A stretch of 64,000 nucleotides of DNA from Novacetimonas cocois (GTDB lineage: Bacteria; Pseudomonadota; Alphaproteobacteria; Acetobacterales; Acetobacteraceae), in assembly GCF_003311635.1 (NCBI RefSeq), contig NZ_QEXL01000002.1, positions 62,001-126,000 of the forward strand, read 5' to 3'. Position 1 is the first letter of the stretch. Each line of letters opens with the position of its first letter. Below are positions 1 to 64,000 of this stretch, piece by piece. A program made the position numbers and the translations under genes. The notes below the pieces were generated by a model. The model was given only the letters and a program-made list of their open reading frames with translations, ran no database searches and had not been told where the DNA came from.

Positions 1-300
1 GCTGCGCGCGACCTGGAGCTCGACGCGGCGGATCGCGGGGATTTCGGCATGCCACAGCGCGCCAAGGCGATCGCCGTACTGCCCCCGCACCCAGTCACGC
101 AGGAAACGCGTGGGAAGGTAGAGGGTGATTTCATCCTCATCGACGGGACCGACGCCCATCTGCCTCAGCCAGGTGTTGTATTCCACCTCCCCGACCTCGG
201 CCTTGAGGCGGGCGCAGATACGCGACCAGTGGATGTCGAGAATGCTTTTCTGGGCATTCGCTTCGGCAACCTCGTCATATCCTTCCAGTCCGCCCGTCAT
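1..300 (-). CDS. dnaA: DnaA replication initiator, N-terminal 100 residues (cut by window edge)
   Basis: The minus-strand frame runs open from an ATG at 298-300 to the window edge and gives the domain I start of DnaA: a W-x-R-I-C-A-R-L-K-A segment followed by EVGEVEYNTWLRQM and the LYLPTRFLRDWV stretch. Domain I loads the DnaB helicase and oligomerises; the AAA+ and DNA-binding domains lie outside the window. GGGAGTGAAG lies directly before the ATG and serves as ribosome binding site. The placement downstream of rpsT on the same strand is the common alphaproteobacterial arrangement. Identity is confident; completeness cannot be judged. Confidence 0.9.
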   Translation of the reverse strand, partial: MTGGLEGYDEVAEANAQKSILDIHWSRICARLKAEVGEVEYNTWLRQMGVGPVDEDEITLYLPTRFLRDWVRGQYGDRLGALWHAEIPAIRRVELQVARS

Positions 301-673
301 CTTCACTCCCGGCCATTCAGGGACATGACAGTCCGCGTCCGCGAAATGCCTGTTCAAAATTAACACATCACCCCAACGCACGCGGACACGTTCGCGTTTT
401 CCGTGCATGCCTGCACGAAAACCCATGCGCCGACGGATCAGCGCCCCAGTCGCTACCGATGAGGATGACCCGAAGTTAGTGCAGGGAATCGGAGGAAGCA
501 ACGGGAATCTGATCAACCGTCGATCAAAACCGATTCCGCGACAGAAATACGCAACAGCCGGAAGTAGATGGCAAATAAAAAGGACCACACCTTGCCGGAA
601 TGACATGATGCGGTCCCATTTATTACGCGGAATTATTTATTCCACGCGCACGCTTATTTATCCATTAAATGGA
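301..673. other. dnaA-rpsT intergenic region
   Basis: These 373 bases hold no convincing gene. They contain the rpsT terminator (573-617) and must contain the dnaA promoter. A perfect ATCCATT-A-AATGGAT palindrome at 660-674 abuts the rpsT stop codon. I saw no clear cluster of TTATCCACA-type DnaA boxes, so I do not call an origin. Confidence 0.6.
573..617 (-). terminator. Rho-independent terminator of rpsT
   Basis: Read on the minus strand, GGACCGCATC pairs with GGTGTGGTCC (10 bp including two G-U pairs, loop about 15 nt) and is followed at once by TTTTTATTT. It lies 57 bp downstream of the rpsT stop and separates rpsT from dnaA. Confidence 0.75.
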
Positions 674-943
674 TCAGGCAGCGGCCAGCGCCTTGATACG
701 CGCGGACAGGCGCGAGATGCGACGCGCCACCGTGTTGGCGTGCATGACGCCCTTGCCCACGGCGCGCTGCAGTTCGGGCTGTGCCGCGCGCAGGGCGACG
801 GTGGCGTCTTCCTTCTTGCCGGCCTCGATCGCGGTCTCGACCTTCTTGACGAAGGTGCGCACGCGGGAGATGCGGGCGGTGTTGCGCGCGTTACGGCGCT
901 CGGTCTGACGGATGCGCTTGCGCGCTGATGCGGTATTGGCCAT
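674..943 (-). CDS. rpsT: 30S ribosomal protein S20
   Basis: The 89-residue, very basic protein starts [13 protein letters not shown] and has the alternating Arg/Lys-rich helices of S20, including the conserved [15 protein letters not shown]-like C-terminal stretch. S20 binds 16S rRNA at the base of the 30S body early in assembly. Length matches the family. It lies between mutM and dnaA on the same strand and has its own intrinsic terminator at 573-617, so it is probably transcribed as a short abundant message. The 103-bp gap to mutM can hold its promoter. Confidence 0.97.
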
Positions 944-1046
944 CGTTCTCAGTTCAGCAAAAAATCAGGTTACGGCGGTCCGCCACCCGATAGTTGCGGA
1001 CATCCAGATATCAGGATCGCGGTCTAGTCCACCCTTTCCCCATTCG

Positions 1047-1913
1047 TCAAGACAAGTCTTCGGCCTCTGCCCCGACTTCCTGGCGCATGGGACAGAAAAA
1101 AGAGGACCGTCCCGCCTGCGTGATCCGCATGACGCCATCGCATGCCGGCGGGCCGGGACATTCGGGACATCCCTCCCCCGCCCGGCCATAGACACGCCAC
1201 GCATGCTGGAAATAGCCCAGCTCCCCATCGGGTTTCACGTAATCACGCAGACTCGACCCGCCAGCGGCGATCGCCTCTGTCAGGACGTCGCGGATGCTGC
1301 CCACCAGCGCCCCGCACTGCGCCGCGTCCAGGCTGGCGGCCATGCGGGCGGGATGGATGCCCGCGCGGAACAGCGCTTCGGAGACATATATGTTGCCCAG
1401 TCCCGCAACAACCCGCTGATCCAGCAGCAGCGACTTGATCGGGGTGCGCCGTCCCGCCGCCGCGCGCGCCAGCCCTTCGGCATCGAACCCGTTGCCCAGC
1501 GGCTCCGGCCCCATGCGCGCCAGCAGCGGGTGGGCGTCCACCGTCTCCGTGGGCACAAGGTCCACGATCCCGAAACGGCGCGGATCCACCAGCCCGCATC
1601 GCGCGCCCTGATGCGTCAGGATCAGCAGGTGTTCATGCCGTGCCGCCGGCACCGAGATGTCGGAACCCAGCACGACCCGCCCCGACATCCCCAGATGCAC
1701 CAGCAGCGTCCGCGCGTCGTCAAGATCGACGAGAATGTATTTCCCCCGCCGCCCGAACCGCGTGATCACGCGCCCACGCAGCGAGTCGCCCAGGCCCGGC
1801 GGGAAAGGGCGGCGCAGTCCCTCGCGCCCGGTCGTGGCAGTTGCAATCTTGTGACCTTCGAGATGCAATCGCATCCCGCGCATCACAGTTTCTACTTCAG
1901 GGAGTTCCGGCAT
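1047..1913 (-). CDS. mutM: Formamidopyrimidine-DNA glycosylase (MutM/Fpg), unusual zinc finger
   Basis: A 288-residue bifunctional base-excision enzyme that removes 8-oxoguanine and FaPy lesions and cuts the abasic site. It starts with the catalytic MPELPEVET (P2 becomes the Schiff-base amine) and has the conserved lysine near residue 58 ([10 protein letters not shown]) and the H2TH helices around [18 protein letters not shown]. The C-terminal zinc finger begins CPEC and its second half reads FFCPMRQ, where the family has FFCPxCQ: the fourth zinc ligand is Arg (codon CGC instead of TGC). An extra Cys occurs in PPAC between the pairs. It is divergent from ubiE, with only 29 bp between start codons. 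Identity is firm; whether zinc binding survives is open. Confidence 0.93.
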
Positions 1914-1942
1914 GGCAGGTTATAAGGTTATATCTCCCGATC

Positions 1943-2749
1943 ATGAGCGACAATAGCCACCATACCCCATCCGCCCCTTCCCCGTCCGATGGCCCCACGC
2001 CGAGCGGACATCCCTCCGGCACGACCGATTTCGGCTTCCGTCACGTTCCCGTCACGGAAAAGAAATCCATGGTGCGTGAGGTGTTCGACAGCGTCGCAGG
2101 CAAGTACGACATCATGAATGACGTGATGTCGCTTGGCATTCACCGGGCATGGAAAAAGATTTTCGTCACCGAACTCGGTCCCCATCCCGACCTGCGCCTG
2201 CTCGACCTTGCGGGGGGAACGGGCGATATTTCCTTCGGCTGGCTGCGTGGCGGGGGCGGTCCCGCCATCCTGTCGGACATCAATGTCAGCATGCTGGCGG
2301 TCGGACGTGACCGCGCGCTGTCACGCGGGCTTGTCTCCGGCCTCAATTTCGTGGCGGTCGATGCCGAGGCCATTCCCATCGCCGACTGTTCCGTCGATCG
2401 CGTCTCCATCGCGTTCGGCCTGCGCAACTGCACGGACAAGCTGCAGGTCCTGCGTGAGGCACGGCGCGTGCTGCGGCCGGGGGGGCGTTTCCTGTGCCTC
2501 GAATTCTCCCGCGTGCAGGTCGCGGCCCTGTCGCCCATCTATGACGCCTGGTCGTTTCAGGTGCTGCCCCGCATGGGGGCTGCCATCGCCGGGGACCGCG
2601 AAAGCTATCAGTACCTGGCCGAAAGCATCCGCATGTTCCCCGATCAGGAAACGCTGGCGGACATGATGCGCGAAGCGGGGCTGGAGCGTGTCTCCTACCA
2701 GAACCTGTCCGGCGGGATTGCCGCCATCCATTCGGGCTGGCGCATCTGA
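1943..2749 (+). CDS. ubiE: Demethylubiquinone/demethylmenaquinone C-methyltransferase UbiE
   Basis: This 268-residue class I SAM-dependent methyltransferase adds the C-methyl group during ubiquinone synthesis. The signature VREVFDSVAGKYDIMNDVMSLG is near residue 45, the SAM loop is LDLAGGTGDISF (Ala for the more usual Val), and the family block SIAFGLRNCTDK follows. The C-terminus ends GGIAAIHSGWRI, as usual for UbiE. The ATG at 1943 is chosen because upstream codons read into the mutM promoter and lack family similarity; the N-terminal 30 residues are Ser/Pro-rich and low complexity. Its stop shares one base with the coaBC start. Confidence 0.95.
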   Translation: MSDNSHHTPSAPSPSDGPTPSGHPSGTTDFGFRHVPVTEKKSMVREVFDSVAGKYDIMNDVMSLGIHRAWKKIFVTELGPHPDLRLLDLAGGTGDISFGWLRGGGGPAILSDINVSMLAVGRDRALSRGLVSGLNFVAVDAEAIPIADCSVDRVSIAFGLRNCTDKLQVLREARRVLRPGGRFLCLEFSRVQVAALSPIYDAWSFQVLPRMGAAIAGDRESYQYLAESIRMFPDQETLADMMREAGLERVSYQNLSGGIAAIHSGWRI

Positions 2750-3981
2750 TGAAAGGCGCGCGCCCGTCCGTCCTGCTGGTGATCTGCGGCGGGATCGCGG
2801 CATTCAAGGTGCCGGAGCTGATCCGGCGCCTTGTGGAACGTGGGGTGCAGGTCCGCACCATCCTGACCCGCGCGGGCGCGCAATTTGTCACCCCCCTCAC
2901 CCTTCAGGCGCTGACGGGCGAGCGGGTTTCCGAAGACCTGTTTTCCCTGACCGACGAACACGAAATGGGGCATATCGCCCTGTCGCGCGCCAGCGACCTG
3001 ATCGTTGTCTGTCCCGCCACGGCCGACATCCTGGCCCGCATGGCCAGTGGCATGGCCGACGATCTGGCGACCACCGTGCTGCTGGCGACCGACACGCCCG
3101 TCATGGCCGTGCCCGCAATGAACGTGCGTATGTGGCTGCATCCCGCCACCCGCGCCAATGTCGCGACGCTGTCCGCGCGCGGCGTCACCTTTGTCGGCCC
3201 GGAAGAAGGCGTCATGGCCTGCCATGAAACCGGGCCGGGCCGGATGAGCGAACCCCCCACCATTGCGGAGGCCGTCATGGCTGCCCTGCGCCCGGCGACG
3301 AGCCTGCCGCTGCATGGGGTGCGCGCGCTGGTCACGGCGGGGCCGACGCATGAACCCATCGACCCGGTGCGCTATCTCGCCAATCGTTCCTCCGGACGGC
3401 AGGGATATGCGATTGCCGGGGCGCTGGCGGCCATGGGCGCGCAGGTCACGCTGGTCAGCGGGCCGACAGACCTCCCCCCGCCACCCGGCGTGACGCTTCA
3501 TCGCGTGGAAACGGCGGAGGAGATGCTGGCCGCGTGCGAGGCCGCGCTGCCCTGCGACGTGGCCATCTGCGCCGCCGCCGTGGCGGACTGGCGCGTGGCG
3601 CGGCCGGGCACGCGCAAGATCAAGAAATCCCCCGACGCGCCACCGCCAGGCCTGACACTGGTGCCCAATCCCGACATCCTTGCCCACCTGTCGCGCCCCG
3701 GCCCGGCACGTCCGCGGCTGGTGATCGGCTTTGCCGCCGAAACCGACGACGTGCGGGACAACGCGGCGGCCAAGCGCCTGCGCAAGGGCTGCGACTGGAT
3801 CGTTGCCAACGACGTGCGGGCGGAAACCGGCATCATGGGCGGCCACGAAAACGAGGTCACGCTGATCACGGCCACAGGCATGGAACACTGGCCCCGCACA
3901 TCGAAGGATGCGGTCGCGCGCGGACTGGTGCATAAGATTGTAACAGAAATAGCCCCTTCCCATCACGGAGCCCCTGCATGA
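2749..3981 (+). CDS. coaBC: Bifunctional phosphopantothenoylcysteine decarboxylase/synthetase CoaBC
   Basis: A 410-residue fusion in coenzyme A biosynthesis. The CoaC half (about 1-185) starts [16 protein letters not shown], contains the substrate loop PAMNVRMW and ends with a [17 protein letters not shown] flap carrying the catalytic Cys. The CoaB half (from about 190) begins [23 protein letters not shown], the CTP/phosphopantothenate-binding motif, followed by [17 protein letters not shown]. The order C-then-B is normal for bacteria. The ATG overlaps the ubiE stop (TGATG) and the stop overlaps the dut start (ATGA), so translation is probably coupled through ubiE-coaBC-dut. Confidence 0.96.
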
Positions 3982-4439
3982 GCCAGCCTTCCCTGCCCAT
4001 CCGCATCCGTCGCCTCGCGCATGCGGCGGGACTGCCGCTTCCTGCCTATGCGACGCAGGGGGCTGCGGGGATGGATCTGGTCGCGGCGGTGACAGACCCG
4101 GTCACGATATGGGCGGGTGGGCGCGCGCTGATCCCGACCGGCCTGTGCATCGCGCTGCCCGCCGGGTACGAGCTGCAGATCCGGCCGCGTTCCGGCCTTG
4201 CGCTGAAACATGGCATAATGCTGCCCAATTCGCCCGGCACCATTGACGAGGATTATCGCGGGGAAATCGGCATCATCATGCTCAATACCGGCACGGATCA
4301 TTTCGTGGTCGAACGGGGCATGCGCATCGCACAGGGCGTGCTGGCCCCAGTCGTGCGCGGCGTCTGGCAGGAATGCGATACCCTTGACGACACGGCGCGT
4401 GGCGCAGGCGGGTTCGGCAGCACGGGGACGACAGGGTGA
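3978..4439 (+). CDS. dut: dUTP diphosphatase (dUTPase)
   Basis: A 153-residue trimeric dUTPase that hydrolyses dUTP to dUMP and PPi, keeping uracil out of DNA and feeding dTMP synthesis. All five family motifs are visible: [54 protein letters not shown] and the flexible C-terminal [11 protein letters not shown] that closes over the substrate. Length is typical. It overlaps coaBC by 4 bp and the following ABC permease by 4 bp (GTGA). The coaBC-dut pairing is common in proteobacteria. Confidence 0.97.
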
Positions 4440-6157
4440 TCGAACCGACCCTTACCGCCCACAGCCTGCGGGTCCGTCCCAACATGTTCGACCTGGTGGG
4501 GCTTGTCATCCTGATGGGGCTTGCCGTGGCGATGGCGACGGTGGGGCGGCACATGCTGGTGCCGCTGTCCCCCGCCACCGCGCAGACGATCCACCTCGAC
4601 CCGTCATGGCTGCCGGGATATGCCCTGCGCACGACGTTCCGGATGTTCGCGGCCCTGCTGGCGTCGCTGGTCTTTACCTTCACCTATGCCGTGTGGGCGG
4701 CGAAAAGCCGGCGGGCGGGACAGCTCCTGATCCCGGTCCTCGACATCCTGCAGTCGGTGCCCATCCTCGGGTTCCTGACATTTACCGTCGTCTTCTTCCT
4801 CGGGCTTTTCCCCGGCCAGATGATGGGGGCGGAACTGGCGGCGATCTTTACGATCTTCACCAGCCAGGCATGGAACATGGCCTTCAGCATGTACCAGTCG
4901 CTGCGCACCGTGCCCGCCGACCTGGAGGAAGCGGCCCGCTGTTTCGGCCTGACGGCGTGGCAGCGGTTCTGGCGGCTGGAGGTGCCTTTCGCCATCCCTT
5001 CGCTGGTGTGGAACGCGATGATTTCCATGTCCGGCGGATGGTTCATGGTTGTCTATTCCGAAACGATCACGGTGGGCAGCACGGATATCGCGCTGCCGGG
5101 AATCGGTTCGTATGTCGGCACCGCGATCGCGCATCGCGACCTGCTGGCGATCGGGTATGCGATCGTGACCATGCTGATCGTCATCCTGGCTTATGACCAG
5201 CTGCTTTTCCGCCCCCTTGTCGCATGGTCGGCGCGTTTCAGCGTGGAAGACACGCAGGGCGAGGCCGCGCCCGACCCGTGGGTCCTTGCGCTGCTGCGGC
5301 GCACGTCGGTGCTGCGGCGGGTCAGCGACGCGCTTGGCCATGCGCTGACCTCCATCGGCTGGCTGCGTATCGGGCGCGCGCCCTCCGACATCGGGCCATC
5401 GCATATTTCGGGCCGCGTGATCGATATCGCATGGTGGGCCTGCCTCGGGCTGTGTGTCGTCATCGCCGGCGAAAAGGTGGCGGTCTATGCCGCAGCACAT
5501 TTCACCGTGACGCAGGTGCTGCATGTCGCGGGCCTGGGCGGCCTGACGCTGGTGCGGGTGCTGGTGACACTGCTGGTGGCGTCGCTGATATGGGTGCCGG
5601 TGGGGATCTGGCTGGGGCTGGATGCGCGCCGGGCGCGACGCGCGCAGTTCGTGGCGCAGTTCATGGCCGCCTTTCCCGCCAACCTGTTCTTTCCGCTGTT
5701 CGTGCTGTTCATCGTGCGCTTCCACCTCAACAGCAATATCTGGCTGACGCCGCTCATGCTGCTGGGAACGCAGTGGTATATCCTGTTCAATATCGTGGCC
5801 GGCGCCTCTTCCTATCCCACCGACCTGCTGGAGGCCGCGCGCAATTTCCAGGTGCGGGGCATGCTGTGGTGGATGCGCGTCATGCTGCCGGGTATCGTGC
5901 CGTTCTTCATTACCGGCGCGATCACCGCGTCGGGCGGGGCATGGAACGCCGCCATCGCCACGGAGATGGCAAGCTGGGGTTCCACCACCCTGCGCGCGCA
6001 GGGACTGGGGGCCTATATCGCACAGGCCACGATTGACGGCGCGACGGACCGTGTCGGGCTTGGCATGGTCGTGATGTCCCTGTTCGTCCTGCTGTTCAAC
6101 CGCATGGTCTGGCGTCCGCTGGCCAATTACGCCGCGCGTCATTTCACCTTCAACTGA
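4436..6157 (+). CDS. Fused two-domain ABC importer permease (NrtB/SsuC/TauC type)
   Basis: A 573-residue membrane protein made of two tandem binding-protein-dependent permease domains. Each has several hydrophobic helices and an EAA-like coupling loop: [27 protein letters not shown] near residues 160-185 and [25 protein letters not shown] near 460-485. The sequence resembles the nitrate/sulfonate/bicarbonate importer group, where the two permease chains are normally identical subunits; here one chain supplies both. It starts with GTG inside the end of dut and is followed after 9 bp by its ATPase. No periplasmic binding protein gene is present nearby, so the substrate cannot be assigned. Confidence 0.85.
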
Positions 6158-6166
6158 AAGCATACG

Positions 6167-7546
6167 ATGCCTTCGCCTTCCGCAGCCCCCGCACCAACCC
6201 CGACTCCGGCCCCGCAGAGCGAAACACTGGTCCGGATCATCGACTGCAAGCAGGCCTATCACAAGGAAAGTGCTACCGATCTTGTCGTGCTGGACAACGT
6301 CAACCTGACCCTGCGATCTGGCGAAATCGTGGGGCTGCTGGGGCGCTCCGGATCTGGAAAATCCACCCTGCTGCGGATCATCGCGGGGCTGCTGACGCCG
6401 ACATCGGGCGAAGTGATCTGGAAGGGCAAGAAGCTGACCGGACCGGCCGCGGGTGTCGCGATGGTGTTCCAGTCATTCGCCCTGTTTCCGTGGCTGACGG
6501 TCCAGAAAAATGTCGAACTGGGGCTGGAAGCCAAGGGCGTCCCCGCGGCGGAGCGTGAGGAGCTGGCGGAACGGGCCATCGACCTGATCGGGCTGGGTGG
6601 TTACGAAAATGCCTATCCCAAGGAACTGTCGGGCGGCATGCGCCAGCGCGTTGGGCTGGCGCGCGCGCTGGTGGTGCATCCCGACCTGCTGCTGATGGAT
6701 GAACCGTTTTCGGCGCTGGATGTGCTGACGGCGGAAAACCTGCGCACCGACCTGGTGGAGCTGTGGTCGGAACGCAAGCTGCCGATCAAGTCGATCCTGC
6801 TGGTGACGCACAATATCGAGGAAGCGGTCCTGATGTGCGACCGCATCCTGATCTTCTCGTCCAATCCCGGCCGCGTGGCTCATGAGCTGAGCGTGCCTTT
6901 CGACCATCCCCGCAACCGGGAGGATGCGGCCTTCCGGCAGTTCGTCGATCGCATCTATGCCCTGATGACGCGGCGCGCGCCCGTCGTTTCCGAAGCAGAC
7001 CTGACCGATACGGGCGCGCAGGGGACAAGTCCCCCGATCGAGGCCATCGCCCTGCCGCGCCTTGCGATCAATACCATGGTTGGCATGATGGAAACGCTTG
7101 CGGCCGACCCGCTGGATGGGCGCGCCGACCTTCCGCTGCTGGCCAGCAGGCTGCAGCTGGAGCTTGATGACCTGTTCCCGCTGGGTGAATCGCTACAGCT
7201 TCTGGGCTTCGCGGAACTGGAGGACGGGGATATCCTGCTGACGCCCGAAGGCATGCGCTTTGTCCAGAGCGAGCATGACGAACGCAAGCAGATCCTGTCG
7301 CACAGCCTGCTGCATAACATTCCGATGGTGCGCAGCATCCGCTCCGTCCTGGATGAACGCCCCAACCACCGCGCCAGCGCCGAACGTTTCCGCGATGAAC
7401 TGGAAGACAGCATGTCGCCCGATTATGCGAAACAGACGCTGCAGACCCTGATCGGCTGGGCACGGTATGCCGAACTGTTCGATTTCGATGAAGAGGCGGA
7501 CCAGCTTTTCCTTGATGACCGCGACAGGGCCAATGGAACGGTCTGA
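6167..7546 (+). CDS. ABC transporter ATPase with AAA-associated C-terminal domain
   Basis: A 459-residue ATPase partner of the preceding permease. The nucleotide-binding domain (about 20-260) shows Walker A GRSGSGKST, Q-loop MVFQSFALFPW, signature LSGGMRQRVGLARAL, Walker B LLLMDEPFSALD and the H-loop in VTHNIEEAV. The remaining 180 or so residues, beginning near LAINTMVGMMETLAADP, form an acidic helical extension of the kind seen in the AAA-associated C-terminal domain family of nitrate/sulfonate-type ATPases and are likely regulatory. The first 20 residues are Pro/Ala-rich. It is probably the last gene of the ubiE-coaBC-dut run, since 500 bp of non-coding DNA follows. Confidence 0.87.
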   Translation: MPSPSAAPAPTPTPAPQSETLVRIIDCKQAYHKESATDLVVLDNVNLTLRSGEIVGLLGRSGSGKSTLLRIIAGLLTPTSGEVIWKGKKLTGPAAGVAMVFQSFALFPWLTVQKNVELGLEAKGVPAAEREELAERAIDLIGLGGYENAYPKELSGGMRQRVGLARALVVHPDLLLMDEPFSALDVLTAENLRTDLVELWSERKLPIKSILLVTHNIEEAVLMCDRILIFSSNPGRVAHELSVPFDHPRNREDAAFRQFVDRIYALMTRRAPVVSEADLTDTGAQGTSPPIEAIALPRLAINTMVGMMETLAADPLDGRADLPLLASRLQLELDDLFPLGESLQLLGFAELEDGDILLTPEGMRFVQSEHDERKQILSHSLLHNIPMVRSIRSVLDERPNHRASAERFRDELEDSMSPDYAKQTLQTLIGWARYAELFDFDEEADQLFLDDRDRANGTV

Positions 7547-8044
7547 TGCCGCCACGATTCCTGCCGGTTCATGAAACGTCTTTGATAATATGCATATCCG
7601 ACTTTTGGCGAACGATACCTGAAACAGTTTCCCACAAGTAACGGCAGGCCGAATAGCGAACATAAAGCAGGAATCGGATACTTGCATCTTGGAAAAAGAA
7701 ATATTTACCGTTAATTACAGTGAATATCGTTTTCCTTCTGACGGTCGATCCGCCCCATCAGTTCGATTCCCATCCCCTCCGCCAAACCCGTTCAGGCGTT
7801 CACGAATCCCCATCGTGCCTGCATGTCCCGCAAGAACTGTTTCCTGACACTATCTTCGTCAGCACCATGACCGGGCATCCGCCCCATTGCGGCATTACAT
7901 GACGGACGATCCGCAATGCGGATGCGCCATTGCAATTTCCCATATCCGGACCTGCATGGATTTTTTATGCGAAAAGCATGCAGCGGGATGAATTTGAAGA
8001 AATTCCCGGTGCTACGACAAGACTGATTACCTGAAGTAATTGTC
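7547..8044. other. AT-richer intergenic region before tRNA-Cys
   Basis: About 500 bases with lower GC than the surroundings and no convincing gene. An 8-bp perfect inverted repeat CATTGCGG/CCGCAATG lies at 7885-7892 and 7911-7918. A 60-codon frame at 7720-7902 has no recognisable similarity and no strong ribosome binding site, so I do not call it. Confidence 0.5.
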
Positions 8045-8118
8045 TGGAGGTCCGGGCGGGAATCGAACCCACATTCACGGATTTGCAGTCCGCTGCATCA
8101 CCATTCTGCCACCGGACC
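8045..8118 (-). tRNA. tRNA-Cys (anticodon GCA)
   Basis: On the minus strand the acceptor stem GGTCCGG pairs with CCGGACC, followed by discriminator T and an encoded CCA. The anticodon loop CTGCAAA sits on a GGA/TCC-ended stem and reads GCA. The T-arm contains GGGTTCGATTCCC. Total length is 74 nt including CCA. It stands alone between the ABC ATPase gene and the PIMT-like gene. Confidence 0.96.
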
Positions 8119-8300
8119 TGACCGGGACAAGGGCTATATCCTCTTAATCATGCCGCAGGTCAAGCCGTTGTGTGCGGCCCACCTGCTAGGCAGACATGAA
8201 AAGCGGGAATAGAACAGGATCTGCGGGGAAATAAAAATTACGCACCCGCCGCGATGCACGGATCGCCACCCCGTTCACGGGGCCGATGGAAGGGAAGGTC

Positions 8301-9002
8301 ATGAAGCAGCCAGTTATCGAATATCCCCCCCTTGATTACGAGGCGGCACGCCAGCGCATGGTCGATGCGCAGATCCGGCCGGCGCAGGTCAACGATCCGC
8401 GCATCATAACGGCGATGCGCCACGTCCCGCGCGAACTCGCCGTGCCGGAGTCCTTGCGTGAATTCGCTTACGCGGACCAGTCGCTGCCGCTGCCTGACGG
8501 GCGCGTCCTGACCGAACCCCGCGTGGTCGCGCGCATGCTGCAGGTGGCCGCCCCCCGCCAGGGCGAGCGGGTGCTGATCGTGGGGGCGGGGACCGGCTAT
8601 CTCCCGGCACTGGCCTCGCGGATGGAAGAAGGGCTGCAGATCGACGCGCTGGAATCGGACAGGACGCTCGCCGCCATAGGGCAGGCGCTGTGCCGGACGT
8701 TCGCCCCCGACGTGTCGTGGCATATCGGGCCGCTGGCCGCGGGCGTGCCGGACAATGCGCCATATGACCTGATCCTGATTGACGGCGCAGTGCGTGCGAT
8801 CCCCCCTGCCCTGCTGTCACAATGCGCGCCCGACGGTCGCATCGTGGCACCCATCTGGCCTGCCGACAGCGTGGCCTCGGTCTGCATCGTGCAGCCCACG
8901 GCGGAGGGCGCGGGCGCCACGCGCGCGGTGTTCGACGCCAGTGTTCCCCTGCTGCCCGAACTGGCCCCGGCTCCGACCTTCTCCTTCGATTCAGTCGCCT
9001 AG
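8301..9002 (+). CDS. Protein-L-isoaspartate O-methyltransferase family protein
   Basis: A 233-residue class I methyltransferase of the PIMT (Pcm) family. The N-terminal helix YEAARQRMVDAQIRPAQVNDPRI and VPRELAVPES are typical, and the SAM motif is VLIVGAGTGYLPALAS near residue 95. Pcm proper repairs isoaspartyl residues; the weakly conserved substrate loop leaves the exact substrate uncertain. The start at 8301 is preferred over an in-frame ATG at 8286 because GGAAGGGAAGG lies just before it. The position upstream of a TolC-type gene and valS recurs in alphaproteobacteria. Confidence 0.82.
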   Translation: MKQPVIEYPPLDYEAARQRMVDAQIRPAQVNDPRIITAMRHVPRELAVPESLREFAYADQSLPLPDGRVLTEPRVVARMLQVAAPRQGERVLIVGAGTGYLPALASRMEEGLQIDALESDRTLAAIGQALCRTFAPDVSWHIGPLAAGVPDNAPYDLILIDGAVRAIPPALLSQCAPDGRIVAPIWPADSVASVCIVQPTAEGAGATRAVFDASVPLLPELAPAPTFSFDSVA

Positions 9003-9145
9003 CATTCAGTCGTCCCGCACGGATATCGCGACAGCGTACCGGCGGCGTCCCCTGCGTCCGATTAACCTGACCGCAACCTCCTGACGCTAGTGTCCGCCCC
9101 GCAGGCGGACATGCCTGCATCAGGCCGGGCGCAGGGGATGATCGC

Positions 9146-10591
9146 ATGACGGGACGCGGGATCGTTGGCATTGGATTTGCCGCCATTCTGTATGGGGGAA
9201 CCGCACTGGCACGCGCGCCAGTGACACACATTCCGGCGGAATCCTCCCCTGTCCAGGTTCCGCGCACCCTGCAGGAAGCCCTGGCCAGCGCCTATCTGAC
9301 CAATCCGGTCCTGCGCAGGGAACGCGCCACCCTGCGCGCGACGGACGAACAGGTGCCCACGGCACTTGGCGGCTGGCGGCCGACCATTACCGGCACCGCC
9401 GACATGAGCTATTATACCGGCAACATGACGATGGCCGCGCAGGGCGGGAACGGCGGATATACCCGCCGTTATGACCAGCCCGGCTATGGCGCGGGCGTCA
9501 CGATCAGCGAGCCCATCTATACCGGCGGGCGCACGACCGCCTCCACCCATCGCGCCGTTCATGACGTGATGGCCGAACGCGCGCGCCTGATCGCGACGGA
9601 ACAGCAGGTCTTCACCGATGTCGTCAACGCCTATGTCGGCGTGATCGAGGACGAGCAGATCCTGCACATCGACATCAATAACGAGAAATTGTACCAAGAA
9701 CAGCTGCGCGCCACCCAGCTGCGTGCCCGTGGGGGTGAAATCACCCATACCGATGTGGCACAGGCCGAAGCCGCGCTGAACGCAGCACGCGCCACGCGCC
9801 AGCAGGCCGAAGGCACGCTGGCGGCGGCACGCGCGACCTACCTGCAGGTCGTCGGCGCCGATGCGCCGGACAACCTCGAACCGCCACAGCCGCTGGTGCT
9901 GCCCGTCACGTCCGAACAGGATGCAACGGTCCGCGCGACCGAAAACAATCCCTCTGTCATCGCCGCCCTGTTTGACGAGGCCGCGCGCAAGGATGCGGTC
10001 GGCGTGGCCTTCGCCGCGCTGCTGCCCTCCATCAACGCGCAGGCCACCTACATGCATGACATCAACCAGAACGAGGGCCGCTCCCTTTATGACAACAAGG
10101 CGGCGCTCGTCTCCGCTTCCATCCCCATCTATCAGGGGGGAAGCGAGTACGCTGCCGTCCGCGCGGCCAAGCAGCAGGTCGCGGAGGCCCACCGCGCGGT
10201 CGAGGTCCAGCGCCGCAGCGCCATCCAGCTGGCGGAGGCAAGCTGGCAGCGCATCCTTGCCAACCGCGCCGCCATCACCAGCAACCGCGAGGCGATTTCC
10301 GCGAACATCACCGCCCTTGCCGGGGTGGAGCGACAGGCCATCGTCGGGACCGGCACGACGCTTGCGGTGCTGCAGCAGCAGGAAACCCTGCTTCAGGCAC
10401 AGGTCGCGCTGGTCATGAGCCTCGGCAGCCTCGTGCAGGCTTCGTATCAGGAGGTCGCGGCCATCGGACGGCTGACCGCGCGCGACCTCAACCTCGACGT
10501 GCCACTCTATAACGAGAAGGCCTATTACAAGGCCGTGCATGACCGCCTGTGGGGCATCAGCGATTATGCCCTGCGGGAACCGGGACGCTGA
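9146..10591 (+). CDS. TolC family outer-membrane channel protein
   Basis: A 481-residue protein with an N-terminal signal peptide (hydrophobic stretch IVGIGFAAILYGG, likely cleavage after ALARA). Two OEP repeats follow: the first begins LQEALASAYLTNPVLRRERA with the conserved ATDEQVPTALGGWRPTI, and the second carries NNPSVIAALFDEAARKDAVGVAFAALLPSI. The YxGG element in ISEPIYTGGR and ASIPIYQGGSEYAAVRAAKQ is characteristic of TolC. The product should be a trimeric beta-barrel and coiled-coil tunnel serving type I secretion or RND efflux. No partner inner-membrane pump is adjacent. AGGGGATGA precedes the ATG. Confidence 0.93.
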   Translation: MTGRGIVGIGFAAILYGGTALARAPVTHIPAESSPVQVPRTLQEALASAYLTNPVLRRERATLRATDEQVPTALGGWRPTITGTADMSYYTGNMTMAAQGGNGGYTRRYDQPGYGAGVTISEPIYTGGRTTASTHRAVHDVMAERARLIATEQQVFTDVVNAYVGVIEDEQILHIDINNEKLYQEQLRATQLRARGGEITHTDVAQAEAALNAARATRQQAEGTLAAARATYLQVVGADAPDNLEPPQPLVLPVTSEQDATVRATENNPSVIAALFDEAARKDAVGVAFAALLPSINAQATYMHDINQNEGRSLYDNKAALVSASIPIYQGGSEYAAVRAAKQQVAEAHRAVEVQRRSAIQLAEASWQRILANRAAITSNREAISANITALAGVERQAIVGTGTTLAVLQQQETLLQAQVALVMSLGSLVQASYQEVAAIGRLTARDLNLDVPLYNEKAYYKAVHDRLWGISDYALREPGR

Positions 10592-10751
10592 TGACCGCCT
10601 GACCAACCGGATTTTCCGCATGGCCGCGGACGTGTCGCGGGACATGAGGGAATCTTGCGGCGTTTCTTTCGCCACGGATTGGGGTATATCTGCCACGGGC
10701 GGACATGTTGTCCCGTCGCGCGTCTGATTTAGGTGGATCTGGTTTTTAGCA

Positions 10752-13448
10752 ATGCTTGATAAGTCTTTCTCCCCCGGCGAGACAGAAACCTCCCTTTACG
10801 CATTGTGGGAGGGATGCGGAGCGTTTGCCGCAGATCCCAACAGTCCGCACCGTCCCTATACCATCATGATCCCGCCGCCCAATGTCACGGGCACGCTGCA
10901 TGTCGGCCACGCCCTGACAATGACGTTGCAGGACACCCTGATCCGCTGGCGCCGCATGCAGGGACGCGACGTGCTGTGGCAGCCGGGCACCGACCATGCG
11001 GGCATCGCCACGCAGTTGGTGGTCGAACGGATGCTGCAGAAGGAAGGCACGTCGCGGCAGACGCTGGGGCGCGAGGCCTTTGAAAAGCGCGTATGGGAAT
11101 GGAAGGCGCAGTCAGGCGGTGGCATCACCACGCAGCTGCGCAGGCTTGGCGCCTCCCTCGACTGGCCGCGTGAGCGTTTCACGATGGATGACGGCCTGTC
11201 GGAAGCCGTGCGCGAAGTGTTCGTCACCCTGTACCGCGAAGGGCTGATCTATCGCGACAGGCGCCTGGTCAACTGGGACCCGACCTTCCGTTCCGCCATT
11301 TCGGATCTGGAAGTCGATAATCGCGAGATGCGGGGCAACCTGTGGTACATCCGCTATCCGATCGACGGACAGACGGAGCGCACCATCACGGTGGCGACCA
11401 CGCGCCCCGAAACCATGCTGGGCGACATGGCGGTCGCCGTGCACCCGGACGACGAACGCTATGCCGATCTGGTGGGACAGTCGGTTGTCCTGCCGCTGAC
11501 GGGGCGGCGCATCCGCATCATCGCGGACGAACATTCCGACCCGGAAAAAGGCAGCGGCGCGGTCAAGATCACCCCCGCGCACGACTTCAACGATTTCGAG
11601 GTCGGACGTCGCCATGACCTTGCGATGCCGAGCGTTCTGGACGCCGATGCCTGCATCACGCTGGAGGAAATCGCCGACGAACTGCAGGCACAGGACGGCA
11701 TTTCCGACCCCGCCTTTGTCCGCACCCTGCAGGGCATGCCGCGCGATGAGGCGCGCAAGGCCATCGTGGCCGAGCTTGAACGCCTGGGATGGCTGGAAAA
11801 GATCGAGGCGCACACCAATCAGGTGCCCCATGCGGAACGCAGCGGCGCGGTGGTCGAACCCCGCCTGACCACGCAATGGTACTGCGACGCCAAGACCCTT
11901 GCCGCCCCCGCGATCGAGGCGGTGGAGACGGGGCGGGTCGAGTTCGTGCCCCGCCAGTGGGAAAACACCTTCTTCGCATGGATGCGCGATATCCAGCCCT
12001 GGTGCATCAGCCGCCAGCTCTGGTGGGGACACCGCATCCCCGCATGGTATGGCCCCGATGGCCACGTGTTCGTCGCCCATGACGAGGCGGAGGCCATTGG
12101 ACAGGCCCGCGACCATTATGGCCGTGACGAGGTCCTGACCCGCGATGACGACGTGCTGGACACGTGGTTCTCCTCCGCCCTGTGGCCGTTCTCCACCCTT
12201 GGCTGGCCGCAGCAGACGCCTGAACTGGCGCGGTATTACCCGACGGACGTGCTGGTCACGGGGTTTGACATCATCTTCTTCTGGGTTGCGCGGATGATGA
12301 TGATGGGCCTGCATTTCATGAAGGACGTGCCGTTCCGCAAGGTGTTCATCCACGGGCTGGTGCGCGACGAACGCGGACAGAAAATGTCCAAGAGCAAGGG
12401 CAACGGCATCGACCCGCTGGAGATGATCGATACCTATGGCGCGGATGCCATGCGGTTCACGATCTGCGCGCTGACGGGGCTGGGTCGCGATGTGAAGCTG
12501 GGCCGCAGGAAGGTGGAGGAATACCGTTCCTTCACCACGAAACTGTGGAATGCCGCGCGCTTTTGCGAAATGAACCAGGTCGCCCCGGTCAGTGGCTTTG
12601 ACCCCGCGAGCGTGAAATCACCGCTGGGCCGCTGGTTGCTGGCGGAGGCGGGACGCGCGGTGGAGGACGCCACGGCGGCGCTGGAGGCCTTCCGCTTCGA
12701 CGAATATGCCGCGACCTGCTACCGCTTTGTCTGGAACTGTTTTTGCGACTGGTTCCTGGAATTCGCCAAGCCGGTTCTCAACGCGGACGACAAAACAGGC
12801 GAAGCGGCCGAAATCCGCGCGGTTACGGCCCATGTGCTGGGCCTGATCCTGCGCCTGCTGCAACCGGTCATGCCGTTCATGACCGATGAGCTGTGGCATC
12901 GCTTCGGCTATGGCGCGCGTGGCAGCCTGATGCAGGCGGCGTGGCCCGCCCCCGACACTGTGTCCGACGCGCAGCAGGCCGGGGCGGAGATGGAATGGCT
13001 GATCCGTTTCATTACGGAAATCCGCACCGTGCGCGCCGAAATGAACGTGCCGCCATCGCGTCTGGCCCCGGTGCTGTTGCGCGATGCCTCGGCACAGACC
13101 GTTGCGCGTGCCCAAAAATGGGCGGAGGCCATCGGACGCATGGCCCGCGTGTCCGAAGTCCGTCCCCTTGAGGGCGAAATGCCGGAGGGCGCGGCCCAGC
13201 TGGTGGTTGACGAAGCCACGCTGATCCTGCCGCTGGCGGGCATCATCGACCTGTCGCAGGAACGCCAGCGCCTTGAAAAGGAATGTGGCAAGGTGGATGG
13301 CGAGATCGCCAAGGTCGAGCGCAAGCTGGCCAACGCCGATTTCGTGGCCCGCGCAAAACCCGAAGTGGTGGAGGAAAACCGCGAGCGCCTTGCCGCGTTC
13401 CGTGCGGAACGCGTGCGGCTGGATGCCGCGCTGGCGCGCATTTCCTGA
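10752..13448 (+). CDS. valS: Valyl-tRNA synthetase
   Basis: An 898-residue class Ia aminoacyl-tRNA synthetase charging tRNA-Val. The HIGH motif appears in PPPNVTGTLHVGHAL near residue 43 and KMSKSKGN near 545. The editing (CP1) domain between them contains TTRPETMLGDMAVAVHP, which binds misacylated threonine. The anticodon-binding helical domain follows, and the last 70 residues form the heptad-rich coiled coil (ERQRLEKECGKVDGEIAKVERKL) that contacts the tRNA. Length and order are standard. The gene stands alone, 160 bp after the TolC homologue. Confidence 0.98.
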   Translation: MLDKSFSPGETETSLYALWEGCGAFAADPNSPHRPYTIMIPPPNVTGTLHVGHALTMTLQDTLIRWRRMQGRDVLWQPGTDHAGIATQLVVERMLQKEGTSRQTLGREAFEKRVWEWKAQSGGGITTQLRRLGASLDWPRERFTMDDGLSEAVREVFVTLYREGLIYRDRRLVNWDPTFRSAISDLEVDNREMRGNLWYIRYPIDGQTERTITVATTRPETMLGDMAVAVHPDDERYADLVGQSVVLPLTGRRIRIIADEHSDPEKGSGAVKITPAHDFNDFEVGRRHDLAMPSVLDADACITLEEIADELQAQDGISDPAFVRTLQGMPRDEARKAIVAELERLGWLEKIEAHTNQVPHAERSGAVVEPRLTTQWYCDAKTLAAPAIEAVETGRVEFVPRQWENTFFAWMRDIQPWCISRQLWWGHRIPAWYGPDGHVFVAHDEAEAIGQARDHYGRDEVLTRDDDVLDTWFSSALWPFSTLGWPQQTPELARYYPTDVLVTGFDIIFFWVARMMMMGLHFMKDVPFRKVFIHGLVRDERGQKMSKSKGNGIDPLEMIDTYGADAMRFTICALTGLGRDVKLGRRKVEEYRSFTTKLWNAARFCEMNQVAPVSGFDPASVKSPLGRWLLAEAGRAVEDATAALEAFRFDEYAATCYRFVWNCFCDWFLEFAKPVLNADDKTGEAAEIRAVTAHVLGLILRLLQPVMPFMTDELWHRFGYGARGSLMQAAWPAPDTVSDAQQAGAEMEWLIRFITEIRTVRAEMNVPPSRLAPVLLRDASAQTVARAQKWAEAIGRMARVSEVRPLEGEMPEGAAQLVVDEATLILPLAGIIDLSQERQRLEKECGKVDGEIAKVERKLANADFVARAKPEVVEENRERLAAFRAERVRLDAALARIS

Positions 13449-13463
13449 CAGTCAGGCTCACCG

Positions 13464-13505
13464 CTGCGCCGCTTTTGCATCCTGATGGAAGGACGCGGCG
13501 CAGCC
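13464..13505. other. Stem-loop between valS and msrA
   Basis: A perfect 10-bp inverted repeat, GCTGCGCCGC at 13464-13473 and GCGGCGCAGC at 13496-13505, with a 22-nt loop. No T-tract follows, so it is not a canonical terminator; it could stabilise the valS 3' end or attenuate read-through into msrA. Confidence 0.5.
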
Positions 13506-13536
13506 ATTCGCAAATCATGAAAAAACGGGAACTCCC

Positions 13537-14085
13537 ATGACGCAGCAAAAGACGGAAGTGGCCGTTCTGGCGGGGGGATGCTTCTGGTGCATCGAAGCCC
13601 CGCTTCGCGAAATACGCGGCATCATCTCGCTCGAACCCGGCTATGCGGGGGGACATGTTCCCGATCCCACCTATGAAGAGGTCTGCACCGGCCGGACGGG
13701 ACATGCGGAAGTCGTGCGGATCGAGTTTGATCCGGACATCCTGTCCTATCGCGATCTTCTGGGGATGTTTTTCGTCCTGCATGATCCCACGACCCTCAAC
13801 CGGCAGGGCAATGATGTCGGCACCCAGTACCGATCAGCCATTTTCACGCTCGACGATGAACAGGCGCGGATTGCCCGACAGGTGTGCGACGAACTGACCG
13901 CGGCCAGGACATGGCCCGATCCCATTGTCACGCAGATCGTGCCACTGGAACATTTCTATCCGGCGGAAACCTATCATCAGGATTATTTCGCCAAGAATCC
14001 GGGCAATCCCTTCTGCAATGCGGTCATCCCGCCCAAGATCGCCAAAATCCGCAAGCTGTTCCGCGAACGTCTGGCCTCGCCCTGA
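13537..14085 (+). CDS. msrA: Peptide-methionine (S)-S-oxide reductase MsrA
   Basis: A 182-residue repair enzyme that reduces methionine-S-sulfoxide in oxidised proteins. The catalytic motif GGCFWC lies at residues 13-18, with the nucleophile at Cys15. Family blocks EPGYAGGHVPDPTYEEVCTGRTGHAEVV, FFVLHDPTTLNRQGNDVGTQYRS and FYPAETYHQDY are all present. It is an MsrA-only protein with no fused MsrB. It follows valS by 88 bp and is followed by a copy of the interspersed repeat. Confidence 0.97.
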   Translation: MTQQKTEVAVLAGGCFWCIEAPLREIRGIISLEPGYAGGHVPDPTYEEVCTGRTGHAEVVRIEFDPDILSYRDLLGMFFVLHDPTTLNRQGNDVGTQYRSAIFTLDDEQARIARQVCDELTAARTWPDPIVTQIVPLEHFYPAETYHQDYFAKNPGNPFCNAVIPPKIAKIRKLFRERLASP

Positions 14086-14107
14086 GGGCCGGCCTGACAA
14101 CAGCAGG

Positions 14108-14224
14108 TTCTGGGTGTCGCCTCTTTTAAAAAGGGCGACATCTTTCGAAGTTTTTTATAAAAAGCTTCACCAAAAACTTTTATAATTTCATGATGTTATT
14201 GGGACTGCTTTTTCAAACAGCCCC
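14108..14224 (+). repeat. Interspersed hairpin element, copy A
   Basis: Read on the plus strand: GTGTCGCC...GGGCGACA hairpin, then a GAAG...CTTC hairpin with AT-rich core, then ACCAAAAACTTTT, ending in TTTTTCAAACAGCCCC. It fills most of the msrA 3' intergenic space. The same order of elements recurs near 15.1, 18.6, 22.7, 38.8, 46.4 and 54.2 kb. Confidence 0.8.
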
Positions 14225-14301
14225 TGAACGGCGCTGCCCGGCGGGGCATGCCATCCGTGCCTGTCCGGCCTATATGGGCCACGGGCCGGATGGCTGACCG
14301 A

Positions 14302-14649
14302 TCAGGGTTTCGGATCGAACCCGTCCATCAATCCATCAAAAAATGATTTCAGCCCCAGACGCGGGGACTGCGCCTGTTCCACGGCCACGCCATTGACCCC
14401 ATCTTCGGGATATTTCGGCAAGGTCGGAATGGCCGTGCTCAGCTCACGCCAGAAGGCGGCAAGCTTCTGATGCTCCGCCTCGTGCGAGGCGGCGATGTCC
14501 TGAACCAGCTTCATGCAGGCCATTGCCTGCGGATCCTTGTTGTGCACGCCTTCCTTCAGAAGATTGGCGACATTCAGCACGCCGCTGGAACTCTGGTCCA
14601 TCTGCGCCGACAGCGCGGAATAGGCATCGAGAATGGGCTTGAGATTCAT
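14302..14649 (-). CDS. Small conserved-looking protein of unknown function
   Basis: This frame encodes 115 residues from the ATG at 14649 (MNLKPILDAYSALSAQMDQ), which is preceded by GGAG nine bases upstream; an in-frame ATG 16 codons earlier lacks this support. The protein is soluble and largely helical, with a Ser/Gln-rich N-terminal third, a central HEAEHQKLAAFWREL helix and a C-terminus ending LKSFFDGLMDGFDPKP. I do not recognise the family. It is a monocistron between two repeat copies. Confidence 0.6.
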   Translation of the reverse strand: MNLKPILDAYSALSAQMDQSSSGVLNVANLLKEGVHNKDPQAMACMKLVQDIAASHEAEHQKLAAFWRELSTAIPTLPKYPEDGVNGVAVEQAQSPRLGLKSFFDGLMDGFDPKP

Positions 14650-14930
14650 CGGGGATTCTCCATCCGCTTTCGCGTCATGTTTTCCATATCGTTTCAATAC
14701 CCGCCGCGCATGTCACCGGGCCGGTACCGCTTTCCTTCTCCATAGGCCACAAGAGTTTACACGACCAGAGGCCGGCCGGACGCCAGCCCTCGTTCCCCGT
14801 GACCACTCAACCCTGCGGATCATCAGATGGTTGCCCTGCCGGATGCCAGTCCGTGTATCTGGCATGCTTTCGTCCAATCCCAATTATGTAGTGTGCGATA
14901 ATATTTTTACATCCATCTGGAAACTGGCAT

Positions 14931-14966
14931 AAAAAAACGCCTGCCCCGCATTTTGCGGCACAGGCG
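14931..14966 (-). terminator. Rho-independent terminator downstream of glk
   Basis: On the minus strand GCGCCTGTGCCGCA pairs with GCGGGGCAGGCG across an AAAT loop and is followed by seven T residues. It lies about 240 bp beyond the glk stop, past repeat copy B, and would end transcripts that read through the repeat. Confidence 0.75.
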
Positions 14967-15058
14967 CTCCGTTCAGGCCGGGAATATGGATGTTACCTGC
15001 GTTCTCCCCTCGCCTGCTCAGGCAGTGCTCAAGGATGCGGAAGATGCGCCTTCCTAAA

Positions 15059-15202
15059 GGCTGCTTGAAAAGGAAGGCTAGGTAACACCCTGAAATTATA
15101 AAAGTTTTTTGGTGAAGCTTTTTATAAAAAGCTTCAGAAGACGTCGCCTTTTAAAAAAGACGACACCCAGAAGCTTTCGTTATTTCCTGTTTTCAAACAG
15201 GT
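15059..15202 (-). repeat. Interspersed hairpin element, copy B (inverted orientation)
   Basis: A full-length copy on the minus strand. It begins CCTGTTTGAAAACAGG next to the glk stop, carries GGGTGTCG...CGACGTC and GAAGCTTTTTATAAAAAGCTTC hairpins, and ends TTTTCAAGCAGCC. Both ends thus carry GGCTGxTTGAAAA-like inverted repeats. Confidence 0.8.
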
Positions 15203-15204
15203 TT

Positions 15205-16173
15205 TTAACGATAGGCCTCGGCAAAGGCGGCGGCAGCCCCCAGCAGGCCGGGCTGCGGATAGGTAATCAGCTTGACCGGCATCGCCGCCATCAGGCTTTC
15301 GAAACGGCCCTTGGCTACGAACCGCTCGGCAAAGCCCGATACGCCCAGATGCTTCGCCAGACGCAGGCCAAGGCCACCGGCAATCACCACGCTGCCGCCC
15401 CCCTGCGCCAGTGCCAGATCGCCCGCCACCGTTCCCAGCGACAGGCAGAAACGTTCCAGGGCAGCGGCGGCGACATGGTCGCTTCCGTCCAGCGCCATCG
15501 TCCACAGGGTCTTGTCATCGCGGGTGCGGACCGGAAGGTTGCCGATTTCCGCGATCGCCTCGTACAGATTGCCAAGTCCGGGGCCGGAGACCACGCGTTC
15601 CACCGACACGCGACGATACCGCAGCCGCAGCAGTTGCAGGATGCGGTCTTCCAGCTGGTCCAGCGGGGAGAAATCGATATGCCCGCCCTCCGTCTCGCAC
15701 ACGAAATACCCATTCTTGTGCCGCACGACATAGGCCGAGCCCAGTCCAGTGCCCGGACCGACGATGGTGATGATCCCTTCCTTGGGAAGCGGCGTGTCCG
15801 GGCCGCAGATATGCTGGAGGCTTTCTTCCCCCACCTGCGCCACGGCATGGGCGACGGCGCCGAAATCGTTGACCAGCACATGCTCGTCAATGTCCAGCTT
15901 CGCCCCGAGCTGGGCTGGCTGGATGATCCACGGATTATTCGTCAGTTTCAGGATTTCGCCCTTTATGGGACACGCGACCGCAATGCCTGCCGCGCGCGGC
16001 AACGGCTTGCCCACCGAACGGCCAAACGCCTCCCACGCAAGCTGCAGGCTGGCATGCTCGGCGCATTTCAGGGTCGTTGCCTCTCCCATGCTGACAACGC
16101 GCCCATTTTCCACGCGTGCCAGCGCGAAACGCGCGTGCGTGCCCCCAATATCGACGGCTACGATTTCTTTCAT
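15205..16173 (-). CDS. glk: Glucokinase
   Basis: A 322-residue ATP-dependent glucokinase of the proteobacterial Glk family (not ROK). It starts with the phosphate-1 loop VAVDIGGTHARFALA; the catalytic base region is LVNDFGAVAHAV, the second phosphate loop IVGPGTGLGSAYV, and the ETEGGHIDFSP and VVIAGGLGLRLAK blocks are present. It feeds glucose into the pentose phosphate/Entner-Doudoroff routes that acetic acid bacteria use besides periplasmic oxidation. The gene is monocistronic; its stop codon abuts repeat copy B. Confidence 0.93.
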   Translation of the reverse strand: MKEIVAVDIGGTHARFALARVENGRVVSMGEATTLKCAEHASLQLAWEAFGRSVGKPLPRAAGIAVACPIKGEILKLTNNPWIIQPAQLGAKLDIDEHVLVNDFGAVAHAVAQVGEESLQHICGPDTPLPKEGIITIVGPGTGLGSAYVVRHKNGYFVCETEGGHIDFSPLDQLEDRILQLLRLRYRRVSVERVVSGPGLGNLYEAIAEIGNLPVRTRDDKTLWTMALDGSDHVAAAALERFCLSLGTVAGDLALAQGGGSVVIAGGLGLRLAKHLGVSGFAERFVAKGRFESLMAAMPVKLITYPQPGLLGAAAAFAEAYR

Positions 16174-16385
16174 GTGCGATCATTCTCCGCAGTCAGCAGG
16201 CAATCTTCTTCCGGGGGTAGTCTATTGGGCGGCAGGCTCCATGGAACGCCGGTTGTCCCATCCCCGTCAAATCAGACCCTCTAAAATGAATTTTGTTATC
16301 TGACGCAACTATGGCCGGAAACAGGGGCATGACATTGACTGAAGTCACGTAAATCCGTCAAATCCGGACCTGTCGCGCACGAATA

Positions 16386-17219
16386 TTATTTTTTCTGTCC
16401 GTCCTGTGTCATCTCCCCACGCGGGACCTGACCGGCCTTCAGCCGCGAAAGGATCCACCGTTTAAGCGGCCACGGCACGATCACGTCCACCAGCCGCAGG
16501 ATCGAGAACAGGAAGGGAAAGACCACGTGCGCCCTGTTGCGTTCCACGGCGCGCGCGATCTGCCGCGCGGCCGAGGGCGCGCTTTGCAGGAAGGGCTTGA
16601 ACCCCACGACGCGACGGCTCATCGCGGTATCGACAAACCCGGGCGACACCAGCGTAACCCCCACCCCGTGGGGGGAAAGCGCCATGTGCAGTGATTCCGC
16701 GAAACGCTTCAGCCCGGCCTTGGACCCGGAATAGGCTGCGGCGAACGGGATGGCGTGAAAGGCCGCCACCGACCCCACCAGCACGATATGCCCGCGCCTG
16801 CGCCGCACCATCGCCTCCGCCGCGGCAGCCGCCATGGCCGACGGCGTGGCATAGTTCACCAGCCCGAGTTCCAGGACCGTCTCTGCCTTTTCGGTCGCGT
16901 CATCAGCCGTCTTCATGTCGCCCAGACCCGCCGCGAGGATGGCGAGGTCGATGGGCGTGCGGGCATCGTCTTCCCGATAGGATGCAATTGCGGCATGTCC
17001 GTCCTGCAGATCAAGCGCGCGTATCCGGACATCCGCGCCGCAACGTCGGCAATCACGCGCCACGGCCTCAAGACGGCCCTCATCACGGCCCCACAGCAGC
17101 AGATTCCAGCCCCTGTAGGCATAAAGCCGCGCCAGTTCCGCGCCAATTCCACCCGACGCGCCGGTAATCAGCGCCCAGGCGGGGGTCCCGTTCGTGTTCT
17201 GGCCGGGCCGTACTTCCAT
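16386..17219 (-). CDS. Short-chain dehydrogenase/reductase (SDR) family oxidoreductase
   Basis: A 277-residue classical SDR: cofactor motif TGASGGIG near residue 20, LAAGLGD in place of the usual NNAG, structural GSVAA with the catalytic Ser, and YSGSK with the Tyr-Lys pair. After the Rossmann core there is a hydrophobic segment (VVFPFLFSILRLVDVIVPWPLKRWIL, about 235-260) that may anchor the protein to the membrane, as in several lipid-acting SDRs. Arg near the first strand (WGRDEG) suggests NADPH preference. The substrate is unknown. It is divergent from the GNAT-like gene across 150 bp. Confidence 0.85.
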   Translation of the reverse strand: MEVRPGQNTNGTPAWALITGASGGIGAELARLYAYRGWNLLLWGRDEGRLEAVARDCRRCGADVRIRALDLQDGHAAIASYREDDARTPIDLAILAAGLGDMKTADDATEKAETVLELGLVNYATPSAMAAAAAEAMVRRRRGHIVLVGSVAAFHAIPFAAAYSGSKAGLKRFAESLHMALSPHGVGVTLVSPGFVDTAMSRRVVGFKPFLQSAPSAARQIARAVERNRAHVVFPFLFSILRLVDVIVPWPLKRWILSRLKAGQVPRGEMTQDGQKK

Positions 17220-17369
17220 TGTCTGTCTTCCTTTCCACCACCATTTTGTGCCATCAGCACAACGAACGGGTTATTCAACCTTCTACACCACTCGCTGACA
17301 TTCCCGCCACGTCATGCCCCCGGCGCGGCAACGGTAACGCCAGCACAGTCAGGAAGCTGCGGACAGGTC

Positions 17370-18539
17370 ATGAACGAAGCCGACCAACTTGTCATTATTC
17401 CCGTTTCCGGTTTTCGTCAGATGACCACCTTCATCCAGTTACCCCGCCTGCTGTATGCGGGCCTGCCGGGCTATGTCGCGCCGCTGGACATGGTGCAGCG
17501 CGACCTGCTGCTGCCAAGCCGCAATCCGTTCTTCCGCCGGGGGCAGGCGCAATATTTCCTCGCCATGCGCAATGGGGAGGCCGTGGGGCGCATTTCCGCA
17601 CAGATCGACCCGATCGCCATCGCCCATATCAAGGAGGATGTCGGCTTTTTCGGCGCGCTCGACGCGGTGGACGATCTGGGGGTGGTTTCCGCCCTGCTGG
17701 ATGCCGCGGCGACATGGCTGCGGGAACGGGGCATGAAAGTCATGCGCGGCCCCCAGACGCCGAACAGCAACGGCGAATTCGGCATGATGATCGAAGGTCA
17801 GCATGAACTGCCGATGGTCGCCATGCCGTGGCATCCCCACTGGCTGCCGGGCATGATGGAAGCCTGTGGCATGGTCGGGCAGGAAGACCTGCTGGCCTAT
17901 CGCATCTTTACCGGCCCCGACGCGGAAGAGGCGCACCTTGTCCCCGCCAGCCTGAAGATGGGCGAAGGCCGCCTTGGCAGCATCAGGACGCGCGGGCTAG
18001 ACATGAGCCGCCTGCATGAGGAAGGGGAGATCCTGCGCCAGCTCTATAACGACGCATGGCGCAACAACTGGGGCTCCCTCCCGCTGACGCGCGAGGAGGT
18101 GGACGGCATGATCAGCGAGCTTCGTCCCCTGCTTCGCCCCGAACATTATGTCCTGATCGAACAGGACGAGCAGCCGGTGGCCTTCGCCCTGGTAGTGCCC
18201 AACGTGTATGACATCTCCAGCGATCTGGGCGGCGCCCCCACCCCGCTGGGCTGGCTGAAGCTGGGCAAGCGGCTGCTCCGGCATGAATTCCATTCCGCGC
18301 GCGTCATCCTGCTGGGCGTCAGTTCCCGGCTGGAGGGAACGGCGCTGGGCGCGATCATGCCCGCGCTGGCCATTACCGAACTGATGAAGCGCGGGCGCGT
18401 GCTGCCCTACCGCACGGTGGAGCTTGGCTGGGTGCTGGAGAGCAACCTGCCGATCCGCCGCCTGATCGAACGGATCGCGCCACAGCCTTACAAGCGTTAT
18501 CGCGTATATGACCGCGCCCTGACTGATAACGACCTGTAA
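17370..18539 (+). CDS. Large GNAT-like protein (YghO-type N-acyltransferase fold), function unknown
   Basis: A 389-residue soluble protein. It begins IIPVSGFRQMTTFIQLPRLLY, has an N-terminal GNAT-like half with MKVMRGPQTPNSNGEFGMMIEG and a second half with NDAWRNNWGSLPLTREE and LLRPEHYVLIEQDEQPVAFALVVPN, the latter resembling an acetyltransferase beta-sheet. Family members resemble E. coli YghO and are often found near lipid genes, but no biochemical role is established. The ATG at 17370 is chosen because upstream codons would overlap the divergent SDR gene. It is followed directly by repeat copy C. Confidence 0.7.
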   Translation: MNEADQLVIIPVSGFRQMTTFIQLPRLLYAGLPGYVAPLDMVQRDLLLPSRNPFFRRGQAQYFLAMRNGEAVGRISAQIDPIAIAHIKEDVGFFGALDAVDDLGVVSALLDAAATWLRERGMKVMRGPQTPNSNGEFGMMIEGQHELPMVAMPWHPHWLPGMMEACGMVGQEDLLAYRIFTGPDAEEAHLVPASLKMGEGRLGSIRTRGLDMSRLHEEGEILRQLYNDAWRNNWGSLPLTREEVDGMISELRPLLRPEHYVLIEQDEQPVAFALVVPNVYDISSDLGGAPTPLGWLKLGKRLLRHEFHSARVILLGVSSRLEGTALGAIMPALAITELMKRGRVLPYRTVELGWVLESNLPIRRLIERIAPQPYKRYRVYDRALTDNDL

Positions 18540-18545
18540 GCGACG

Positions 18546-18703
18546 GTTTAAAAAACAGCTGTTTTTTAAACGTAAAAGTTTTTGGGTGCCGCCTTTTTTC
18601 AAAAAGGCGGCGTCTTCATGAAGCTTTTTGCAAAAAGCTTCACCAAAAACTCTTATCCATTTTCAGGGTATTATTCAGGGCCTGCCTTTTCAAACAGGCA
18701 GCC
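18546..18703 (+). repeat. Interspersed hairpin element, copy C
   Basis: A well-preserved copy: GCCGCCTTTTTTC/AAAAAGGCGGC hairpin at 18589-18611, GAAGCTTTTTG/CAAAAAGCTTC at 18620-18641, ACCAAAAAC, and a terminal GCCTGCC-TTTTCAAA-CAGGCAGCC palindrome. A further AAAAAACAGCTGTTTTTT palindrome lies at its left end. Confidence 0.85.
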
Positions 18704-18802
18704 AGAGCTGTCATGAAGGATCGGCCGCAACGGCAGCGAACGACCTGTAAATGACCGCCTGCCCCCGGACGGATTATGTTCGCCGGGGACAGGCGGAACG
18801 CA

Positions 18803-19756
18803 TCAGTTGCGCGCGGGCGGACGCGCGCTGCGGCGCAGTCGCTTTTCCCCCAGCAGCAGCAGCAGGGGGGCTGCGATGAAGATGGACGAGGACGTGCCCA
18901 CCACGATCCCGAACAGCATGACCCATGCAAAGCCAGACAGGCTTGCCCCCCCGAACAGGGCCAGCGGAAGCGCGGCCAGGAACACCGTTGACGACGTGCC
19001 CAGCGTGCGGCTCAGCGTTTCATTGATCGACAGGTTGATCAGTTCCGCCAGCGGCATGGAACGGTACTTGCGCAGGTTTTCGCGGATACGGTCATAGACC
19101 ACCACCTTGTCATTGGTGGAATAGCCAAGGATCGTCAGGATCGCGGCGACCATCACAAGGTCGAATTCGAAATGCGTCAGCACGAGGAAGCCAACGGTCT
19201 TGGTCAGGTCCAGCACCAGCGTGACCACGGCGCTGACTGCGAATTCCCATTCGAAACGGAACCAGATATAGGCCAGGATCATCAGCAGGCTGATGCCCAG
19301 CGCCAGCATGCCGTTGCGAAACAGCTCCGCCGACACCGACGCCCCGACCGCGTCGGCCCGCAGGACCTGCGCGCCGGGGATGGTGCCGATGGCATGGCGC
19401 ACGGAATCCACCAGCGCCTGCGTCTGCGCCTCATGCGCGGGATCGCTCTGCGGTGGGGTGTCGAGGCGGATCAGCACGTCGTCCGGGCCGCCGAATGACT
19501 GCACACCGGCGGCCGAGACATGCTGCGTCGCCAGCGCCGCGCGGATGGCCGACACGTCGGCCGGACCCTGTGTATGGGCCTCCACCACGATGCCGCCGCG
19601 AAAGTCGAGGCCGAGCGTCAGGCCGGGATGGAAAAACAGGATCAGGGAGGCGATCGACAGCACGGCCGACGTCGCAAGCCCGATGAAGCGCCCGCGCATG
19701 AAATCGATTTTCGTGCCACGGGGGACAAAACGCAGAAGGGGACGATCAAGCATCAT
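18803..19756 (-). CDS. secF: Protein translocase subunit SecF
   Basis: A 317-residue inner-membrane protein that with SecD uses the proton-motive force to pull exported proteins from the Sec channel. TM1 is near residues 28-45 (IGLATSAVLSIASLILFF), followed by the signature LGLDFRGGIVVE and the periplasmic P1 domain. Five further TMs follow, including ILTILGYSTNDKVVVYDRIREN, the SecF hallmark. Start is one of two adjacent ATGs (19756 or 19753). It lies 11 bp after secD. Confidence 0.96.
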   Translation of the reverse strand: MMLDRPLLRFVPRGTKIDFMRGRFIGLATSAVLSIASLILFFHPGLTLGLDFRGGIVVEAHTQGPADVSAIRAALATQHVSAAGVQSFGGPDDVLIRLDTPPQSDPAHEAQTQALVDSVRHAIGTIPGAQVLRADAVGASVSAELFRNGMLALGISLLMILAYIWFRFEWEFAVSAVVTLVLDLTKTVGFLVLTHFEFDLVMVAAILTILGYSTNDKVVVYDRIRENLRKYRSMPLAELINLSINETLSRTLGTSSTVFLAALPLALFGGASLSGFAWVMLFGIVVGTSSSIFIAAPLLLLLGEKRLRRSARPPARN

Positions 19757-19767
19757 GTCAGCGCGCC

Positions 19768-21321
19768 TCAGACCGGCAGGACTGTCGGACGGGTGCGCGC
19801 GTACCAGCGCACCATCAGCATCCGCGACAGCACAAGGGTGGTAAACAGGGTCGTCACGATGCCGATCGTGATGGTCAGGGCAAAGCCCTTGACCGGCCCG
19901 GTTCCGAAAACGAACAGCATGACATGCGCCAGCAGGGCGGTGGCATTGCTGTCGATGATGGTGGAGGTGGCGCGTTCAAAACCCGCCTGCATCGCCTGCA
20001 GGGCGGTGCGGCCGCGCGCGATTTCCTCGCGGATGCGTTCGTTGATCAGGATGTTGGCATCCACGGCCATGCCCAGGGTCAGCAGCATGCCCGCCATGCC
20101 CGGCAGCGTCAGCGTCGCCTCGAACATCGACAGGATCGCGATCATCAGCACCAGGTTCGCCAGCAGCGCGATGTTCGCGTACCAGCCGAACCGGCCATAG
20201 AACAGCGCCATGAACACGATCACCAGCACCAGTCCGGCCAGCAGGCTCATCGCGCCGGCCCGGATCGAATCGGCGCCCAGCGACGGCCCGATGGAACGCT
20301 GCTCGATCACGTTCAGCGGCGCGGGCAGCGCGCCGGCCCGCAGCAGCAGCGCCATGTCGGTCGCCTGCTGCGCGCTGAACCCGCCGGTGATCTGGCCCGA
20401 CCCGCCGGTGATGGCGGTGCGGATGACCGGGGCCTCGATCACCTTGTTGTCCAGCACGATGGCGAAACGCTTGCCGACATTGGTGCGCGTGACCTCGCCA
20501 AACTGCCGGGCGCCCACGGAATCAAAGGTGAAATTGACGGCCCATTCGCCACTCTGCTGATCGATGGAGGCGCTGGCGTTGGTCAGGTCCGCGCCATCGA
20601 CATCGACATGGTTATAGACCGGAAGCGTGCCCAGTGCGGCGTCGCTCATCGGCAGGATGGTCACGCCGGGCGGCGGCACGGCCGAACCGATCGCGGAATC
20701 CGCGACAAGGTGGAAGGTCATCTTCGCCGTCGTGCCCAGCAGGTGCTTCACGCGCTCCGGATCGCTGATGCCGGGCAGTTCGACAATGATCCGGTCCTCG
20801 CCCTGACGGGTGATCTGTGGATCGATCGCGCCGGTGGCATCAATGCGGCGGCGCACGATTTCGATCGACTGGGTGATGGCGTCGCGCGCGCGCTGGTGGC
20901 TGGCCTCGTCCGACAGGGCGACGGATACCAGGCCGTCAGGCGCCTGCGTCACGGTGAATTCCGATGGCACGTTCATCGGCATCGCGCGCAGTGCCTTCAG
21001 GTCGGCCTCGGCCTCCGTCGGCGCGCGCGGGGTGAACGTCACCGCCCGCGCGCCCGTGGTGAGGTTGCGATAGCCAAGCCCGTTCTTCAACAGCGTCTGG
21101 CGCGTTTCATCGGTCAGGGTCCGCAGGCGATCTGATGTGACGCTCTGCATGTCCACCTGAAGCAGCAGGTAGGACCCGCCGCGCAGGTCAAGCCCGAGGT
21201 GAATCTGCCGCCATGGGATGGAGGCCACGGGCTGGCGTATGAAATTGGGCAGGCACAGCGCCAGGCCGATGAGGCATACGCCAAGGACCGAAGCCATCTT
21301 GAGCCGACTATAATACATCAT
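19768..21321 (-). CDS. secD: Protein translocase subunit SecD
   Basis: About 517 residues from the tandem ATG at 21318-21321 (MMYYSRLKMASVLGVCLIG). The open frame extends 44 codons further but that part has no SecD similarity. The signature IHLGLDLRGGSYLLLQVD lies in the first periplasmic region, VVRRRIDATGAIDPQI-like and DRIIVELPGISDPERV in the P1 domain, and GMAVDANILINERIREE in the TM bundle. It pairs with secF immediately downstream. No yajC lies directly upstream; the neighbour is a divergent oxidoreductase gene. Confidence 0.94.
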   Translation of the reverse strand: MMYYSRLKMASVLGVCLIGLALCLPNFIRQPVASIPWRQIHLGLDLRGGSYLLLQVDMQSVTSDRLRTLTDETRQTLLKNGLGYRNLTTGARAVTFTPRAPTEAEADLKALRAMPMNVPSEFTVTQAPDGLVSVALSDEASHQRARDAITQSIEIVRRRIDATGAIDPQITRQGEDRIIVELPGISDPERVKHLLGTTAKMTFHLVADSAIGSAVPPPGVTILPMSDAALGTLPVYNHVDVDGADLTNASASIDQQSGEWAVNFTFDSVGARQFGEVTRTNVGKRFAIVLDNKVIEAPVIRTAITGGSGQITGGFSAQQATDMALLLRAGALPAPLNVIEQRSIGPSLGADSIRAGAMSLLAGLVLVIVFMALFYGRFGWYANIALLANLVLMIAILSMFEATLTLPGMAGMLLTLGMAVDANILINERIREEIARGRTALQAMQAGFERATSTIIDSNATALLAHVMLFVFGTGPVKGFALTITIGIVTTLFTTLVLSRMLMVRWYARTRPTVLPV

Positions 21322-21629
21322 GACTGAAAGGAGTGCTCCCCACGCCCGGCCGCGACCGGCTCCCTGTCTGTTGGTGTCGTATCTGCTGGCGTCATGGTGC
21401 CATGACGCATCACAACAGGGCGGGAACATGCCGGTCCACAGCGCAGGATGCAACCGCTGTTGCGGATGTCGGGATCATTGCGTTGCCGTTTTGTCGCATC
21501 CACGCGGCCCGGATGGCGCGCGGCGTCCTGCCGCCCGTGGTGGGGGCTGGGGTGCGGGGGCGCGGGTTGTTAATCGCGCCCATTCATGACACTGCTCGAA
21601 AAAAACACGGATGGTTTGGAGCGGCGGCA
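21322..21629. other. Divergent intergenic region secD / Gfo-Idh gene
   Basis: About 308 bases between two divergently transcribed genes; it must hold both promoters. Apart from open frames that merely extend the flanking genes I see no gene, repeat or terminator in it. Confidence 0.5.
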
Positions 21630-22643
21630 ATGACGCAGGGACGATCGGATGGCGCAACGGCGGGACGGCGGTTAAGGGTCGGAATCGCGGGGGCGGGACA
21701 TTTCGGGCGTTACCATGCGCTGAAGGTCGCGTCCTCCGCCCGGGAGAGCCTGTCAGGCATATACGATCCGGACCATGCACGCGCCGAACAGGTCGGGCGG
21801 GAAGCAGGCGGCGCGCCCGCCCTGTCCTATGCCCGGCTGCTGGAGGTTTCCGATGCCATCGTGGTCGCGGCCCCTGCGGAATATCATTTCGAACTGGCGC
21901 AACAGGCGCTGGAGGCGGGGCGGCATGTCCTTGTCGAAAAGCCGATCGCCGCAACGCTGGAGCAGGCCGACCGTCTGGCAGCACTGGCCGGCGCGCGTGG
22001 GCTGGTACTGCAGGTCGGCCACCTCCTGCGCTATTCGGCGGAGCACCGCGCCATTACCGAGCGGATCAGCCGCCCGCTTTATATCGAGGCCACGCGTATC
22101 GCGCCTTACAAGCCGCGCGGTACGGATGTTTCCGTCATCCTCGACCTGATGATCCATGACCTCGACCTCGTGCTCGCGATCGTGGACAGCCCGATCGAAA
22201 GCGTCGATGCGCTGGGGGCGGCCGTCAGTTCGGAGCATGAAGACATCGCCAACGCGCGCGTACGGTTTGAAAATGGCTGTGTCGCGACCATTACCGCCAG
22301 CCGCATTTCGCTGAAGACCGAACGGCGCATGCGCCTCTTCTCGCAGGAGGGATACCTGTCGGCGGATTTCATGCGGCGCGAACTGACGATGATCGGACGC
22401 AAAAGCGGCCTGCCCCTGCCGGGTACCGGCGGCTTCCGGCGGCAGAGCGTAACGTGGAGCGACCATGACACGCTGGCGGCGGAGCACGAGGCGTTCGCGG
22501 CATCCTGCCTTGATGGCGCGCCGGTTCTGGTCGATGCGCAGGCGGGCCGCCGGGCGCTGGCCGCCGCCCTTGCCGTGGGGCAAAGCATCGCGGATACTCG
22601 CGCGCGGATGGAAGCATCAGGCGTGCTGCGTTTCCCGGACTGA
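21630..22643 (+). CDS. Gfo/Idh/MocA family NAD(P)-dependent oxidoreductase
   Basis: A 337-residue sugar-type dehydrogenase. The Rossmann motif is VGIAGAGHFGRYHALK near residue 17, the family motif HVLVEKPIA near 98 holds the catalytic Lys, and DLMIHDLDLVL contains the second active-site signature. The C-terminal alpha/beta domain ends ASGVLRFPD. Substrates in this family range over inositols, UDP-sugars and glucose-fructose; relatives near lipopolysaccharide genes act on UDP-GlcNAc, but there is no such context here, so the substrate is open. The ATG at 21630 fits the family N-terminus. Confidence 0.85.
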   Translation: MTQGRSDGATAGRRLRVGIAGAGHFGRYHALKVASSARESLSGIYDPDHARAEQVGREAGGAPALSYARLLEVSDAIVVAAPAEYHFELAQQALEAGRHVLVEKPIAATLEQADRLAALAGARGLVLQVGHLLRYSAEHRAITERISRPLYIEATRIAPYKPRGTDVSVILDLMIHDLDLVLAIVDSPIESVDALGAAVSSEHEDIANARVRFENGCVATITASRISLKTERRMRLFSQEGYLSADFMRRELTMIGRKSGLPLPGTGGFRRQSVTWSDHDTLAAEHEAFAASCLDGAPVLVDAQAGRRALAAALAVGQSIADTRARMEASGVLRFPD

Positions 22644-22689
22644 CGCGATGCAGGCATGGTGCCCGGCCCAGGGACCGTTATTGGTGGAC

Positions 22690-22784
22690 AGTTTTCGGGT
22701 GCCGCCTTATTTCCAAAAAGGCAGCGTTCCCCGAAGCTTTCCGGGATCCGTTGGAAATTTTTCCGGGATCCGTTGGAAATTATC
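22690..22784 (+). repeat. Interspersed hairpin element, copy D (truncated, with 22-bp tandem duplication)
   Basis: The left part matches the family (GGGTGCCGCC...AAGGCAGCG hairpin, then GAAGCTTT), but the right part is replaced by two perfect 22-bp direct repeats at 22738-22759 and 22760-22781, each centred on CCGGGATCCG. The family's right terminal palindrome is missing. Confidence 0.75.
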
Positions 22785-22842
22785 GTGAATTGATGATCGC
22801 GGCGGTCAGGCGGAATCATGGCGATGATTTGGCTGGCGCGGC

Positions 22843-23829
22843 TTACAGATGGCTCCATCCGGGACGCGCGACCCTGACCGTCCCGCCCTGCGCATCATGC
22901 AGCCGCACGACGCCCACCGTGCTGGCGGCATCGGTAAAACGTCCGATGCGCGTCATGGGTACGCCGTGGCGACGGCCCTGACGTTCCAGTGCCTCTTCCC
23001 GATCCGGGGGCACCGCCAGCAGCAGTTCGTAATCGTCCCCGCCCGTCAGGCAGGTTTCGCGCCATTGCGGACCGGCAGCGCGCGCCGCGTCCGACAGTGG
23101 AATACGATCGACATCGATATCCACGTCCAGCCCGCTTTCACGCGCCAGATGCCCCGCGTCCTGCACCAGCCCATCCGAAACATCCATCGCCGCCGTCGCG
23201 ATCCCATGCAGTTCCAGCCCCAGCCGGGGGATGGGCAGGCGATAGCGTTGCGCAAGCACATGATTGGGGTCAGCCACCTGTCCCCGCAGGGCCAGCAGCC
23301 CGAGCGCCCCATCCCCGATGGTGCCGCTTACCCACAGCCCGTCGCCCGCGCGCGCCGTGCAGCGTTGCAACGCGCAGCCGCTGGCCACATGCCCCACGAT
23401 CGTCAATGACAGCACCAGTGGCCCGGTGGTGGAGGTCGTATCGCCCCCAAGAAGCCCGAGGTTATATGTCTGCTGGTCCGCATGCAGCCCGGCGGCGAAA
23501 TCCGCGAACCAGGCTTCCGCATATCCCGGGGGACGCGCCACCGTCAGCAGGTAACCCAATGGCGTCGCATCCATTGCGGCGAGGTCGGAAAGGTTGCAGC
23601 GCAGCAGCTTGCGCCCGATCGTATCGGGCGGGTCATCGGACAGGAAATGCACGCCCTCGACCATCGCATCGACCGCCATCACCATCTGCCGTCCCGGCGG
23701 GGGCGTGACGACAGCCGCGTCATCGCGCAGATCCAGCGCCCCTTCCCCGGCAAGCGGACGAAAGATGCGCCCGATAAACCCAAATTCCGCAGGCAGGGCG
23801 GCAGGTCCGCCAGAGGAATGCTGCGACAT
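22843..23829 (-). CDS. thiL: Thiamine-monophosphate kinase
   Basis: A 328-residue enzyme that phosphorylates thiamine monophosphate to the active diphosphate. Conserved blocks: EFGFIGRIFRPL and DLRDDAAVV at the N-terminus, VMAVDAMVEGVHF, the NLSDLAAMDATPLGYL motif, LLGGDTTS, and ATAAMDVSDGLVQDAGHLARESGLDVDID, ending with LTGGDDYELLLAVPP. It lies 42 bp after nusB, a conserved pairing. The riboflavin genes that often accompany nusB-thiL are absent. Confidence 0.95.
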   Translation of the reverse strand: MSQHSSGGPAALPAEFGFIGRIFRPLAGEGALDLRDDAAVVTPPPGRQMVMAVDAMVEGVHFLSDDPPDTIGRKLLRCNLSDLAAMDATPLGYLLTVARPPGYAEAWFADFAAGLHADQQTYNLGLLGGDTTSTTGPLVLSLTIVGHVASGCALQRCTARAGDGLWVSGTIGDGALGLLALRGQVADPNHVLAQRYRLPIPRLGLELHGIATAAMDVSDGLVQDAGHLARESGLDVDIDVDRIPLSDAARAAGPQWRETCLTGGDDYELLLAVPPDREEALERQGRRHGVPMTRIGRFTDAASTVGVVRLHDAQGGTVRVARPGWSHL

Positions 23830-23871
23830 GCGACCTCGTCTTTCAGGCGACTGTGGCGCCCTTTGCGCGGC

Positions 23872-24423
23872 TCAGCCGGCCGATGGCCCGGCATCCGGCG
23901 CGGACGGGGCGGGTACTTCCGCCTGACGGGGCGCTTCGCCCGCGATCCTGCGTGCCATCGCGTCAAGGACGCCATTGAGCATGCGCGGTTCATCGCCGGA
24001 GAAGAAACCGTGCGCCACATCCATGTATTCGTTGATGATGACGCGGCTGGGCGCGGGGTCCGCAGCGGTCAGTTCGCCCCCCGCCGCGCGCAGCAGCGCG
24101 CGCAGGACAGGGTCCAGACGCTCCATCGGCCATGATGACGGCAGGACGTCGATGACCATTGCGTCAATCTGTTCCCTGCGCGCCACGCTGCCGCGCACGA
24201 TGGCAGTGAACAGGCGCACATCGGCATCGGGTACCTGCCCTTCGGCATATTCCGAAGGGACGTTCCCGCTCGCCAGGCGATGGCGCGTGAACTGCGACAC
24301 CACGGTCTCGGGGTTGTCGCCCGCCTGCTCGATCTGGAACAGCGCCTGCACCGCGCCCACGCGCGATGCCGTCCTCGACCTGTTCTTGCCGCCGGTGGGG
24401 GCGTCGGCGCCTGTCTGTGTCAT
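23872..24423 (-). CDS. nusB: Transcription antitermination factor NusB
   Basis: A 183-residue RNA-binding protein that with NusE (S10) binds boxA RNA in rRNA operon antitermination. SRVGAVQALFQIEQAG is the first helix, followed by DADVRLFTAIVRGSVARREQID and LRALLRAAGGELTAADPAPSRVIINEYMDVAHGFFSGDEPRMLNGVLDAMA, the family core. Compared with the usual 140-150 residues it has a short Lys/Gly N-terminal tail and a Pro/Ala-rich C-terminal tail of about 20 residues. It lies between nrdR (80 bp upstream) and thiL. Confidence 0.94.
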   Translation of the reverse strand: MTQTGADAPTGGKNRSRTASRVGAVQALFQIEQAGDNPETVVSQFTRHRLASGNVPSEYAEGQVPDADVRLFTAIVRGSVARREQIDAMVIDVLPSSWPMERLDPVLRALLRAAGGELTAADPAPSRVIINEYMDVAHGFFSGDEPRMLNGVLDAMARRIAGEAPRQAEVPAPSAPDAGPSAG

Positions 24424-24503
24424 GTGCTGTCTCCTGCTATGGCATCGTGCGGAATCAGGGCTTCATCGCCTCTTTGACGCATCGGGTCCATAGGCTTTTG
24501 GCG

Positions 24504-25010
24504 TCATTTATCCGCCATAGGGGCCTGATCGTCGTCCTTTGGGGCCGTATCCGCCGCGACAGAGGTGGAGATCGTCTCCAGTATCGCGGCGAAATCCTTG
24601 GTTTCCCTGAAATCCCAATGCACGCTGGCAAACCGGATATAGGCCACCGAATCGATCTCCCGCAAAGTTTCCATCACCCTGCGCCCGATATCGACCGAGG
24701 GGATATCCGGCTCCCCCGCCGCCTCGAGATGCCGGACCAGACCGTTGACGATGCGTTCGATGCGCTCCTCATCAACCGGGCGCTTGCGCAGGGCGATCCG
24801 TACCGAACGCGCCAGCTTGTCACGTTCGAACGGCACGCGCCTGCCATCCGCCTTGACCACGATCAGGTCACGCAGCTGGATGCGCTCGATCGTCGTGAAA
24901 CGCTGCCCGCAGGAGGCACAGATACGGCGCCTGCGGATCGCGGCCCCGTCCTCGTGCGGGCGACTGTCCTTGACCTGGGTATCTTCATGTCCACAAAACG
25001 GGCAACGCAT
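24504..25010 (-). CDS. nrdR: Transcriptional repressor NrdR
   Basis: A 168-residue zinc-ribbon/ATP-cone repressor of ribonucleotide reductase genes that binds NrdR boxes in response to dATP/ATP. The ribbon [17 protein letters not shown] ... [18 protein letters not shown] supplies four Cys ligands; the ATP cone begins [35 protein letters not shown] is the usual end of the fold. The Asp/Pro-rich tail of about 20 residues is extra. It is first in the nrdR-nusB-thiL series. Confidence 0.96.
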
Positions 25011-25127
25011 GGGAATTACTCATTACAGGCAGAAGTTCCGGCTTGCATGGCCCGATACAGGCCCCGCCGGCATGATTGCATAACAGAAAAACACATCCGC
25101 CGCAGACGCGACGTCACTTCGGCGGCG

Positions 25128-26960
25128 TCATTCTGGCGGCGTCTCGGACAGGACCTGCAGGACCGCGTCGCCATAACGTTCCAGCTTTGACGATCCCACG
25201 CCCTTGATGGTGCCCAGCTCATGCAGGCTGGCGGGACGTTCACGCGCGATGTCATGCAGCACCGCGTCGTGAAAAATCACATAGGGCGGGATTTCCTGCT
25301 CCCGCGCCTCCCCCAGACGCCATGCCTTGAGGGCACGGTACAGCCGCGCCACCTCCGGCGGCAGCGTATCGGGATCCAGCCTGCCGCCGCCGCGCCGTTC
25401 GCCTCCGGCCGCACGCAGGTCGTCCGTTGCGTCCTCCCTCAGGGAAACGACTTCCTCCCCCCTCAGGATGGGACGCGCGCGCGCCTGGTCAAGGGAGAGG
25501 GCATTATATTCCCCGCTGACCCGAATCGCCCCCCGCGCGATCAGCTGCCGGATGACGCCACGCCAGAAGACTTCGGGACGGTCCTTGCCAATGCCAAAGA
25601 CACTCAGCCTGTCATGCCCGTGCCGTCCGGCCATGTCCGATGTCTTGCCCCGCAGGACGGAGGCCACATGCACCGCACCAAAACGCTGCCCCGTGCGGTA
25701 TATGGCCGACAGTACCTTCTGCGCCGCAACCGTACCATCGAACGTGACCGCGGGATTGCGGCAGTTGTCGCAATGCCCGCATGGCTGGTCCAGACGTTCG
25801 CCAAAGCAGGCCAGAAGGGCCTCCGTCCGGCATCCCGTGGTCTCCGCCAGCGCGATCATCGCCTCCAGCCGGCCGCTCATGATGCGGCGCTGGGCTTCGG
25901 GCGCGTTGGACTGCTCCAGCCAGTAACGGGCGCGCGCGATGTCGTCGCCGCCATACAGCAGCACGGTTTCGGCGGTTTCCCCATCGCGTCCGGCACGGCC
26001 GATCTGCTGGTAATATCCCTCGGGCGAGGCCGGCATGTCCAGATGGATCACCGTGCGGACGTCAGGGCGGTCAATGCCCATGCCGAACGCGATGGTCGCG
26101 ACAATGACCACCGCCTCGCCCGAGCGGAAGCGCATCAGGACCGCGCGCTTTTCCACCGGCGACAGGCCGGCGTGGAAGGCCAGCGCGACATAACCCCGAT
26201 CGCACAGGGATTTCGCGATCCGCTCCGTCTTGTTGCGGCTGCCGCAATAGACGATGCCTGCCTCCCCCTTGTGACGGTCAAGGATGCTGACAAGCTGGCG
26301 CATCTCCGACGTCTTGGGACTGACGGCGACATCAAGATTGGGACGGTGGAAGCTCGCCTTCAGCACCGTAGCGTCGGGCATTGCCAGCGCTTCGAGGATA
26401 TCGCTCTGCGTGCGCGGGTCGGCCGTCGCGGTCAGGGCGATGCGCGGCACGCCGGGGAAATGCTGCGGCAGGGAAGCCAGCGCCCGGTATTCGGGACGGA
26501 ATTCATGTCCCCACGCGGAAATGCAGTGCGCTTCGTCAATCGCGATGACCGACAGCGTCAGACGCGACAGCCGTTCAAGCATGCCCGGCGACAGGAGCCG
26601 TTCGGGGGAAACATACAGGATATCAAGCCGCCCGGCGGCAAGGTCGGAACGGACGCGCATGGCATCGTCCGCTTCCTGTTCGGAGTGAAGGGCGCCTGCA
26701 TTGACGCCAAGCTGGCGCAGGGCCGCGACCTGATCGTCCATCAGCGCGATCAGGGGCGAAATCACCAGCCCCGTGCCGGGACGGCTCAGCGCCGGCACCT
26801 GATAGCATACGCTCTTGCCGCCGCCGGTGGGCATCAGGACCAGACAGTCCTGTCCCGCCATCACCTGATCCACGGCCTGCTGCTGCAGGCCCCGGAAATC
26901 AGGAAAGCCAAATATGCGTGACAGTATGCCGCGCGGGGATGTGTCAATGTCCTGGGCCAT
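25128..26960 (-). CDS. recQ: ATP-dependent DNA helicase RecQ
   Basis: A 610-residue 3'-5' helicase of the RecF recombination and fork-repair pathway. Motif 0/I: FRGLQQQAVDQVMAGQDCLVLMPTGGGKS; motif II DEAH; aromatic loop ISAWGHEFRPEYR; motif VI QQIGRAGRDG. The zinc-binding RecQ-C region has CFGERLDQPCGHCDNC, followed by a winged helix and a C-terminal HRDC domain (IPPYVIFHDAVLHDIARERPASLHEL). Start chosen at the ATG at 26960; a GTG two codons earlier is also possible. Confidence 0.96.
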   Translation of the reverse strand: MAQDIDTSPRGILSRIFGFPDFRGLQQQAVDQVMAGQDCLVLMPTGGGKSVCYQVPALSRPGTGLVISPLIALMDDQVAALRQLGVNAGALHSEQEADDAMRVRSDLAAGRLDILYVSPERLLSPGMLERLSRLTLSVIAIDEAHCISAWGHEFRPEYRALASLPQHFPGVPRIALTATADPRTQSDILEALAMPDATVLKASFHRPNLDVAVSPKTSEMRQLVSILDRHKGEAGIVYCGSRNKTERIAKSLCDRGYVALAFHAGLSPVEKRAVLMRFRSGEAVVIVATIAFGMGIDRPDVRTVIHLDMPASPEGYYQQIGRAGRDGETAETVLLYGGDDIARARYWLEQSNAPEAQRRIMSGRLEAMIALAETTGCRTEALLACFGERLDQPCGHCDNCRNPAVTFDGTVAAQKVLSAIYRTGQRFGAVHVASVLRGKTSDMAGRHGHDRLSVFGIGKDRPEVFWRGVIRQLIARGAIRVSGEYNALSLDQARARPILRGEEVVSLREDATDDLRAAGGERRGGGRLDPDTLPPEVARLYRALKAWRLGEAREQEIPPYVIFHDAVLHDIARERPASLHELGTIKGVGSSKLERYGDAVLQVLSETPPE

Positions 26961-27021
26961 CGTCACACATCCACCGGCAGACGAAAAAACCGGATCACCG
27001 GACGGATCATCCCGTCGGGGA

Positions 27022-27396
27022 TCAGTTGCGGGTCACCTCGATCTCGACGCGACGCGACGCAAGGGCGCCGTCCTCGTTATTCACGGGGCCACGGGGCTGC
27101 TGACGGATGCGGCTGGCATCCACGCCATCGACCGCCAGCTGGCGCGCCACGATCTTGGCGCGGTCGATCGCCAGCAGTTCATCAGCCGACAGGTCCTTGG
27201 ACGCCGCCGCATATCCCTCGACCCGGACGGTACCGTTATGCGACAGGGCGCGCTGCGCGGCCTGCGAGATGACCGTCTGGGCCGGGGGATCGATCTGGGT
27301 GGAGTTCTGGGTGAAGAACACGACGTATTTGGCAGGGTGCCCCCCCGCGCAACCCGCCAGCAGACCAAGACCCAGAAGGATAGACAGGCGACGCAT
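27022..27396 (-). CDS. Small OmpA-C-like lipoprotein
   Basis: A 124-residue predicted lipoprotein: signal MRRLSILLGLGLLAGC with lipobox LAGC, so the mature N-terminus should be lipidated at Cys16. The rest resembles an OmpA/MotB peptidoglycan-binding domain: YVVFFTQNSTQIDPPAQTVISQAAQ, VRVEGYAAASKD, LLAIDRAKIVARQLAVDGVDASRI and final RRVEIEV. It probably ties the outer membrane to peptidoglycan, but the domain is short and the usual NxxLSxRRA is altered to LLAIDRAK. It is monocistronic between recQ and cydC. Confidence 0.75.
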   Translation of the reverse strand: MRRLSILLGLGLLAGCAGGHPAKYVVFFTQNSTQIDPPAQTVISQAAQRALSHNGTVRVEGYAAASKDLSADELLAIDRAKIVARQLAVDGVDASRIRQQPRGPVNNEDGALASRRVEIEVTRN

Positions 27397-27546
27397 GATG
27401 GACCACTCCTGATAAAAATATATTTACGCGGGACCGTCGGAACCGCGTCCCCGCATCCTGCGCAGGCGCGATACGATCCGTAATTTCCGCTACTTCGTGC
27501 CCCCACAGCGGACCTACGTCAATCCTTTCCGGGCGGCGGGCATTCA

Positions 27547-29247
27547 TTATCGCGCCACCGCCACCGCATGGCCGCCCGAAATACGCCATATTCTGTCGAG
27601 CTGCTCCACCCCGGTCAGGCGATGGGCGATCAGGATGACCGTCCGGCCCTGCGTCACTTCATTGAGGGTCCGCAGGAAGTCCTGCTCCGTTTCCGCGTCC
27701 AGCCCGGTGGCGGGTTCGTCAAGGATCAGGATGGGTGCGTGCGACAGCAGGGTCCGCGCCAGCGCGATGCGCCGTCCCTGTCCGCCCGATACGCTCGCCC
27801 CGCCTTCACCCAGCCATGTATCAAGGCCTTCGGGCATGTCGCGCACCAGATCGCCAACCCGCGCGCGGTCCAGCGCGACCCACAGGTCATCGTCGGACGC
27901 ATCCGGACGGCCCAGCAGCAAATTGTTGCGAATCGTATCCTCGAACAGGTGGGTGGCCTGCGACAGCCACGCCATGCGCTGGCGCAGGGCATCGTCGGAA
28001 ATGCCGGCGATATCCTCGCCCCCCAGCAGCACGCGCCCGGAATCCGGCGCCACCACCTTGAGAAGCAGCGCGGCCAGCGTGGACTTGCCCGCGCCTGACG
28101 GCCCCAGCACCGCAACGCGGCTGCCTGCCGGAATGTCGAGCGACAGGCCATCGAACACCGGCACGCGATCCTCGCTCCAGCGGAAAGTGATGTTCTCGAA
28201 ACGGATATCGGTGCCAGCGGGTGCCGGGGCGCTGCCCTGCGGGGCCGCGTGCCGGACGTTGTCATCGACCCCGACGACGCGTTCCGCCGCGCGGGTGACA
28301 TTGCCCGCAAGCGCCCCCGCACGGGTCAGGCCGCCGATGCTTTCGAACGCCGCGACCGTCAGGAACAGCACGCCCGCCGCCGGCAGCGGGGCCAGCGGTC
28401 CCATGCCACCGATCCCGAGTGCCGCCGCCAGCACGATGACAACAGCAAGCTGCCCGCACAGGTACGACGCCCCGCCGGCAAGGGCCAGCGCACGGGACTG
28501 GCGCATCTGCGCGCGGAACAGGGCCTCGTCCCGCGCCGTGACGTTGGCGAGCATCCGCCCCTCCGCCCCGAAGGTCCGGATTTCACGCAGGCCCGTCACC
28601 ATGTCCAGCACGCCAATACGCAGCTGTGCGGCCTGATGGTTGACCAGCCCGCCGTCACGCCGCGCAAGGACGGCGGCACAGACCGGCATCACGAACGCGC
28701 CAATGGCGAACAGGACCGCGATGACGATCGCAAGGGGCGAATTGACCAGATTGATGGCAAGGAACAGGAACGGCAGCACCATGACCGCGCCGGCCAGCGG
28801 CACGATGATGCGAAGGTAAAGCCCGTCCAGCGTCTCCACATCCGAGACAAGGCGCGACAGCAGATCGCCCGCCCTGCGAAAGCCAAGTCCCGCCGCGGCG
28901 CCACGCGCCAGATGACGGAAGAACCACACACGCACGTCCGCCAGCGCGCGGAACATCGCGTCATGGGTCACCAGGCGTTCCACATACCGCAGGCCGACCC
29001 GCGCCACGCCCAGGACCCGCAGGGCCGCGACGGTGATCACGATGCCGCCCATCGCCATGCCCGCGACACGGATCCCCGCCTCGCGCGTCAGCAGCAGGCC
29101 ACACAGCAGCGCCAGCAGCGACAGGATGCAGCCCGCCGTCAGCAGGGGCGCGCGCAGCCGCCAGATCGACAGGATGGTCAGCACGGGCGCGAACACATGC
29201 TCCCGCCTGCCTGTATGATGGCGATGTTCCGTACGCGATCTCATCAT
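27547..29247 (-). CDS. cydC: Heterodimeric ABC exporter subunit CydC (cytochrome bd assembly)
   Basis: A 566-residue half-transporter of the CydDC cysteine/glutathione exporter needed to mature cytochrome bd. The first 330 residues form the six-TM domain, with VARVGLRYVERLVTHDAMFRALADVRVWFF typical of CydC. The ATPase domain has Walker A GPSGAGKS, signature VSGGQGRRIALARTLL, Walker B ILILDEPATGLD and H-loop IAHRL. The ATG overlaps the end of cydD by 4 bp (ATGA), so the pair is co-translated. Confidence 0.9.
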   Translation of the reverse strand: MMRSRTEHRHHTGRREHVFAPVLTILSIWRLRAPLLTAGCILSLLALLCGLLLTREAGIRVAGMAMGGIVITVAALRVLGVARVGLRYVERLVTHDAMFRALADVRVWFFRHLARGAAAGLGFRRAGDLLSRLVSDVETLDGLYLRIIVPLAGAVMVLPFLFLAINLVNSPLAIVIAVLFAIGAFVMPVCAAVLARRDGGLVNHQAAQLRIGVLDMVTGLREIRTFGAEGRMLANVTARDEALFRAQMRQSRALALAGGASYLCGQLAVVIVLAAALGIGGMGPLAPLPAAGVLFLTVAAFESIGGLTRAGALAGNVTRAAERVVGVDDNVRHAAPQGSAPAPAGTDIRFENITFRWSEDRVPVFDGLSLDIPAGSRVAVLGPSGAGKSTLAALLLKVVAPDSGRVLLGGEDIAGISDDALRQRMAWLSQATHLFEDTIRNNLLLGRPDASDDDLWVALDRARVGDLVRDMPEGLDTWLGEGGASVSGGQGRRIALARTLLSHAPILILDEPATGLDAETEQDFLRTLNEVTQGRTVILIAHRLTGVEQLDRIWRISGGHAVAVAR

Positions 29248-30956
29248 GCCGCCGTTTCCCCTGAAATCACCTGTCCATGATCCAGCTCCACCCGCTGTCC
29301 CGTGAACATGCCGACCGATGCCGAATGGCTGGCAAGGATGACGGTCCTGCCCTGCGCCAGCCTGCGCAGGCAGTCGAAGACGTCCGCCTCCGTCGCGGGA
29401 TCAAGGTGCGAGGTCGGTTCATCAAGCAGCAGCAGCGGCGCGTCCTTGAGGAAGGCGCGCGCGATCGCGATACGCTGCGCCTGCCCGCCCGACAGGCCGA
29501 AGCCGCCTTCGCCGATACGGGTTTCAAGTCCCTGCGGCAGGTCGCCGGCGAACCGGTCGACCGAAGCCGCATGGATGGCGGCCTGCACCGACGCCTCGTC
29601 CGCGTCGGGACGGGCGAACAGGATGTTTTCCCGCAGGGTGCCCGCGAACAGCACCGGCTTCTGCCCGATCCAGGAGATCATGGCACTCAGCGCCTGTGGC
29701 GGGATCGTGGTCATGTCCGTGTCATTGAACAGGATGCGGCCCCGTGCGGGCGTAATGAAGCCCAGCAGCATTTCAATGATCGTGGACTTGCCCGACCCCG
29801 ACGCCCCGGTCAGGATCAGCGTCTGGCCTGCGGGCACGTTGAAACTGATATCGCGCAATGTCGGCCCACGCGCCGCATCCCACATGAAATCCACATGTTC
29901 GAACCGCACGCCGACGCCATGCCCGGCCACGTCAAGCACCCTGTCCTGCGCCGCACGCACTTCCTGCGGGGCAGGAAGGGCGACCATCGCAGCCGCCGCG
30001 CCGGAGGCATGGGCGCGATCCTGATAGGCCAGTGCCAGCCCACGGAACGGCGCAAAGAATTCCGGCACCAGAAGCACCACGAACAGCGCCCTGACCGCCG
30101 TTTCCGTCATCTGCGTCGCGGGCGCGCCCGCCTGATGCAGCGCCAGCAGGGTCGCGCCATTGCGCAGCGCGATCAGCACAAGCGCCACCACCATGGCACA
30201 GTCGATGGAGGCGGAGGACAGGAACGCCACGCGCAGCACCTTCATCGTGCGCCGCCGCAGGTCATCGGCGGAAATGGCGAGCCTGCGCGCCTCGTCCTCG
30301 GTCCGGCCCGCCAGAACGATGGTCGCGATCCCGCGCACCCGGTCGAGGAAGCGCGCCTGAAGGCGCTGCATCGCAAGGAACTGGTTGCGAGAGGCAACCG
30401 CCGCGCCAATGCCGAAAAGCGCCTGGCCAAATGGCACCGCGATCCCGCACAGCGCCATGATGAGGGCCGATCCCGGCTGCACGAAGGCGGCGATGACGCC
30501 AAGGACGAAAGGGGCCGCCACCCACAGGATGGAGGCCGGAAGCCAGCGGGCGAAAAATCCGTCCAGCGCCTCGATCCGGTCCACCGCCAGCGCCGTCAGC
30601 GCCCCGCTGTGATGCTGGCGCAGCAGGGCGGGGCCGCCGTGCAGGATGGCGGACAGCACGTCACCACGCAGCCGCCTGCGCGCGCCCATGCCCGCGCGTG
30701 CCGCCGCCATGTCCGACATCGCCTGACACCCAGCGCGCAGCACCGCAAGGACCACCAGTGCCACCAGCGACCATGCGACGGACCCGCCGGGCGAAGGCGC
30801 AAGCACATGGCCCAGAACATTGGCCACGCACCATACCTGTCCCGCGCCGAGCATGCTGGAAACCAGACCAAGGCATACGATGGGCATGGCCTGCCTGCGT
30901 CCCAGACGTGACTGCGCCCGCGTCCACGCCTTCATCACTGTCTTGTCATCACTCAT
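29244..30956 (-). CDS. cydD: Heterodimeric ABC exporter subunit CydD
   Basis: A 570-residue partner of CydC. It begins with a cytosolic stretch and six TMs (LGLVSSMLGAGQVWCVANVLGHVLA is TM1). The CydD block LTALAVDRIEALDGFFARWLP is present. ATPase motifs: Walker A GASGSGKST, signature LSGGQAQRIAIARAFL, Walker B LLLLDEPTSHLD and an H-loop ASHS. It is the first gene of the pair. cydAB or cioAB structural genes are not in the window. Confidence 0.9.
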   Translation of the reverse strand: MSDDKTVMKAWTRAQSRLGRRQAMPIVCLGLVSSMLGAGQVWCVANVLGHVLAPSPGGSVAWSLVALVVLAVLRAGCQAMSDMAAARAGMGARRRLRGDVLSAILHGGPALLRQHHSGALTALAVDRIEALDGFFARWLPASILWVAAPFVLGVIAAFVQPGSALIMALCGIAVPFGQALFGIGAAVASRNQFLAMQRLQARFLDRVRGIATIVLAGRTEDEARRLAISADDLRRRTMKVLRVAFLSSASIDCAMVVALVLIALRNGATLLALHQAGAPATQMTETAVRALFVVLLVPEFFAPFRGLALAYQDRAHASGAAAAMVALPAPQEVRAAQDRVLDVAGHGVGVRFEHVDFMWDAARGPTLRDISFNVPAGQTLILTGASGSGKSTIIEMLLGFITPARGRILFNDTDMTTIPPQALSAMISWIGQKPVLFAGTLRENILFARPDADEASVQAAIHAASVDRFAGDLPQGLETRIGEGGFGLSGGQAQRIAIARAFLKDAPLLLLDEPTSHLDPATEADVFDCLRRLAQGRTVILASHSASVGMFTGQRVELDHGQVISGETAA

Positions 30957-31023
30957 GATCGCTCCCTATACCGAAGGAACCGGGTCAGGGACAGTCATCA
31001 GGCCCCATGTGGCTGTAACGCCT

Positions 31024-31047
31024 GCATGGGGCAGCCATGCGTTTTTT
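31024..31047 (+). terminator. Intrinsic terminator-like hairpin pointing right
   Basis: GCATGG-GGCAG-CCATGC is followed by GTTTTTT on the plus strand. It lies between the kinase stop (31053, minus strand) and cydD (start 30956, minus strand), but no plus-strand gene ends nearby. It may stop antisense transcripts; in the minus direction it lacks a U-tract. Confidence 0.45.
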
Positions 31048-31052
31048 ACCCC

Positions 31053-32864
31053 TCAGATATCGTCCTGATCGGGTTCGGGCTGCTGGATGACGAATACAAG
31101 CACGTAACGCGTGCCGTTTTCCTCGAACATCTGGAGTTCCCCGCCAAGCTGGCGGGCAAAGCCACGGATCAGCTGCAGGCCGATGCCGCTGCGCTCATCC
31201 CCTCCGCGTCGCACGCGGCCTGCCGCCATGCCCACGCCGTCATCGGCGATCCACAGGCATGCCCGCATCCTGTCCACCTGCCGCAGCCCGACCTCCAGCG
31301 TGCCACGGGCATGGTCGGGAAAGGCGTATTTGATGGTGTTGCTGACCGCCTCGGTCACGATCAGGGCAAGCGGCACCGCCTGATCGGGCACCATCAGCAG
31401 GTCCTCGACCTGAATGTCGAGCGTGATGCGACCGTCATCCGGCTCGCCGATCGCATGCATGATCTGTCCGCACAGTTCACGCACGAAACTCTGCATGTTC
31501 AGGTTGTACAGGCCGCCTTCGGCATAGAGATAGCGATGCAGCGTCGCAAGCGCGCGCACCCGGTCGCGGGCCTGCGCGAATTCCTCCCGCGCGGCGGGCT
31601 GCGTGATGCGGTCGGCCTGGAGGTTGAGCAGGGAGGCGACGATCTGCAGGTTGTTCTTGACCCGATGATGCATTTCCTTGAGCAGCAGCTCCTGACGCAC
31701 CGCCGCGCGTTCCAGCCGACGCTCATGCCGCGCCAGCCTGCGCGTCGCCTTGCTGAAGGCATGGGCGAGCTGTCGCACCTCGAACGGCATCGCCCAGTTG
31801 GAACGCACGTCGTACACGCCCCCCAGCTGCCACAGATTGACCGAGGCCGTCAGCTTGCGCAGCGGGGAGACGATCAGGACATCCGCGCTTTTCGACGCGC
31901 CCAGCAGGCCGGTCAGCAGCAGCAGACCGCTGGTGACCAGTGCGATCGCGAACATCAGGACGGCATGGCGTTCGTTGGCGTTACGCCGCGTGGCCGCCAG
32001 CACGAAAACGCCCCCCTCCACCCGGCCAAGGGAAAATGCCCCATCGGGCAGCGTGCCGCGCGCATGGTCACGGCCGAAATGCATGATGCGCCGTACCCGT
32101 TCCATCAGCATGGGCGATGGCATCGCGGGCCAGCCACAATCCCCGCACAGTGGTGCCGCGGCCGATCCATTCGGGCTCATGATCCAGATGGCGACAGGAC
32201 TGTCACGCTGCACGATCTCGGGCCGGGAGTCGCCCGGACGCATTGTCCGGTCCTGCCAGGACAGCGGCATGATGCCGGTCAGGAAGCCATTGCGCGCCAG
32301 ATGGCCGCTGCCATCGCCGATCATGGTCGCCACGGTCACGCGGAATGCGGTGGGAATACCCTGCCCCTGCCCGTCGGCAGTGATATAGGAAACACGCACG
32401 TCGCCCTGAAAGCGCGGCATGTCATCAAGGACAAGGCGCTTTTCATTCGTCGACCGGCCGACCTGGGTCACGACATTGCCCAGCGCGTCCACCAGCGCGA
32501 TCTGTTCGTAATGATGGCCGGTCAGGGACTGCGCCAGTTCCAGCATGTGCCGGATGCCGTCATCATCCAGCGCCATGTGGCCGACAACCCGCAGCATGCC
32601 GCCAAGGTCATCGACTTCGTGACGGATTTCCAGGTTGACACGTTCCAGCGTCAGGTCGGTACGATATCCGGGGGCGGCAAGCGTCTTGTGATAGTTCCGC
32701 CACGCCTGCACACCCCCGATCAGGGCAATCGGCATGGCGGCGAACAGGATGATGGCCATCATGCGGACCCGCACCGCATCGAACATCCGCCCGATGCGCA
32801 GCAGGGTGCGATGGGACCTGCCCTCGCCATTCCCGGACGAGGAACGGCGAAACCATTTCTTCAT
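31053..32864 (-). CDS. Membrane sensor histidine kinase, HisKA_2 type (general stress response)
   Basis: A 603-residue kinase. TM1 lies near residues 36-54 (MAIILFAAMPIALIGG) and TM2 near 310-330 (LMFAIALVTSGLLLLTGLL), with a periplasmic sensor domain of about 250 residues between them. A HAMP-like linker follows. The phosphoacceptor box is LLKEMHHRVKNNLQIVASLLNLQ, the HisKA_2 type in which the first His of HRVKNN is phosphorylated; the ATPase shows TEAVSNTIKYAF (N-box) and ADDGVGM (G1). Such kinases phosphorylate PhyR in the alphaproteobacterial stress pathway. The ATG directly follows the nepR stop, so the two are co-transcribed. The signal is unknown. Confidence 0.88.
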   Translation of the reverse strand: MKKWFRRSSSGNGEGRSHRTLLRIGRMFDAVRVRMMAIILFAAMPIALIGGVQAWRNYHKTLAAPGYRTDLTLERVNLEIRHEVDDLGGMLRVVGHMALDDDGIRHMLELAQSLTGHHYEQIALVDALGNVVTQVGRSTNEKRLVLDDMPRFQGDVRVSYITADGQGQGIPTAFRVTVATMIGDGSGHLARNGFLTGIMPLSWQDRTMRPGDSRPEIVQRDSPVAIWIMSPNGSAAAPLCGDCGWPAMPSPMLMERVRRIMHFGRDHARGTLPDGAFSLGRVEGGVFVLAATRRNANERHAVLMFAIALVTSGLLLLTGLLGASKSADVLIVSPLRKLTASVNLWQLGGVYDVRSNWAMPFEVRQLAHAFSKATRRLARHERRLERAAVRQELLLKEMHHRVKNNLQIVASLLNLQADRITQPAAREEFAQARDRVRALATLHRYLYAEGGLYNLNMQSFVRELCGQIMHAIGEPDDGRITLDIQVEDLLMVPDQAVPLALIVTEAVSNTIKYAFPDHARGTLEVGLRQVDRMRACLWIADDGVGMAAGRVRRGGDERSGIGLQLIRGFARQLGGELQMFEENGTRYVLVFVIQQPEPDQDDI

Positions 32865-33047
32865 CTATTTCTTGCGCTCGCGATCGTTCTTGATCAATCG
32901 CAGCAATTCCTCAGGTACCGGTTCATTGGCGACATCATCGAACAATTGGTGCAGTCCCCGCTTCAACCACAATTCGAACGCATCATTCGAACTGTTCTTG
33001 TTCTTTTTCTCTGGTTGCCTAGGAGGACAGTTCTCCTTTAACGGCAT
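32865..33047 (-). CDS. nepR: Anti-sigma factor NepR
   Basis: A 60-residue protein. The NepR core is LWLKRGLHQLFDDVANEPVPEELLRLI: a first helix, then the conserved EPVP and a second helix that clamp EcfG. NepR holds the stress sigma factor until phosphorylated PhyR, a sigma mimic, pulls it away. The N-terminal 20 residues are Lys/Asn/Pro-rich and the end is KNDRERKK. It abuts the sensor kinase gene with no spacer. Recognition rests on the short core plus the setting beside two EcfG-like genes and phyR, which makes it strong. Confidence 0.9.
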   Translation of the reverse strand: MPLKENCPPRQPEKKNKNSSNDAFELWLKRGLHQLFDDVANEPVPEELLRLIKNDRERKK

Positions 33048-33217
33048 TTCATTATCCCGAAGCTTATATTCATTTATTCACAAACTTCGGATAAGCATCG
33101 CAGTTGCAATCTATTTTCCGAAAGAAGTCGGGGACATACGGACCCCGTCTCCTCACGTGCCACATTTTGATCACAATTCAAAGCGTCATTTAATAACTAA
33201 TTAATGTGCAGCCGTCC

Positions 33218-33784
33218 CTATCGGGAACGGGCTTCCAGCCGCGAGGCCGTGCCCTGCCGCAGGCGGGCGACCACACTGCGCAGGCGCACCGTTTCGGTGG
33301 TCTGCTCCTCGCCTTCCAGCCATGTCTCAAGCTGGCGGCGCGCGCGGAAAACACGGCTTTTGGCTGTGCCGACGGCACAGCCGCTGACTTCCGCCAGTTC
33401 CTCGTAACTCATGCCCTGCATCACCACCATCACCAGCGCCTCGCGCTGGTCGGCGGGCAGGCGATCCATCGCGCTGGCCAGTTCCTTGACCGCGAGACGT
33501 TCCTCATGCGCGCCACTGCAGGCAAGGGCGGCGGTGGGCACGTCCTCGATATCGCCGGTCTCGCGCTTCTTGCGCAGGTCGGAGATGAAACGGTTACGCA
33601 GGATGCGATGCATCCACGCGGGGAAATTCGTACCGGGGGTAAAGCTGTGCTGTGCGGACAGCGCGTTGCATACGGCGTCCTGCACCAGATCATCGGCCGC
33701 AGCACGGTTGCGCGTCAGGGAGAGGGCCTGGACCCGCAGTCGGGGCAGGAGTGCTATCACCTGGTCGTGAAAGTCATTTGTCAT
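33218..33784 (-). CDS. EcfG-like ECF sigma factor, first copy
   Basis: A 188-residue ECF sigma factor. Region 2: LVQDAVCNALSAQHSFTPGTNFPAWMHRILRNRFIS; region 4: LPADQREALVMVVMQGMSYEELAEVSGCAVGTAKSRVFRARRQL. The start at 33784 (MTNDFHDQVIALLPRLR) is favoured over an ATG 18 codons upstream because AAGGGGACAAG precedes it. The C-terminal tail of about 25 residues is Arg-rich. EcfG-type sigmas direct the general stress regulon at GGAAC/GTT promoters and are held by NepR. It is one of two such genes here, 121 bp from the second. Confidence 0.87.
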   Translation of the reverse strand: MTNDFHDQVIALLPRLRVQALSLTRNRAAADDLVQDAVCNALSAQHSFTPGTNFPAWMHRILRNRFISDLRKKRETGDIEDVPTAALACSGAHEERLAVKELASAMDRLPADQREALVMVVMQGMSYEELAEVSGCAVGTAKSRVFRARRQLETWLEGEEQTTETVRLRSVVARLRQGTASRLEARSR

Positions 33785-33847
33785 TGTCTTGTCCCCTTTC
33801 ATACCTGTGCAATGAACGGGCTTGCAAAAGGGTTGCATCCATAATGT

Positions 33848-33873
33848 AACGAAACCGTGAGTTGCAGCGATCC
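33848..33873 (-). promoter_or_regulatory. Candidate EcfG-type promoter of the first sigma gene
   Basis: On the minus strand GGATC is followed after 17 bases by CGTT, against the EcfG consensus GGAAC-N16-18-CGTT. A start about 8 bases further would give a 55-nt leader before the ATG at 33784. One mismatch in the -35 makes this a candidate only; it would imply autoregulation or cross-control by the second sigma factor. Confidence 0.35.
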
Positions 33874-33905
33874 CTGTCGCTGCCCCTTCGCACGGCTCCG
33901 CCGTA

Positions 33906-34418
33906 TCAGTCGTCGGAATCGGGATCTGACCCGGCTGCGGGCGGTGCCGCCGCGCCGCGACCGGCGCGGATCATGACCATGATCTGCGTCCTGGCCCGCG
34001 ACACCCGCGCCTTGAGCGTGCCCACGCTGACGCCACAGACCTCCGCCGCCTCGGCATAGGTCATTTCCTGCACGCCAACCAGGATCAGCGCCTCACGCAG
34101 GCGGGGGGTCAGCTGCCATATCACCCCGTCCAGATCGCGCAGGTCGTCGCCGTCGCTTGCGGGCCGGTCGGACTGCGCGCGGTCGGGACTGGCCGCGTAA
34201 TCGGACATCACGTCCCGCTCACGCCTGCGCCGGCGCGCGGTTTCATAAAAAAGATTGCGCGCGATGGTATAAAGCCACGCCCGCATGTTCGTGCCCGGCT
34301 GGAACTGGTCCAGCCCCGCCAGCGCGCGCAGCACGGTTTCCTGCACAAGGTCGTCAGCGGACGAGACCTCGCCGGTCAAAAATCTGGCAAACCCACGCAA
34401 ATGCGGCAAAAGAGACAT
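33906..34418 (-). CDS. EcfG-like ECF sigma factor, second copy
   Basis: This frame encodes 170 residues from the ATG at 34418 (MSLLPHLRGFARFL), the usual N-terminus of the EcfG group. The open frame runs 55 codons further to a TTG, but that part overlaps phyR and its leader and looks non-coding. AAGGAG precedes the ATG by only three bases. Region 2 is LVQETVLRALAGLDQFQPGTNMRAWLYTIARNLFYETARR; region 4 is LTPRLREALILVGVQEMTYAEAAEVCGVSVGTLKARVSRAR. The tail is Pro/Asp-rich and acidic, unlike the basic tail of the first copy. It is divergent from phyR, the classic EcfG position, so I consider it the more likely primary EcfG. Confidence 0.85.
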   Translation of the reverse strand: MSLLPHLRGFARFLTGEVSSADDLVQETVLRALAGLDQFQPGTNMRAWLYTIARNLFYETARRRRRERDVMSDYAASPDRAQSDRPASDGDDLRDLDGVIWQLTPRLREALILVGVQEMTYAEAAEVCGVSVGTLKARVSRARTQIMVMIRAGRGAAAPPAAGSDPDSDD

Positions 34419-34562
34419 GATCTCCTTGCGCAGTTGGGTTACGGTCTGTGAACTGGCTGATATGCTCTGGGTCAGTTTGTTTAGCTCTCCATAACTCCAG
34501 TAGCGCAGCCTACGCTGTAATGGTTTACGGTGTAACAATTTCTTCGGGGGGATGAAGTCCAC

Positions 34563-35297
34563 ATGCCGCTTTCCCGGCGTCAAGATCTGCTCCGCGCCCT
34601 TCCCTATGCCAGACGCTATGCCAGGGCGCTGTCAGGCAGCCAGTCACGGGGGGATCTCCTGGTGGCTGAGAGCCTGCGTGAACTCATCGCCGTTGACGAC
34701 CCCGCCCTGCGCCCTCGTCTTCGACTGTATCAATGGATATCGCGCCACTATACCTCGTCCGCGCCACCGCATGGCGGCGACCTTACGGTGCTGGACCGGC
34801 AACTGCTGCTGCTGACCGCGCTGGAGGAGCTGAGCCTTGCGGATGCCGCGCGTGTCCTGGGACTGGACGAGGCCACCGCGCGCGCCACGCTGGAACGTGC
34901 CTATGCCGGCCTGAAATCCTGCGCGCAGACGAACGTCCTCATCATCGAGGACGAACCGATCATCGCGATGGATATCGAGGAACTGGTGCATAAATGCGGC
35001 CACAGGATCGCCGGCGTGGCCGCCACGGAAAAGGAGGCGGTCGAAATCGCCACCCGCACCCGTCCCGGCCTGATCCTGGCCGACATCAACCTTGGCGCTG
35101 GCGGGGACGGCATGACGGCGGTGTCGCAGATCCTGCAGCAGCAGAACATCCCGGTGATTTTCGTCACCGCCTATCCCGAACGCCTGCTGACGGGCGAACG
35201 GATCGAACCGGCCTTTGTCATCACCAAGCCGTTCGAGCCCCTGACACTGGCGATCGCGACATACCAGGCGGTCAGCGGCGGCCTGCCCCTGACCTGA
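34563..35297 (+). CDS. phyR: PhyR-type response regulator (sigma-mimic anti-anti-sigma factor)
   Basis: A 244-residue two-domain protein. The N-terminal half (about 1-120) looks like an ECF sigma factor (DLLRALPYARRYARALSGSQSRGDLLVAESL ... LDRQLLLLTALEELSLADAARVLGLDEATARATL), and the C-terminal half is a receiver domain with acidic pair EDEP, phosphoacceptor Asp in GLILADINLG, VTAYPE and KPFEP. Phosphorylation exposes the sigma-like half, which binds NepR and frees EcfG. A G-rich ribosome site (CGGGGGGATG) precedes the ATG. It is divergent from the second sigma gene across 144 bp. Confidence 0.94.
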   Translation: MPLSRRQDLLRALPYARRYARALSGSQSRGDLLVAESLRELIAVDDPALRPRLRLYQWISRHYTSSAPPHGGDLTVLDRQLLLLTALEELSLADAARVLGLDEATARATLERAYAGLKSCAQTNVLIIEDEPIIAMDIEELVHKCGHRIAGVAATEKEAVEIATRTRPGLILADINLGAGGDGMTAVSQILQQQNIPVIFVTAYPERLLTGERIEPAFVITKPFEPLTLAIATYQAVSGGLPLT

Positions 35298-35537
35298 TGT
35301 CCGGGACGTGATGTTCCCGCGATGCTAATGTCCGTGGGACGATGATGTCCGTGGCCTGATAACAGGCCCCTTCCGCCGCGCGCCCGGGGCGCGGCGCGCA
35401 TCTTCCGGCCAGGCGCAGAACAGACACGCGACACAGGCATGACGACGACCGGCTTGCATCGGTCAAGGTGCCTGCGACATTGTGAGGTCACCCGATCGCG
35501 CATGCATGAGGGCCCGGACAGATTGGAAGAGGAAAAC

Positions 35538-36914
35538 ATGAAACGGCTGGTCATCGTCTCCAATCGCGTCCCCGTCCCGAAAGAAGGCCTGAGGCCCGGC
35601 GGGCTTGCGGTTGTACTGCATGACCTGCTCGCCCTTCAGGGGGGCATGTGGTTCGGATGGAACGGCACCACCAGCGCGGACGCCGAAACGACCCCGCCGC
35701 AGATGCAGCAGGCGGGGGGCGTCGAATACGCGACCATTGGCCTGACCCCGGCCGAACACAAGCATTACTATACCGGCTTTTCCAATTCGACCCTGTGGCC
35801 GCTGATGCACTCCCTGCCGGAGTTCATACATTTCGAACGGCGCGAACTTGCGACCTACTGGTCGGTGAACGAACGGTTCTGCGCCAACCTCCTGCCGCTG
35901 CTCAGGCCCGACGACACGATCTGGATCCACGACTATCACCTGCTGCCCCTTGCCGCGCTGCTGCGCCGCAAGGGGGTGAAAATGCCGATCGGCTTTTTCC
36001 TGCACACGCCTTTCCCCGCGCCGGACATGCTGGCGATCGCCCCTGACGGGGGGACGTTCCTGCGTGACATGCTGTGCGCGGACCTTCTGGGTTTCCAGAC
36101 GAGCGACGATACGGCCAACTTCATCTTCGCGGCGCAGCGCACGGCCGGGGCCACGCTGGTCACGCACGACACCCTGCAGTTCGAGGGGCACACGGTGCGC
36201 GTCAACACGTTCCCCGTGGAAATCGACCCCGAAGCCTTTGCCAAGACGGCCGCCGACGCCATCGAGGTCCCGGAACTCAAGCAGCTCCGCTCTTCCCTCG
36301 CGGGGCGCAAGCTGATCTTTGGCGTGGACCGGATGGACCCGACCAAGGGGCTGTGCGATCGACTGGCGGGCTATGACCGGCTGCTCGAAAGCTATCCCAT
36401 CTGGCAGCGCAACGTGACATTCCTGCAGATCGCGGCGGAAAGCCGAGTGGACGTGCCGTCCTACAAGGCCCTGCGCGCGGAGCTGGAGGGACTGATCGGC
36501 AGGCTGAACAGCCGCCGCGGACAGGCCGACTGGACCCCGCTGCGCTTCCTGACGCGCGGCAGCCCGCGCCGGGTCGTGTCGGGATACATGCGACAGGCGA
36601 AGATCGGATACATCACGCCGCTGCGCGATGGCATGAACCTTGTGGCCAAGGAATATGTCGCGGCACAGGACCCGGATGATCCGGGCGTGCTGATCCTGTC
36701 GCGCATGGCCGGGGCCGCGCGGCAGCTGGATGGGGCGCTGCTGGTCAATCCGCTGGATCATGACGACCTGGCCGACGCGCTGAACCACGCCCTTGGCATG
36801 CCCAGGGAAGAACGCCGCGAACGCTGGCGGACATGTCGCCGCAACCTTGAGGGCTGCACCGCGCTGGGATGGGGACAGGCGTTCCTGCGCACGCTGGAAG
36901 CAACGGTCCGCTGA
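35538..36914 (+). CDS. otsA: Alpha,alpha-trehalose-6-phosphate synthase (OtsA)
   Basis: A 458-residue GT20 glycosyltransferase joining UDP-glucose and glucose-6-phosphate. Motifs: LVIVSNRVPVPKEG, LRPGGLAVVLHDLLALQGGMWFGWNG, IWIHDYHLLPLAALLR, GFFLHTPFPAPDML, DRMDPTKGL and the C-terminal DGMNLVAKEYVA that grips the nucleotide sugar. Strong GGAAGAGGAAAAC precedes the ATG at 35538. A phosphatase gene (otsB) is not adjacent. Being next to phyR, it is a plausible target of the stress sigma factors, since trehalose synthesis is a common output of that pathway. Confidence 0.95.
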   Translation: MKRLVIVSNRVPVPKEGLRPGGLAVVLHDLLALQGGMWFGWNGTTSADAETTPPQMQQAGGVEYATIGLTPAEHKHYYTGFSNSTLWPLMHSLPEFIHFERRELATYWSVNERFCANLLPLLRPDDTIWIHDYHLLPLAALLRRKGVKMPIGFFLHTPFPAPDMLAIAPDGGTFLRDMLCADLLGFQTSDDTANFIFAAQRTAGATLVTHDTLQFEGHTVRVNTFPVEIDPEAFAKTAADAIEVPELKQLRSSLAGRKLIFGVDRMDPTKGLCDRLAGYDRLLESYPIWQRNVTFLQIAAESRVDVPSYKALRAELEGLIGRLNSRRGQADWTPLRFLTRGSPRRVVSGYMRQAKIGYITPLRDGMNLVAKEYVAAQDPDDPGVLILSRMAGAARQLDGALLVNPLDHDDLADALNHALGMPREERRERWRTCRRNLEGCTALGWGQAFLRTLEATVR

Positions 36915-36952
36915 CCCCTTGCACCTGCGGCGGGAGTAGGTGACAAACGCGC

Positions 36953-38770
36953 ATGGCCTTACCTCCCCTCCTTCTTCTTCAGGACATTACTCTGACCCTT
37001 GGTGGCGCGCCGCTGCTGGACGGGGCCGGATTTGGCGTCTCGCCCGGTGAACGGATCTGCCTTGTGGGCCGCAACGGCTGCGGCAAATCGACCCTGCTGC
37101 GCATCGCGACGGGCGAACTGCAGGCCGACAGCGGCACGCGCTTCCTCCAGCCGGGCACGACCGTGCGCTACCTGCCGCAGGAACCCGACCTGTCGGGGTT
37201 CGAAACCACGCTGGATTACGTGCTGGCGGGCATGGGGCCGGGGGATCCGGATTACAGGGCGGCCGCCCTCCTGTCCGAACTGGGCATGACGGGGCGCGAA
37301 AACCCCGCCAACCTGTCGGGGGGGGAGGCACGGCGGTGCGCGCTGGCGCGGGCCCTGGCGCCGGAGCCTGACCTGCTGCTGCTCGATGAACCGACAAACC
37401 ATCTCGACATGCCGACCATCGAATGGCTGGAACGCGAACTGCTGTCGCTGTCCTCCGCCATGGTCATCATCAGCCATGACCGCCGTCTGCTGGAAACGCT
37501 GTCACGTTCGGTCGTCTGGCTGGACCGGGGTGTCACGCGCCGTCTGGACCAGGGCTTTGCCCGGTTCGAGACATGGCGCGAAGAGGTGCTGGAACAGGAA
37601 GAGCGCGACGCGCACAAGCTGGACCGCCAGATCGCGCGCGAAGAAGACTGGATGCGCTATGGCGTGACGGCGCGGCGCAAGCGCAATGTCCGCCGCGTCG
37701 CTGAACTCGCCGCCCTGCGCCAGACCCGGCGCGAGGCGATCAAGCCCGCCACCGGCGCAAAGATGGAAGCGCGCGAGGCCGAACTGTCGGGCAAGCTGGT
37801 TTCGGTGGCCGAGGACATCAGCAAATCCTATGGCGAACATACGGTGGTGCGTGATCTGGACCTGCGCATCCTGCGTGGCGACAGGCTTGGCATCGTGGGG
37901 GCCAATGGCGCGGGCAAGAGTACCCTGCTGCGCCTGATGACAGGGCAGGACACGCCCGACAGCGGCACGGTCACGGTCGGCACGGCCCTGTCCATCGTGA
38001 CGCTGGACCAGCAGCGCAGGCAGCTCGACCCCAACCGCACGCTGGCCGACACGCTGACGGGCGGCGGTGGTGACATGGTGCAGGTCGGGCATGAAAAACG
38101 CCATGTCATCGGATACATGAAGGACTTCATGTTCCGCCCCGAACAGGCCCGCACGCCGGTGGGTGTCCTGTCAGGGGGGGAGCGTGGACGCCTGATGCTG
38201 GCATGCGCGCTGGCACGGCCGTCCAACCTGCTGGTGCTCGACGAACCGACCAACGACCTTGACCTTGAAACGCTGGACCTGCTGCAGGACATGCTGGCGC
38301 AGTACGCGGGGACCGTCCTGCTGGTCAGCCATGACCGTGATTTCCTCGACCGGGTCGCCTCTTCGGTGCTGATGGCGGAAGGCGAAGGCAGATGGGTTGA
38401 ATATGCCGGCGGCTACAGCGACATGCTGGCACAGCGTCAGGACGAAACACTTGCCGCCCGGCCATTGGCCGCCCCCCCGGCAAAGGCGCGTCCGGCGCAA
38501 TCCGCCGCCCCAGCACCCCGACCCACCAGCCGCAAGCTGTCATACAAGGACCAGCATGCGCTTGAACGGCTGCCCGGACAGATCGCGGATCTGGAAAAAG
38601 AGGTCGAACGCCTGCGCGCCATCCTGGCGGATCCGGGCCTGTATGCCCGTGACCCGGACGGCTTCACCGCCACCACGCTGAAGCTGGAAAAAGCGCAGGC
38701 GGACCTGACGGCGGCAGAAGAAAGATGGCTGGAGCTGGAGATGCTCAGGGAATCGCTCAAGGCCAACTGA
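36953..38770 (+). CDS. ABC-F family ATPase (Uup-like)
   Basis: A 605-residue soluble protein with two ABC cassettes and no membrane domain. First cassette: Walker A GRNGCGKST, signature LSGGEARRCALARAL, Walker B LLLLDEPTNHLD. Second: GANGAGKST, VLSGGERGRLMLACALA, LLVLDEPTNDLD. The arm/linker between them is Arg-rich (VTARRKRNVRRVAELAALRQTRREAI), and the C-terminus has the Uup-type coiled coil (SYKDQHALERLPGQIADLEKEVERLRAI). ABC-F proteins act on the ribosome; Uup also affects precise excision of transposons. It follows otsA by 38 bp and may be co-transcribed. Confidence 0.9.
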   Translation: MALPPLLLLQDITLTLGGAPLLDGAGFGVSPGERICLVGRNGCGKSTLLRIATGELQADSGTRFLQPGTTVRYLPQEPDLSGFETTLDYVLAGMGPGDPDYRAAALLSELGMTGRENPANLSGGEARRCALARALAPEPDLLLLDEPTNHLDMPTIEWLERELLSLSSAMVIISHDRRLLETLSRSVVWLDRGVTRRLDQGFARFETWREEVLEQEERDAHKLDRQIAREEDWMRYGVTARRKRNVRRVAELAALRQTRREAIKPATGAKMEAREAELSGKLVSVAEDISKSYGEHTVVRDLDLRILRGDRLGIVGANGAGKSTLLRLMTGQDTPDSGTVTVGTALSIVTLDQQRRQLDPNRTLADTLTGGGGDMVQVGHEKRHVIGYMKDFMFRPEQARTPVGVLSGGERGRLMLACALARPSNLLVLDEPTNDLDLETLDLLQDMLAQYAGTVLLVSHDRDFLDRVASSVLMAEGEGRWVEYAGGYSDMLAQRQDETLAARPLAAPPAKARPAQSAAPAPRPTSRKLSYKDQHALERLPGQIADLEKEVERLRAILADPGLYARDPDGFTATTLKLEKAQADLTAAEERWLELEMLRESLKAN

Positions 38771-38804
38771 AGGACTGCGTTTGGGACATTCCGCAATCAT
38801 AGGG

Positions 38805-38842
38805 CGGTTTTTGGTGAAGCTTTTCCCAAGATCTGTTGGGGA
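38805..38842 (-). repeat. Interspersed hairpin element, copy E (fragment)
   Basis: GTTTTTGGTGAAGCTTTT at 38807-38824 is the inverted form of the family's AAAAGCTTCACCAAAAAC. A short CCCAA/TTGGG hairpin follows. The rest is degraded or displaced by the transposase remnant immediately to the right. Confidence 0.5.
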
Positions 38843-38877
38843 TTATGTTTTCTGAAGCGCCCTGTTTTGGTTCAAAG

Positions 38878-39254
38878 CCTGCATGGATTGTTTTGTGTTG
38901 ACGGATGCCTTGGGCAACCTGACGCGCCTCCCCGGCCCGAATTACGATACGGTCGGGGCTGCTTCCTTTTCCTGAACCAGCAGACTTCAGGAGGGCATCG
39001 TCAACAGGGCATTCAACGTTCACTGGATCGTGGATGCCATATGCACGCAAGGTGCCTGCATGGTCATTCCCCAGCGCAGGTATCGCCTTAACAGACACCC
39101 ATCCGCTGGAATCCTGTTCAAAGCGCGCCATCCTGTCGAGAACTTCTTCTGCAAGCTCAACAAGTTCATTCGCGTCGCCCTGCGAAGCAACAGGACAGAC
39201 GGATCCTTTGCAGCCATGATCCATCTGGCCACTGCAATCATCAATTCACGATAA
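38878..39254 (+). pseudogene. Decayed IS5-family (IS427-like) transposase, C-terminal remnant
   Basis: One continuous frame with a single in-frame TGA at 38973-38975. The left part reads TDALGNLTRLPGPNYDTVGAA, matching the VDALGNPxRF block of IS5 transposases; the right part reads ILFKARHPVENFFCKLNKFIRVALRSN ... MIHLATAIIN, the family's ENxF region with the catalytic Glu and the C-terminal helix. The N-terminal half and the middle DKAYD region are missing, so it is non-functional. About 20 bp after its stop lies GGCTGTTTTCAAACAGCCCC, which looks like the IS end. Confidence 0.8.
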
Positions 39255-39271
39255 TTCCGAACAGACCCCGA

Positions 39272-39294
39272 CAGGCTGTTTTCAAACAGCCCCT
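39272..39294. repeat. Putative terminal inverted repeat of the IS remnant
   Basis: CAGGCTGTTTTCAAACAGCC followed by CCC: an interrupted palindrome containing GGCTGTTTGAAAA on the minus strand. The same sequence ends the interspersed hairpin elements at 14.2, 15.2, 18.7 and 46.5 kb. It abuts the stop codon of the downstream lipoprotein gene. Confidence 0.55.
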
Positions 39295-39728
39295 TATCGT
39301 GGCGGCTTTATTTTGCTGGCGTTTTTCAGCAGGGCATGGGGGTCGGTAATGCAGTGCGGCGCGGGTGGCGCATCCTTGCTGAGGGTATCCGGCTGCGCCG
39401 TGCAGGCAATGATCAGTTCCACCGCCTGACGCGCGCGCTCCCGCCTGCGGTGGGAGGGATGCATCAGGTTGTTCAGGACCATGAGGCGGCCGTATTTCAG
39501 GGAAATCGACATATCCAGCACCTGGTCGCGCGACAGGGCACCGTCCTGAACGCGGCTGAGCAGGCCCCCCTCCGCCATCGCGTAGGTGGTCACCAGAAGG
39601 TAGTTCTGCACATCGCGGGGCAGGTGACCGACATCACGCACCTGCTGCTGTCCATGACAGCCCGCAAGAATGCAGCAACCGGCCGCGGCGATGACCGATA
39701 TTCGTAATTGCCTGAAAATGCTTTTCAT
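39294..39728 (-). CDS. Predicted lipoprotein of unknown function
   Basis: A 144-residue protein from the ATG at 39728 (MKSIFRQLRISVIAAAG). The signal ends in the lipobox LAGC near residue 24, so it is a likely lipidated envelope protein. The mature part is helical: DVQNYLLVTTYAMAEGGLLSRVQDGALSRDQVLDMSISLKYGRLMVLNNLMHPSHRRRERARQAVEL, then two Cys (IIACTAQ and APHCITD) that may form a disulfide. I do not recognise the family. It is followed by the putative IS end. Confidence 0.65.
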   Translation of the reverse strand: MKSIFRQLRISVIAAAGCCILAGCHGQQQVRDVGHLPRDVQNYLLVTTYAMAEGGLLSRVQDGALSRDQVLDMSISLKYGRLMVLNNLMHPSHRRRERARQAVELIIACTAQPDTLSKDAPPAPHCITDPHALLKNASKIKPPR

Positions 39729-39810
39729 CGGGCCGGAGCCTAGCACGTTCCGCGACACGATAGGCAAGGGATCACGTCACGCCCGCCCCGTCACATGCCC
39801 CCATGAACGC

Positions 39811-39844
39811 AAAAGGCGGGCCCGGCACCGTGGCCGGACCCGCC
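39811..39844 (-). terminator. Rho-independent terminator of mscL
   Basis: On the minus strand GGCGGGTCCGGC...GCCGGGCCCGCC forms a long stem with one internal mismatch and is followed by TTTT. It lies 28 bp past the mscL stop. Confidence 0.7.
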
Positions 39845-39871
39845 TCGCATGGACGCAACGGCAAAGCCGTA

Positions 39872-40366
39872 TCAGGCAGACGGCGTCGTCTTGGTCTTTT
39901 CCTGTTCCTTGAGGACATCAAGAATGTCCTGAAGCAGCACTTCGCTGCGCGGCGGCGGCGGCGGAGCGGCAGACGCCGCGTCCTTCTTGGCGGCGAAGCG
40001 CGAAATGATCCGCACCACCCAGAAAATCACGAAACCGATAATGATGAACTGGATCACGGCATTGAGGAACACGCCGATATTCAGCGTCACCGCGCCGGCT
40101 TTCTGCGCATCCGCCAGGGTGGGCATGTGCGGGCCGCGCAGGGTGATGAAAAGGTTCGTGAAATCGATGCCGCCGATCAGGAGGCCCAGGAACGGGGTGA
40201 AGATGTCCTTCACCAGGCTGTTGACGATCGCGGTGAAAGCCGCGCCGATGATCACACCGACCGCAAGATCAACCACGTTTCCGCGCATCAGGAACGCACG
40301 GAAATCCCCCAGCCAGCTGGGGGCGTGGATTTCAGGCACATGCAGGTGTGTTGGCTTTTGCGCCAT
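39872..40366 (-). CDS. mscL: Large-conductance mechanosensitive channel MscL
   Basis: A 164-residue homopentameric channel that opens under high membrane tension to release solutes in hypo-osmotic shock. FRAFLMRGNVVDLAVGVIIGAAFTAIVNSLVKDIFTPFLG is TM1 with the conserved gate; the periplasmic loop is GGIDFTNLFITLRGP; TM2 is FLNAVIQFIIIGFVIFWVVRII. The cytoplasmic end has a Pro-rich linker (APPPPPP) longer than in E. coli and a helix SEVLLQDILDVLKEQ. GAGGATGATACAGC precedes the ATG. Confidence 0.96.
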   Translation of the reverse strand: MAQKPTHLHVPEIHAPSWLGDFRAFLMRGNVVDLAVGVIIGAAFTAIVNSLVKDIFTPFLGLLIGGIDFTNLFITLRGPHMPTLADAQKAGAVTLNIGVFLNAVIQFIIIGFVIFWVVRIISRFAAKKDAASAAPPPPPRSEVLLQDILDVLKEQEKTKTTPSA

Positions 40367-40655
40367 GCTGTATCATCCTCTTTTGAAAATCACTCTCCTG
40401 CACTGTCTAACAATCTGTCATCCCATTTACGACAGGGGAAATGACATGCCATGCGCTCCGTCATCCGGGTGATGCGGAAAGGTGACAGATTTCCGCCATC
40501 CGCAACGCGGCGGATACATGAAGGAACGCATGCGCCGCCGCATTACGGATGGCGGGGCAATCAGATGTTGATCGGGACGGCGTCCTCGTCTATACGCCAG
40601 CGAAAGTTATGCCCCGGTCGGCATCGGGGTCCCCAACGCGCGAAAGTTGTTGAAC

Positions 40656-40886
40656 ATGAAACCCGGCATCCACCCCGACTATCACGAAATCACCGTCATC
40701 ATGACCGACGGGACCGAGTTCAAGACCCGTTCCTGCTATGGCACACCGGGCGCGACCCTGCGTCTGGACGTCGATCCGAAGTCGCATCCGGCGTGGACGG
40801 GCGTGCAGCGCATGCTCGATACTGGGGGCCAGGTGGCGAAGTTCAACAAGAAGTTCGGTGGCCTGGGCCAGCGCAAGAAGTCCTGA
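40656..40886 (+). CDS. rpmE: 50S ribosomal protein L31
   Basis: A 76-residue L31: [29 protein letters not shown] at the N-terminus and [14 protein letters not shown] at the end. L31 bridges the 30S head and 50S central protuberance. The two CxxC pairs of zinc-binding L31 are absent (one Cys only), so it is the zinc-free form. The ribosome site is weak (CGAAAG). A strong hairpin follows at 40933-40967. Confidence 0.95.
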
Positions 40887-40932
40887 GGGGCGTAAAACCT
40901 CCCTCCGCAGTCAGGCCTGCCTGTCAGCACGC

Positions 40933-40972
40933 AAATGCCCGGCCCTTGAAAAAGGGACCGGGCATTTCCATT
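40933..40972 (+). terminator. Terminator hairpin of rpmE, overlapping the hsp20 promoter
   Basis: AAATGCCCGG pairs with CCGGGCATTT (10 bp), with an inner CCCT/AGGG stem and a TTGAAAA loop; CCATTT follows. The U-tract is short, so termination may be partial. Its loop and right flank coincide with the heat-shock promoter elements. Confidence 0.7.
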
Positions 40973-40973
40973 T
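40945..40973 (+). promoter_or_regulatory. Sigma-32 (RpoH)-type promoter of hsp20
   Basis: CTTGAAA at 40945-40951 matches the RpoH -35 exactly; TTCCATTT at 40966-40973 matches the CCCCATNT -10 in six of eight positions; the spacer is 14 bp, within the normal 11-16. Transcription would begin near 40980, just before the first of the three leader hairpins. Confidence 0.6.
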
Positions 40974-40981
40974 CCAGTGTG

Positions 40982-41086
40982 TCGCAATGCCGCATGTCGG
41001 GTTGCGATGAACTACCGGAAATCGCGGTCCGCTCCATATCGAGGGACCGCATGACAACAGGCCTTGCTCACTTTCAGGAGGTTTTC
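40982..41086 (+). promoter_or_regulatory. ROSE-like RNA thermometer in the hsp20 5' leader
   Basis: Three successive hairpins fill the leader. Hairpin 1: TCGCAA (40982-40987) with TTGCGA (41002-41007), enclosing a nested CCG/CGG. Hairpin 2: GCGGTCC (41024-41030) with GGACCGC (41044-41050). Hairpin 3: CUUGCU (41063-41068) with the Shine-Dalgarno AGGAGG (41076-41081), loop CACUUUC. The last has C-G, U-G, U-A, G-G, C-G, U-A pairs, that is the UYGCU anti-SD signature with a G-G mismatch known from ROSE elements, which melt on heating and release the ribosome site of small heat-shock genes. Confidence 0.72.
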
Positions 41087-41671
41087 ATGAGTTACGATTT
41101 TGCCCCCCTGTTCCGCAGCGCGATCGGATTCGACCGTCTGGCGCAACTGGTCGATACGGCGGCGCAGAACCCCGTCAGCCCGTCCTATCCCCCCTACAAC
41201 ATCGAAAAGCTGGCGGAGTCGCAGTACATGCTGACGATGGCGGTGGCGGGGTTCGGGCCGGATGACATCGAACTGACGGTGCAGGACAACACGCTGATCG
41301 TTGCCGGACGCGTGTCCAGCACGCAGCCCGACCGCGAAATGTTGTATCGCGGCATCGCAAAGCGCGCGTTCGAGCGACGCTTCGTGCTGGCCGACCATAT
41401 CGTGGTGGAAAACGCCAACCTCGATAACGGACTGCTGTGCATCGAGGTGCGCCACATCGTTCCCGAGGCGCTGAAGCCACGGCGCATTCCCATTTCGTCC
41501 GGCGCGCGCGCCACGGTTCCGACCCCGGCCGAACATGCCGCGCCCGCGCCGCAGGCGGCCGGTGCCAGCGAACATGCCACAACCGGCTCCGTCCCCGCGC
41601 CGTTGCCAAGCACGTTCGGCGCGCATGATGCGGAGGCCAGTCACGCCGGCGCCGCCCGGCAGGCCGCCTGA
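41087..41671 (+). CDS. Small heat shock protein (Hsp20/IbpA class)
   Basis: A 194-residue alpha-crystallin-type chaperone that holds unfolding proteins for the refolding machinery. The N-terminal arm MSYDFAPLFRSAIGFDRLAQLVDTA and YPPYNIEKLAESQYMLTMAVAGF are typical of class A rhizobial/IbpA proteins; the crystallin core follows, with YRGIAKRAFERRFVLADHIVV and the GLLCIEVRHIVPEALKPRRIPI segment holding the I-x-I anchor. The tail of about 50 residues is unusually long and Ala/Pro/His-rich. AGGAGG lies five bases before the ATG and is sequestered in the leader hairpin. A terminator follows at 41706. Confidence 0.94.
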   Translation: MSYDFAPLFRSAIGFDRLAQLVDTAAQNPVSPSYPPYNIEKLAESQYMLTMAVAGFGPDDIELTVQDNTLIVAGRVSSTQPDREMLYRGIAKRAFERRFVLADHIVVENANLDNGLLCIEVRHIVPEALKPRRIPISSGARATVPTPAEHAAPAPQAAGASEHATTGSVPAPLPSTFGAHDAEASHAGAARQAA

Positions 41672-41705
41672 CGGAAAGAGGTCCGGTCAGGCATGACAGT
41701 AAAGG

Positions 41706-41737
41706 GGGAGGCCGCATCATCGCGGCCTCCCTTTTTT
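41706..41737 (+). terminator. Rho-independent terminator of hsp20
   Basis: GGGAGGCCGC and GCGGCCTCCC form a perfect 10-bp stem with an ATCATC loop, followed by six T residues. It lies 34 bp after the hsp20 stop. Confidence 0.9.
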
Positions 41738-41960
41738 CATTTACGGGACCGCATGTCGGCAATGGTGATGAAATACGCCGTTGCGCGCACAACATACTTG
41801 ACCTTTGCATGGCCGCGCCTTCATATCCCATCCCATCAAGTGCTTTTGTTTCTTGCGCGCCAGCAGGCACGCACGATGCCCGCGGGGGCATTGACGATTT
41901 GCCCTTCGTTCCGAGGTGCCTGCGCGTGGCGCCATCACACGCAGTAGGACCTGTTTTGCA

Positions 41961-42539
41961 ATGAACGCTCTGCCCCTTATGCCCAAGGCCACCGCCGTGT
42001 GGCTGATTGAAAAGACTGCGCTGACCTTTACCCAGATCGCCGAATTCTGTGGCATGCATCCGCTGGAGGTACAGGCAATCGCGGATGGCGAGGTCGCGCA
42101 GGGGATCGTGGGTTATGACCCGGTCAAGAACCATCAGGTCACGCAGGCGGAAATCGACCGCTGCGAAAAGGACCCGGCACAGCGCCTGAAGGTCCTGCCG
42201 GCCCCCAACCCGATCCATCGCCGGTCCAAGGGCGCGCGCTATACCCCGGTGGCCAAGCGTAATGACCGTCCCGACGCGATTGCGTTCCTGCTGCGCAATT
42301 TCCCGCAGCTGTCGGATGTGCAGATGGTCAAGCTGCTGGGCACGACCAAGGATACGATTGAAAAGGTCCGCACGCGCCAGCACTGGAACAGCGCGAACAT
42401 CAAGCCGCGCGACCCGGTCATCCTGGGCCTGTGCAGCCAGACGGACCTGAACGCGATGGTGGCGGCCGCCAACGATCGCCTCGCCCGGGAGGGACAGGCC
42501 GTCCCGCCGCCGATCGAACTCGACAACGACCCGGTCTGA
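41961..42539 (+). CDS. trcR: TrcR-type cell cycle transcriptional regulator (DUF1013)
   Basis: A 192-residue alphaproteobacterial protein of the DUF1013/TrcR family. Typical stretches: LPLMPKATAVWLIEKTALTFTQIAEFCGMHPLEVQAIADGEV, which forms a helix-turn-helix-like start, then GYDPVKNHQVTQAEIDRCE, RYTPVAKRNDRPDAIAFLLRNFP, and LLGTTKDTIEKVRTRQHWNSANIKPRDPVILGLCSQTDL, a second HTH-like part. The family is annotated as cell cycle regulator from Caulobacter work; no target is evident here. The ATG at 41961 fits the family start. It is preceded by the hsp20 terminator and is therefore independent. Confidence 0.85.
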   Translation: MNALPLMPKATAVWLIEKTALTFTQIAEFCGMHPLEVQAIADGEVAQGIVGYDPVKNHQVTQAEIDRCEKDPAQRLKVLPAPNPIHRRSKGARYTPVAKRNDRPDAIAFLLRNFPQLSDVQMVKLLGTTKDTIEKVRTRQHWNSANIKPRDPVILGLCSQTDLNAMVAAANDRLAREGQAVPPPIELDNDPV

Positions 42540-42550
42540 TCTGCGGGCTG

Positions 42551-42585
42551 CCGTCCCCCTGCCGCCCCGTGCGGCAGGGGGACGG
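42551..42585. terminator. Strong hairpin between convergent trcR and ydcH
   Basis: CCGTCCCCCTGCCGC and GCGGCAGGGGGACGG form a perfect 15-bp stem with a CCCGT loop. There is no U-tract on either side, so it is an atypical terminator, but its place between two converging genes suggests a bidirectional transcription stop or 3' end stabiliser. Confidence 0.6.
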
Positions 42586-42593
42586 ACCCTGCA

Positions 42594-42764
42594 TCAGCCC
42601 TGAAGGCTGAGCCGTTCGATTTCTTCCTTGAGTCGCAGTTTCTCAAGCTTGAGTCGCATCAGCACCCGCTGGTCGGGCATGGGGCGCCTGTCTTCGTCAA
42701 AAATCTGGTCATCCAGACGAGCATGACGGGTTTTGAGGCTGTTGATACGCGCTTCGTACAGCAT
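42594..42764 (-). CDS. YdcH family protein (DUF465), first copy
   Basis: A 56-residue protein, MLYEARINSLKTRHARL with C-terminal LKLEKLRLKEEIERLSLQG. DUF465 proteins are short two-helix hairpins with the KxxKLxLKDEIxxL signature. Their function is unknown. GGAGGAGAGTCC precedes the ATG. It converges on trcR and is divergent from a second DUF465 gene, 163 bp away. Confidence 0.85.
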   Translation of the reverse strand: MLYEARINSLKTRHARLDDQIFDEDRRPMPDQRVLMRLKLEKLRLKEEIERLSLQG

Positions 42765-42927
42765 GGACTCTCCTCCAGCATGTTTGGCTACGACGGGGGT
42801 ACGCTAACGCAACCCGATTGCCCGATGCCATGACAAAATCGCACCCTTGCGCGAATTCGCCATCATTTCGTTTTTTGCATGCGATGTGCTTAGGATGGCG
42901 TCATGTTCATGTGCTGGATGGAGCGCC

Positions 42928-43128
42928 ATGCTGACAGACCGGGATACCCTCCTTCGCAAGCTGCACGAACTGCGCAGCGAGCATCGCGACCTTGACACCG
43001 TCATCAGCCGGATGGGCGAACAGCCAGTGGACCAGTTGCATATCCAGCGCCTGAAGAAGCGCAAGCTGCTGCTCAAGGATGAAATCATGTGGCTCGAAAG
43101 CCGCCTGATCCCCGACAGCATTGCCTGA
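42928..43128 (+). CDS. YdcH family protein (DUF465), second copy
   Basis: A 66-residue protein, MLTDRDTLLRKLHELRSEHRDLDTVISRM ... LHIQRLKKRKLLLKDEIMWLE, which carries the full DUF465 signature (RLKKRKLxLKDEI). The start at 42928 follows GGATGGAGCGCC; upstream in-frame codons lack similarity. It is upstream of purEK by 72 bp and may be transcribed with them. It differs clearly from the first copy, so this is not a recent duplication. Confidence 0.87.
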   Translation: MLTDRDTLLRKLHELRSEHRDLDTVISRMGEQPVDQLHIQRLKKRKLLLKDEIMWLESRLIPDSIA

Positions 43129-43200
43129 TCGCGGCATTTCTTCTAACTGCCGCTGGCATAACCGCCTCCCCCGCCACAAAGCCCTGAAAGTACAGACGCC

Positions 43201-43719
43201 GTGACCAATTCCCCTGCCCCTTCCTCCCCCAAGGACAGCGCCGTGCATGTGGGGCTGATCATGGGCAGCCAGTCCGACTGGGAAACGATGCGCCATGCCG
43301 CCGCCGTTCTGGAGGAGCTGGAGATCCCCCATGAAATCCGGATCGTGTCCGCCCACCGCACGCCGGACCGGCTGGCGGAATATGCCCGCACGGCGCGCGG
43401 ACGGGGGCTGTCGGTGATTATCGCCGGGGCGGGCGGGGCCGCCCACCTGCCGGGCATGTGCGCGGCGTGGACCAGCCTGCCGGTGCTGGGGGTGCCGGTC
43501 GAATCGCAGGCGCTCAAGGGAATGGACAGCCTGCTGTCGATCGTCCAGATGCCCGGCGGCGTGCCGGTCGGCACGCTTGCGATCGGTCGCGCGGGGGCAA
43601 AGAATGCCGGGCTGCTGGCTGCGTCCATCCTGTCGCTTGGCGATGCCGCACTGACACAGCGGCTGGAAACGTGGCGCGCGACCCAGACGGAGTCCGTCGC
43701 GCAGGAGCCGGTGCGATGA
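43201..43719 (+). CDS. purE: 5-(carboxyamino)imidazole ribonucleotide mutase (PurE class I)
   Basis: A 172-residue enzyme that converts N5-CAIR to CAIR in purine synthesis. The motif [14 protein letters not shown] near residue 17, [56 protein letters not shown] and [16 protein letters not shown] are the complete PurE signature; the active-site His is in SAHRTP. It starts with GTG. The last 20 residues are variable. The stop overlaps the purK start by 4 bp, so the two are coupled. Confidence 0.96.
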
Positions 43720-44867
43720 CACCGCTTTCCCCGAACTCCGTCCTTGGCATCGTTGGCGGCGGGCAGCTTGGCCGCATGTCGGCCATCGCCGCGGCACGTC
43801 TGGGCTTTCGTGCCCATATCCTGACATCGCAGGCCGATGGCCCGGCAGCACAGGTTGCCCATGCGGTGACCGTCGGCGCCTATGACGACCATGACGCGCT
43901 GCGCCGCTTTGCCAATGCGGTGGATGTCGTGACGTTCGAATTCGAAAACATCAGCGCCGACGGGCTGGACCTGCTTTCCTCCCTCCGCCCGGTCCATCCG
44001 TCAGGCAGGATCCTGCGCATCAGCCAGGACCGCATCGCGGAAAAGACATTCCTGCAGGATGCCGGAATCCCGATCGCCCCCTTCCACCTGGTGGAGAACG
44101 AGGCCGACCTGCAGGTCGCGGCCACGCGGCTGGGATATCCCTTTATCCTCAAGACGACGCGGCTGGGATATGATGGCAAGGGGCAGGCACGTATCCATGC
44201 GCCCGAGGACCTGTCCGCCGCATTTTCCCGCCTTGCCCCCCATCCGCTGGTAGCGGAGGGAATGGTCGATTTCGCGTGCGAGGTCAGCGTCATGGTGGCG
44301 CGCAACGCCACGGGCGGGACCGTCACGTTCGATACGACGGAAAACCGTCACCGCAACGGCATCCTTGACCTCAGCCTTGCCCCCGCGCGGATTTCCGACG
44401 GACTTGCACAGCGCGCCCGCGAACTGGCAGGCGAAATCGCCCGTGCGCTGGACCTGACCGGCATCATGGGGGTGGAGATGTTTGTCGATCGCGACGGGGA
44501 CCTGCTGGTCAATGAAATCGCCCCGCGTCCGCACAATTCGGGTCACTGGACCATGAATGCCTGTCCGGTGGACCAGTTCGAGATGCATGTCCGCGCGGTC
44601 ACCGGCCTGCCGCTGCCGCCTGCAACGCGCCATAGCGACGCGGTGATGAAAAACCTGATCGGTCCCGACGACATGGCCCTGTGGCCCCGGATCATGGCCG
44701 CCCCCGGCCTGCTGGCCCACCATTACGGCAAGGCGGAGGCCCGACCGGGCCGCAAGATGGGACATGTCAACGTGCTGTTCCCCTATGGCGGCCTGCCGGG
44801 GGAATTCGGGGTGGAGGCGGCGCTGGGTCCCCTCGCGACGCCAGCGGACGGGGCGGACGGGGACTGA
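43716..44867 (+). CDS. purK: 5-(carboxyamino)imidazole ribonucleotide synthase (PurK)
   Basis: A 383-residue ATP-grasp enzyme that carboxylates AIR with ATP and bicarbonate to give N5-CAIR, the substrate of Pur[23 protein letters not shown] opens the protein; [85 protein letters not shown] and HVNVLFPYG follow in the usual order. It overlaps purE by 4 bp and ends 4 bp before the convergent radC stop codon. Confidence 0.96.
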
Positions 44868-44871
44868 GGCC

Positions 44872-45549
44872 CTAGATCAGGCCCGCCCTGCGGAAGCTGA
44901 GGCTCCGGCCGTTTCCCACGACCATATGATCATGCAGGCGGATGCCCATGACGCGCGCGATCTGTTCTATGTGCATCGTCATCTGGATATCCGCCGCGGA
45001 CGGCATGGGATCGCCGCTTGGGTGATTATGCGCGAGGATCAGGATACGGGCGTTAAGATCCATGGCGTGGCGCATGATTTCACGTGGATAGACGGGGGCC
45101 TGATCGACGGTCCCCACCCCCATCACCCGGTCATCCACCAGCCGGTAGGCGGCATCAAGGAACAGCACCCTGAACTGTTCGGTGCTGTCATGGCCCATCA
45201 CCGCCTGCAGGTAATCCACGATGCGGCGATGCCCCGACAGCGCATCCCCATGCCGCACATAGGCACGGTGCAGGCGCAGCGCTGCCTCCCGCACAACAGC
45301 GATCAGGGGGGAAAGCACGGGATACATGCCCGTCACCGCGTCAAGTTCCTGCGGAGAGGCCGACAGCACCATCCCGGCGGAACCGAAGCGCGCCAGCAGG
45401 ATATCGGCCAGAACGTCGGCATCGGCATGGCGGGGGTCCAGCGTCCCGATCACATGGCGCAGGAGCGTCCGGTCATCCATCCCCGCCGCGCCATTTTCGC
45501 CCTCCCACGGCGCGGGCGGGGCGTCATGTGGCGATCCGTGCAGTCCCAT
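44872..45549 (-). CDS. RadC family JAB/JAMM protein, first copy (intact metal site)
   Basis: A 225-residue RadC-like protein. The JAB domain has RVLFLDAAYRLVDDRVMGVGTVDQAPVYPREIMRHAMDLNARILILAHNHPSGDPMPSAADIQ, with the HNHPSGDPxPSxxD metal motif complete. The N-terminal helical part is short: the GHRxRxxxR and DYEllExLLF blocks usual in RadC are missing, leaving DADVLADILLARFGSAGMVLSASPQEL. Start could be the ATG at 45549 or at 45480 (MDDRTLL). The role of RadC is unresolved despite its name. Convergent with purK. Confidence 0.85.
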   Translation of the reverse strand: MGLHGSPHDAPPAPWEGENGAAGMDDRTLLRHVIGTLDPRHADADVLADILLARFGSAGMVLSASPQELDAVTGMYPVLSPLIAVVREAALRLHRAYVRHGDALSGHRRIVDYLQAVMGHDSTEQFRVLFLDAAYRLVDDRVMGVGTVDQAPVYPREIMRHAMDLNARILILAHNHPSGDPMPSAADIQMTMHIEQIARVMGIRLHDHMVVGNGRSLSFRRAGLI

Positions 45550-45654
45550 TCGCGGCCAACCCCGTGCATGTGTCGATAAATTCAGGACAGACAGCCCGAC
45601 GACAGGGCATAATGGGAACCAATAATCGATAACAGACGGAGGTCATATACCCGC

Positions 45655-46356
45655 ATGAATTTTTCCATTCCCCCTGCCCCGCGCAATGCAGTCCTGTTCG
45701 ATCTGGACGGCACGATCATCCGCTCCCATGACGGCATCATCGAATCCATCCATGCCGTCCTGCGTGACCTCGGCCATGAACCGGACCTGTCGATCGACCT
45801 GACATGGGTGGTGGGACCGCCGCTGCGCGATCTTCTGGGGCATATCCTGGCCCATTACGGCGACGACCGCGTGGACGAGGCGATGGACCTGTACCGCAGG
45901 CATTACGAAGGCGGCGGCATGCGCAAAAGCCCGCTGTTCGACGGAATGCGCCATGTCATCGAAACCCTGCATGCCGGGGGAACGCAGCTTTTCATCGCCA
46001 CGTCAAAGCCACGCTACCTGGCGCGCAAGATCCTACACCTGCGCGGGCTGTCGCAGTATTTCGACGGCCTGTCGGGCGCGCGCGCCGATGACAGCGGCGC
46101 GGAAAAACCGGAACTGATCGCCGCATTGCTGCGTGAACATGACGTGGCGCGTAACCATGCGCTGATGATCGGCGACCGCCGCTTTGACATCACGGGCGCG
46201 CATGCAAACCATGTCCGTGCGCTGGGCGTGCTGTGGGGATATGGGGGGCGCGACGAACTGGTCGCCGCAGGCGCGGACGCGCTGGTCAGCCAGCCGGACG
46301 AACTTCTGCAGGCCATTGCCACGCAGTTCGAACTGATGGCGAAGCACGCCGCCTGA
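45655..46356 (+). CDS. HAD superfamily hydrolase (phosphoglycolate phosphatase-like)
   Basis: A 233-residue HAD phosphatase with C1-type cap. Motif I is VLFDLDGTI near residue 14 (nucleophile and general acid Asp), motif II FIATSKP, motif III Lys in EKPELI, motif IV MIGDRRFDITGA. The cap lies between residues 25 and 90. It resembles Gph and other small-metabolite phosphatases; the substrate is unknown. GGAGG lies 14 bases before the ATG. It is flanked by two minus-strand radC homologues. Confidence 0.88.
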   Translation: MNFSIPPAPRNAVLFDLDGTIIRSHDGIIESIHAVLRDLGHEPDLSIDLTWVVGPPLRDLLGHILAHYGDDRVDEAMDLYRRHYEGGGMRKSPLFDGMRHVIETLHAGGTQLFIATSKPRYLARKILHLRGLSQYFDGLSGARADDSGAEKPELIAALLREHDVARNHALMIGDRRFDITGAHANHVRALGVLWGYGGRDELVAAGADALVSQPDELLQAIATQFELMAKHAA

Positions 46357-46365
46357 CCCCCGGAA

Positions 46366-46505
46366 GGCTGCCTGAAAACAACGGAAGTTTTTCGGATGTC
46401 GCCTTATTTTCAGTAAAGGCGACGCCTTACGAAGCTTTTTGCAAAAAGCTTCGCCAAAAACTTTTGTGATTTCAGGGTGTTGTCGGGCCTGTTTTTTTCA
46501 GGCCG
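46366..46505 (+). repeat. Interspersed hairpin element, copy F (full length)
   Basis: The best example of both ends: it starts GGCTGCCTGAAAAC and ends GGCCTGTTTTTTTCAGGCC. Between are GTCGCCTTATTTTC/AGTAAAGGCGAC, GAAGCTTTTTG/CAAAAAGCTTC and GCCAAAAACTTTTGTGATTTCAGGGTGTT. It fills the gap between the HAD gene and the second radC homologue. Confidence 0.85.
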
Positions 46506-46508
46506 TCG

Positions 46509-47258
46509 CTAAAGCATTTTCTCCCGCCGCAGGGAGGTCCACTCTTTCCTGCCCGCGATGATGCAGTCATGCATGACCGTGGACAGCAGGCGTCCGTGGG
46601 CCTCCACCTGCCGCATGACGACGGCCGCGTCCTCCAGCAGGCGGGGCGCGGGCGGGAATGCCCCGCCATCCCATACCGCCACCATCGAGACCGCATGCAG
46701 GTGCAGCACGCGCTGCAGGATCGTGCGGCACATGTCGGCGGGCGGACCCGCGGGCACCCGTTCATCGCCCACCAGACGGTTGGCCGCATCCAGCAGCAGG
46801 ATCGTCACCTGTCCCTGTGCATTGCTTCCCTGCCCATCGCGCGACGACACGGGCATGGCATCGCGCGTGGCGGCGTAATGGGTCCATGCCGCCTGCAGGT
46901 CATGGATGTACGGACGCGATCGCCCGTCCCCCTGACACAGCCGTCCCGCCACCAGCGCAGGCAGCCCCAGCACCGCGCAGGCACGCGGCCCCGCGCTGGC
47001 GGCACGCAGTTCCCCCGCCCCCGCCGACAGCACCCCGGCGAGGGAGCCGAAACGCGCGATCAGGTCCTTGGCCAGCGGTTTGGTATCGCGACGGGGAATG
47101 GCGGCGAACAGCAGGACCTCCAGAATCTCGTAATCCGCCAGCGATCCCTCCCCGGCGGCGCGTATGCGCGCGCGCATGCGTGCCCGGTGCCCGCCCGGTC
47201 CGCTGTTGCGTGATCCATTCCCCGATCCGTTTCCCCCGCCATCCGTGCGCGATGCCAC
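46509..47258 (-). CDS. RadC family protein, second copy (JAMM motif lost)
   Basis: A 249-residue protein starting at GTG after AAGGGGGACAG. The N-terminal RadC region is intact: GGHRARMRARIRAAGEGSLADYEILEVLLFAAIPRRDTKPLAKDLIARFGSLAGVLSA. The JAB fold continues with ILLLDAANRLVGDERVPAG and LHLHAVSMVAVWDGGAFPPAPRLLEDA, but the metal motif HNHPSGDPxPSxxD is replaced by WDGGAFPPAPRLLED: both His are gone. It is therefore probably not a metalloprotein and may be a scaffold or inactive paralogue. Its 5' end lies about 110 bp from divergent uvrD. Confidence 0.85.
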   Translation of the reverse strand: MASRTDGGGNGSGNGSRNSGPGGHRARMRARIRAAGEGSLADYEILEVLLFAAIPRRDTKPLAKDLIARFGSLAGVLSAGAGELRAASAGPRACAVLGLPALVAGRLCQGDGRSRPYIHDLQAAWTHYAATRDAMPVSSRDGQGSNAQGQVTILLLDAANRLVGDERVPAGPPADMCRTILQRVLHLHAVSMVAVWDGGAFPPAPRLLEDAAVVMRQVEAHGRLLSTVMHDCIIAGRKEWTSLRREKML

Positions 47259-47369
47259 CTGTCCCCCTTCATTCCATGCGGCCGCCCTGTCATGTCCGGC
47301 AGCGTTTCAGTTCCCGATGCGTGTGCGTCATGGCCTGTTGGGAAGGACATTGCTATAGGTAACCATGTG

Positions 47370-49610
47370 ATGGACAGTCTTTTCCCCCCCACGCGCATTC
47401 CCGACGAAGGCGCGCCCGAGTACCTCGCCCGGCTGAACCCGGAACAGCGCGCCGCGATCGAGACGACGGACGGTCCGCTGCTTGTCCTTGCCGGGGCGGG
47501 CACGGGCAAGACGCGCGTGCTGACCACGCGCTTTGCCCATATCCTGCTGTCGGGACGGGCGCGGCCCAACCAGATCCTTGCCGTGACCTTCACGAACAAG
47601 GCCGCCCGCGAAATGCGGGAGCGAATCGGCGCACTGCTCGGCGCGCCGGTGGAGGGGCTGTGGCTGGGGACGTTCCATTCCCTGTGCGCGCGCATGCTGC
47701 GCCGGCACGCGGAATATGTCGGACTGACCAGCAGTTTCACCATCCTCGACACCGATGACCAGATCCGGCTGCTCAAGCAGGTGATCGAACCGCGCCGCAT
47801 CGACACCAAACGCTGGCCGCCACAGGGCATCATGGGCGTCATCCAGCGGTGGAAGGACCGGGGCCTGACGCCCGAGCGCGTCAGCGATGCCGAGGACTGT
47901 GATTTCGCCGATGGCAAATGCCGCGCGATCTATGCCGATTACCAGAAACGCCTGATCCAGCTGAACGCCTGCGATTTCGGCGACCTGATGCTGCACATGA
48001 CCGAAATCATGCGCACCCATCCCGACGTGCTGGCGCAGTATCACCGTTTCTTCCGCTATATCCTTGTCGATGAATACCAGGACACCAACACGATCCAGTA
48101 CCTGTGGCTGCGCCTGCTGGCGCAGCGCGGGGACGGACGGGCCAACATCTGCTGCGTGGGCGATGATGACCAGTCGATCTATTCCTGGCGCGGGGCGGAG
48201 GTGGAAAACATCCTGCGTTTCGAACGCGACTTCCCCGGCGCGAAGGTCGTGCGGCTGGAACGCAACTACCGCTCCACACGCCAGATCCTTGGCGCGGCGT
48301 CCGGCCTGATCGCGCATAACGAGGAACGGCTGGGCAAGACGCTGCATCCGGGACGCGATGACGCGGAAGGCGAGAAGGTGCGCGTCGTCGCGGTATGGGA
48401 TTCCGATGACGAGGCCCGCATGGTGTGCGAGGAGGTGGAACGCCTGCGCAATGACGGCCATTCGCTGGCGGAATGCGCCATCCTTGTCCGCGCCGGGTTC
48501 CAGACCCGCGCGTTCGAGGAACGGCTGATCACAATCGGCCTGCCCTATCGCGTGGTGGGGGGGCTGCGTTTTTACGAACGCGCCGAAATCCGCGACGCGC
48601 TGGCCTACATGCGGGTGCTGAACCAGCCATCGGACGACCTTGCGTTCGAACGCATCATCAACGTGCCGCGCCGGGGCATCGGCGCGACGGGGCTGCAGAA
48701 ACTTCACCTTCACGCCCGCGCGCGCGACATCCCGCTGACGGCGGCCGTGCTGGAACTTCTGGCCGATGGCGCGATCAAGGGACGCGCGCGCGAACATCTT
48801 GCGACGCTGATGCGCTGTTTCGGACAGTGCCGCGAGGACCTGCCGCGTGAAGGGCACGTGGTGGTGGTCGAACGCCTGCTGGAGGACAGCGGCTATCTCG
48901 ACATGTGGAAGGCGGACAAGTCGCCTGACGCGCCCGGACGCCTCGACAACCTCAAGGAACTAGTGCGCGCGCTTGCCGATTTCGAGAACCTTGGCGGTTT
49001 CCTCGAACATGTGGCGCTGGTGATGGAGACGGAGGAAAACGCCGGGAACGAGCGCCTGAACATCATGACCCTTCACGGCGCCAAGGGGCTGGAGTTCGAT
49101 ACGGTCTTCCTGCCGGGGTGGGAGGAAGGCGTCTTTCCGTCGCAGCGCACGCTGGATGAAGGCGGGATGAAGGGGCTGGAGGAAGAGCGTCGCCTCGCCT
49201 ATGTCGGCATCACGCGCGCGCGGCTGCGCGCCATCATCAGCCATGCGGCCAACCGTCGCATCTATGGCAACTGGCAGTCCGCGATCCCCAGCCGCTTTGT
49301 CGAGGAACTGCCGGACGAGCATATTGAAACCCAGGGCGATTCGACGCGCGCGCGTCACAACGGCTCGATGCGCACGCCGGTATTTGGCGCGACCCCGTTT
49401 CCGGTCGTCGCCCGCCGCCGTCCCGTCACCGACGTCGCGACATCCCCCACGCAGGCGCGCAAGGGTGCCTTTCCCGTGGGCACCCGTGTCTTTCACCAGA
49501 AATTCGGATACGGCACCGTCGCGTCCGCAGAAGGCAGCCGTCTGGAGGTCGCGTTTGAAAAAGCGGGCACCAAACGGGTGATCGATTCCTTTGTTGAGCA
49601 GGTATCATGA
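47370..49610 (+). CDS. uvrD: UvrD/PcrA-type ATP-dependent DNA helicase
   Basis: A 746-residue superfamily 1A 3'-5' helicase for excision repair and fork clearance. Motif Q/I LNPEQRAAIETTDGPLLVLAGAGTGKTRVL, Ia VTFTNKAAREM, II VDEYQDTN, III GDDDQSIYSWRGA, IV LERNYRST, V LMTLHGAKGLEFDTVFLPGWEEG and VI RRLAYVGITRARLR are all present. The C-terminal 50 residues (FHQKFGYGTVASAEGSRLEVAFEKAG) form the RNA polymerase-binding Tudor-like domain. The ATG at 47370 is chosen by family N-terminus. It overlaps prmA by 4 bp. Confidence 0.96.
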   Translation: MDSLFPPTRIPDEGAPEYLARLNPEQRAAIETTDGPLLVLAGAGTGKTRVLTTRFAHILLSGRARPNQILAVTFTNKAAREMRERIGALLGAPVEGLWLGTFHSLCARMLRRHAEYVGLTSSFTILDTDDQIRLLKQVIEPRRIDTKRWPPQGIMGVIQRWKDRGLTPERVSDAEDCDFADGKCRAIYADYQKRLIQLNACDFGDLMLHMTEIMRTHPDVLAQYHRFFRYILVDEYQDTNTIQYLWLRLLAQRGDGRANICCVGDDDQSIYSWRGAEVENILRFERDFPGAKVVRLERNYRSTRQILGAASGLIAHNEERLGKTLHPGRDDAEGEKVRVVAVWDSDDEARMVCEEVERLRNDGHSLAECAILVRAGFQTRAFEERLITIGLPYRVVGGLRFYERAEIRDALAYMRVLNQPSDDLAFERIINVPRRGIGATGLQKLHLHARARDIPLTAAVLELLADGAIKGRAREHLATLMRCFGQCREDLPREGHVVVVERLLEDSGYLDMWKADKSPDAPGRLDNLKELVRALADFENLGGFLEHVALVMETEENAGNERLNIMTLHGAKGLEFDTVFLPGWEEGVFPSQRTLDEGGMKGLEEERRLAYVGITRARLRAIISHAANRRIYGNWQSAIPSRFVEELPDEHIETQGDSTRARHNGSMRTPVFGATPFPVVARRRPVTDVATSPTQARKGAFPVGTRVFHQKFGYGTVASAEGSRLEVAFEKAGTKRVIDSFVEQVS

Positions 49611-50509
49611 CCATTCCCCCCCGCCGCCACGCCACCGAACTGGAGACCATTTCGGTCACCGTGCCGCCAGAGGCCGTGGAAGCCTATGAAAACGCGCTGG
49701 CCACCGCCTGCGCGACCATCGGCATCTTTGAAGTGGACGATGCCCAGACCCTGTGGCGGGTCGAGGGCGTGCGCGACATCGGCAATGCCGAAGCCGAACT
49801 GCAGGCGGCACTGGTGCTGGCGGCGGCCCTGAGCGGGGTGGACGCCCCCCTGGAACGCACCCGCACGGAATCCGAGGGCTGGCTTGCCCGCACGTACGAG
49901 GCATTTCCCGAACAGACGGCGGGAAAGCGGTTCGCCATTCGCGGCACCCATCTGGAACCCGGCGCCAATCCGCAGCGCATCACCCTGGTGCTGGACGCGG
50001 GCGTTGCGTTCGGGTCGGGGGAACATGGCTCGACCCGCGGGTGCCTGCGCGCGCTGGAAATGGTGGCCCATCGCAGGCCGCGCCGTATCCTCGACCTCGG
50101 GTGCGGATCGGGTATCCTCGCCATGGCGGCGGCGGCGCTGCTGAAACAGTCGGTGCTGGCGACCGATATCGATCCCTGGTCCGTGCGCGTCACCCGACGC
50201 AACGCGCAGATGAACGGCCTTGCCAACATGGTGACATGCCACCTCGGCAACGGGTGGAGCACGCCCGCCATCCGCCGGCATGCGCCCTATGACCTTGTCT
50301 TCGCCAACATCCTTGCCCGCCCGCTATGCGCGATGGCGGGCGATCTTGCGCGCAACCTCCTGCCGGGGGGGACGGCCATCCTTGCGGGGCTGTTGCAGAC
50401 GCAGGTGCGCATGGTGCTTTCGGCCCACCGCCGGCAGGGGCTGGTACTGGAACGTCACCTGCGCGAAGGCGACTGGGCCACGCTGATCCTGAGAAAACCC
50501 GATGCCTGA
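49607..50509 (+). CDS. prmA: Ribosomal protein L11 methyltransferase
   Basis: A 300-residue SAM-dependent enzyme that trimethylates ribosomal protein L11. The N-terminal substrate domain (1-110) precedes FGSGEHGSTRGCLRALE, SAM motif ILDLGCGSGILAMAAAALL, ATDIDPWSVRVTRRNAQMNGL and the PrmA-specific YDLVFANILARPL. The family usually has TGxH in the loop; here it is SGEHGSTR. It is translationally coupled to uvrD (ATGA overlap) and overlaps the next gene by 8 bp. Confidence 0.93.
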   Translation: MTIPPRRHATELETISVTVPPEAVEAYENALATACATIGIFEVDDAQTLWRVEGVRDIGNAEAELQAALVLAAALSGVDAPLERTRTESEGWLARTYEAFPEQTAGKRFAIRGTHLEPGANPQRITLVLDAGVAFGSGEHGSTRGCLRALEMVAHRRPRRILDLGCGSGILAMAAAALLKQSVLATDIDPWSVRVTRRNAQMNGLANMVTCHLGNGWSTPAIRRHAPYDLVFANILARPLCAMAGDLARNLLPGGTAILAGLLQTQVRMVLSAHRRQGLVLERHLREGDWATLILRKPDA

Positions 50510-51023
50510 GCCCACACCCCCCGTTCATATCCGTCCCGCGACGGACGACGACATTCCCGCGATCGTGGACATCATCAACGACGCCATCCGCAATAGCACC
50601 ACCCTGTGGGAAACGCGCGAGACGACGGTGCCCGTCCGGCTGGAATGGCTGCATGACAGCCAGAAGAACGGCCATCCCGTCCTTGTCGCCGTCACGCCGG
50701 AGGGCGTGGTCGCGGGATACTGCAGCTGGAAGACCTTCCGTCCGTTTTCGGGCTATGCCCACACGGTCGAACATTCCATCTATATCGCCCCCGCGTACAA
50801 GCGCCGGGGCATCGGCAGCCTGCTGCTGGGACACCTGTGCGAGCTTGCACGCCATTCGGACGTGCATGTGATGGTCGCGGCCATTACCGCGTCGAACACG
50901 GCGTCGCGCCTGCTGCATGAACGTTTCGATTTCCAGCGCGGCGGCACGATCCCGCAATGCGGGACCAAGTTCGGCAAATGGATGGACCTGATGTTCCTCT
51001 ACCGGCTTGTCCCGAACGACTGA
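50502..51023 (+). CDS. GNAT acetyltransferase, phosphinothricin N-acetyltransferase-like
   Basis: A 173-residue GNAT protein. IRPATDDDIPAIVDIINDAIRNSTTLWETRE at the start, AGYCSWKTFRPFSGYAHTVEHSIYIAPAYKRRGIGSLLLGHLCELA with the acetyl-CoA motif RRGIGS, and ITASNTASRLLHERFDFQRGGTIPQCGTKFGKWMDLMFLYRL are typical of the PAT/methionine-sulfone acetyltransferase group. Chromosomal members usually acetylate methionine analogues rather than confer herbicide resistance. The start overlaps the end of prmA by 8 bp. Confidence 0.85.
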   Translation: MPEPTPPVHIRPATDDDIPAIVDIINDAIRNSTTLWETRETTVPVRLEWLHDSQKNGHPVLVAVTPEGVVAGYCSWKTFRPFSGYAHTVEHSIYIAPAYKRRGIGSLLLGHLCELARHSDVHVMVAAITASNTASRLLHERFDFQRGGTIPQCGTKFGKWMDLMFLYRLVPND

Positions 51024-51084
51024 GCGTCGTCATGAACATGACGCGCGCGCCTGCTTTTTCATTCCAGAAACGGAGTCACGTTCC

Positions 51085-52869
51085 ATGACGGATGCCCCCA
51101 CCCGCCTCCGCGCCCTGCGACAGATCCTGCGGGAGGACAATGTCGATGGTTTCATCCTGCCGCGCGGGGACGAACATCTGGGCGAATATGTCGCCCCCTG
51201 CGCCGAACGGCTGGCGTGGCTGACGGATTTCACCGGCAGCGCGGGCATGGCGACGGTGCTGATGGATCGCGCGGCGGTCTTTTCCGATGGCCGCTATACC
51301 ACCCAGATGGAACATCAGGTGGACGGGCTGTGCTGGGAACGGCTGCACCTGCGCGAAACGCCGCCTGCGCAATGGCTGGCCCAGCATGCCGCTGGCGCGC
51401 GGATCGGGTACGACCCGCGCCTGCTGAGCGAAAACGCCCTCCTGCCCTTCATCCAGGCGGGACTGACGCTGGTGGCCCTGGTGCGCAACCCGGTTGACGC
51501 CATATGGACCGACCGCCCCGAACCGCCACGCACCCCCTGCCTGGAACAGCCGCTTGAATATAGTGGCATCGACAGCCTGACCAAGCGCCAGACGCTGGCG
51601 GCACAGTTGCGCAAGTCGGGCGAAGCCTGCGTGGTGCTCAGCGATCCGGCCTCCATCGCATGGCTGCTCAACATCCGTGGCAACGATGTTCCCTATACGC
51701 CGCTGAGCCTGTGCTTTGCCATCGTCAACGCGGATGCCTCCGTCTCCCTGTTCATTGACCCGGTCAAGCTGACCCCGCGCACGCGCGAATGGCTGGGGGA
51801 GGACGTGCGCGTTTTCACCCCCGATGACCTGCCGGCGCAACTGGCGGCACAGGCGGGACAGCGGGTGCAGATCGACCCGGCGGCGAATTCCGTGTGGTTC
51901 ATCCAGACGCTGGAACAGGCCGGCGCCACCGTCATCCGCGCCACCGACCCCTGCCTGCTGCCCAAGGCCATCAAGAATCAGGTGGAACAGCAGGGTGCGC
52001 GTCACGCCCATGAACAGGATGCCATCGCCATCTGCCGTTTCCTGCACTGGCTGGACACCGAAGGGGTCGGCACGGGCGAGCTGGAGGCAGCGCAGCGTCT
52101 GGACGCATTCCGCAAGGGATCGCAGGATTATCGCGAGGAAAGCTTTCCCGCCATTTCCGGATCCGGCCCCAATGGCGCGATCATCCATTACCGCGTCACG
52201 GCCGAAACGGACCGCATCCTGCGCCATAACGAGGTGTACCTGATCGACAGCGGGGGACAGTATCCCTATGGCACCACGGACATCACCCGCACCGTGTGGA
52301 CGGGCCCCGAACAGCCCGACGATGATGTCTGCGACGCCTTTACCCGCGTCCTGCGCGGCCATATCGCGCTGGCGCGCGCCCATTTCCCGCACGGCACCAC
52401 GGGACACGCGCTCGACGCGCTGGCGCGGCAGGCCCTGTGGGAAGGCGGGCTGGATTACGACCATGGCACCGGGCATGGAATCGGCAGCTACCTGTCGGTG
52501 CATGAAGGGCCGTGCAACATTTCCACCAATTACCGTCCCGTCCCGCTGGAGGCGGGGATGATCATCTCGAACGAGCCGGGATATTACCGCCCCGGCGCGT
52601 TTGGCATCCGCCTGGAAAACCTGCTGCTGGTGCAGCCCGCGATCACCCCCGCGGTCACCACGGGCGCGACGCGGCGCTTTCTGGCGTTCGAGGTGCTGAC
52701 GCTGGCGCCGTTCGATCGCCGCCTGATTGCGGTGGACATGCTCAACACCACCGAAATTGCCTGGCTCGACGCCTATCATGCACGCGTTTTTGAACAGGTC
52801 GCGCCACATCTGGACAAAGTCGGGCAGACATGGCTGCAGGCGGCCTGCGCGCCGCTGAGCGCCAGATAA
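51085..52869 (+). CDS. Xaa-Pro aminopeptidase (M24B, aminopeptidase P family)
   Basis: A 594-residue cytosolic metallopeptidase, of the long, three-domain aminopeptidase P type. RLRALRQILREDNVDGFILPRGDEHLGEYVAPCAERLAWLTDFTGSAG is the first creatinase-like domain; a second follows. The pita-bread catalytic domain provides YLIDSGGQYPYGTTDITRT (two Asp), HGTGHGIGSYLSVHEGP (His), ISNEPGYYRPGAFGIRLENLL (two Glu), a complete dimetal set. It removes N-terminal residues before proline. ACGGAG lies before the ATG at 51085. Confidence 0.94.
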   Translation: MTDAPTRLRALRQILREDNVDGFILPRGDEHLGEYVAPCAERLAWLTDFTGSAGMATVLMDRAAVFSDGRYTTQMEHQVDGLCWERLHLRETPPAQWLAQHAAGARIGYDPRLLSENALLPFIQAGLTLVALVRNPVDAIWTDRPEPPRTPCLEQPLEYSGIDSLTKRQTLAAQLRKSGEACVVLSDPASIAWLLNIRGNDVPYTPLSLCFAIVNADASVSLFIDPVKLTPRTREWLGEDVRVFTPDDLPAQLAAQAGQRVQIDPAANSVWFIQTLEQAGATVIRATDPCLLPKAIKNQVEQQGARHAHEQDAIAICRFLHWLDTEGVGTGELEAAQRLDAFRKGSQDYREESFPAISGSGPNGAIIHYRVTAETDRILRHNEVYLIDSGGQYPYGTTDITRTVWTGPEQPDDDVCDAFTRVLRGHIALARAHFPHGTTGHALDALARQALWEGGLDYDHGTGHGIGSYLSVHEGPCNISTNYRPVPLEAGMIISNEPGYYRPGAFGIRLENLLLVQPAITPAVTTGATRRFLAFEVLTLAPFDRRLIAVDMLNTTEIAWLDAYHARVFEQVAPHLDKVGQTWLQAACAPLSAR

Positions 52870-53044
52870 TGTGACCACGAATCTGGTCCCGGACGGGGGG
52901 GATGGAATTGTCACATGCCGGTCCGGGGCCTAGGACTTTTTACCAGTTCCGACGCAACTGGATCCGAAGCATCAGCGGAAACAGCCAAGCCGGTGCGCAA
53001 CCTGCCCCCCGGGCAGGCGCAAGCACGATAGGGAGACGTTCAAA

Positions 53045-54073
53045 ATGTCCGCAGAAAAAACAATTCCCGCCACCCTGATCCCCGGCGACGGGATCGGCCC
53101 TGAAATTGTTGACTCCGTCATCGAAATCCTCGACGCCGTCGGCGCACCGTTCAAGTGGGAAAAGGCATTGGGTGGCGTCGCGGCCCTTGATGCCACCGGC
53201 AGCCCGCTTCCCAAGGAAACGATCGAAAGCATCCGTCGCACCGGCCTCGCGCTGAAGGGTCCGCTGACCACCCCCGTCGGTGGCGGCTTCAAGTCCATCA
53301 ACGTGACACTGCGTCAGGAGTTCGGTCTGTTCGCGAATGTCCGTCCCACGAAAACGATCGTGCCGGGTGGCCGCTTCGACAACATCAACCTCGTCATCTT
53401 CCGCGAAAACCTCGAAGGCTATTACGCTGCCCTGGAAAACTACATCCCGGTTGGTGACGACCCGCATGCCATCGCCACCAGCGCGGGCTATACCTCGCGC
53501 GCGGAATGCAACCGGATCGTGCGTTACGCCTTTGAATACGCGGTCAAGAACAACCGCAAGCGCGTGACCCTGGTGCACAAGGCCAACATCCTGAAGCTGC
53601 TGACCGGCCTGTTTCTGGAAGAAGGCCGCAAGGTCGCCAAGGAATATGAAGGCCGCGTGGAAGTGAACGAGCGTATCGTCGATGCCTGCGCCATGCAGCT
53701 GGTGACCGATCCGTGGCAGTTCGACTGCATCGTGACCACCAACCTGTTCGGTGACATCCTGTCCGACCTGACGGCCGGCCTGGTGGGTGGCCTGGGTCTG
53801 GCGCCCGGCGCGAACATCGGCGAAAAGGCCGCCGTGTTCGAAGCCGTCCACGGTTCCGCCCCCGACATCGCGGGCCAGAACAAGGCCAACCCGACCGCGC
53901 TGCTGCTGGCGGCGAACATGATGCTGCAGCATGTCGGCCGGAAGGATCTTGCCGACCGCATCGACAGCGCCATCAACAAGGTCATCACCTCCGGCGCGGT
54001 GCGCACGGGCGACCTTGGCGGCAAGGCGACCACGACCGACCTGACGGCAGCCCTGAAGCAGGCGCTGGTCTGA
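53045..54073 (+). CDS. Isocitrate dehydrogenase, NAD-dependent type
   Basis: A 342-residue beta-decarboxylating dehydrogenase that turns isocitrate into 2-oxoglutarate. TLIPGDGIGPEIVDSVIEIL, LKGPLTTPVGGGFKSINVTLRQEFGLFANVRP, IFRENLEGYYAALE and NLFGDILSDLTAGLVGGLGLAPGANIG are family blocks. The short single-domain length and lack of the NADP loop point to the NAD-type homodimer, and acetic acid bacteria carry such an enzyme; homoisocitrate or isopropylmalate dehydrogenase are less likely given SINVTLR. GGGAGACGTTCAAA precedes the ATG. It is followed by hairpins at 54087-54113 and 54125-54156. Confidence 0.9.
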   Translation: MSAEKTIPATLIPGDGIGPEIVDSVIEILDAVGAPFKWEKALGGVAALDATGSPLPKETIESIRRTGLALKGPLTTPVGGGFKSINVTLRQEFGLFANVRPTKTIVPGGRFDNINLVIFRENLEGYYAALENYIPVGDDPHAIATSAGYTSRAECNRIVRYAFEYAVKNNRKRVTLVHKANILKLLTGLFLEEGRKVAKEYEGRVEVNERIVDACAMQLVTDPWQFDCIVTTNLFGDILSDLTAGLVGGLGLAPGANIGEKAAVFEAVHGSAPDIAGQNKANPTALLLAANMMLQHVGRKDLADRIDSAINKVITSGAVRTGDLGGKATTTDLTAALKQALV

Positions 54074-54086
54074 TCCGGTGATTATT

Positions 54087-54156
54087 CCCGCGACGGCTGA
54101 TCGCTGTCGCGGGACATGAAAAAAGGGTCGTGGCAGATGATGCCACGGCCCTTTTT
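54087..54156 (+). terminator. Tandem hairpins ending the isocitrate dehydrogenase gene
   Basis: First a CCCGCGAC/GTCGCGGG 8-bp stem (54087-54113), then GGGTCGTGGCA/TGCCACGGCCC with a GATGA loop followed by TTTTT (54125-54156). The second is a canonical intrinsic terminator; the first may protect the 3' end of an abundant message. Confidence 0.85.
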
Positions 54157-54193
54157 ACGTTTCCGGCCGGCGGGAACAATACACGTCCTCCGG

Positions 54194-54260
54194 GACAGTA
54201 TTTTTTAAAAATTCAGTGTTCTTTCGAAGCTTTTGCGAAAAGCTTCACCAAAACCCTCCT
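54194..54260 (+). repeat. Interspersed hairpin element, copy G (partial)
   Basis: CAGTATTTTTTAAAAATTC, then GAAGCTTTTGC/GAAAAGCTTC hairpin and ACCAAAACCC. The first GC-rich hairpin and the right terminal repeat are missing or degraded. It lies just past the uraH stop codon. Confidence 0.6.
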
Positions 54261-54268
54261 TCGGGCTT

Positions 54269-54625
54269 TCAGCTTCCGCGATAGGTCGAAAACCCGTAGG
54301 GGGAAACCAGCAGCGGCACATGGTAATGCCCGCCCTTTTCCCCCGCCGTGGCCCGCGCCATGCCAAAGACAATCGGCACGACATCAAGGAACGGCGGATC
54401 GGACAGCACCACCCCGCGCCCCCGGAAATAGGCCGCAACGCCGAATTCCAGCCGGTAAGTGCCCTGTGCCATTTCCCCCGTCGCGGCCGACAGTTCGGGG
54501 CAGCGCCCGTCCGCATTGGTGATCCCGTGGAACAGGCGCTCATTCCCTGACCACAGGCCGATTTCCATGCCAGCCGCAGGCAGGCCGGAGACAAGGTCCA
54601 GCACATGGGTCGAAAGGGTGCTCAT
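54269..54625 (-). CDS. uraH: 5-Hydroxyisourate hydrolase (transthyretin-like)
   Basis: A 118-residue periplasmic/cytosolic beta-sandwich enzyme that opens 5-hydroxyisourate to OHCU. MSTLSTHVLDLVSGLPAAGMEIGLW, YRLEFGVAAYF, HYHVPLLVSPYGFSTYRGS: the catalytic His of STHVLD and HYHVPLL and the diagnostic C-terminal YRGS are present. No signal peptide, so cytosolic. The ATG overlaps the uraD stop by 4 bp. It is the last gene of the purine cluster. Confidence 0.97.
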   Translation of the reverse strand: MSTLSTHVLDLVSGLPAAGMEIGLWSGNERLFHGITNADGRCPELSAATGEMAQGTYRLEFGVAAYFRGRGVVLSDPPFLDVVPIVFGMARATAGEKGGHYHVPLLVSPYGFSTYRGS

Positions 54626-55149
54626 GACGCGTCCTCCATCTGTCTGAGGATGCCGTCCTGCCGCAGGGCCGCGATCCTGGCAATTTCATCAAGCGCCGTC
54701 TGGATTTCGGTGTCGGGATCATGCTCCAGCCGTCGCTGCATTTCCGCAAGGATCCGTTCCTTGTCCGCCAGCCGGACGCAGATGATGAACGGAATGCCGA
54801 ATTTGGCCGCATAGGCGTCATTGAGCGCACGGAACCGGGCGAATTCCTCCGGCGTGAGACGGTCCAGCCCGGCGGAGGCCTGCTCAGTGGCGGAGGCATC
54901 GGTCAGCGTCGGGTCCACCCCGGCACGGCGCGCAAGTTCGGGATGGGCCCGGATCAGCGCCATCTGCTCCCCGTCCGTGGCGCGGCGCATCTCATGGTCC
55001 ATGACGCGCAGCATGTGCGCGGCATCTGCGAACGGACGGTGGTCGAACGCGCGTTCGGCCACCCAGGGGGAATGTTCGTACATCGGCCCGAACAGTTCGA
55101 CGAACCGCGCCTCGTCCAGGGTATTGACGCGTGCCATATCCGCTGTCAT
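54622..55149 (-). CDS. uraD: OHCU decarboxylase
   Basis: A 175-residue enzyme converting 2-oxo-4-hydroxy-4-carboxy-5-ureidoimidazoline to S-allantoin. The helical fold shows FVELFGPMYEHSPWVAERAFDHRPFADAAHML (catalytic His in the PWVAERA region), IRAHPELA and FPIFI-like FGIPFIICVRLADKERIL. The start at 55149 overlaps the puuE stop by 4 bp (ATGA); a longer frame without family similarity extends 18 codons upstream. Confidence 0.95.
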   Translation of the reverse strand: MTADMARVNTLDEARFVELFGPMYEHSPWVAERAFDHRPFADAAHMLRVMDHEMRRATDGEQMALIRAHPELARRAGVDPTLTDASATEQASAGLDRLTPEEFARFRALNDAYAAKFGIPFIICVRLADKERILAEMQRRLEHDPDTEIQTALDEIARIAALRQDGILRQMEDAS

Positions 55150-56072
55150 GCCGGATGCACCGACAGCCAGTGCCGCGCAATATCCAGCCGTGTCGCGACC
55201 CACACCTGTTCCTTTGTGGCGATGTAATCAAGGAACCGCGCCACGGCCCGCGCGCGGCCCGGTCGCCCCGCCACCCGGCAGTGCAGTCCGACCGACATCA
55301 TCTTTGGCGTCTGTGCCCCTTCCTCATACAGCTCATCAAACGTGTCGCGCAGGTAGTTGAAGAACTGCTCCCCCTCGGTAAAGCCGTTCAGGGCGACGAA
55401 GCGCATGTCGTTCACATCCAGCGTATAGGGCACGATCAGCTGCGCGCGGCCATTCGCACGATCGTAATACGGCAGGTCATCGGCATAGGAATCGGCGTCA
55501 TAGACAAACCCGCCTTCCTGCGCGACCAGACGCGCGGTGTTGGGGCTGGTACGGCCCTGATACCATCCCAGCGGGCGCGATCCCGTCACCCTGGTATGCA
55601 GGGCAATGCATTCCTCGATATGGGCGCGTTCCACCGCTTCGGGAATGTGCTGGTAATCGATCCAGCGCAGCCCGTGGGAGGCGATTTCCCACCCGGCGTC
55701 CTTCATCGCGCGCACGGCATCGGGGTTGCGGGCCATGGCCATCGCGACCCCGAACACGGTCACGGGCTGGCGTCGCTGCGTGAAAATCCGGTGCAGGCGC
55801 CAGAACCCGGCACGCGCGCCATATTCATACAGGCTTTCCATCGCGATCGCCCGCGCGCCGGGGATCGATGCCGCGCCAATCATTTCCGACAGGAATGCCT
55901 CGGACCCGCGATCGCCATGCAGGATGGAGTTTTCGGCCCCCTCCTCGTAATTGATGACGAACTGCACCGCGATGCGCGCCCCGCCCGGCCATTTCGCATC
56001 CGGCGGAGATGCGCCATAGCCGACAAGGTCACGCGGATATCCGGTCTGCTGTTCCATCACGTCATTCACCAT
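55146..56072 (-). CDS. puuE: Allantoinase PuuE (polysaccharide deacetylase-like)
   Basis: A 308-residue metal-independent-type allantoinase that hydrolyses S-allantoin to allantoate. YPRDLVGYGASPPDAKWPGGARIAVQFVINYEEGAENSILHGD is the family N-terminus. Also ASHGLRWIDYQHIPEAVERAHIEECI and GRTSPNTARLV. It belongs to the NodB-fold puuE type, not the amidohydrolase AllB type. The start at 56072 overlaps the end of pucG by 11 bp; an ATG at 56057 is an alternative. Confidence 0.94.
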   Translation of the reverse strand: MVNDVMEQQTGYPRDLVGYGASPPDAKWPGGARIAVQFVINYEEGAENSILHGDRGSEAFLSEMIGAASIPGARAIAMESLYEYGARAGFWRLHRIFTQRRQPVTVFGVAMAMARNPDAVRAMKDAGWEIASHGLRWIDYQHIPEAVERAHIEECIALHTRVTGSRPLGWYQGRTSPNTARLVAQEGGFVYDADSYADDLPYYDRANGRAQLIVPYTLDVNDMRFVALNGFTEGEQFFNYLRDTFDELYEEGAQTPKMMSVGLHCRVAGRPGRARAVARFLDYIATKEQVWVATRLDIARHWLSVHPA

Positions 56073-57291
56073 ATTCTGCCAGCGCGGCATCGACGGCACG
56101 CCCCGAAACCAGGTTATGCCCTTCCTGCCGCAGGACTGCCTCAAGCGCGCCAAGCGTCAGGAGGACCTTGTGCTTCGCCGCGTTGTATCCCATCGCGCCG
56201 ATACGCCAGATCCTGCCCTGCAGCGGGCCAAAGGCCGATCCGATCTCGATCTCGAAATCATCGCGCATGCGCGCGCGCACCCGTTCGCCGTCAACGCCAT
56301 CGGGGATAAGGACGCCGGTCACGTTGGTCATGCGGTGCGCGTCACTGCCGAACAGGCTCAGGCCCATCGCGCGCAGGCCCGCGCCCATCGCCCGGCTGGC
56401 GGCGGCATGGCGGGCGAAACGCGCCTCCAGCCCTTCCTCCACCATGATGCGGGCGGCCTCGCGCGCGGCATACAGCATGCTTGTCGCCTCGGTATGGTGG
56501 TTCAGGCGCTTTTCGGACCAGTAATCCATGATCATCGCAAGGTCGAAATAGTTCGAGGCAATGCGCGCGCGTATCCCGTCCGTGGTCGTGGCGCTGCGGA
56601 TCCCGGCCTCCACATGGCGGCGCGACATGATGTAGTCGGCGGCGCGGTCCGAAATCGTGATGGGCGAGGACCCGGGCGGGCCGCCCATGCATTTCTGCAG
56701 CCCGCCGGTCACGATATCCACGCCCCAGCGGTCCGTCGCAACCGGCATGCCGCCCAGCGTCGCCGTCGCATCGACATACGACAGCACATCATGCCGGCGA
56801 CACAGTTCCCCCACCCCGTCCAGCGGCTGCGCCATGGTGGTGGAGGTATCGCCATGAATACATGCCAGCACATGCGGGCGATGCGCGACGATGCCGTCCT
56901 CGATCTGCTTCAGGGTCGCGACCTCGCCCCACGGGATGTCGATGGTAAAGATTTCCGCGCCTATCCGCTGCGCGATTTCCGACAGAAGCAGCCCGAACCG
57001 CCCCGCGCATACGATCAGCAGCCGCGCCCCCGGTTCCAGCAGGGAGACCAGCGCCGCCTCGATCCCCGCGCGCGCCGTGCCGTCAACCAGCAGCGTCCAG
57101 CGGTTTTCGGTCATGAAGACCTGACGGTACAGCGCCATGGTCTGGTTCATGTAGCCGGTCATTTCGGGATCGAACTGCCCCAGCATGTCGGCCGCCATGG
57201 CACGCAGCACGCGCGGATGCACGTTGACCGGCCCCGGCCCCATCAGCATCCGTGAAGGAGGATCGATCTGGCCAAAAATATTCTGTGTCAT
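56062..57291 (-). CDS. pucG: (S)-Ureidoglycine-glyoxylate aminotransferase (PucG/HpxJ type)
   Basis: A 409-residue PLP fold-type I transaminase. RMLMGPGPVNVHPRVLRAMA opens it; the cofactor Lys lies in GGLQKCMGGPPGSSP, and Asp in SYVDATATLGG. Family members transfer the amino group of ureidoglycine to glyoxylate, giving oxalurate and glycine. Alanine-glyoxylate transaminases are close relatives, but the allantoin context favours the ureidoglycine role. The start shares one base with the allC stop (TGATG). Confidence 0.9.
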   Translation of the reverse strand: MTQNIFGQIDPPSRMLMGPGPVNVHPRVLRAMAADMLGQFDPEMTGYMNQTMALYRQVFMTENRWTLLVDGTARAGIEAALVSLLEPGARLLIVCAGRFGLLLSEIAQRIGAEIFTIDIPWGEVATLKQIEDGIVAHRPHVLACIHGDTSTTMAQPLDGVGELCRRHDVLSYVDATATLGGMPVATDRWGVDIVTGGLQKCMGGPPGSSPITISDRAADYIMSRRHVEAGIRSATTTDGIRARIASNYFDLAMIMDYWSEKRLNHHTEATSMLYAAREAARIMVEEGLEARFARHAAASRAMGAGLRAMGLSLFGSDAHRMTNVTGVLIPDGVDGERVRARMRDDFEIEIGSAFGPLQGRIWRIGAMGYNAAKHKVLLTLGALEAVLRQEGHNLVSGRAVDAALAEYGE

Positions 57292-58559
57292 CAACAACGT
57301 CTTTCAAACAGGCGGACAAAATCCATCATGGCGCGCAGGGCGATTTCCACGTCCGCCGCCGTCACGGCCTCGGCCGGGTTGTGGCTGATCCCCTTTTCAC
57401 AGCGGACAAACAGCATCGAAACCGGGGCCAGATGCGCCATGACCATCGCGTCATGGCCCGCGCCACTGACCAGCACGCGCGCCGGCGCGCCCGTCACATC
57501 CGCCACCGCCTGTTCCATCAGCTGCGTCAGCACGCCATCACAGGGGGTGGCCGACAGGTCCTGCTGCAGCTCGACCTCCAGCCCGATCCCGCGCCGGTCC
57601 GCAATCTGGCGCAGTTCGTGGCGTATCGCCTTCGCCGCTGCATCGCGCTGCGCGTTGGTTCCCGCGCGCACATCGATGCTGAAGACCACGTCGCCGGGCA
57701 CGACATTCGCGGCACCCGGCGCAACCTCCAGCCGTCCCACCGTGGCGACAAGGTCGTCCGGCCCGCCCCGGCCGATACGTTCCACCATGGCGATCGCTTC
57801 CGCCGCCGCCGCCAGCGCGTCATGGCGCAGGCGCATCGCAATCGTGCCCGCATGGCCCGCGACACCGTGCATGGTCACGAGATAGCGGTACTGCGCGGCA
57901 ATGGCGCTGACGACGCCCACGGCGTGTCCTTCCGCCTCCAGCACCGGCCCCTGCTCGATATGTGCCTCGACATAGGCCAGCACGCGTTCGCGCGTCATCC
58001 GGGCCTCATCGATGGTGGCAAGGTCGAGGCCGAATTCCGACAGGGCCTCCGACAGGGAAATCCCCTCACGATCCGTCATCGACAGGTCGAAGCCATCGCG
58101 TGTGCCCGCGACCGTGCGCGACGTCAGCATGGCGGCGGGAAAGCGTGATCCTTCCTCATCCCCGAAACCGATGACCTCCAGCGCGAAGGGAAAGCGCCGT
58201 CCCTCCCGCGCGAAGCAGGCCACCACCTCGATCCCCAGAACCACGCCGAGCATCCCGTCATAACGGCCGCCATTGCGCACGCTGTCCACGTGCGAGCCAA
58301 GCAGGAGGGCGGGCGCGTCGGGAACGGCCCCTTCGTACCGCCCCACCACGTTGCCCACCGCATCGACATGCACGGACATGTCCGCCAGCGCCATCCACGC
58401 CGCGATCCGGTCCAGCGTCGCCCGGTAGCCGGAGCCGAGATAGGGGCGGAACAGGCTGCCCGCCTCGTCGGAATAGGGGGGACGGCCCAGCAGGTCGCAG
58501 CGTTCGACAATGCGCCGACCGCCCGGCGGCGGGGCGGAGAGTCCGTGCATGTTCACCAT
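57291..58559 (-). CDS. allC: Allantoate amidohydrolase (M20 family)
   Basis: A 422-residue dizinc amidohydrolase that converts allantoate to ureidoglycine, CO2 and ammonia. YSDEAGSLFRPYLGSGYRATLDRIAAWM, GSHVDSVRNGGRYDGMLGV (metal His and Asp), GFGDEEGSRFPAAMLTSRTVAG (Glu pair), YVEAHIEQGPVLEAEGHAVGVVSAIAAQYRY and SGAGHDAMVMAHLAPVSMLFVRCEKGISHNPAE are all in place. Related N-carbamoyl amino acid hydrolases share this fold; context settles the call. The ATG at 58559 overlaps the hpxW-like stop by 7 bp. Confidence 0.92.
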   Translation of the reverse strand: MVNMHGLSAPPPGGRRIVERCDLLGRPPYSDEAGSLFRPYLGSGYRATLDRIAAWMALADMSVHVDAVGNVVGRYEGAVPDAPALLLGSHVDSVRNGGRYDGMLGVVLGIEVVACFAREGRRFPFALEVIGFGDEEGSRFPAAMLTSRTVAGTRDGFDLSMTDREGISLSEALSEFGLDLATIDEARMTRERVLAYVEAHIEQGPVLEAEGHAVGVVSAIAAQYRYLVTMHGVAGHAGTIAMRLRHDALAAAAEAIAMVERIGRGGPDDLVATVGRLEVAPGAANVVPGDVVFSIDVRAGTNAQRDAAAKAIRHELRQIADRRGIGLEVELQQDLSATPCDGVLTQLMEQAVADVTGAPARVLVSGAGHDAMVMAHLAPVSMLFVRCEKGISHNPAEAVTAADVEIALRAMMDFVRLFERRC

Positions 58560-60145
58560 GCCGCCACCCCTCCATCGCTGCGGGGGTCGGTCGCCCCCTC
58601 GATCAGGCCCGTTTCATGGCGCACCAGTGCCCCCGCATGCCCCATGGCCTGTGAAAATGCCTCCACCCGTTCCATCTGGTGGCCGGCGGCCGACATGCGC
58701 GCGATCAGTTCGGGGTCAAAGCGGTCCTCATATTTCAGGCTGACGCTTTCCTCCCCCCACGTGCGGCCCAGCAGCCAGCGCGGGGCGGTGACGGCGCGCT
58801 GCAACGGCACGCCGTAACAGGCGTAACGGGTAAACACCGCCGCCTGCGTCTGGGGCTGTCCCTCGCCCCCCATGGTGCCATAGACCATGACGCGGCCATC
58901 ATCGAAACGCGCCCCGGCGGGATTGAGGGTATGAAAGGGCTTGCGCTCCGGACGCAGGCCGTTCCAGCCATCAGGGTCCATGCCGAAGCTGGTGCCCCGG
59001 TTCTGCCACACCACGCCGGTGCGCGGCAGGACAATGCCGGAGCCATATTCGAAATACAGGCTCTGGATCATGCTGACCGCCAGCCCGTCGGAATCAACGA
59101 CACCCAGCCATACTGTGTCGCCCGGCTGTGACGGGTCGGGCCACGGCGCCGCGCGCTGCGGGTCGATGGACGCCGCCATGCGGTCCAGCGCCCCCGCGTC
59201 GTCAAGGATATCCTGCGCCTGGACCGTCATCAGCGCGGGATCGCCCACATGCGTGTCGCGATAGCGAAAGGCGATCTTCGTCGCCTCCACCAAGGTGTGC
59301 ATGTAATCGTAACTGTCTGCCTTCGCCGCGCGCAGGCGATCGAACAGCGACAGGATCAGCAGGGAGGCGACGCCCTGCGTCGGGGGCGCGACATTGTAAA
59401 GATCCGCCCCCCTGATGCGCGCATGCAGCGCGGGCTGGTGCACGGCGCGATGGGCCTGAAGGTCCGCCAGCGCAAGCGGACTGCCCAGATCGGCAAGGTC
59501 GGCCGCAAGGTCGGCCCCGACCCGCCCGCGATAGAAACTGTCCAGCCCGTCATCCGCCAGCGCGCGCAACGTGCGGGCAAGGCGCGGGTTATGCAGGATG
59601 TCGCCCGCGCGTGGCAGGCGGCCATGGGGCATGAACTGATCCGCGAACCCCGGAACCTTCCGCAGTTCGTCCGCCTTTGCCCGCGTGATGTCGGCGGCAC
59701 CCGCCGTGACCGGCGCCCCCTGTTCGGCGTAATAGATCGCATCGCGCAGCACGCGCCCCAGCGACAGGCCGGGCTGTATGCCATGACTCCATGACAGGGC
59801 CATGTCCCAGCCCGAAACCGTGCCCGCCACCGTATTCGCCGCCAGCGGCCCGCGCCACGGGATACGCGACAGGCCCCTGTCGCGGTAGAACCCGACATCC
59901 GCATGCCGCGCCGCGGCCCCGCACGCGTCGATCGTCTCCGCCCGTCCGTCAGGCCACAGCGTCAGCCAGAACGCGTCCCCGCCAATGCCCGTCATGTGGG
60001 GATAGACCACGGCCAGCGCCGCTGCGGTGGCGACCGCGGCCTCGATCGCCGTACCCCCGGCCTTGAGGACATCAAGACCCGCCTGACTGGCGAGGTGATG
60101 GGGCGATGTCACCATCCCCCGGCAGGAGCGCGGCGTGTTGAGCAT
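58553..60145 (-). CDS. hpxW: Gamma-glutamyltransferase-fold Ntn-hydrolase, probable oxamate amidohydrolase (HpxW type)
   Basis: A 530-residue GGT family protein without a signal peptide. VTSPHHLASQAGLDVLKAGGTAIEAAVATAAALAVVYPHMTGIGGDAFWLTLWPDG is the family N-terminus. The self-processing nucleophile Thr lies in GDTVWLGVVDSDGLA; true GGTs have N-T-T-H-x-S there, here D-T-V-W-L-G. GTMGGEGQPQTQAAVF is the oxyanion region. The family member HpxW hydrolyses oxamate to oxalate and ammonia in urate degradation, and its neighbours there match those here. Six bp separate it from hpxY. Confidence 0.82.
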   Translation of the reverse strand: MLNTPRSCRGMVTSPHHLASQAGLDVLKAGGTAIEAAVATAAALAVVYPHMTGIGGDAFWLTLWPDGRAETIDACGAAARHADVGFYRDRGLSRIPWRGPLAANTVAGTVSGWDMALSWSHGIQPGLSLGRVLRDAIYYAEQGAPVTAGAADITRAKADELRKVPGFADQFMPHGRLPRAGDILHNPRLARTLRALADDGLDSFYRGRVGADLAADLADLGSPLALADLQAHRAVHQPALHARIRGADLYNVAPPTQGVASLLILSLFDRLRAAKADSYDYMHTLVEATKIAFRYRDTHVGDPALMTVQAQDILDDAGALDRMAASIDPQRAAPWPDPSQPGDTVWLGVVDSDGLAVSMIQSLYFEYGSGIVLPRTGVVWQNRGTSFGMDPDGWNGLRPERKPFHTLNPAGARFDDGRVMVYGTMGGEGQPQTQAAVFTRYACYGVPLQRAVTAPRWLLGRTWGEESVSLKYEDRFDPELIARMSAAGHQMERVEAFSQAMGHAGALVRHETGLIEGATDPRSDGGVAAW

Positions 60146-60151
60146 GAAGGT

Positions 60152-61519
60152 TCAGTCCCCGGTGGTCAGTGGCGTACAGCGGGCAAGCCCCGCGCGTTGC
60201 AGTTCCCCCGCCACCGCGAACAGCGCGGCCTCCGCCCCGGGTGCGCCGATCAGCTGCAGCCCCAGCGGCAGCCCGGACGGATGGGCCAGCGGCGTGGAGA
60301 GCACCGGCACGCCCGCCAGGCTGATTGGCTGCGTGAACAGGCCCAGGTTGGCGCGGGCCGAAACCTCGCGTCCCTCCACCACGATGGTGGGCTGGTCGAT
60401 ACGCGGCGCGGGACCGACGGTTGCCGGCGCGACCAGAACGTCATGGTGGCTGAACAGTTCATGGATCCGCGCACGGAACCAGTTGCGGAAGCGCTGCGCC
60501 TGCACCAGCGTCGCGGACGGCAGCATCGCCCCGGCCATCAGGCGGCTGCGGGTGGCGGGATCGTACTGCATCGCGCGCTGGCGCAGGCGCGGCAGGTGCA
60601 GGTTGCCGCCTTCGGACGCGGTAATCAGGAACGAGGCGGCGCGGGCGCGCGCGGCCTCGGGCAGTTCAATGACCTTCGTGCTGTTCAGGTGGGCCATCAC
60701 CGCGTCAATGGCGGCGGTGAAATCCGCGCTGATATTGCGCGCGAACCATCCCCCCAGACGCGCGATGCGCAGCGAGGCGACATCGGGCAGCCCACCCAGC
60801 GAACGGCCATCCATCACCTCGAACACCGTGCGCAGGTCCCCGATGCTGTCGGCCATCGGCCCCACGACATCAAGGCTGGCGGCAAAGGGATAGGCCCCGT
60901 CGCGCGGTACCCGCCCAAATGTCGGCTTCAGCCCCCACACCCCGCACAGCGCCGCAGGCAGCCGGATCGAGCCGTTGGTGTCCGACCCCAGCGCGAACGG
61001 CATCAGCCCCGCCGCCACCGCCGCCGCCGAACCGCCCGACGACCCGCCGGCAAGGCAGGCCGGGTCATGCGGGTTGCGCGTCACGCCGGTATGCGCGTTC
61101 TCGGTCGAGAAGCCATAGGCGAATTCGTCCATGTTCAGGCTGGCCACCGCGATCGCGCCCTGCGCCTGCAGCCGCGCGACCACGGTGGCATCATGCGCCG
61201 CGGGCGGATTGCCGCGCAGGACGATGGAACCCGCCGTCGTGACCTCGCCCGCGATATCGAACAGGTCCTTGACCCCGAACGGCACGCCGGCCAGCACGCC
61301 CGGATCCTCCCCGCGCGCGATCCGCTGGTCCAGCTGTTCGGCGCGGGCCACGGCGGCGGGGCCGAAGATGCGCGTCACGCTGTTGTAACGGGTGTCGCGG
61401 GCCTCGATATCGGCAATGACGCCCGTCACGACGGAAACGGCGGTGCGGCGCCCCGCGCGGACATCCGCCGCGATCCCCAGCGCATCGCGCGCCGTCGTCC
61501 CCACCTGCGCCTGCGTCAT
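60152..61519 (-). CDS. hpxY: AtzE-family amidohydrolase (HpxY type)
   Basis: A 455-residue amidase signature enzyme. The Lys of the Ser-Ser-Lys triad is in FGVKDLFDIAGEVTTAGS, the serines in CLAGGSSGGSAAAVAAG and SDTNGSIRLPAALCGVWGLKP (the TNGS variant typical of AtzE). The C-terminal domain ends GLQLIGAPGAEAALFAVAGEL. AtzE hydrolyses 1-carboxybiuret with the small AtzG subunit; in hpx clusters the pair is linked to oxalurate breakdown. Start at 61519 (MTQAQVGTTARD) overlaps hpxX by 4 bp; a frame extending further upstream is antisense/hpxX territory. Confidence 0.85.
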   Translation of the reverse strand: MTQAQVGTTARDALGIAADVRAGRRTAVSVVTGVIADIEARDTRYNSVTRIFGPAAVARAEQLDQRIARGEDPGVLAGVPFGVKDLFDIAGEVTTAGSIVLRGNPPAAHDATVVARLQAQGAIAVASLNMDEFAYGFSTENAHTGVTRNPHDPACLAGGSSGGSAAAVAAGLMPFALGSDTNGSIRLPAALCGVWGLKPTFGRVPRDGAYPFAASLDVVGPMADSIGDLRTVFEVMDGRSLGGLPDVASLRIARLGGWFARNISADFTAAIDAVMAHLNSTKVIELPEAARARAASFLITASEGGNLHLPRLRQRAMQYDPATRSRLMAGAMLPSATLVQAQRFRNWFRARIHELFSHHDVLVAPATVGPAPRIDQPTIVVEGREVSARANLGLFTQPISLAGVPVLSTPLAHPSGLPLGLQLIGAPGAEAALFAVAGELQRAGLARCTPLTTGD

Positions 61520-61749
61520 GGGACGTACTCCCCGGCGGGTTCGCACGTATCGGGCAGGGCGAAACCGTTCAGCAGGTCGGCATATCCCTGCAGGAGTGCC
61601 GCATTGGCGGTCACGTCGTTCATGCATGCCGGCGGCACGGTCAGCCCGATGCACCGCGCGACCTGAACCACTGGAAAGACGCCATCGCCACCGGGCGTCA
61701 CGACAGGTGATGGCGGGGGTGCCGCCTCATCATGCAAAGGGCTGCTCAT
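61516..61749 (-). CDS. hpxX: AtzG/HpxX-like small subunit (DUF4089)
   Basis: A 77-residue protein with VARCIGLTVPPACMNDVTANAALLQGYADLLNGFALPD, the AtzG-like helical pattern (glxl-p-----v--nl--l---a--l--f-lp). The N-terminal 30 residues are Pro/Ser-rich. AtzG forms a heterotetramer with AtzE and is needed for its stability. The 4-bp overlap with hpxY supports a stoichiometric complex. It lies 42 bp after the flavoprotein gene. Confidence 0.82.
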   Translation of the reverse strand: MSSPLHDEAAPPPSPVVTPGGDGVFPVVQVARCIGLTVPPACMNDVTANAALLQGYADLLNGFALPDTCEPAGEYVP

Positions 61750-61791
61750 CCGTTCTTCTCCCGGATCTGTCCGTTGAAATACCGTCTCCTT

Positions 61792-63258
61792 TTAGACGGG
61801 ATCGGAGACAGGGGGGTCAAGACTGACGAGTTCGGGCGTGTCGTACGAAAGCAGGCTGTCGAGGTGTTCCTGCCCGTCCGCGACATACAGGTCGCGCCCC
61901 AGCCCCTGCGCCAGCCGTTCGACACCGAAACGCATGCCACTGATGGAGGCACCGGAAAGCCCCATGCTCGGCGTGGCGGAGAAGGTGAAGTTATGGATGT
62001 TCGCAAGCATCGGCGCCAGCGGATCTGCGGGGTCGCGCGCGATGAACTGGTACCGCTCCCCAAGGTAGGGATACGTGCCCAGCACCTCGCTTTCCTCGCC
62101 CGCGGGCGGGGCATAGCGTTCGCGCCACAGCGCCACGGAGTTCGCGAACGAACGGGTTTCGGGACGGCGCGACAGGTCGACGGTAAAGCCCGTGCCGATG
62201 ATGACGAAATCGAACCTCATCTCCCCCTTCGGGGTGCGCACGACAATGTCATCGCCATCCATCCGCACACCCTCCCACGGGCAGCCGGTGTGATAGGCGA
62301 AATTCGCATGGCGACGGCAACGCCAGAACGTGTCCTGCGGCGGGGGCTGGTTCAGTTCGAAGATGCGCCGCATGAAGCCCCAGCGCAGCCGGTCCTCCAG
62401 CGCGGGGAAATAGGCAAGGAAGCCGGTGTTTTCCATCCAGCGGTACGGATTGATCGAGGGGATTTCCCGCCGGCGCAGGCACAGCGTGACCGACCCGGCC
62501 CCGGCCTCCAGCGCCGTGGCGGCGTTGTCAAAGGCCGATGCCCCGGCCCCCAGCACCCCGATGCGTCTGCCCTTCAGCGCGTCGAAGTCGATGGCTTCGG
62601 ACGTATGGGCGAACCGTTCGCGCGGCAGGCTGTCGCGGATGAAGGCGGGCACGTGCCATTCGCCACATCCCTCGATCCCGGTCGCAAGCACCAGCTTGCG
62701 CGCGTAATGGGTATGGACATCCCCGCCCGACGTGCGGAACGACAGGCGCAGCAGGCCGTCTTCCCACTCCACCGCCTCAAGCGCGTGGTCATTGGCGACC
62801 GGCAGGTCGAGGATGTCGCGATACCAGTCCAGATAGGCCTGCCAGTCCTGACGCGGTATCTTGTCGAGCTTTTCCCACGCCTGCGCGCCGTAACGCGCCT
62901 CGAACCACGCGCGCGGCGTCAGGTTCGGCACGCCAAGGTCGGGTCCCGTCACGTATTTGGGCGTGCGCAGGGTAATCATGCGGGCAAAGGTGATCCACGG
63001 CCCCTCCCCCCCACGGGCCGCGCGATCGAAGATCTGCACGTTGTCGATGCTGGTGCGCCTGAGCGCGAAGGCGGTGGCAAGGCCGCCCTGCCCCGCGCCG
63101 ATGATCGCGACATCAAGCACCCGCCTGCCATCGTGATAGCGTGGGGGCACCCATTCGCGCCGGGGATAGCCGATGACCTCCAGATCACGGCGCACGGCCT
63201 CATCCAGGGTCCCGAGGCCACCGCGCGCATCCGTGCCGTCCCGTCCGTGCATCGTCAT
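61792..63258 (-). CDS. FAD/NAD(P)-dependent monooxygenase-like flavoprotein of the purine cluster
   Basis: A 488-residue protein. FAD-binding GxGxxG in DVAIIGAGQGGLATAFALRR near residue 50; a second dinucleotide motif IGVLGAGASAFDNAATALEAG near 225; ATG motif in LVLATGIEGCGEWHVPAFI; IIGTGFTVDLSRRPE near the end. This is the layout of FMO/Baeyer-Villiger type monooxygenases and lysine N-hydroxylases; the exact FxGxxxHxxxW fingerprint is not visible. It is not the HpxO urate hydroxylase type. It is first in the transcript that leads into hpxXYW, but its substrate is unknown. Confidence 0.75.
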   Translation of the reverse strand: MTMHGRDGTDARGGLGTLDEAVRRDLEVIGYPRREWVPPRYHDGRRVLDVAIIGAGQGGLATAFALRRTSIDNVQIFDRAARGGEGPWITFARMITLRTPKYVTGPDLGVPNLTPRAWFEARYGAQAWEKLDKIPRQDWQAYLDWYRDILDLPVANDHALEAVEWEDGLLRLSFRTSGGDVHTHYARKLVLATGIEGCGEWHVPAFIRDSLPRERFAHTSEAIDFDALKGRRIGVLGAGASAFDNAATALEAGAGSVTLCLRRREIPSINPYRWMENTGFLAYFPALEDRLRWGFMRRIFELNQPPPQDTFWRCRRHANFAYHTGCPWEGVRMDGDDIVVRTPKGEMRFDFVIIGTGFTVDLSRRPETRSFANSVALWRERYAPPAGEESEVLGTYPYLGERYQFIARDPADPLAPMLANIHNFTFSATPSMGLSGASISGMRFGVERLAQGLGRDLYVADGQEHLDSLLSYDTPELVSLDPPVSDPV

Positions 63259-63392
63259 ATGCCTGTCCCACCGTCATTTGCGTCATTGCCGATGCAGTGG
63301 CCGTGGCGTCCCCCGACACCACGCGTCCGATATCCCCCCAACCGCACCGTTGATGAAACAGTGTAATCAGGCCGTCGCGTGTTTCGTCCAGT

Positions 63393-63427
63393 AGAATGAT
63401 CTGACCATTCTGTTTCAGAAAACAGAA
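63393..63427. promoter_or_regulatory. Nested inverted repeats upstream of the purine operon
   Basis: AGAATG-ATCTGAC-CATTCT (63393-63411) overlaps TTCTGTTT-CAGA-AAACAGAA (63408-63427), a perfect 8-bp arm palindrome. They lie between the LysR gene and the flavoprotein gene. Position and symmetry suit operator sites for the LysR regulator; the second could also end the LysR transcript, though it has no U-tract. Confidence 0.5.
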
Positions 63428-63447
63428 CAGGAAGGCAGTGCGCTGAG

Positions 63448-64000
63448 CTACAGTATCTTTTCGTCGCCCACGCCCTGTATCCGGCGCAGTTCCTGACGCA
63501 GTTCCTCGATCACCGTTTCCAGAAGCGGCGGCAGCCAGCGCGATTCCCGCACGTACACCCCAAGGTCCGTGACCGCGCGGGTATCACGCAGGGGGACGTG
63601 GCACAGGCTTTCATGGCCGGCCTGCATTTCCACCGCCAGGGGCGACTGGAACGCAAGGCCGCTGCCGGCAGCCACCATGCGGTTTGTCAGTTCGATGGAG
63701 CCGGTATGCAGCACGACATGCAGGTGTTCCTGCCAGGGACGCAGCATCGGTTCCATCACGCGATACAGCGACAGGGTCCGCGTGGGCAGGATCAGGCGAT
63801 GGCGCACGCATTCCTCGATCGTGACGGTGCGCAGGGGGGCGACCGGATGGTCCCGCCGCACCACCGCCCCCACGGGGAAATGCGCCACCGCCACGCGACG
63901 CAGGTCGGGATACAGCGCCAGCGAGAACGCGATGCCAAGGTCCACGCTGCCATCCTGCAGGGCGGAGACGATGTTCTTGGGCGATCCGATCTCCACATTC
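63448..64000 (-). CDS. LysR-type transcriptional regulator, C-terminal part (cut by window edge)
   Basis: At least 183 residues of a LysR co-inducer-binding domain: SALQDGSVDLGIAFSLALYPDLRRVAVAHFPVGAVVRRDHPVAPL, RLILPTRTLSLYRVMEPML, ELTNRMVAAGSGLAFQSPLAVEMQAG, YVRESRWLPPLLETVIEEL. The helix-turn-helix lies beyond the right edge. It is on the same strand as, and upstream of, the purine genes, instead of divergent. It is the likely regulator of that cluster, by position only. Confidence 0.88.
   Translation of the reverse strand, partial: NVEIGSPKNIVSALQDGSVDLGIAFSLALYPDLRRVAVAHFPVGAVVRRDHPVAPLRTVTIEECVRHRLILPTRTLSLYRVMEPMLRPWQEHLHVVLHTGSIELTNRMVAAGSGLAFQSPLAVEMQAGHESLCHVPLRDTRAVTDLGVYVRESRWLPPLLETVIEELRQELRRIQGVGDEKIL

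Follow-up and report, generated by a model that had tools for sequence, protein, structure and literature searches.

A probable ROSE-type RNA thermometer in the leader of an IbpA-type hsp20 gene of Novacetimonas cocois and other Acetobacteraceae

The leader of an hsp20 gene in Novacetimonas cocois is very likely a ROSE-type RNA thermometer, and as such it is an ordinary ROSE member, though of a branch that public RNA-family models currently seem to miss. In a window of 64,000 nucleotides (the whole stretch of DNA that was analysed) from this 3.4-Mb genome we observed promoter-like elements, a conserved and covarying leader structure, a ROSE motif and the gene itself (Table 1); from the ROSE-type architecture we infer that translation of this Hsp20 is gated by heat. 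The identification, which an earlier note had proposed, is supported by the UUGCU sequence facing the Shine-Dalgarno sequence (the anti-SD), an unpaired G, three hairpins, the small heat-shock gene, the promoter and covariation.

These features agree with published descriptions of ROSE elements. Such elements carry U(U/C)GCU imperfectly paired with the Shine-Dalgarno sequence (SD) in the 3'-most hairpin (PMC3669281), and here UUGCU (41064-41068) faces AGGAGG. An unpaired or non-canonical G opposite the SD is likewise found, G41066, in either of the two pairing registers considered below. Two to four hairpins are described in leaders of 60 to more than 100 nt (PMC10474464, PMC4166951); the window has three in about 107 nt (from about 40980, a predicted start, to 41086). 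The downstream gene encodes a small heat-shock protein (PF00011; 49% identity to Escherichia coli IbpA over 136 columns of a pairwise alignment), whose closest named relatives among the best-scoring matches are in Novacetimonas maltaceti, Gluconacetobacter entanii and N. hansenii. The fourU class does not fit, as the anti-SD CCUUGCU has two consecutive U where four or more are needed.

Upstream of the leader, CTTGAA (40945-40950), a 17-nt spacer and CCATTT (40968-40973) form what we take to be a sigma-32 (RpoH)-like promoter. These elements and their spacing lead to a predicted transcription start near 40980 (about 40979-40981 from the promoter position), where the earlier note had also placed it.

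Table 1. Features at the hsp20 locus (positions within the window)
Feature	Position	Strand	Evidence
rpmE (ribosomal protein L31), upstream neighbour; ORF from TTG, ATG at 40656	40647..40886	+	PF01197, E 2e-26
Inverted repeat AAATGCCCGGCCCTT-gaaaa-AGGGACCGGGCATTT, holds the hsp20 -35 box	40933..40967	+	0 of 60 flank shuffles as good
-35 element CTTGAA, sigma-32 (RpoH)-like promoter (presumed)	40945..40950	+	sequence and comparison across loci
-10 element CCATTT, spacer 17	40968..40973	+	sequence and comparison across loci
Hairpin H1; bulged G40989 between U40988.G41001 and C40990-G41000; apical Y[G]CC...GGG	40981..41008	+	structure and covariation
Hairpin H2, 7+3 bp, bulged G41031	41024..41050	+	structure and covariation
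Hairpin H3, putative thermosensor; CCUU-[G41066]-CU pairs with AGGAGG	41060..41083	+	folding, alignment
ROSE motif UUGCU (anti-SD)	41064..41068	+	sequence
Shine-Dalgarno AGGAGG	41076..41081	+	sequence
hsp20 (IbpA-type small heat-shock protein, 194 aa)	41087..41671	+	PF00011, E 2.8e-16

The leader was said to fold into three hairpins with perfect stems. Three consecutive hairpins (H1-H3) are indeed present and covary in relatives, but the stems are imperfect: each leaves one G of its 5' strand unpaired (G40989 in H1, G41031 in H2 and G41066 in H3), at a distance of three pairs from the loop in the first two hairpins and of two pairs in the third. The SD AGGAGG (41076-41081) and the facing CUUGCU (41063-41068) lie exactly where the earlier note had read them. 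The G-G mismatch that it placed in the SD hairpin fared less well, being 2.5 kcal/mol weaker than a bulged G41066 (whole-structure energy at 37 C of -32.0 versus -34.5 kcal/mol), and on this energy we place the G-G register below the bulged one. Pair counts fail to separate the two, as 92.2% of cells are paired in the G-G register (five pairs) and 94.4% in the bulged register (eight pairs) of a 49-row alignment. In the bulged register, RNAalifold predicted from these 49 relatives the lower five pairs but no pair on the loop side of the bulge.

Folding energy alone was dropped as evidence for the leader structure: the single sequence has an unexceptional folding energy (z -1.35), 16 out of 200 shuffles being at least as stable, and its minimum-energy fold at 37 C is 5.3 kcal/mol more stable than the comparative structure. 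It is the comparison with relatives, not folding energy alone, that shows a structure exceeding chance. The family loci are the best-scoring ones of the searches; 84 loci gave 73 leaders after removal of eight duplicates and three PF00011 hits of the own genome (the window gene again and two paralogues). Counts of promoter, repeat, motif, bulge and protein refer to 72 leaders and leave out L029, for which no promoter was assignable (for several loci the promoter spacer, and for L055 the entire promoter, was assigned by hand), whereas the 72-row model-fitted alignment includes L029 and leaves out the unmatched L060. The 3' end as set automatically lies short of the ATG, at a TTG, in a few rows.

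Compensatory changes, which the earlier note had suggested looking for in related genomes, were found, mainly in H1 and H2. A plain alignment of 49 of the 72 leaders (A1, picked by eye, without near-duplicates and most of the longest leaders) has 90.5% of its cells paired and a covariation of 0.412; shuffles gave 0.209 (sd 0.010), and slid partners never exceeded 0.220. The 72-row alignment, fitted to a model built from these 49 leaders and hence leaning towards that model (72 of the 73 loci match it at E <=0.05), has 95.1% of cells paired and a covariation of 0.494, against 0.209 shuffled and at most 0.163 slid. Double changes occur in 14 of the 24 pairs over the 72 rows (six of nine in H1, seven of seven in H2, one of eight in H3). 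H3 hardly covaries because the SD is fixed; its pairing with the SD is kept in 94.3% of cells over the 72 leaders. The anti-SD reads UUGCU in 56 out of 72 leaders, CUGCC in 13 (L008, L011, L017, L049, L050, L052-L056, L059, L061 and L083) and UUGC[CA] in three; by our reading of the sequences, the bulged G of the CUGCC type (Asaia, Swaminathania and others) would shift by one position while the rest still pairs.

The model from the 49 leaders recovers all 24 left-out leaders (weakest E 0.042), several of which are close relatives of training rows. Within the own genome only the window leader is significant, the next two matches having E >3. In 190 genomes of the class five matches lay outside the family (E <=0.01); three of them immediately precede an hsp20 gene, one precedes dnaK and one an unrelated gene. 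The model matched neither of two further family genomes in this sample, where the filters were stricter. In a 0.8-Mb alphaproteobacterial genome (G473) the model matches directly upstream of a dnaK start (L092, E 0.005), where the leader seems by eye to hold two bulged-G hairpins; it would be unusual for a reduced genome to control dnaK in a ROSE-like manner.

The search with the ROSE covariance models of Rfam, a check that the earlier note had proposed, taken alone went against the identification: the best that the window leader reached was 20.2 bits with RF02523 (ROSE_3), aligned to H1, against a gathering score of 43, and RF00435 (ROSE) and RF01832 (ROSE_2) gave no match in 40850-41200 at E <=10. 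None of 40 family loci, including that of the window, reached the gathering score of any Rfam ROSE model, and among 16 loci searched with Rfam at E <=10 only L084 had a ROSE match, a sub-threshold one to ROSE_3. The same library did recognise RF00435 above gathering in four paralogue leaders and ROSE_2 at E. coli ibpA; since these positive controls reach gathering, the method works and the ROSE branch of the window is missed by Rfam. The four leaders (L106, L107, L108 and L109) belong to another Hsp20 paralogue, found in other Acetobacteraceae, with a canonical ROSE element.

A second Hsp20 gene of the genome lies outside the window (L033; G000:C12:235916-236320). By eye, its leader has UCGCU before GAGGAGG and a GGATGCC...GGGTCC hairpin, and it is probably another short ROSE element judging from these motifs; our leader model matches it weakly (13.5 bits, E 0.44), and three related leaders (L110-L112) had no Rfam match at E <=1. 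The leader of another Hsp20 gene of the same genome (L031) was seen, also by eye, to be without the ROSE motif.

The window leader resembles the ROSE-like thermometers of Bradyrhizobium japonicum hspA, E. coli ibpA and Pseudomonas ibpA (the last with reported sigma-32 transcription, PMC3669281) in the UUGCU motif, the unpaired G opposite the SD and the U.G wobble, as well as in having two to four hairpins ahead of a small heat-shock gene. It differs from them in that CCUUGCU can pair with the whole SD, leaving out only the G, and in that 13 of the 72 family leaders have CUGCC instead. UUGCU and the geometry of H3 (U.G wobble, bulged G, C-G) are the same as in the crystal structure described for a ROSE-like element in PMC11342760. 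The ROSE-G motif CUGCU, as described in PMC12857270, is similar in placing a G opposite a G at the SD, as in the G-G register, and the CUGC of Asaia-type leaders resembles it; in the window, by contrast, the motif is UUGCU with a wobble, the bulged register is predicted to be the stronger one, and the gene is not an ABC transporter. ROSE is already known in acetic acid bacteria: Table 2 of PMC5756330 lists an RF00435 prediction for hsp20 of Gluconobacter oxydans 621H (GOX_RS07835), with the leader covered by RNA-seq and no start detected. This is likewise an Hsp20 gene of an acetic acid bacterium, and may be of the rpmE-linked type or of the paralogue type that Rfam recognises.

The bulged G in H3, the SD hairpin, is well known for ROSE (PMC11342760, PMC9450479, PMC3669281). 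We observed the same feature repeated upstream. In the 72-row alignment the bulged base of H1 is a G in all 72 rows, followed by CC in all 72; of the 70 rows that have a letter at the H2 bulge, 69 have a G there. We counted hairpins with one bulged base against dinucleotide shuffles; sequences within each set are related, so that the counts are not independent. Of the 72 family leaders, 69 (7.8 in shuffles) hold two or more separate hairpins with a bulged G on the 5' side, and 53 (0.8) hold three or more. Among 21 other alphaproteobacterial leaders (those with a start found among 29 loci, themselves the top-scoring ones from 120 matching genomes), 19 have at least two (2.2 in shuffles) and 14 at least three (0.1). 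For 5'-side bulges of A, C or U, the family leaders score lower than their shuffles and the class set differs from its own by a few counts at most; two or more 3'-side bulges per leader, counted without shuffles, occur in only 1-8 of the 72 leaders for any base.

A wider set, made up of the 30 best loci from 92 matching genomes, gave similar counts for its 14 alphaproteobacterial leaders, which partly overlap the 21: at least two bulged-G hairpins in 14 (0.6 in shuffles) and at least three in six (0.1). All of its 16 leaders from outside the class have at least one (5.6 in shuffles), eight have at least two (1.0) and three have at least three (0.0). Several non-alphaproteobacterial leaders (e.g. 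L152-L156) have the bulged G in the SD hairpin only, while E. coli K-12 ibpA has three bulged-G hairpins, the third with a lower stem of three pairs. The Rfam consensus structures show a bulge in the first hairpin of the RF00435, ROSE_3 and ROSE_2 models and none in the second hairpin of RF00435, so the repeated bulge is partly visible in public models. We found no discussion of the bulged G as a repeated unit in the passages covered, which come from ROSE papers later than the founding ones; PMC3669281 notes that what the upstream hairpins do is not fully understood.

The nearly invariant bulged-G tip of H1 and H2, which a mere spacer hairpin would not need, speaks for an alternative that we consider rather unlikely. 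By analogy with E. coli IbpA, the leader might serve mainly as a feedback site, client-free small heat-shock protein binding its own leader and blocking translation, so that temperature would act via clients and not via melting of the RNA; such feedback could also act on top of a thermometer. The Hsp20 of the window is of the IbpA type and keeps, by alignment, Arg93 and Tyr34 of E. coli IbpA, both of which are needed for self-repression there and are well conserved in alphaproteobacterial IbpAs, where self-suppression is suggested to be conserved (PMC10474464). Regular expressions found a GIAxR-type stretch with the Arg in all 72 family proteins and in 20 of 21 others (the one miss reads GIGARSF), and a YPPYN-type stretch in 59 of the 72. 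The Hsp20 of the same genome whose leader is without the ROSE motif (L031) has by eye no GIAxR stretch. Binding of the protein to the leader is, however, argued from analogy, in Pseudomonas the thermosensing hairpin by itself suffices for thermoregulation (PMC3669281), and the bulged-G tips may serve folding only. A related and somewhat less likely reading would see ROSE as built from repeats of the bulged-G hairpin: the Y[G]C/GG module of the SD hairpin recurs almost invariant upstream in alphaproteobacterial and some other leaders, including that of E. coli ibpA, and one ligand, most simply an IbpA-type small heat-shock protein, might read the upstream hairpins and add protein feedback to the thermometer.

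The promoter lies in a genomic context that is itself conserved. In 66 of the 72 leader loci the same strand carries an L31 motif that ends no more than 250 nt upstream, and the hsp20 -35 box of the window sits within the loop region of an inverted repeat 3' of rpmE. A repeat around the -35 box is present in 60 of the 72 loci (at most three out of 60 flank shuffles being as good), with stem sequences that vary between genera. It accompanies rpmE: 59 of the 66 loci with rpmE directly upstream have it, and only one of the six without. Because of this association, the repeat is probably the terminator or 3'-end hairpin of rpmE, and the plainest reading of the arrangement is that this hairpin occupies some of the same DNA as the hsp20 promoter. 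The stem lacks a following T-run in Asaia-type loci, which makes termination uncertain there, and a pattern scan for terminators in the window did not list the 40933-40967 repeat. That the palindrome persists around the -35 box in so many loci although its stems differ, and does so in Asaia-type loci without a T-run behind it, would also suit a separate heat-shock switch, of DNA or RNA, at the promoter; we hold this to be quite improbable and rank such a free-standing switch below the rpmE terminator, as the presence of the palindrome follows rpmE.

As to temperature, nearest-neighbour estimates put the cost of SD opening in the window leader at 5.4 kcal/mol at 25 C and 3.3 kcal/mol at 42 C, comparable with 5.5 and 4.0 kcal/mol for E. 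coli ibpA and with 2.7-6.9 and 1.4-4.9 kcal/mol for five other family leaders. When G41066 is removed in silico, the cost at 25 C rises to 10.7 kcal/mol. Five other genes of the window were taken as a control; four were without a recognised SD, and mscL, alone usable, also loosens (3.9 to 2.6 kcal/mol), so the fall in opening cost is unspecific. Any hairpin loosens with heat, and for this reason the opening-cost figures are weak evidence. The nearest-neighbour model predicts no full melting: the mean unpaired fraction of the SD rises from 0.18 at 25 C to 0.24 at 42 C in the window leader, and from 0.24 at 25 C to 0.28 at 45 C over the 72 leaders. This small predicted opening, like the modest folding energy, is what an ordinary structured leader would show, with hairpins protecting the 5' end of the mRNA, incidental SD pairing and control by the sigma factor alone, but the retention of SD pairing across the 72 leaders and the recurrence of UUGCU, or of CUGCC with the rest apparently still pairing, make this highly unlikely.

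Under the thermometer reading, an RpoH-type sigma factor would initiate the mRNA near 40980. Masking of the SD at low temperature, melting and heat-induced translation are proposed by analogy with studied ROSE elements: at growth temperature CCUU-[G]-CU of H3 would pair with AGGAGG and keep ribosomes off, and on heating H3, weakened by its bulged G, the U.G wobble below it and a short two-pair tip, would open stepwise so that Hsp20 is made. H1 and H2 would remain folded and may guide or protect H3.

The 72 Acetobacteraceae leaders offer a training set for ROSE models. The nearly invariant bulged-G tip, repeated along the leader, provides a concrete target for mutation and would link this RNA with the known self-repression of IbpA.
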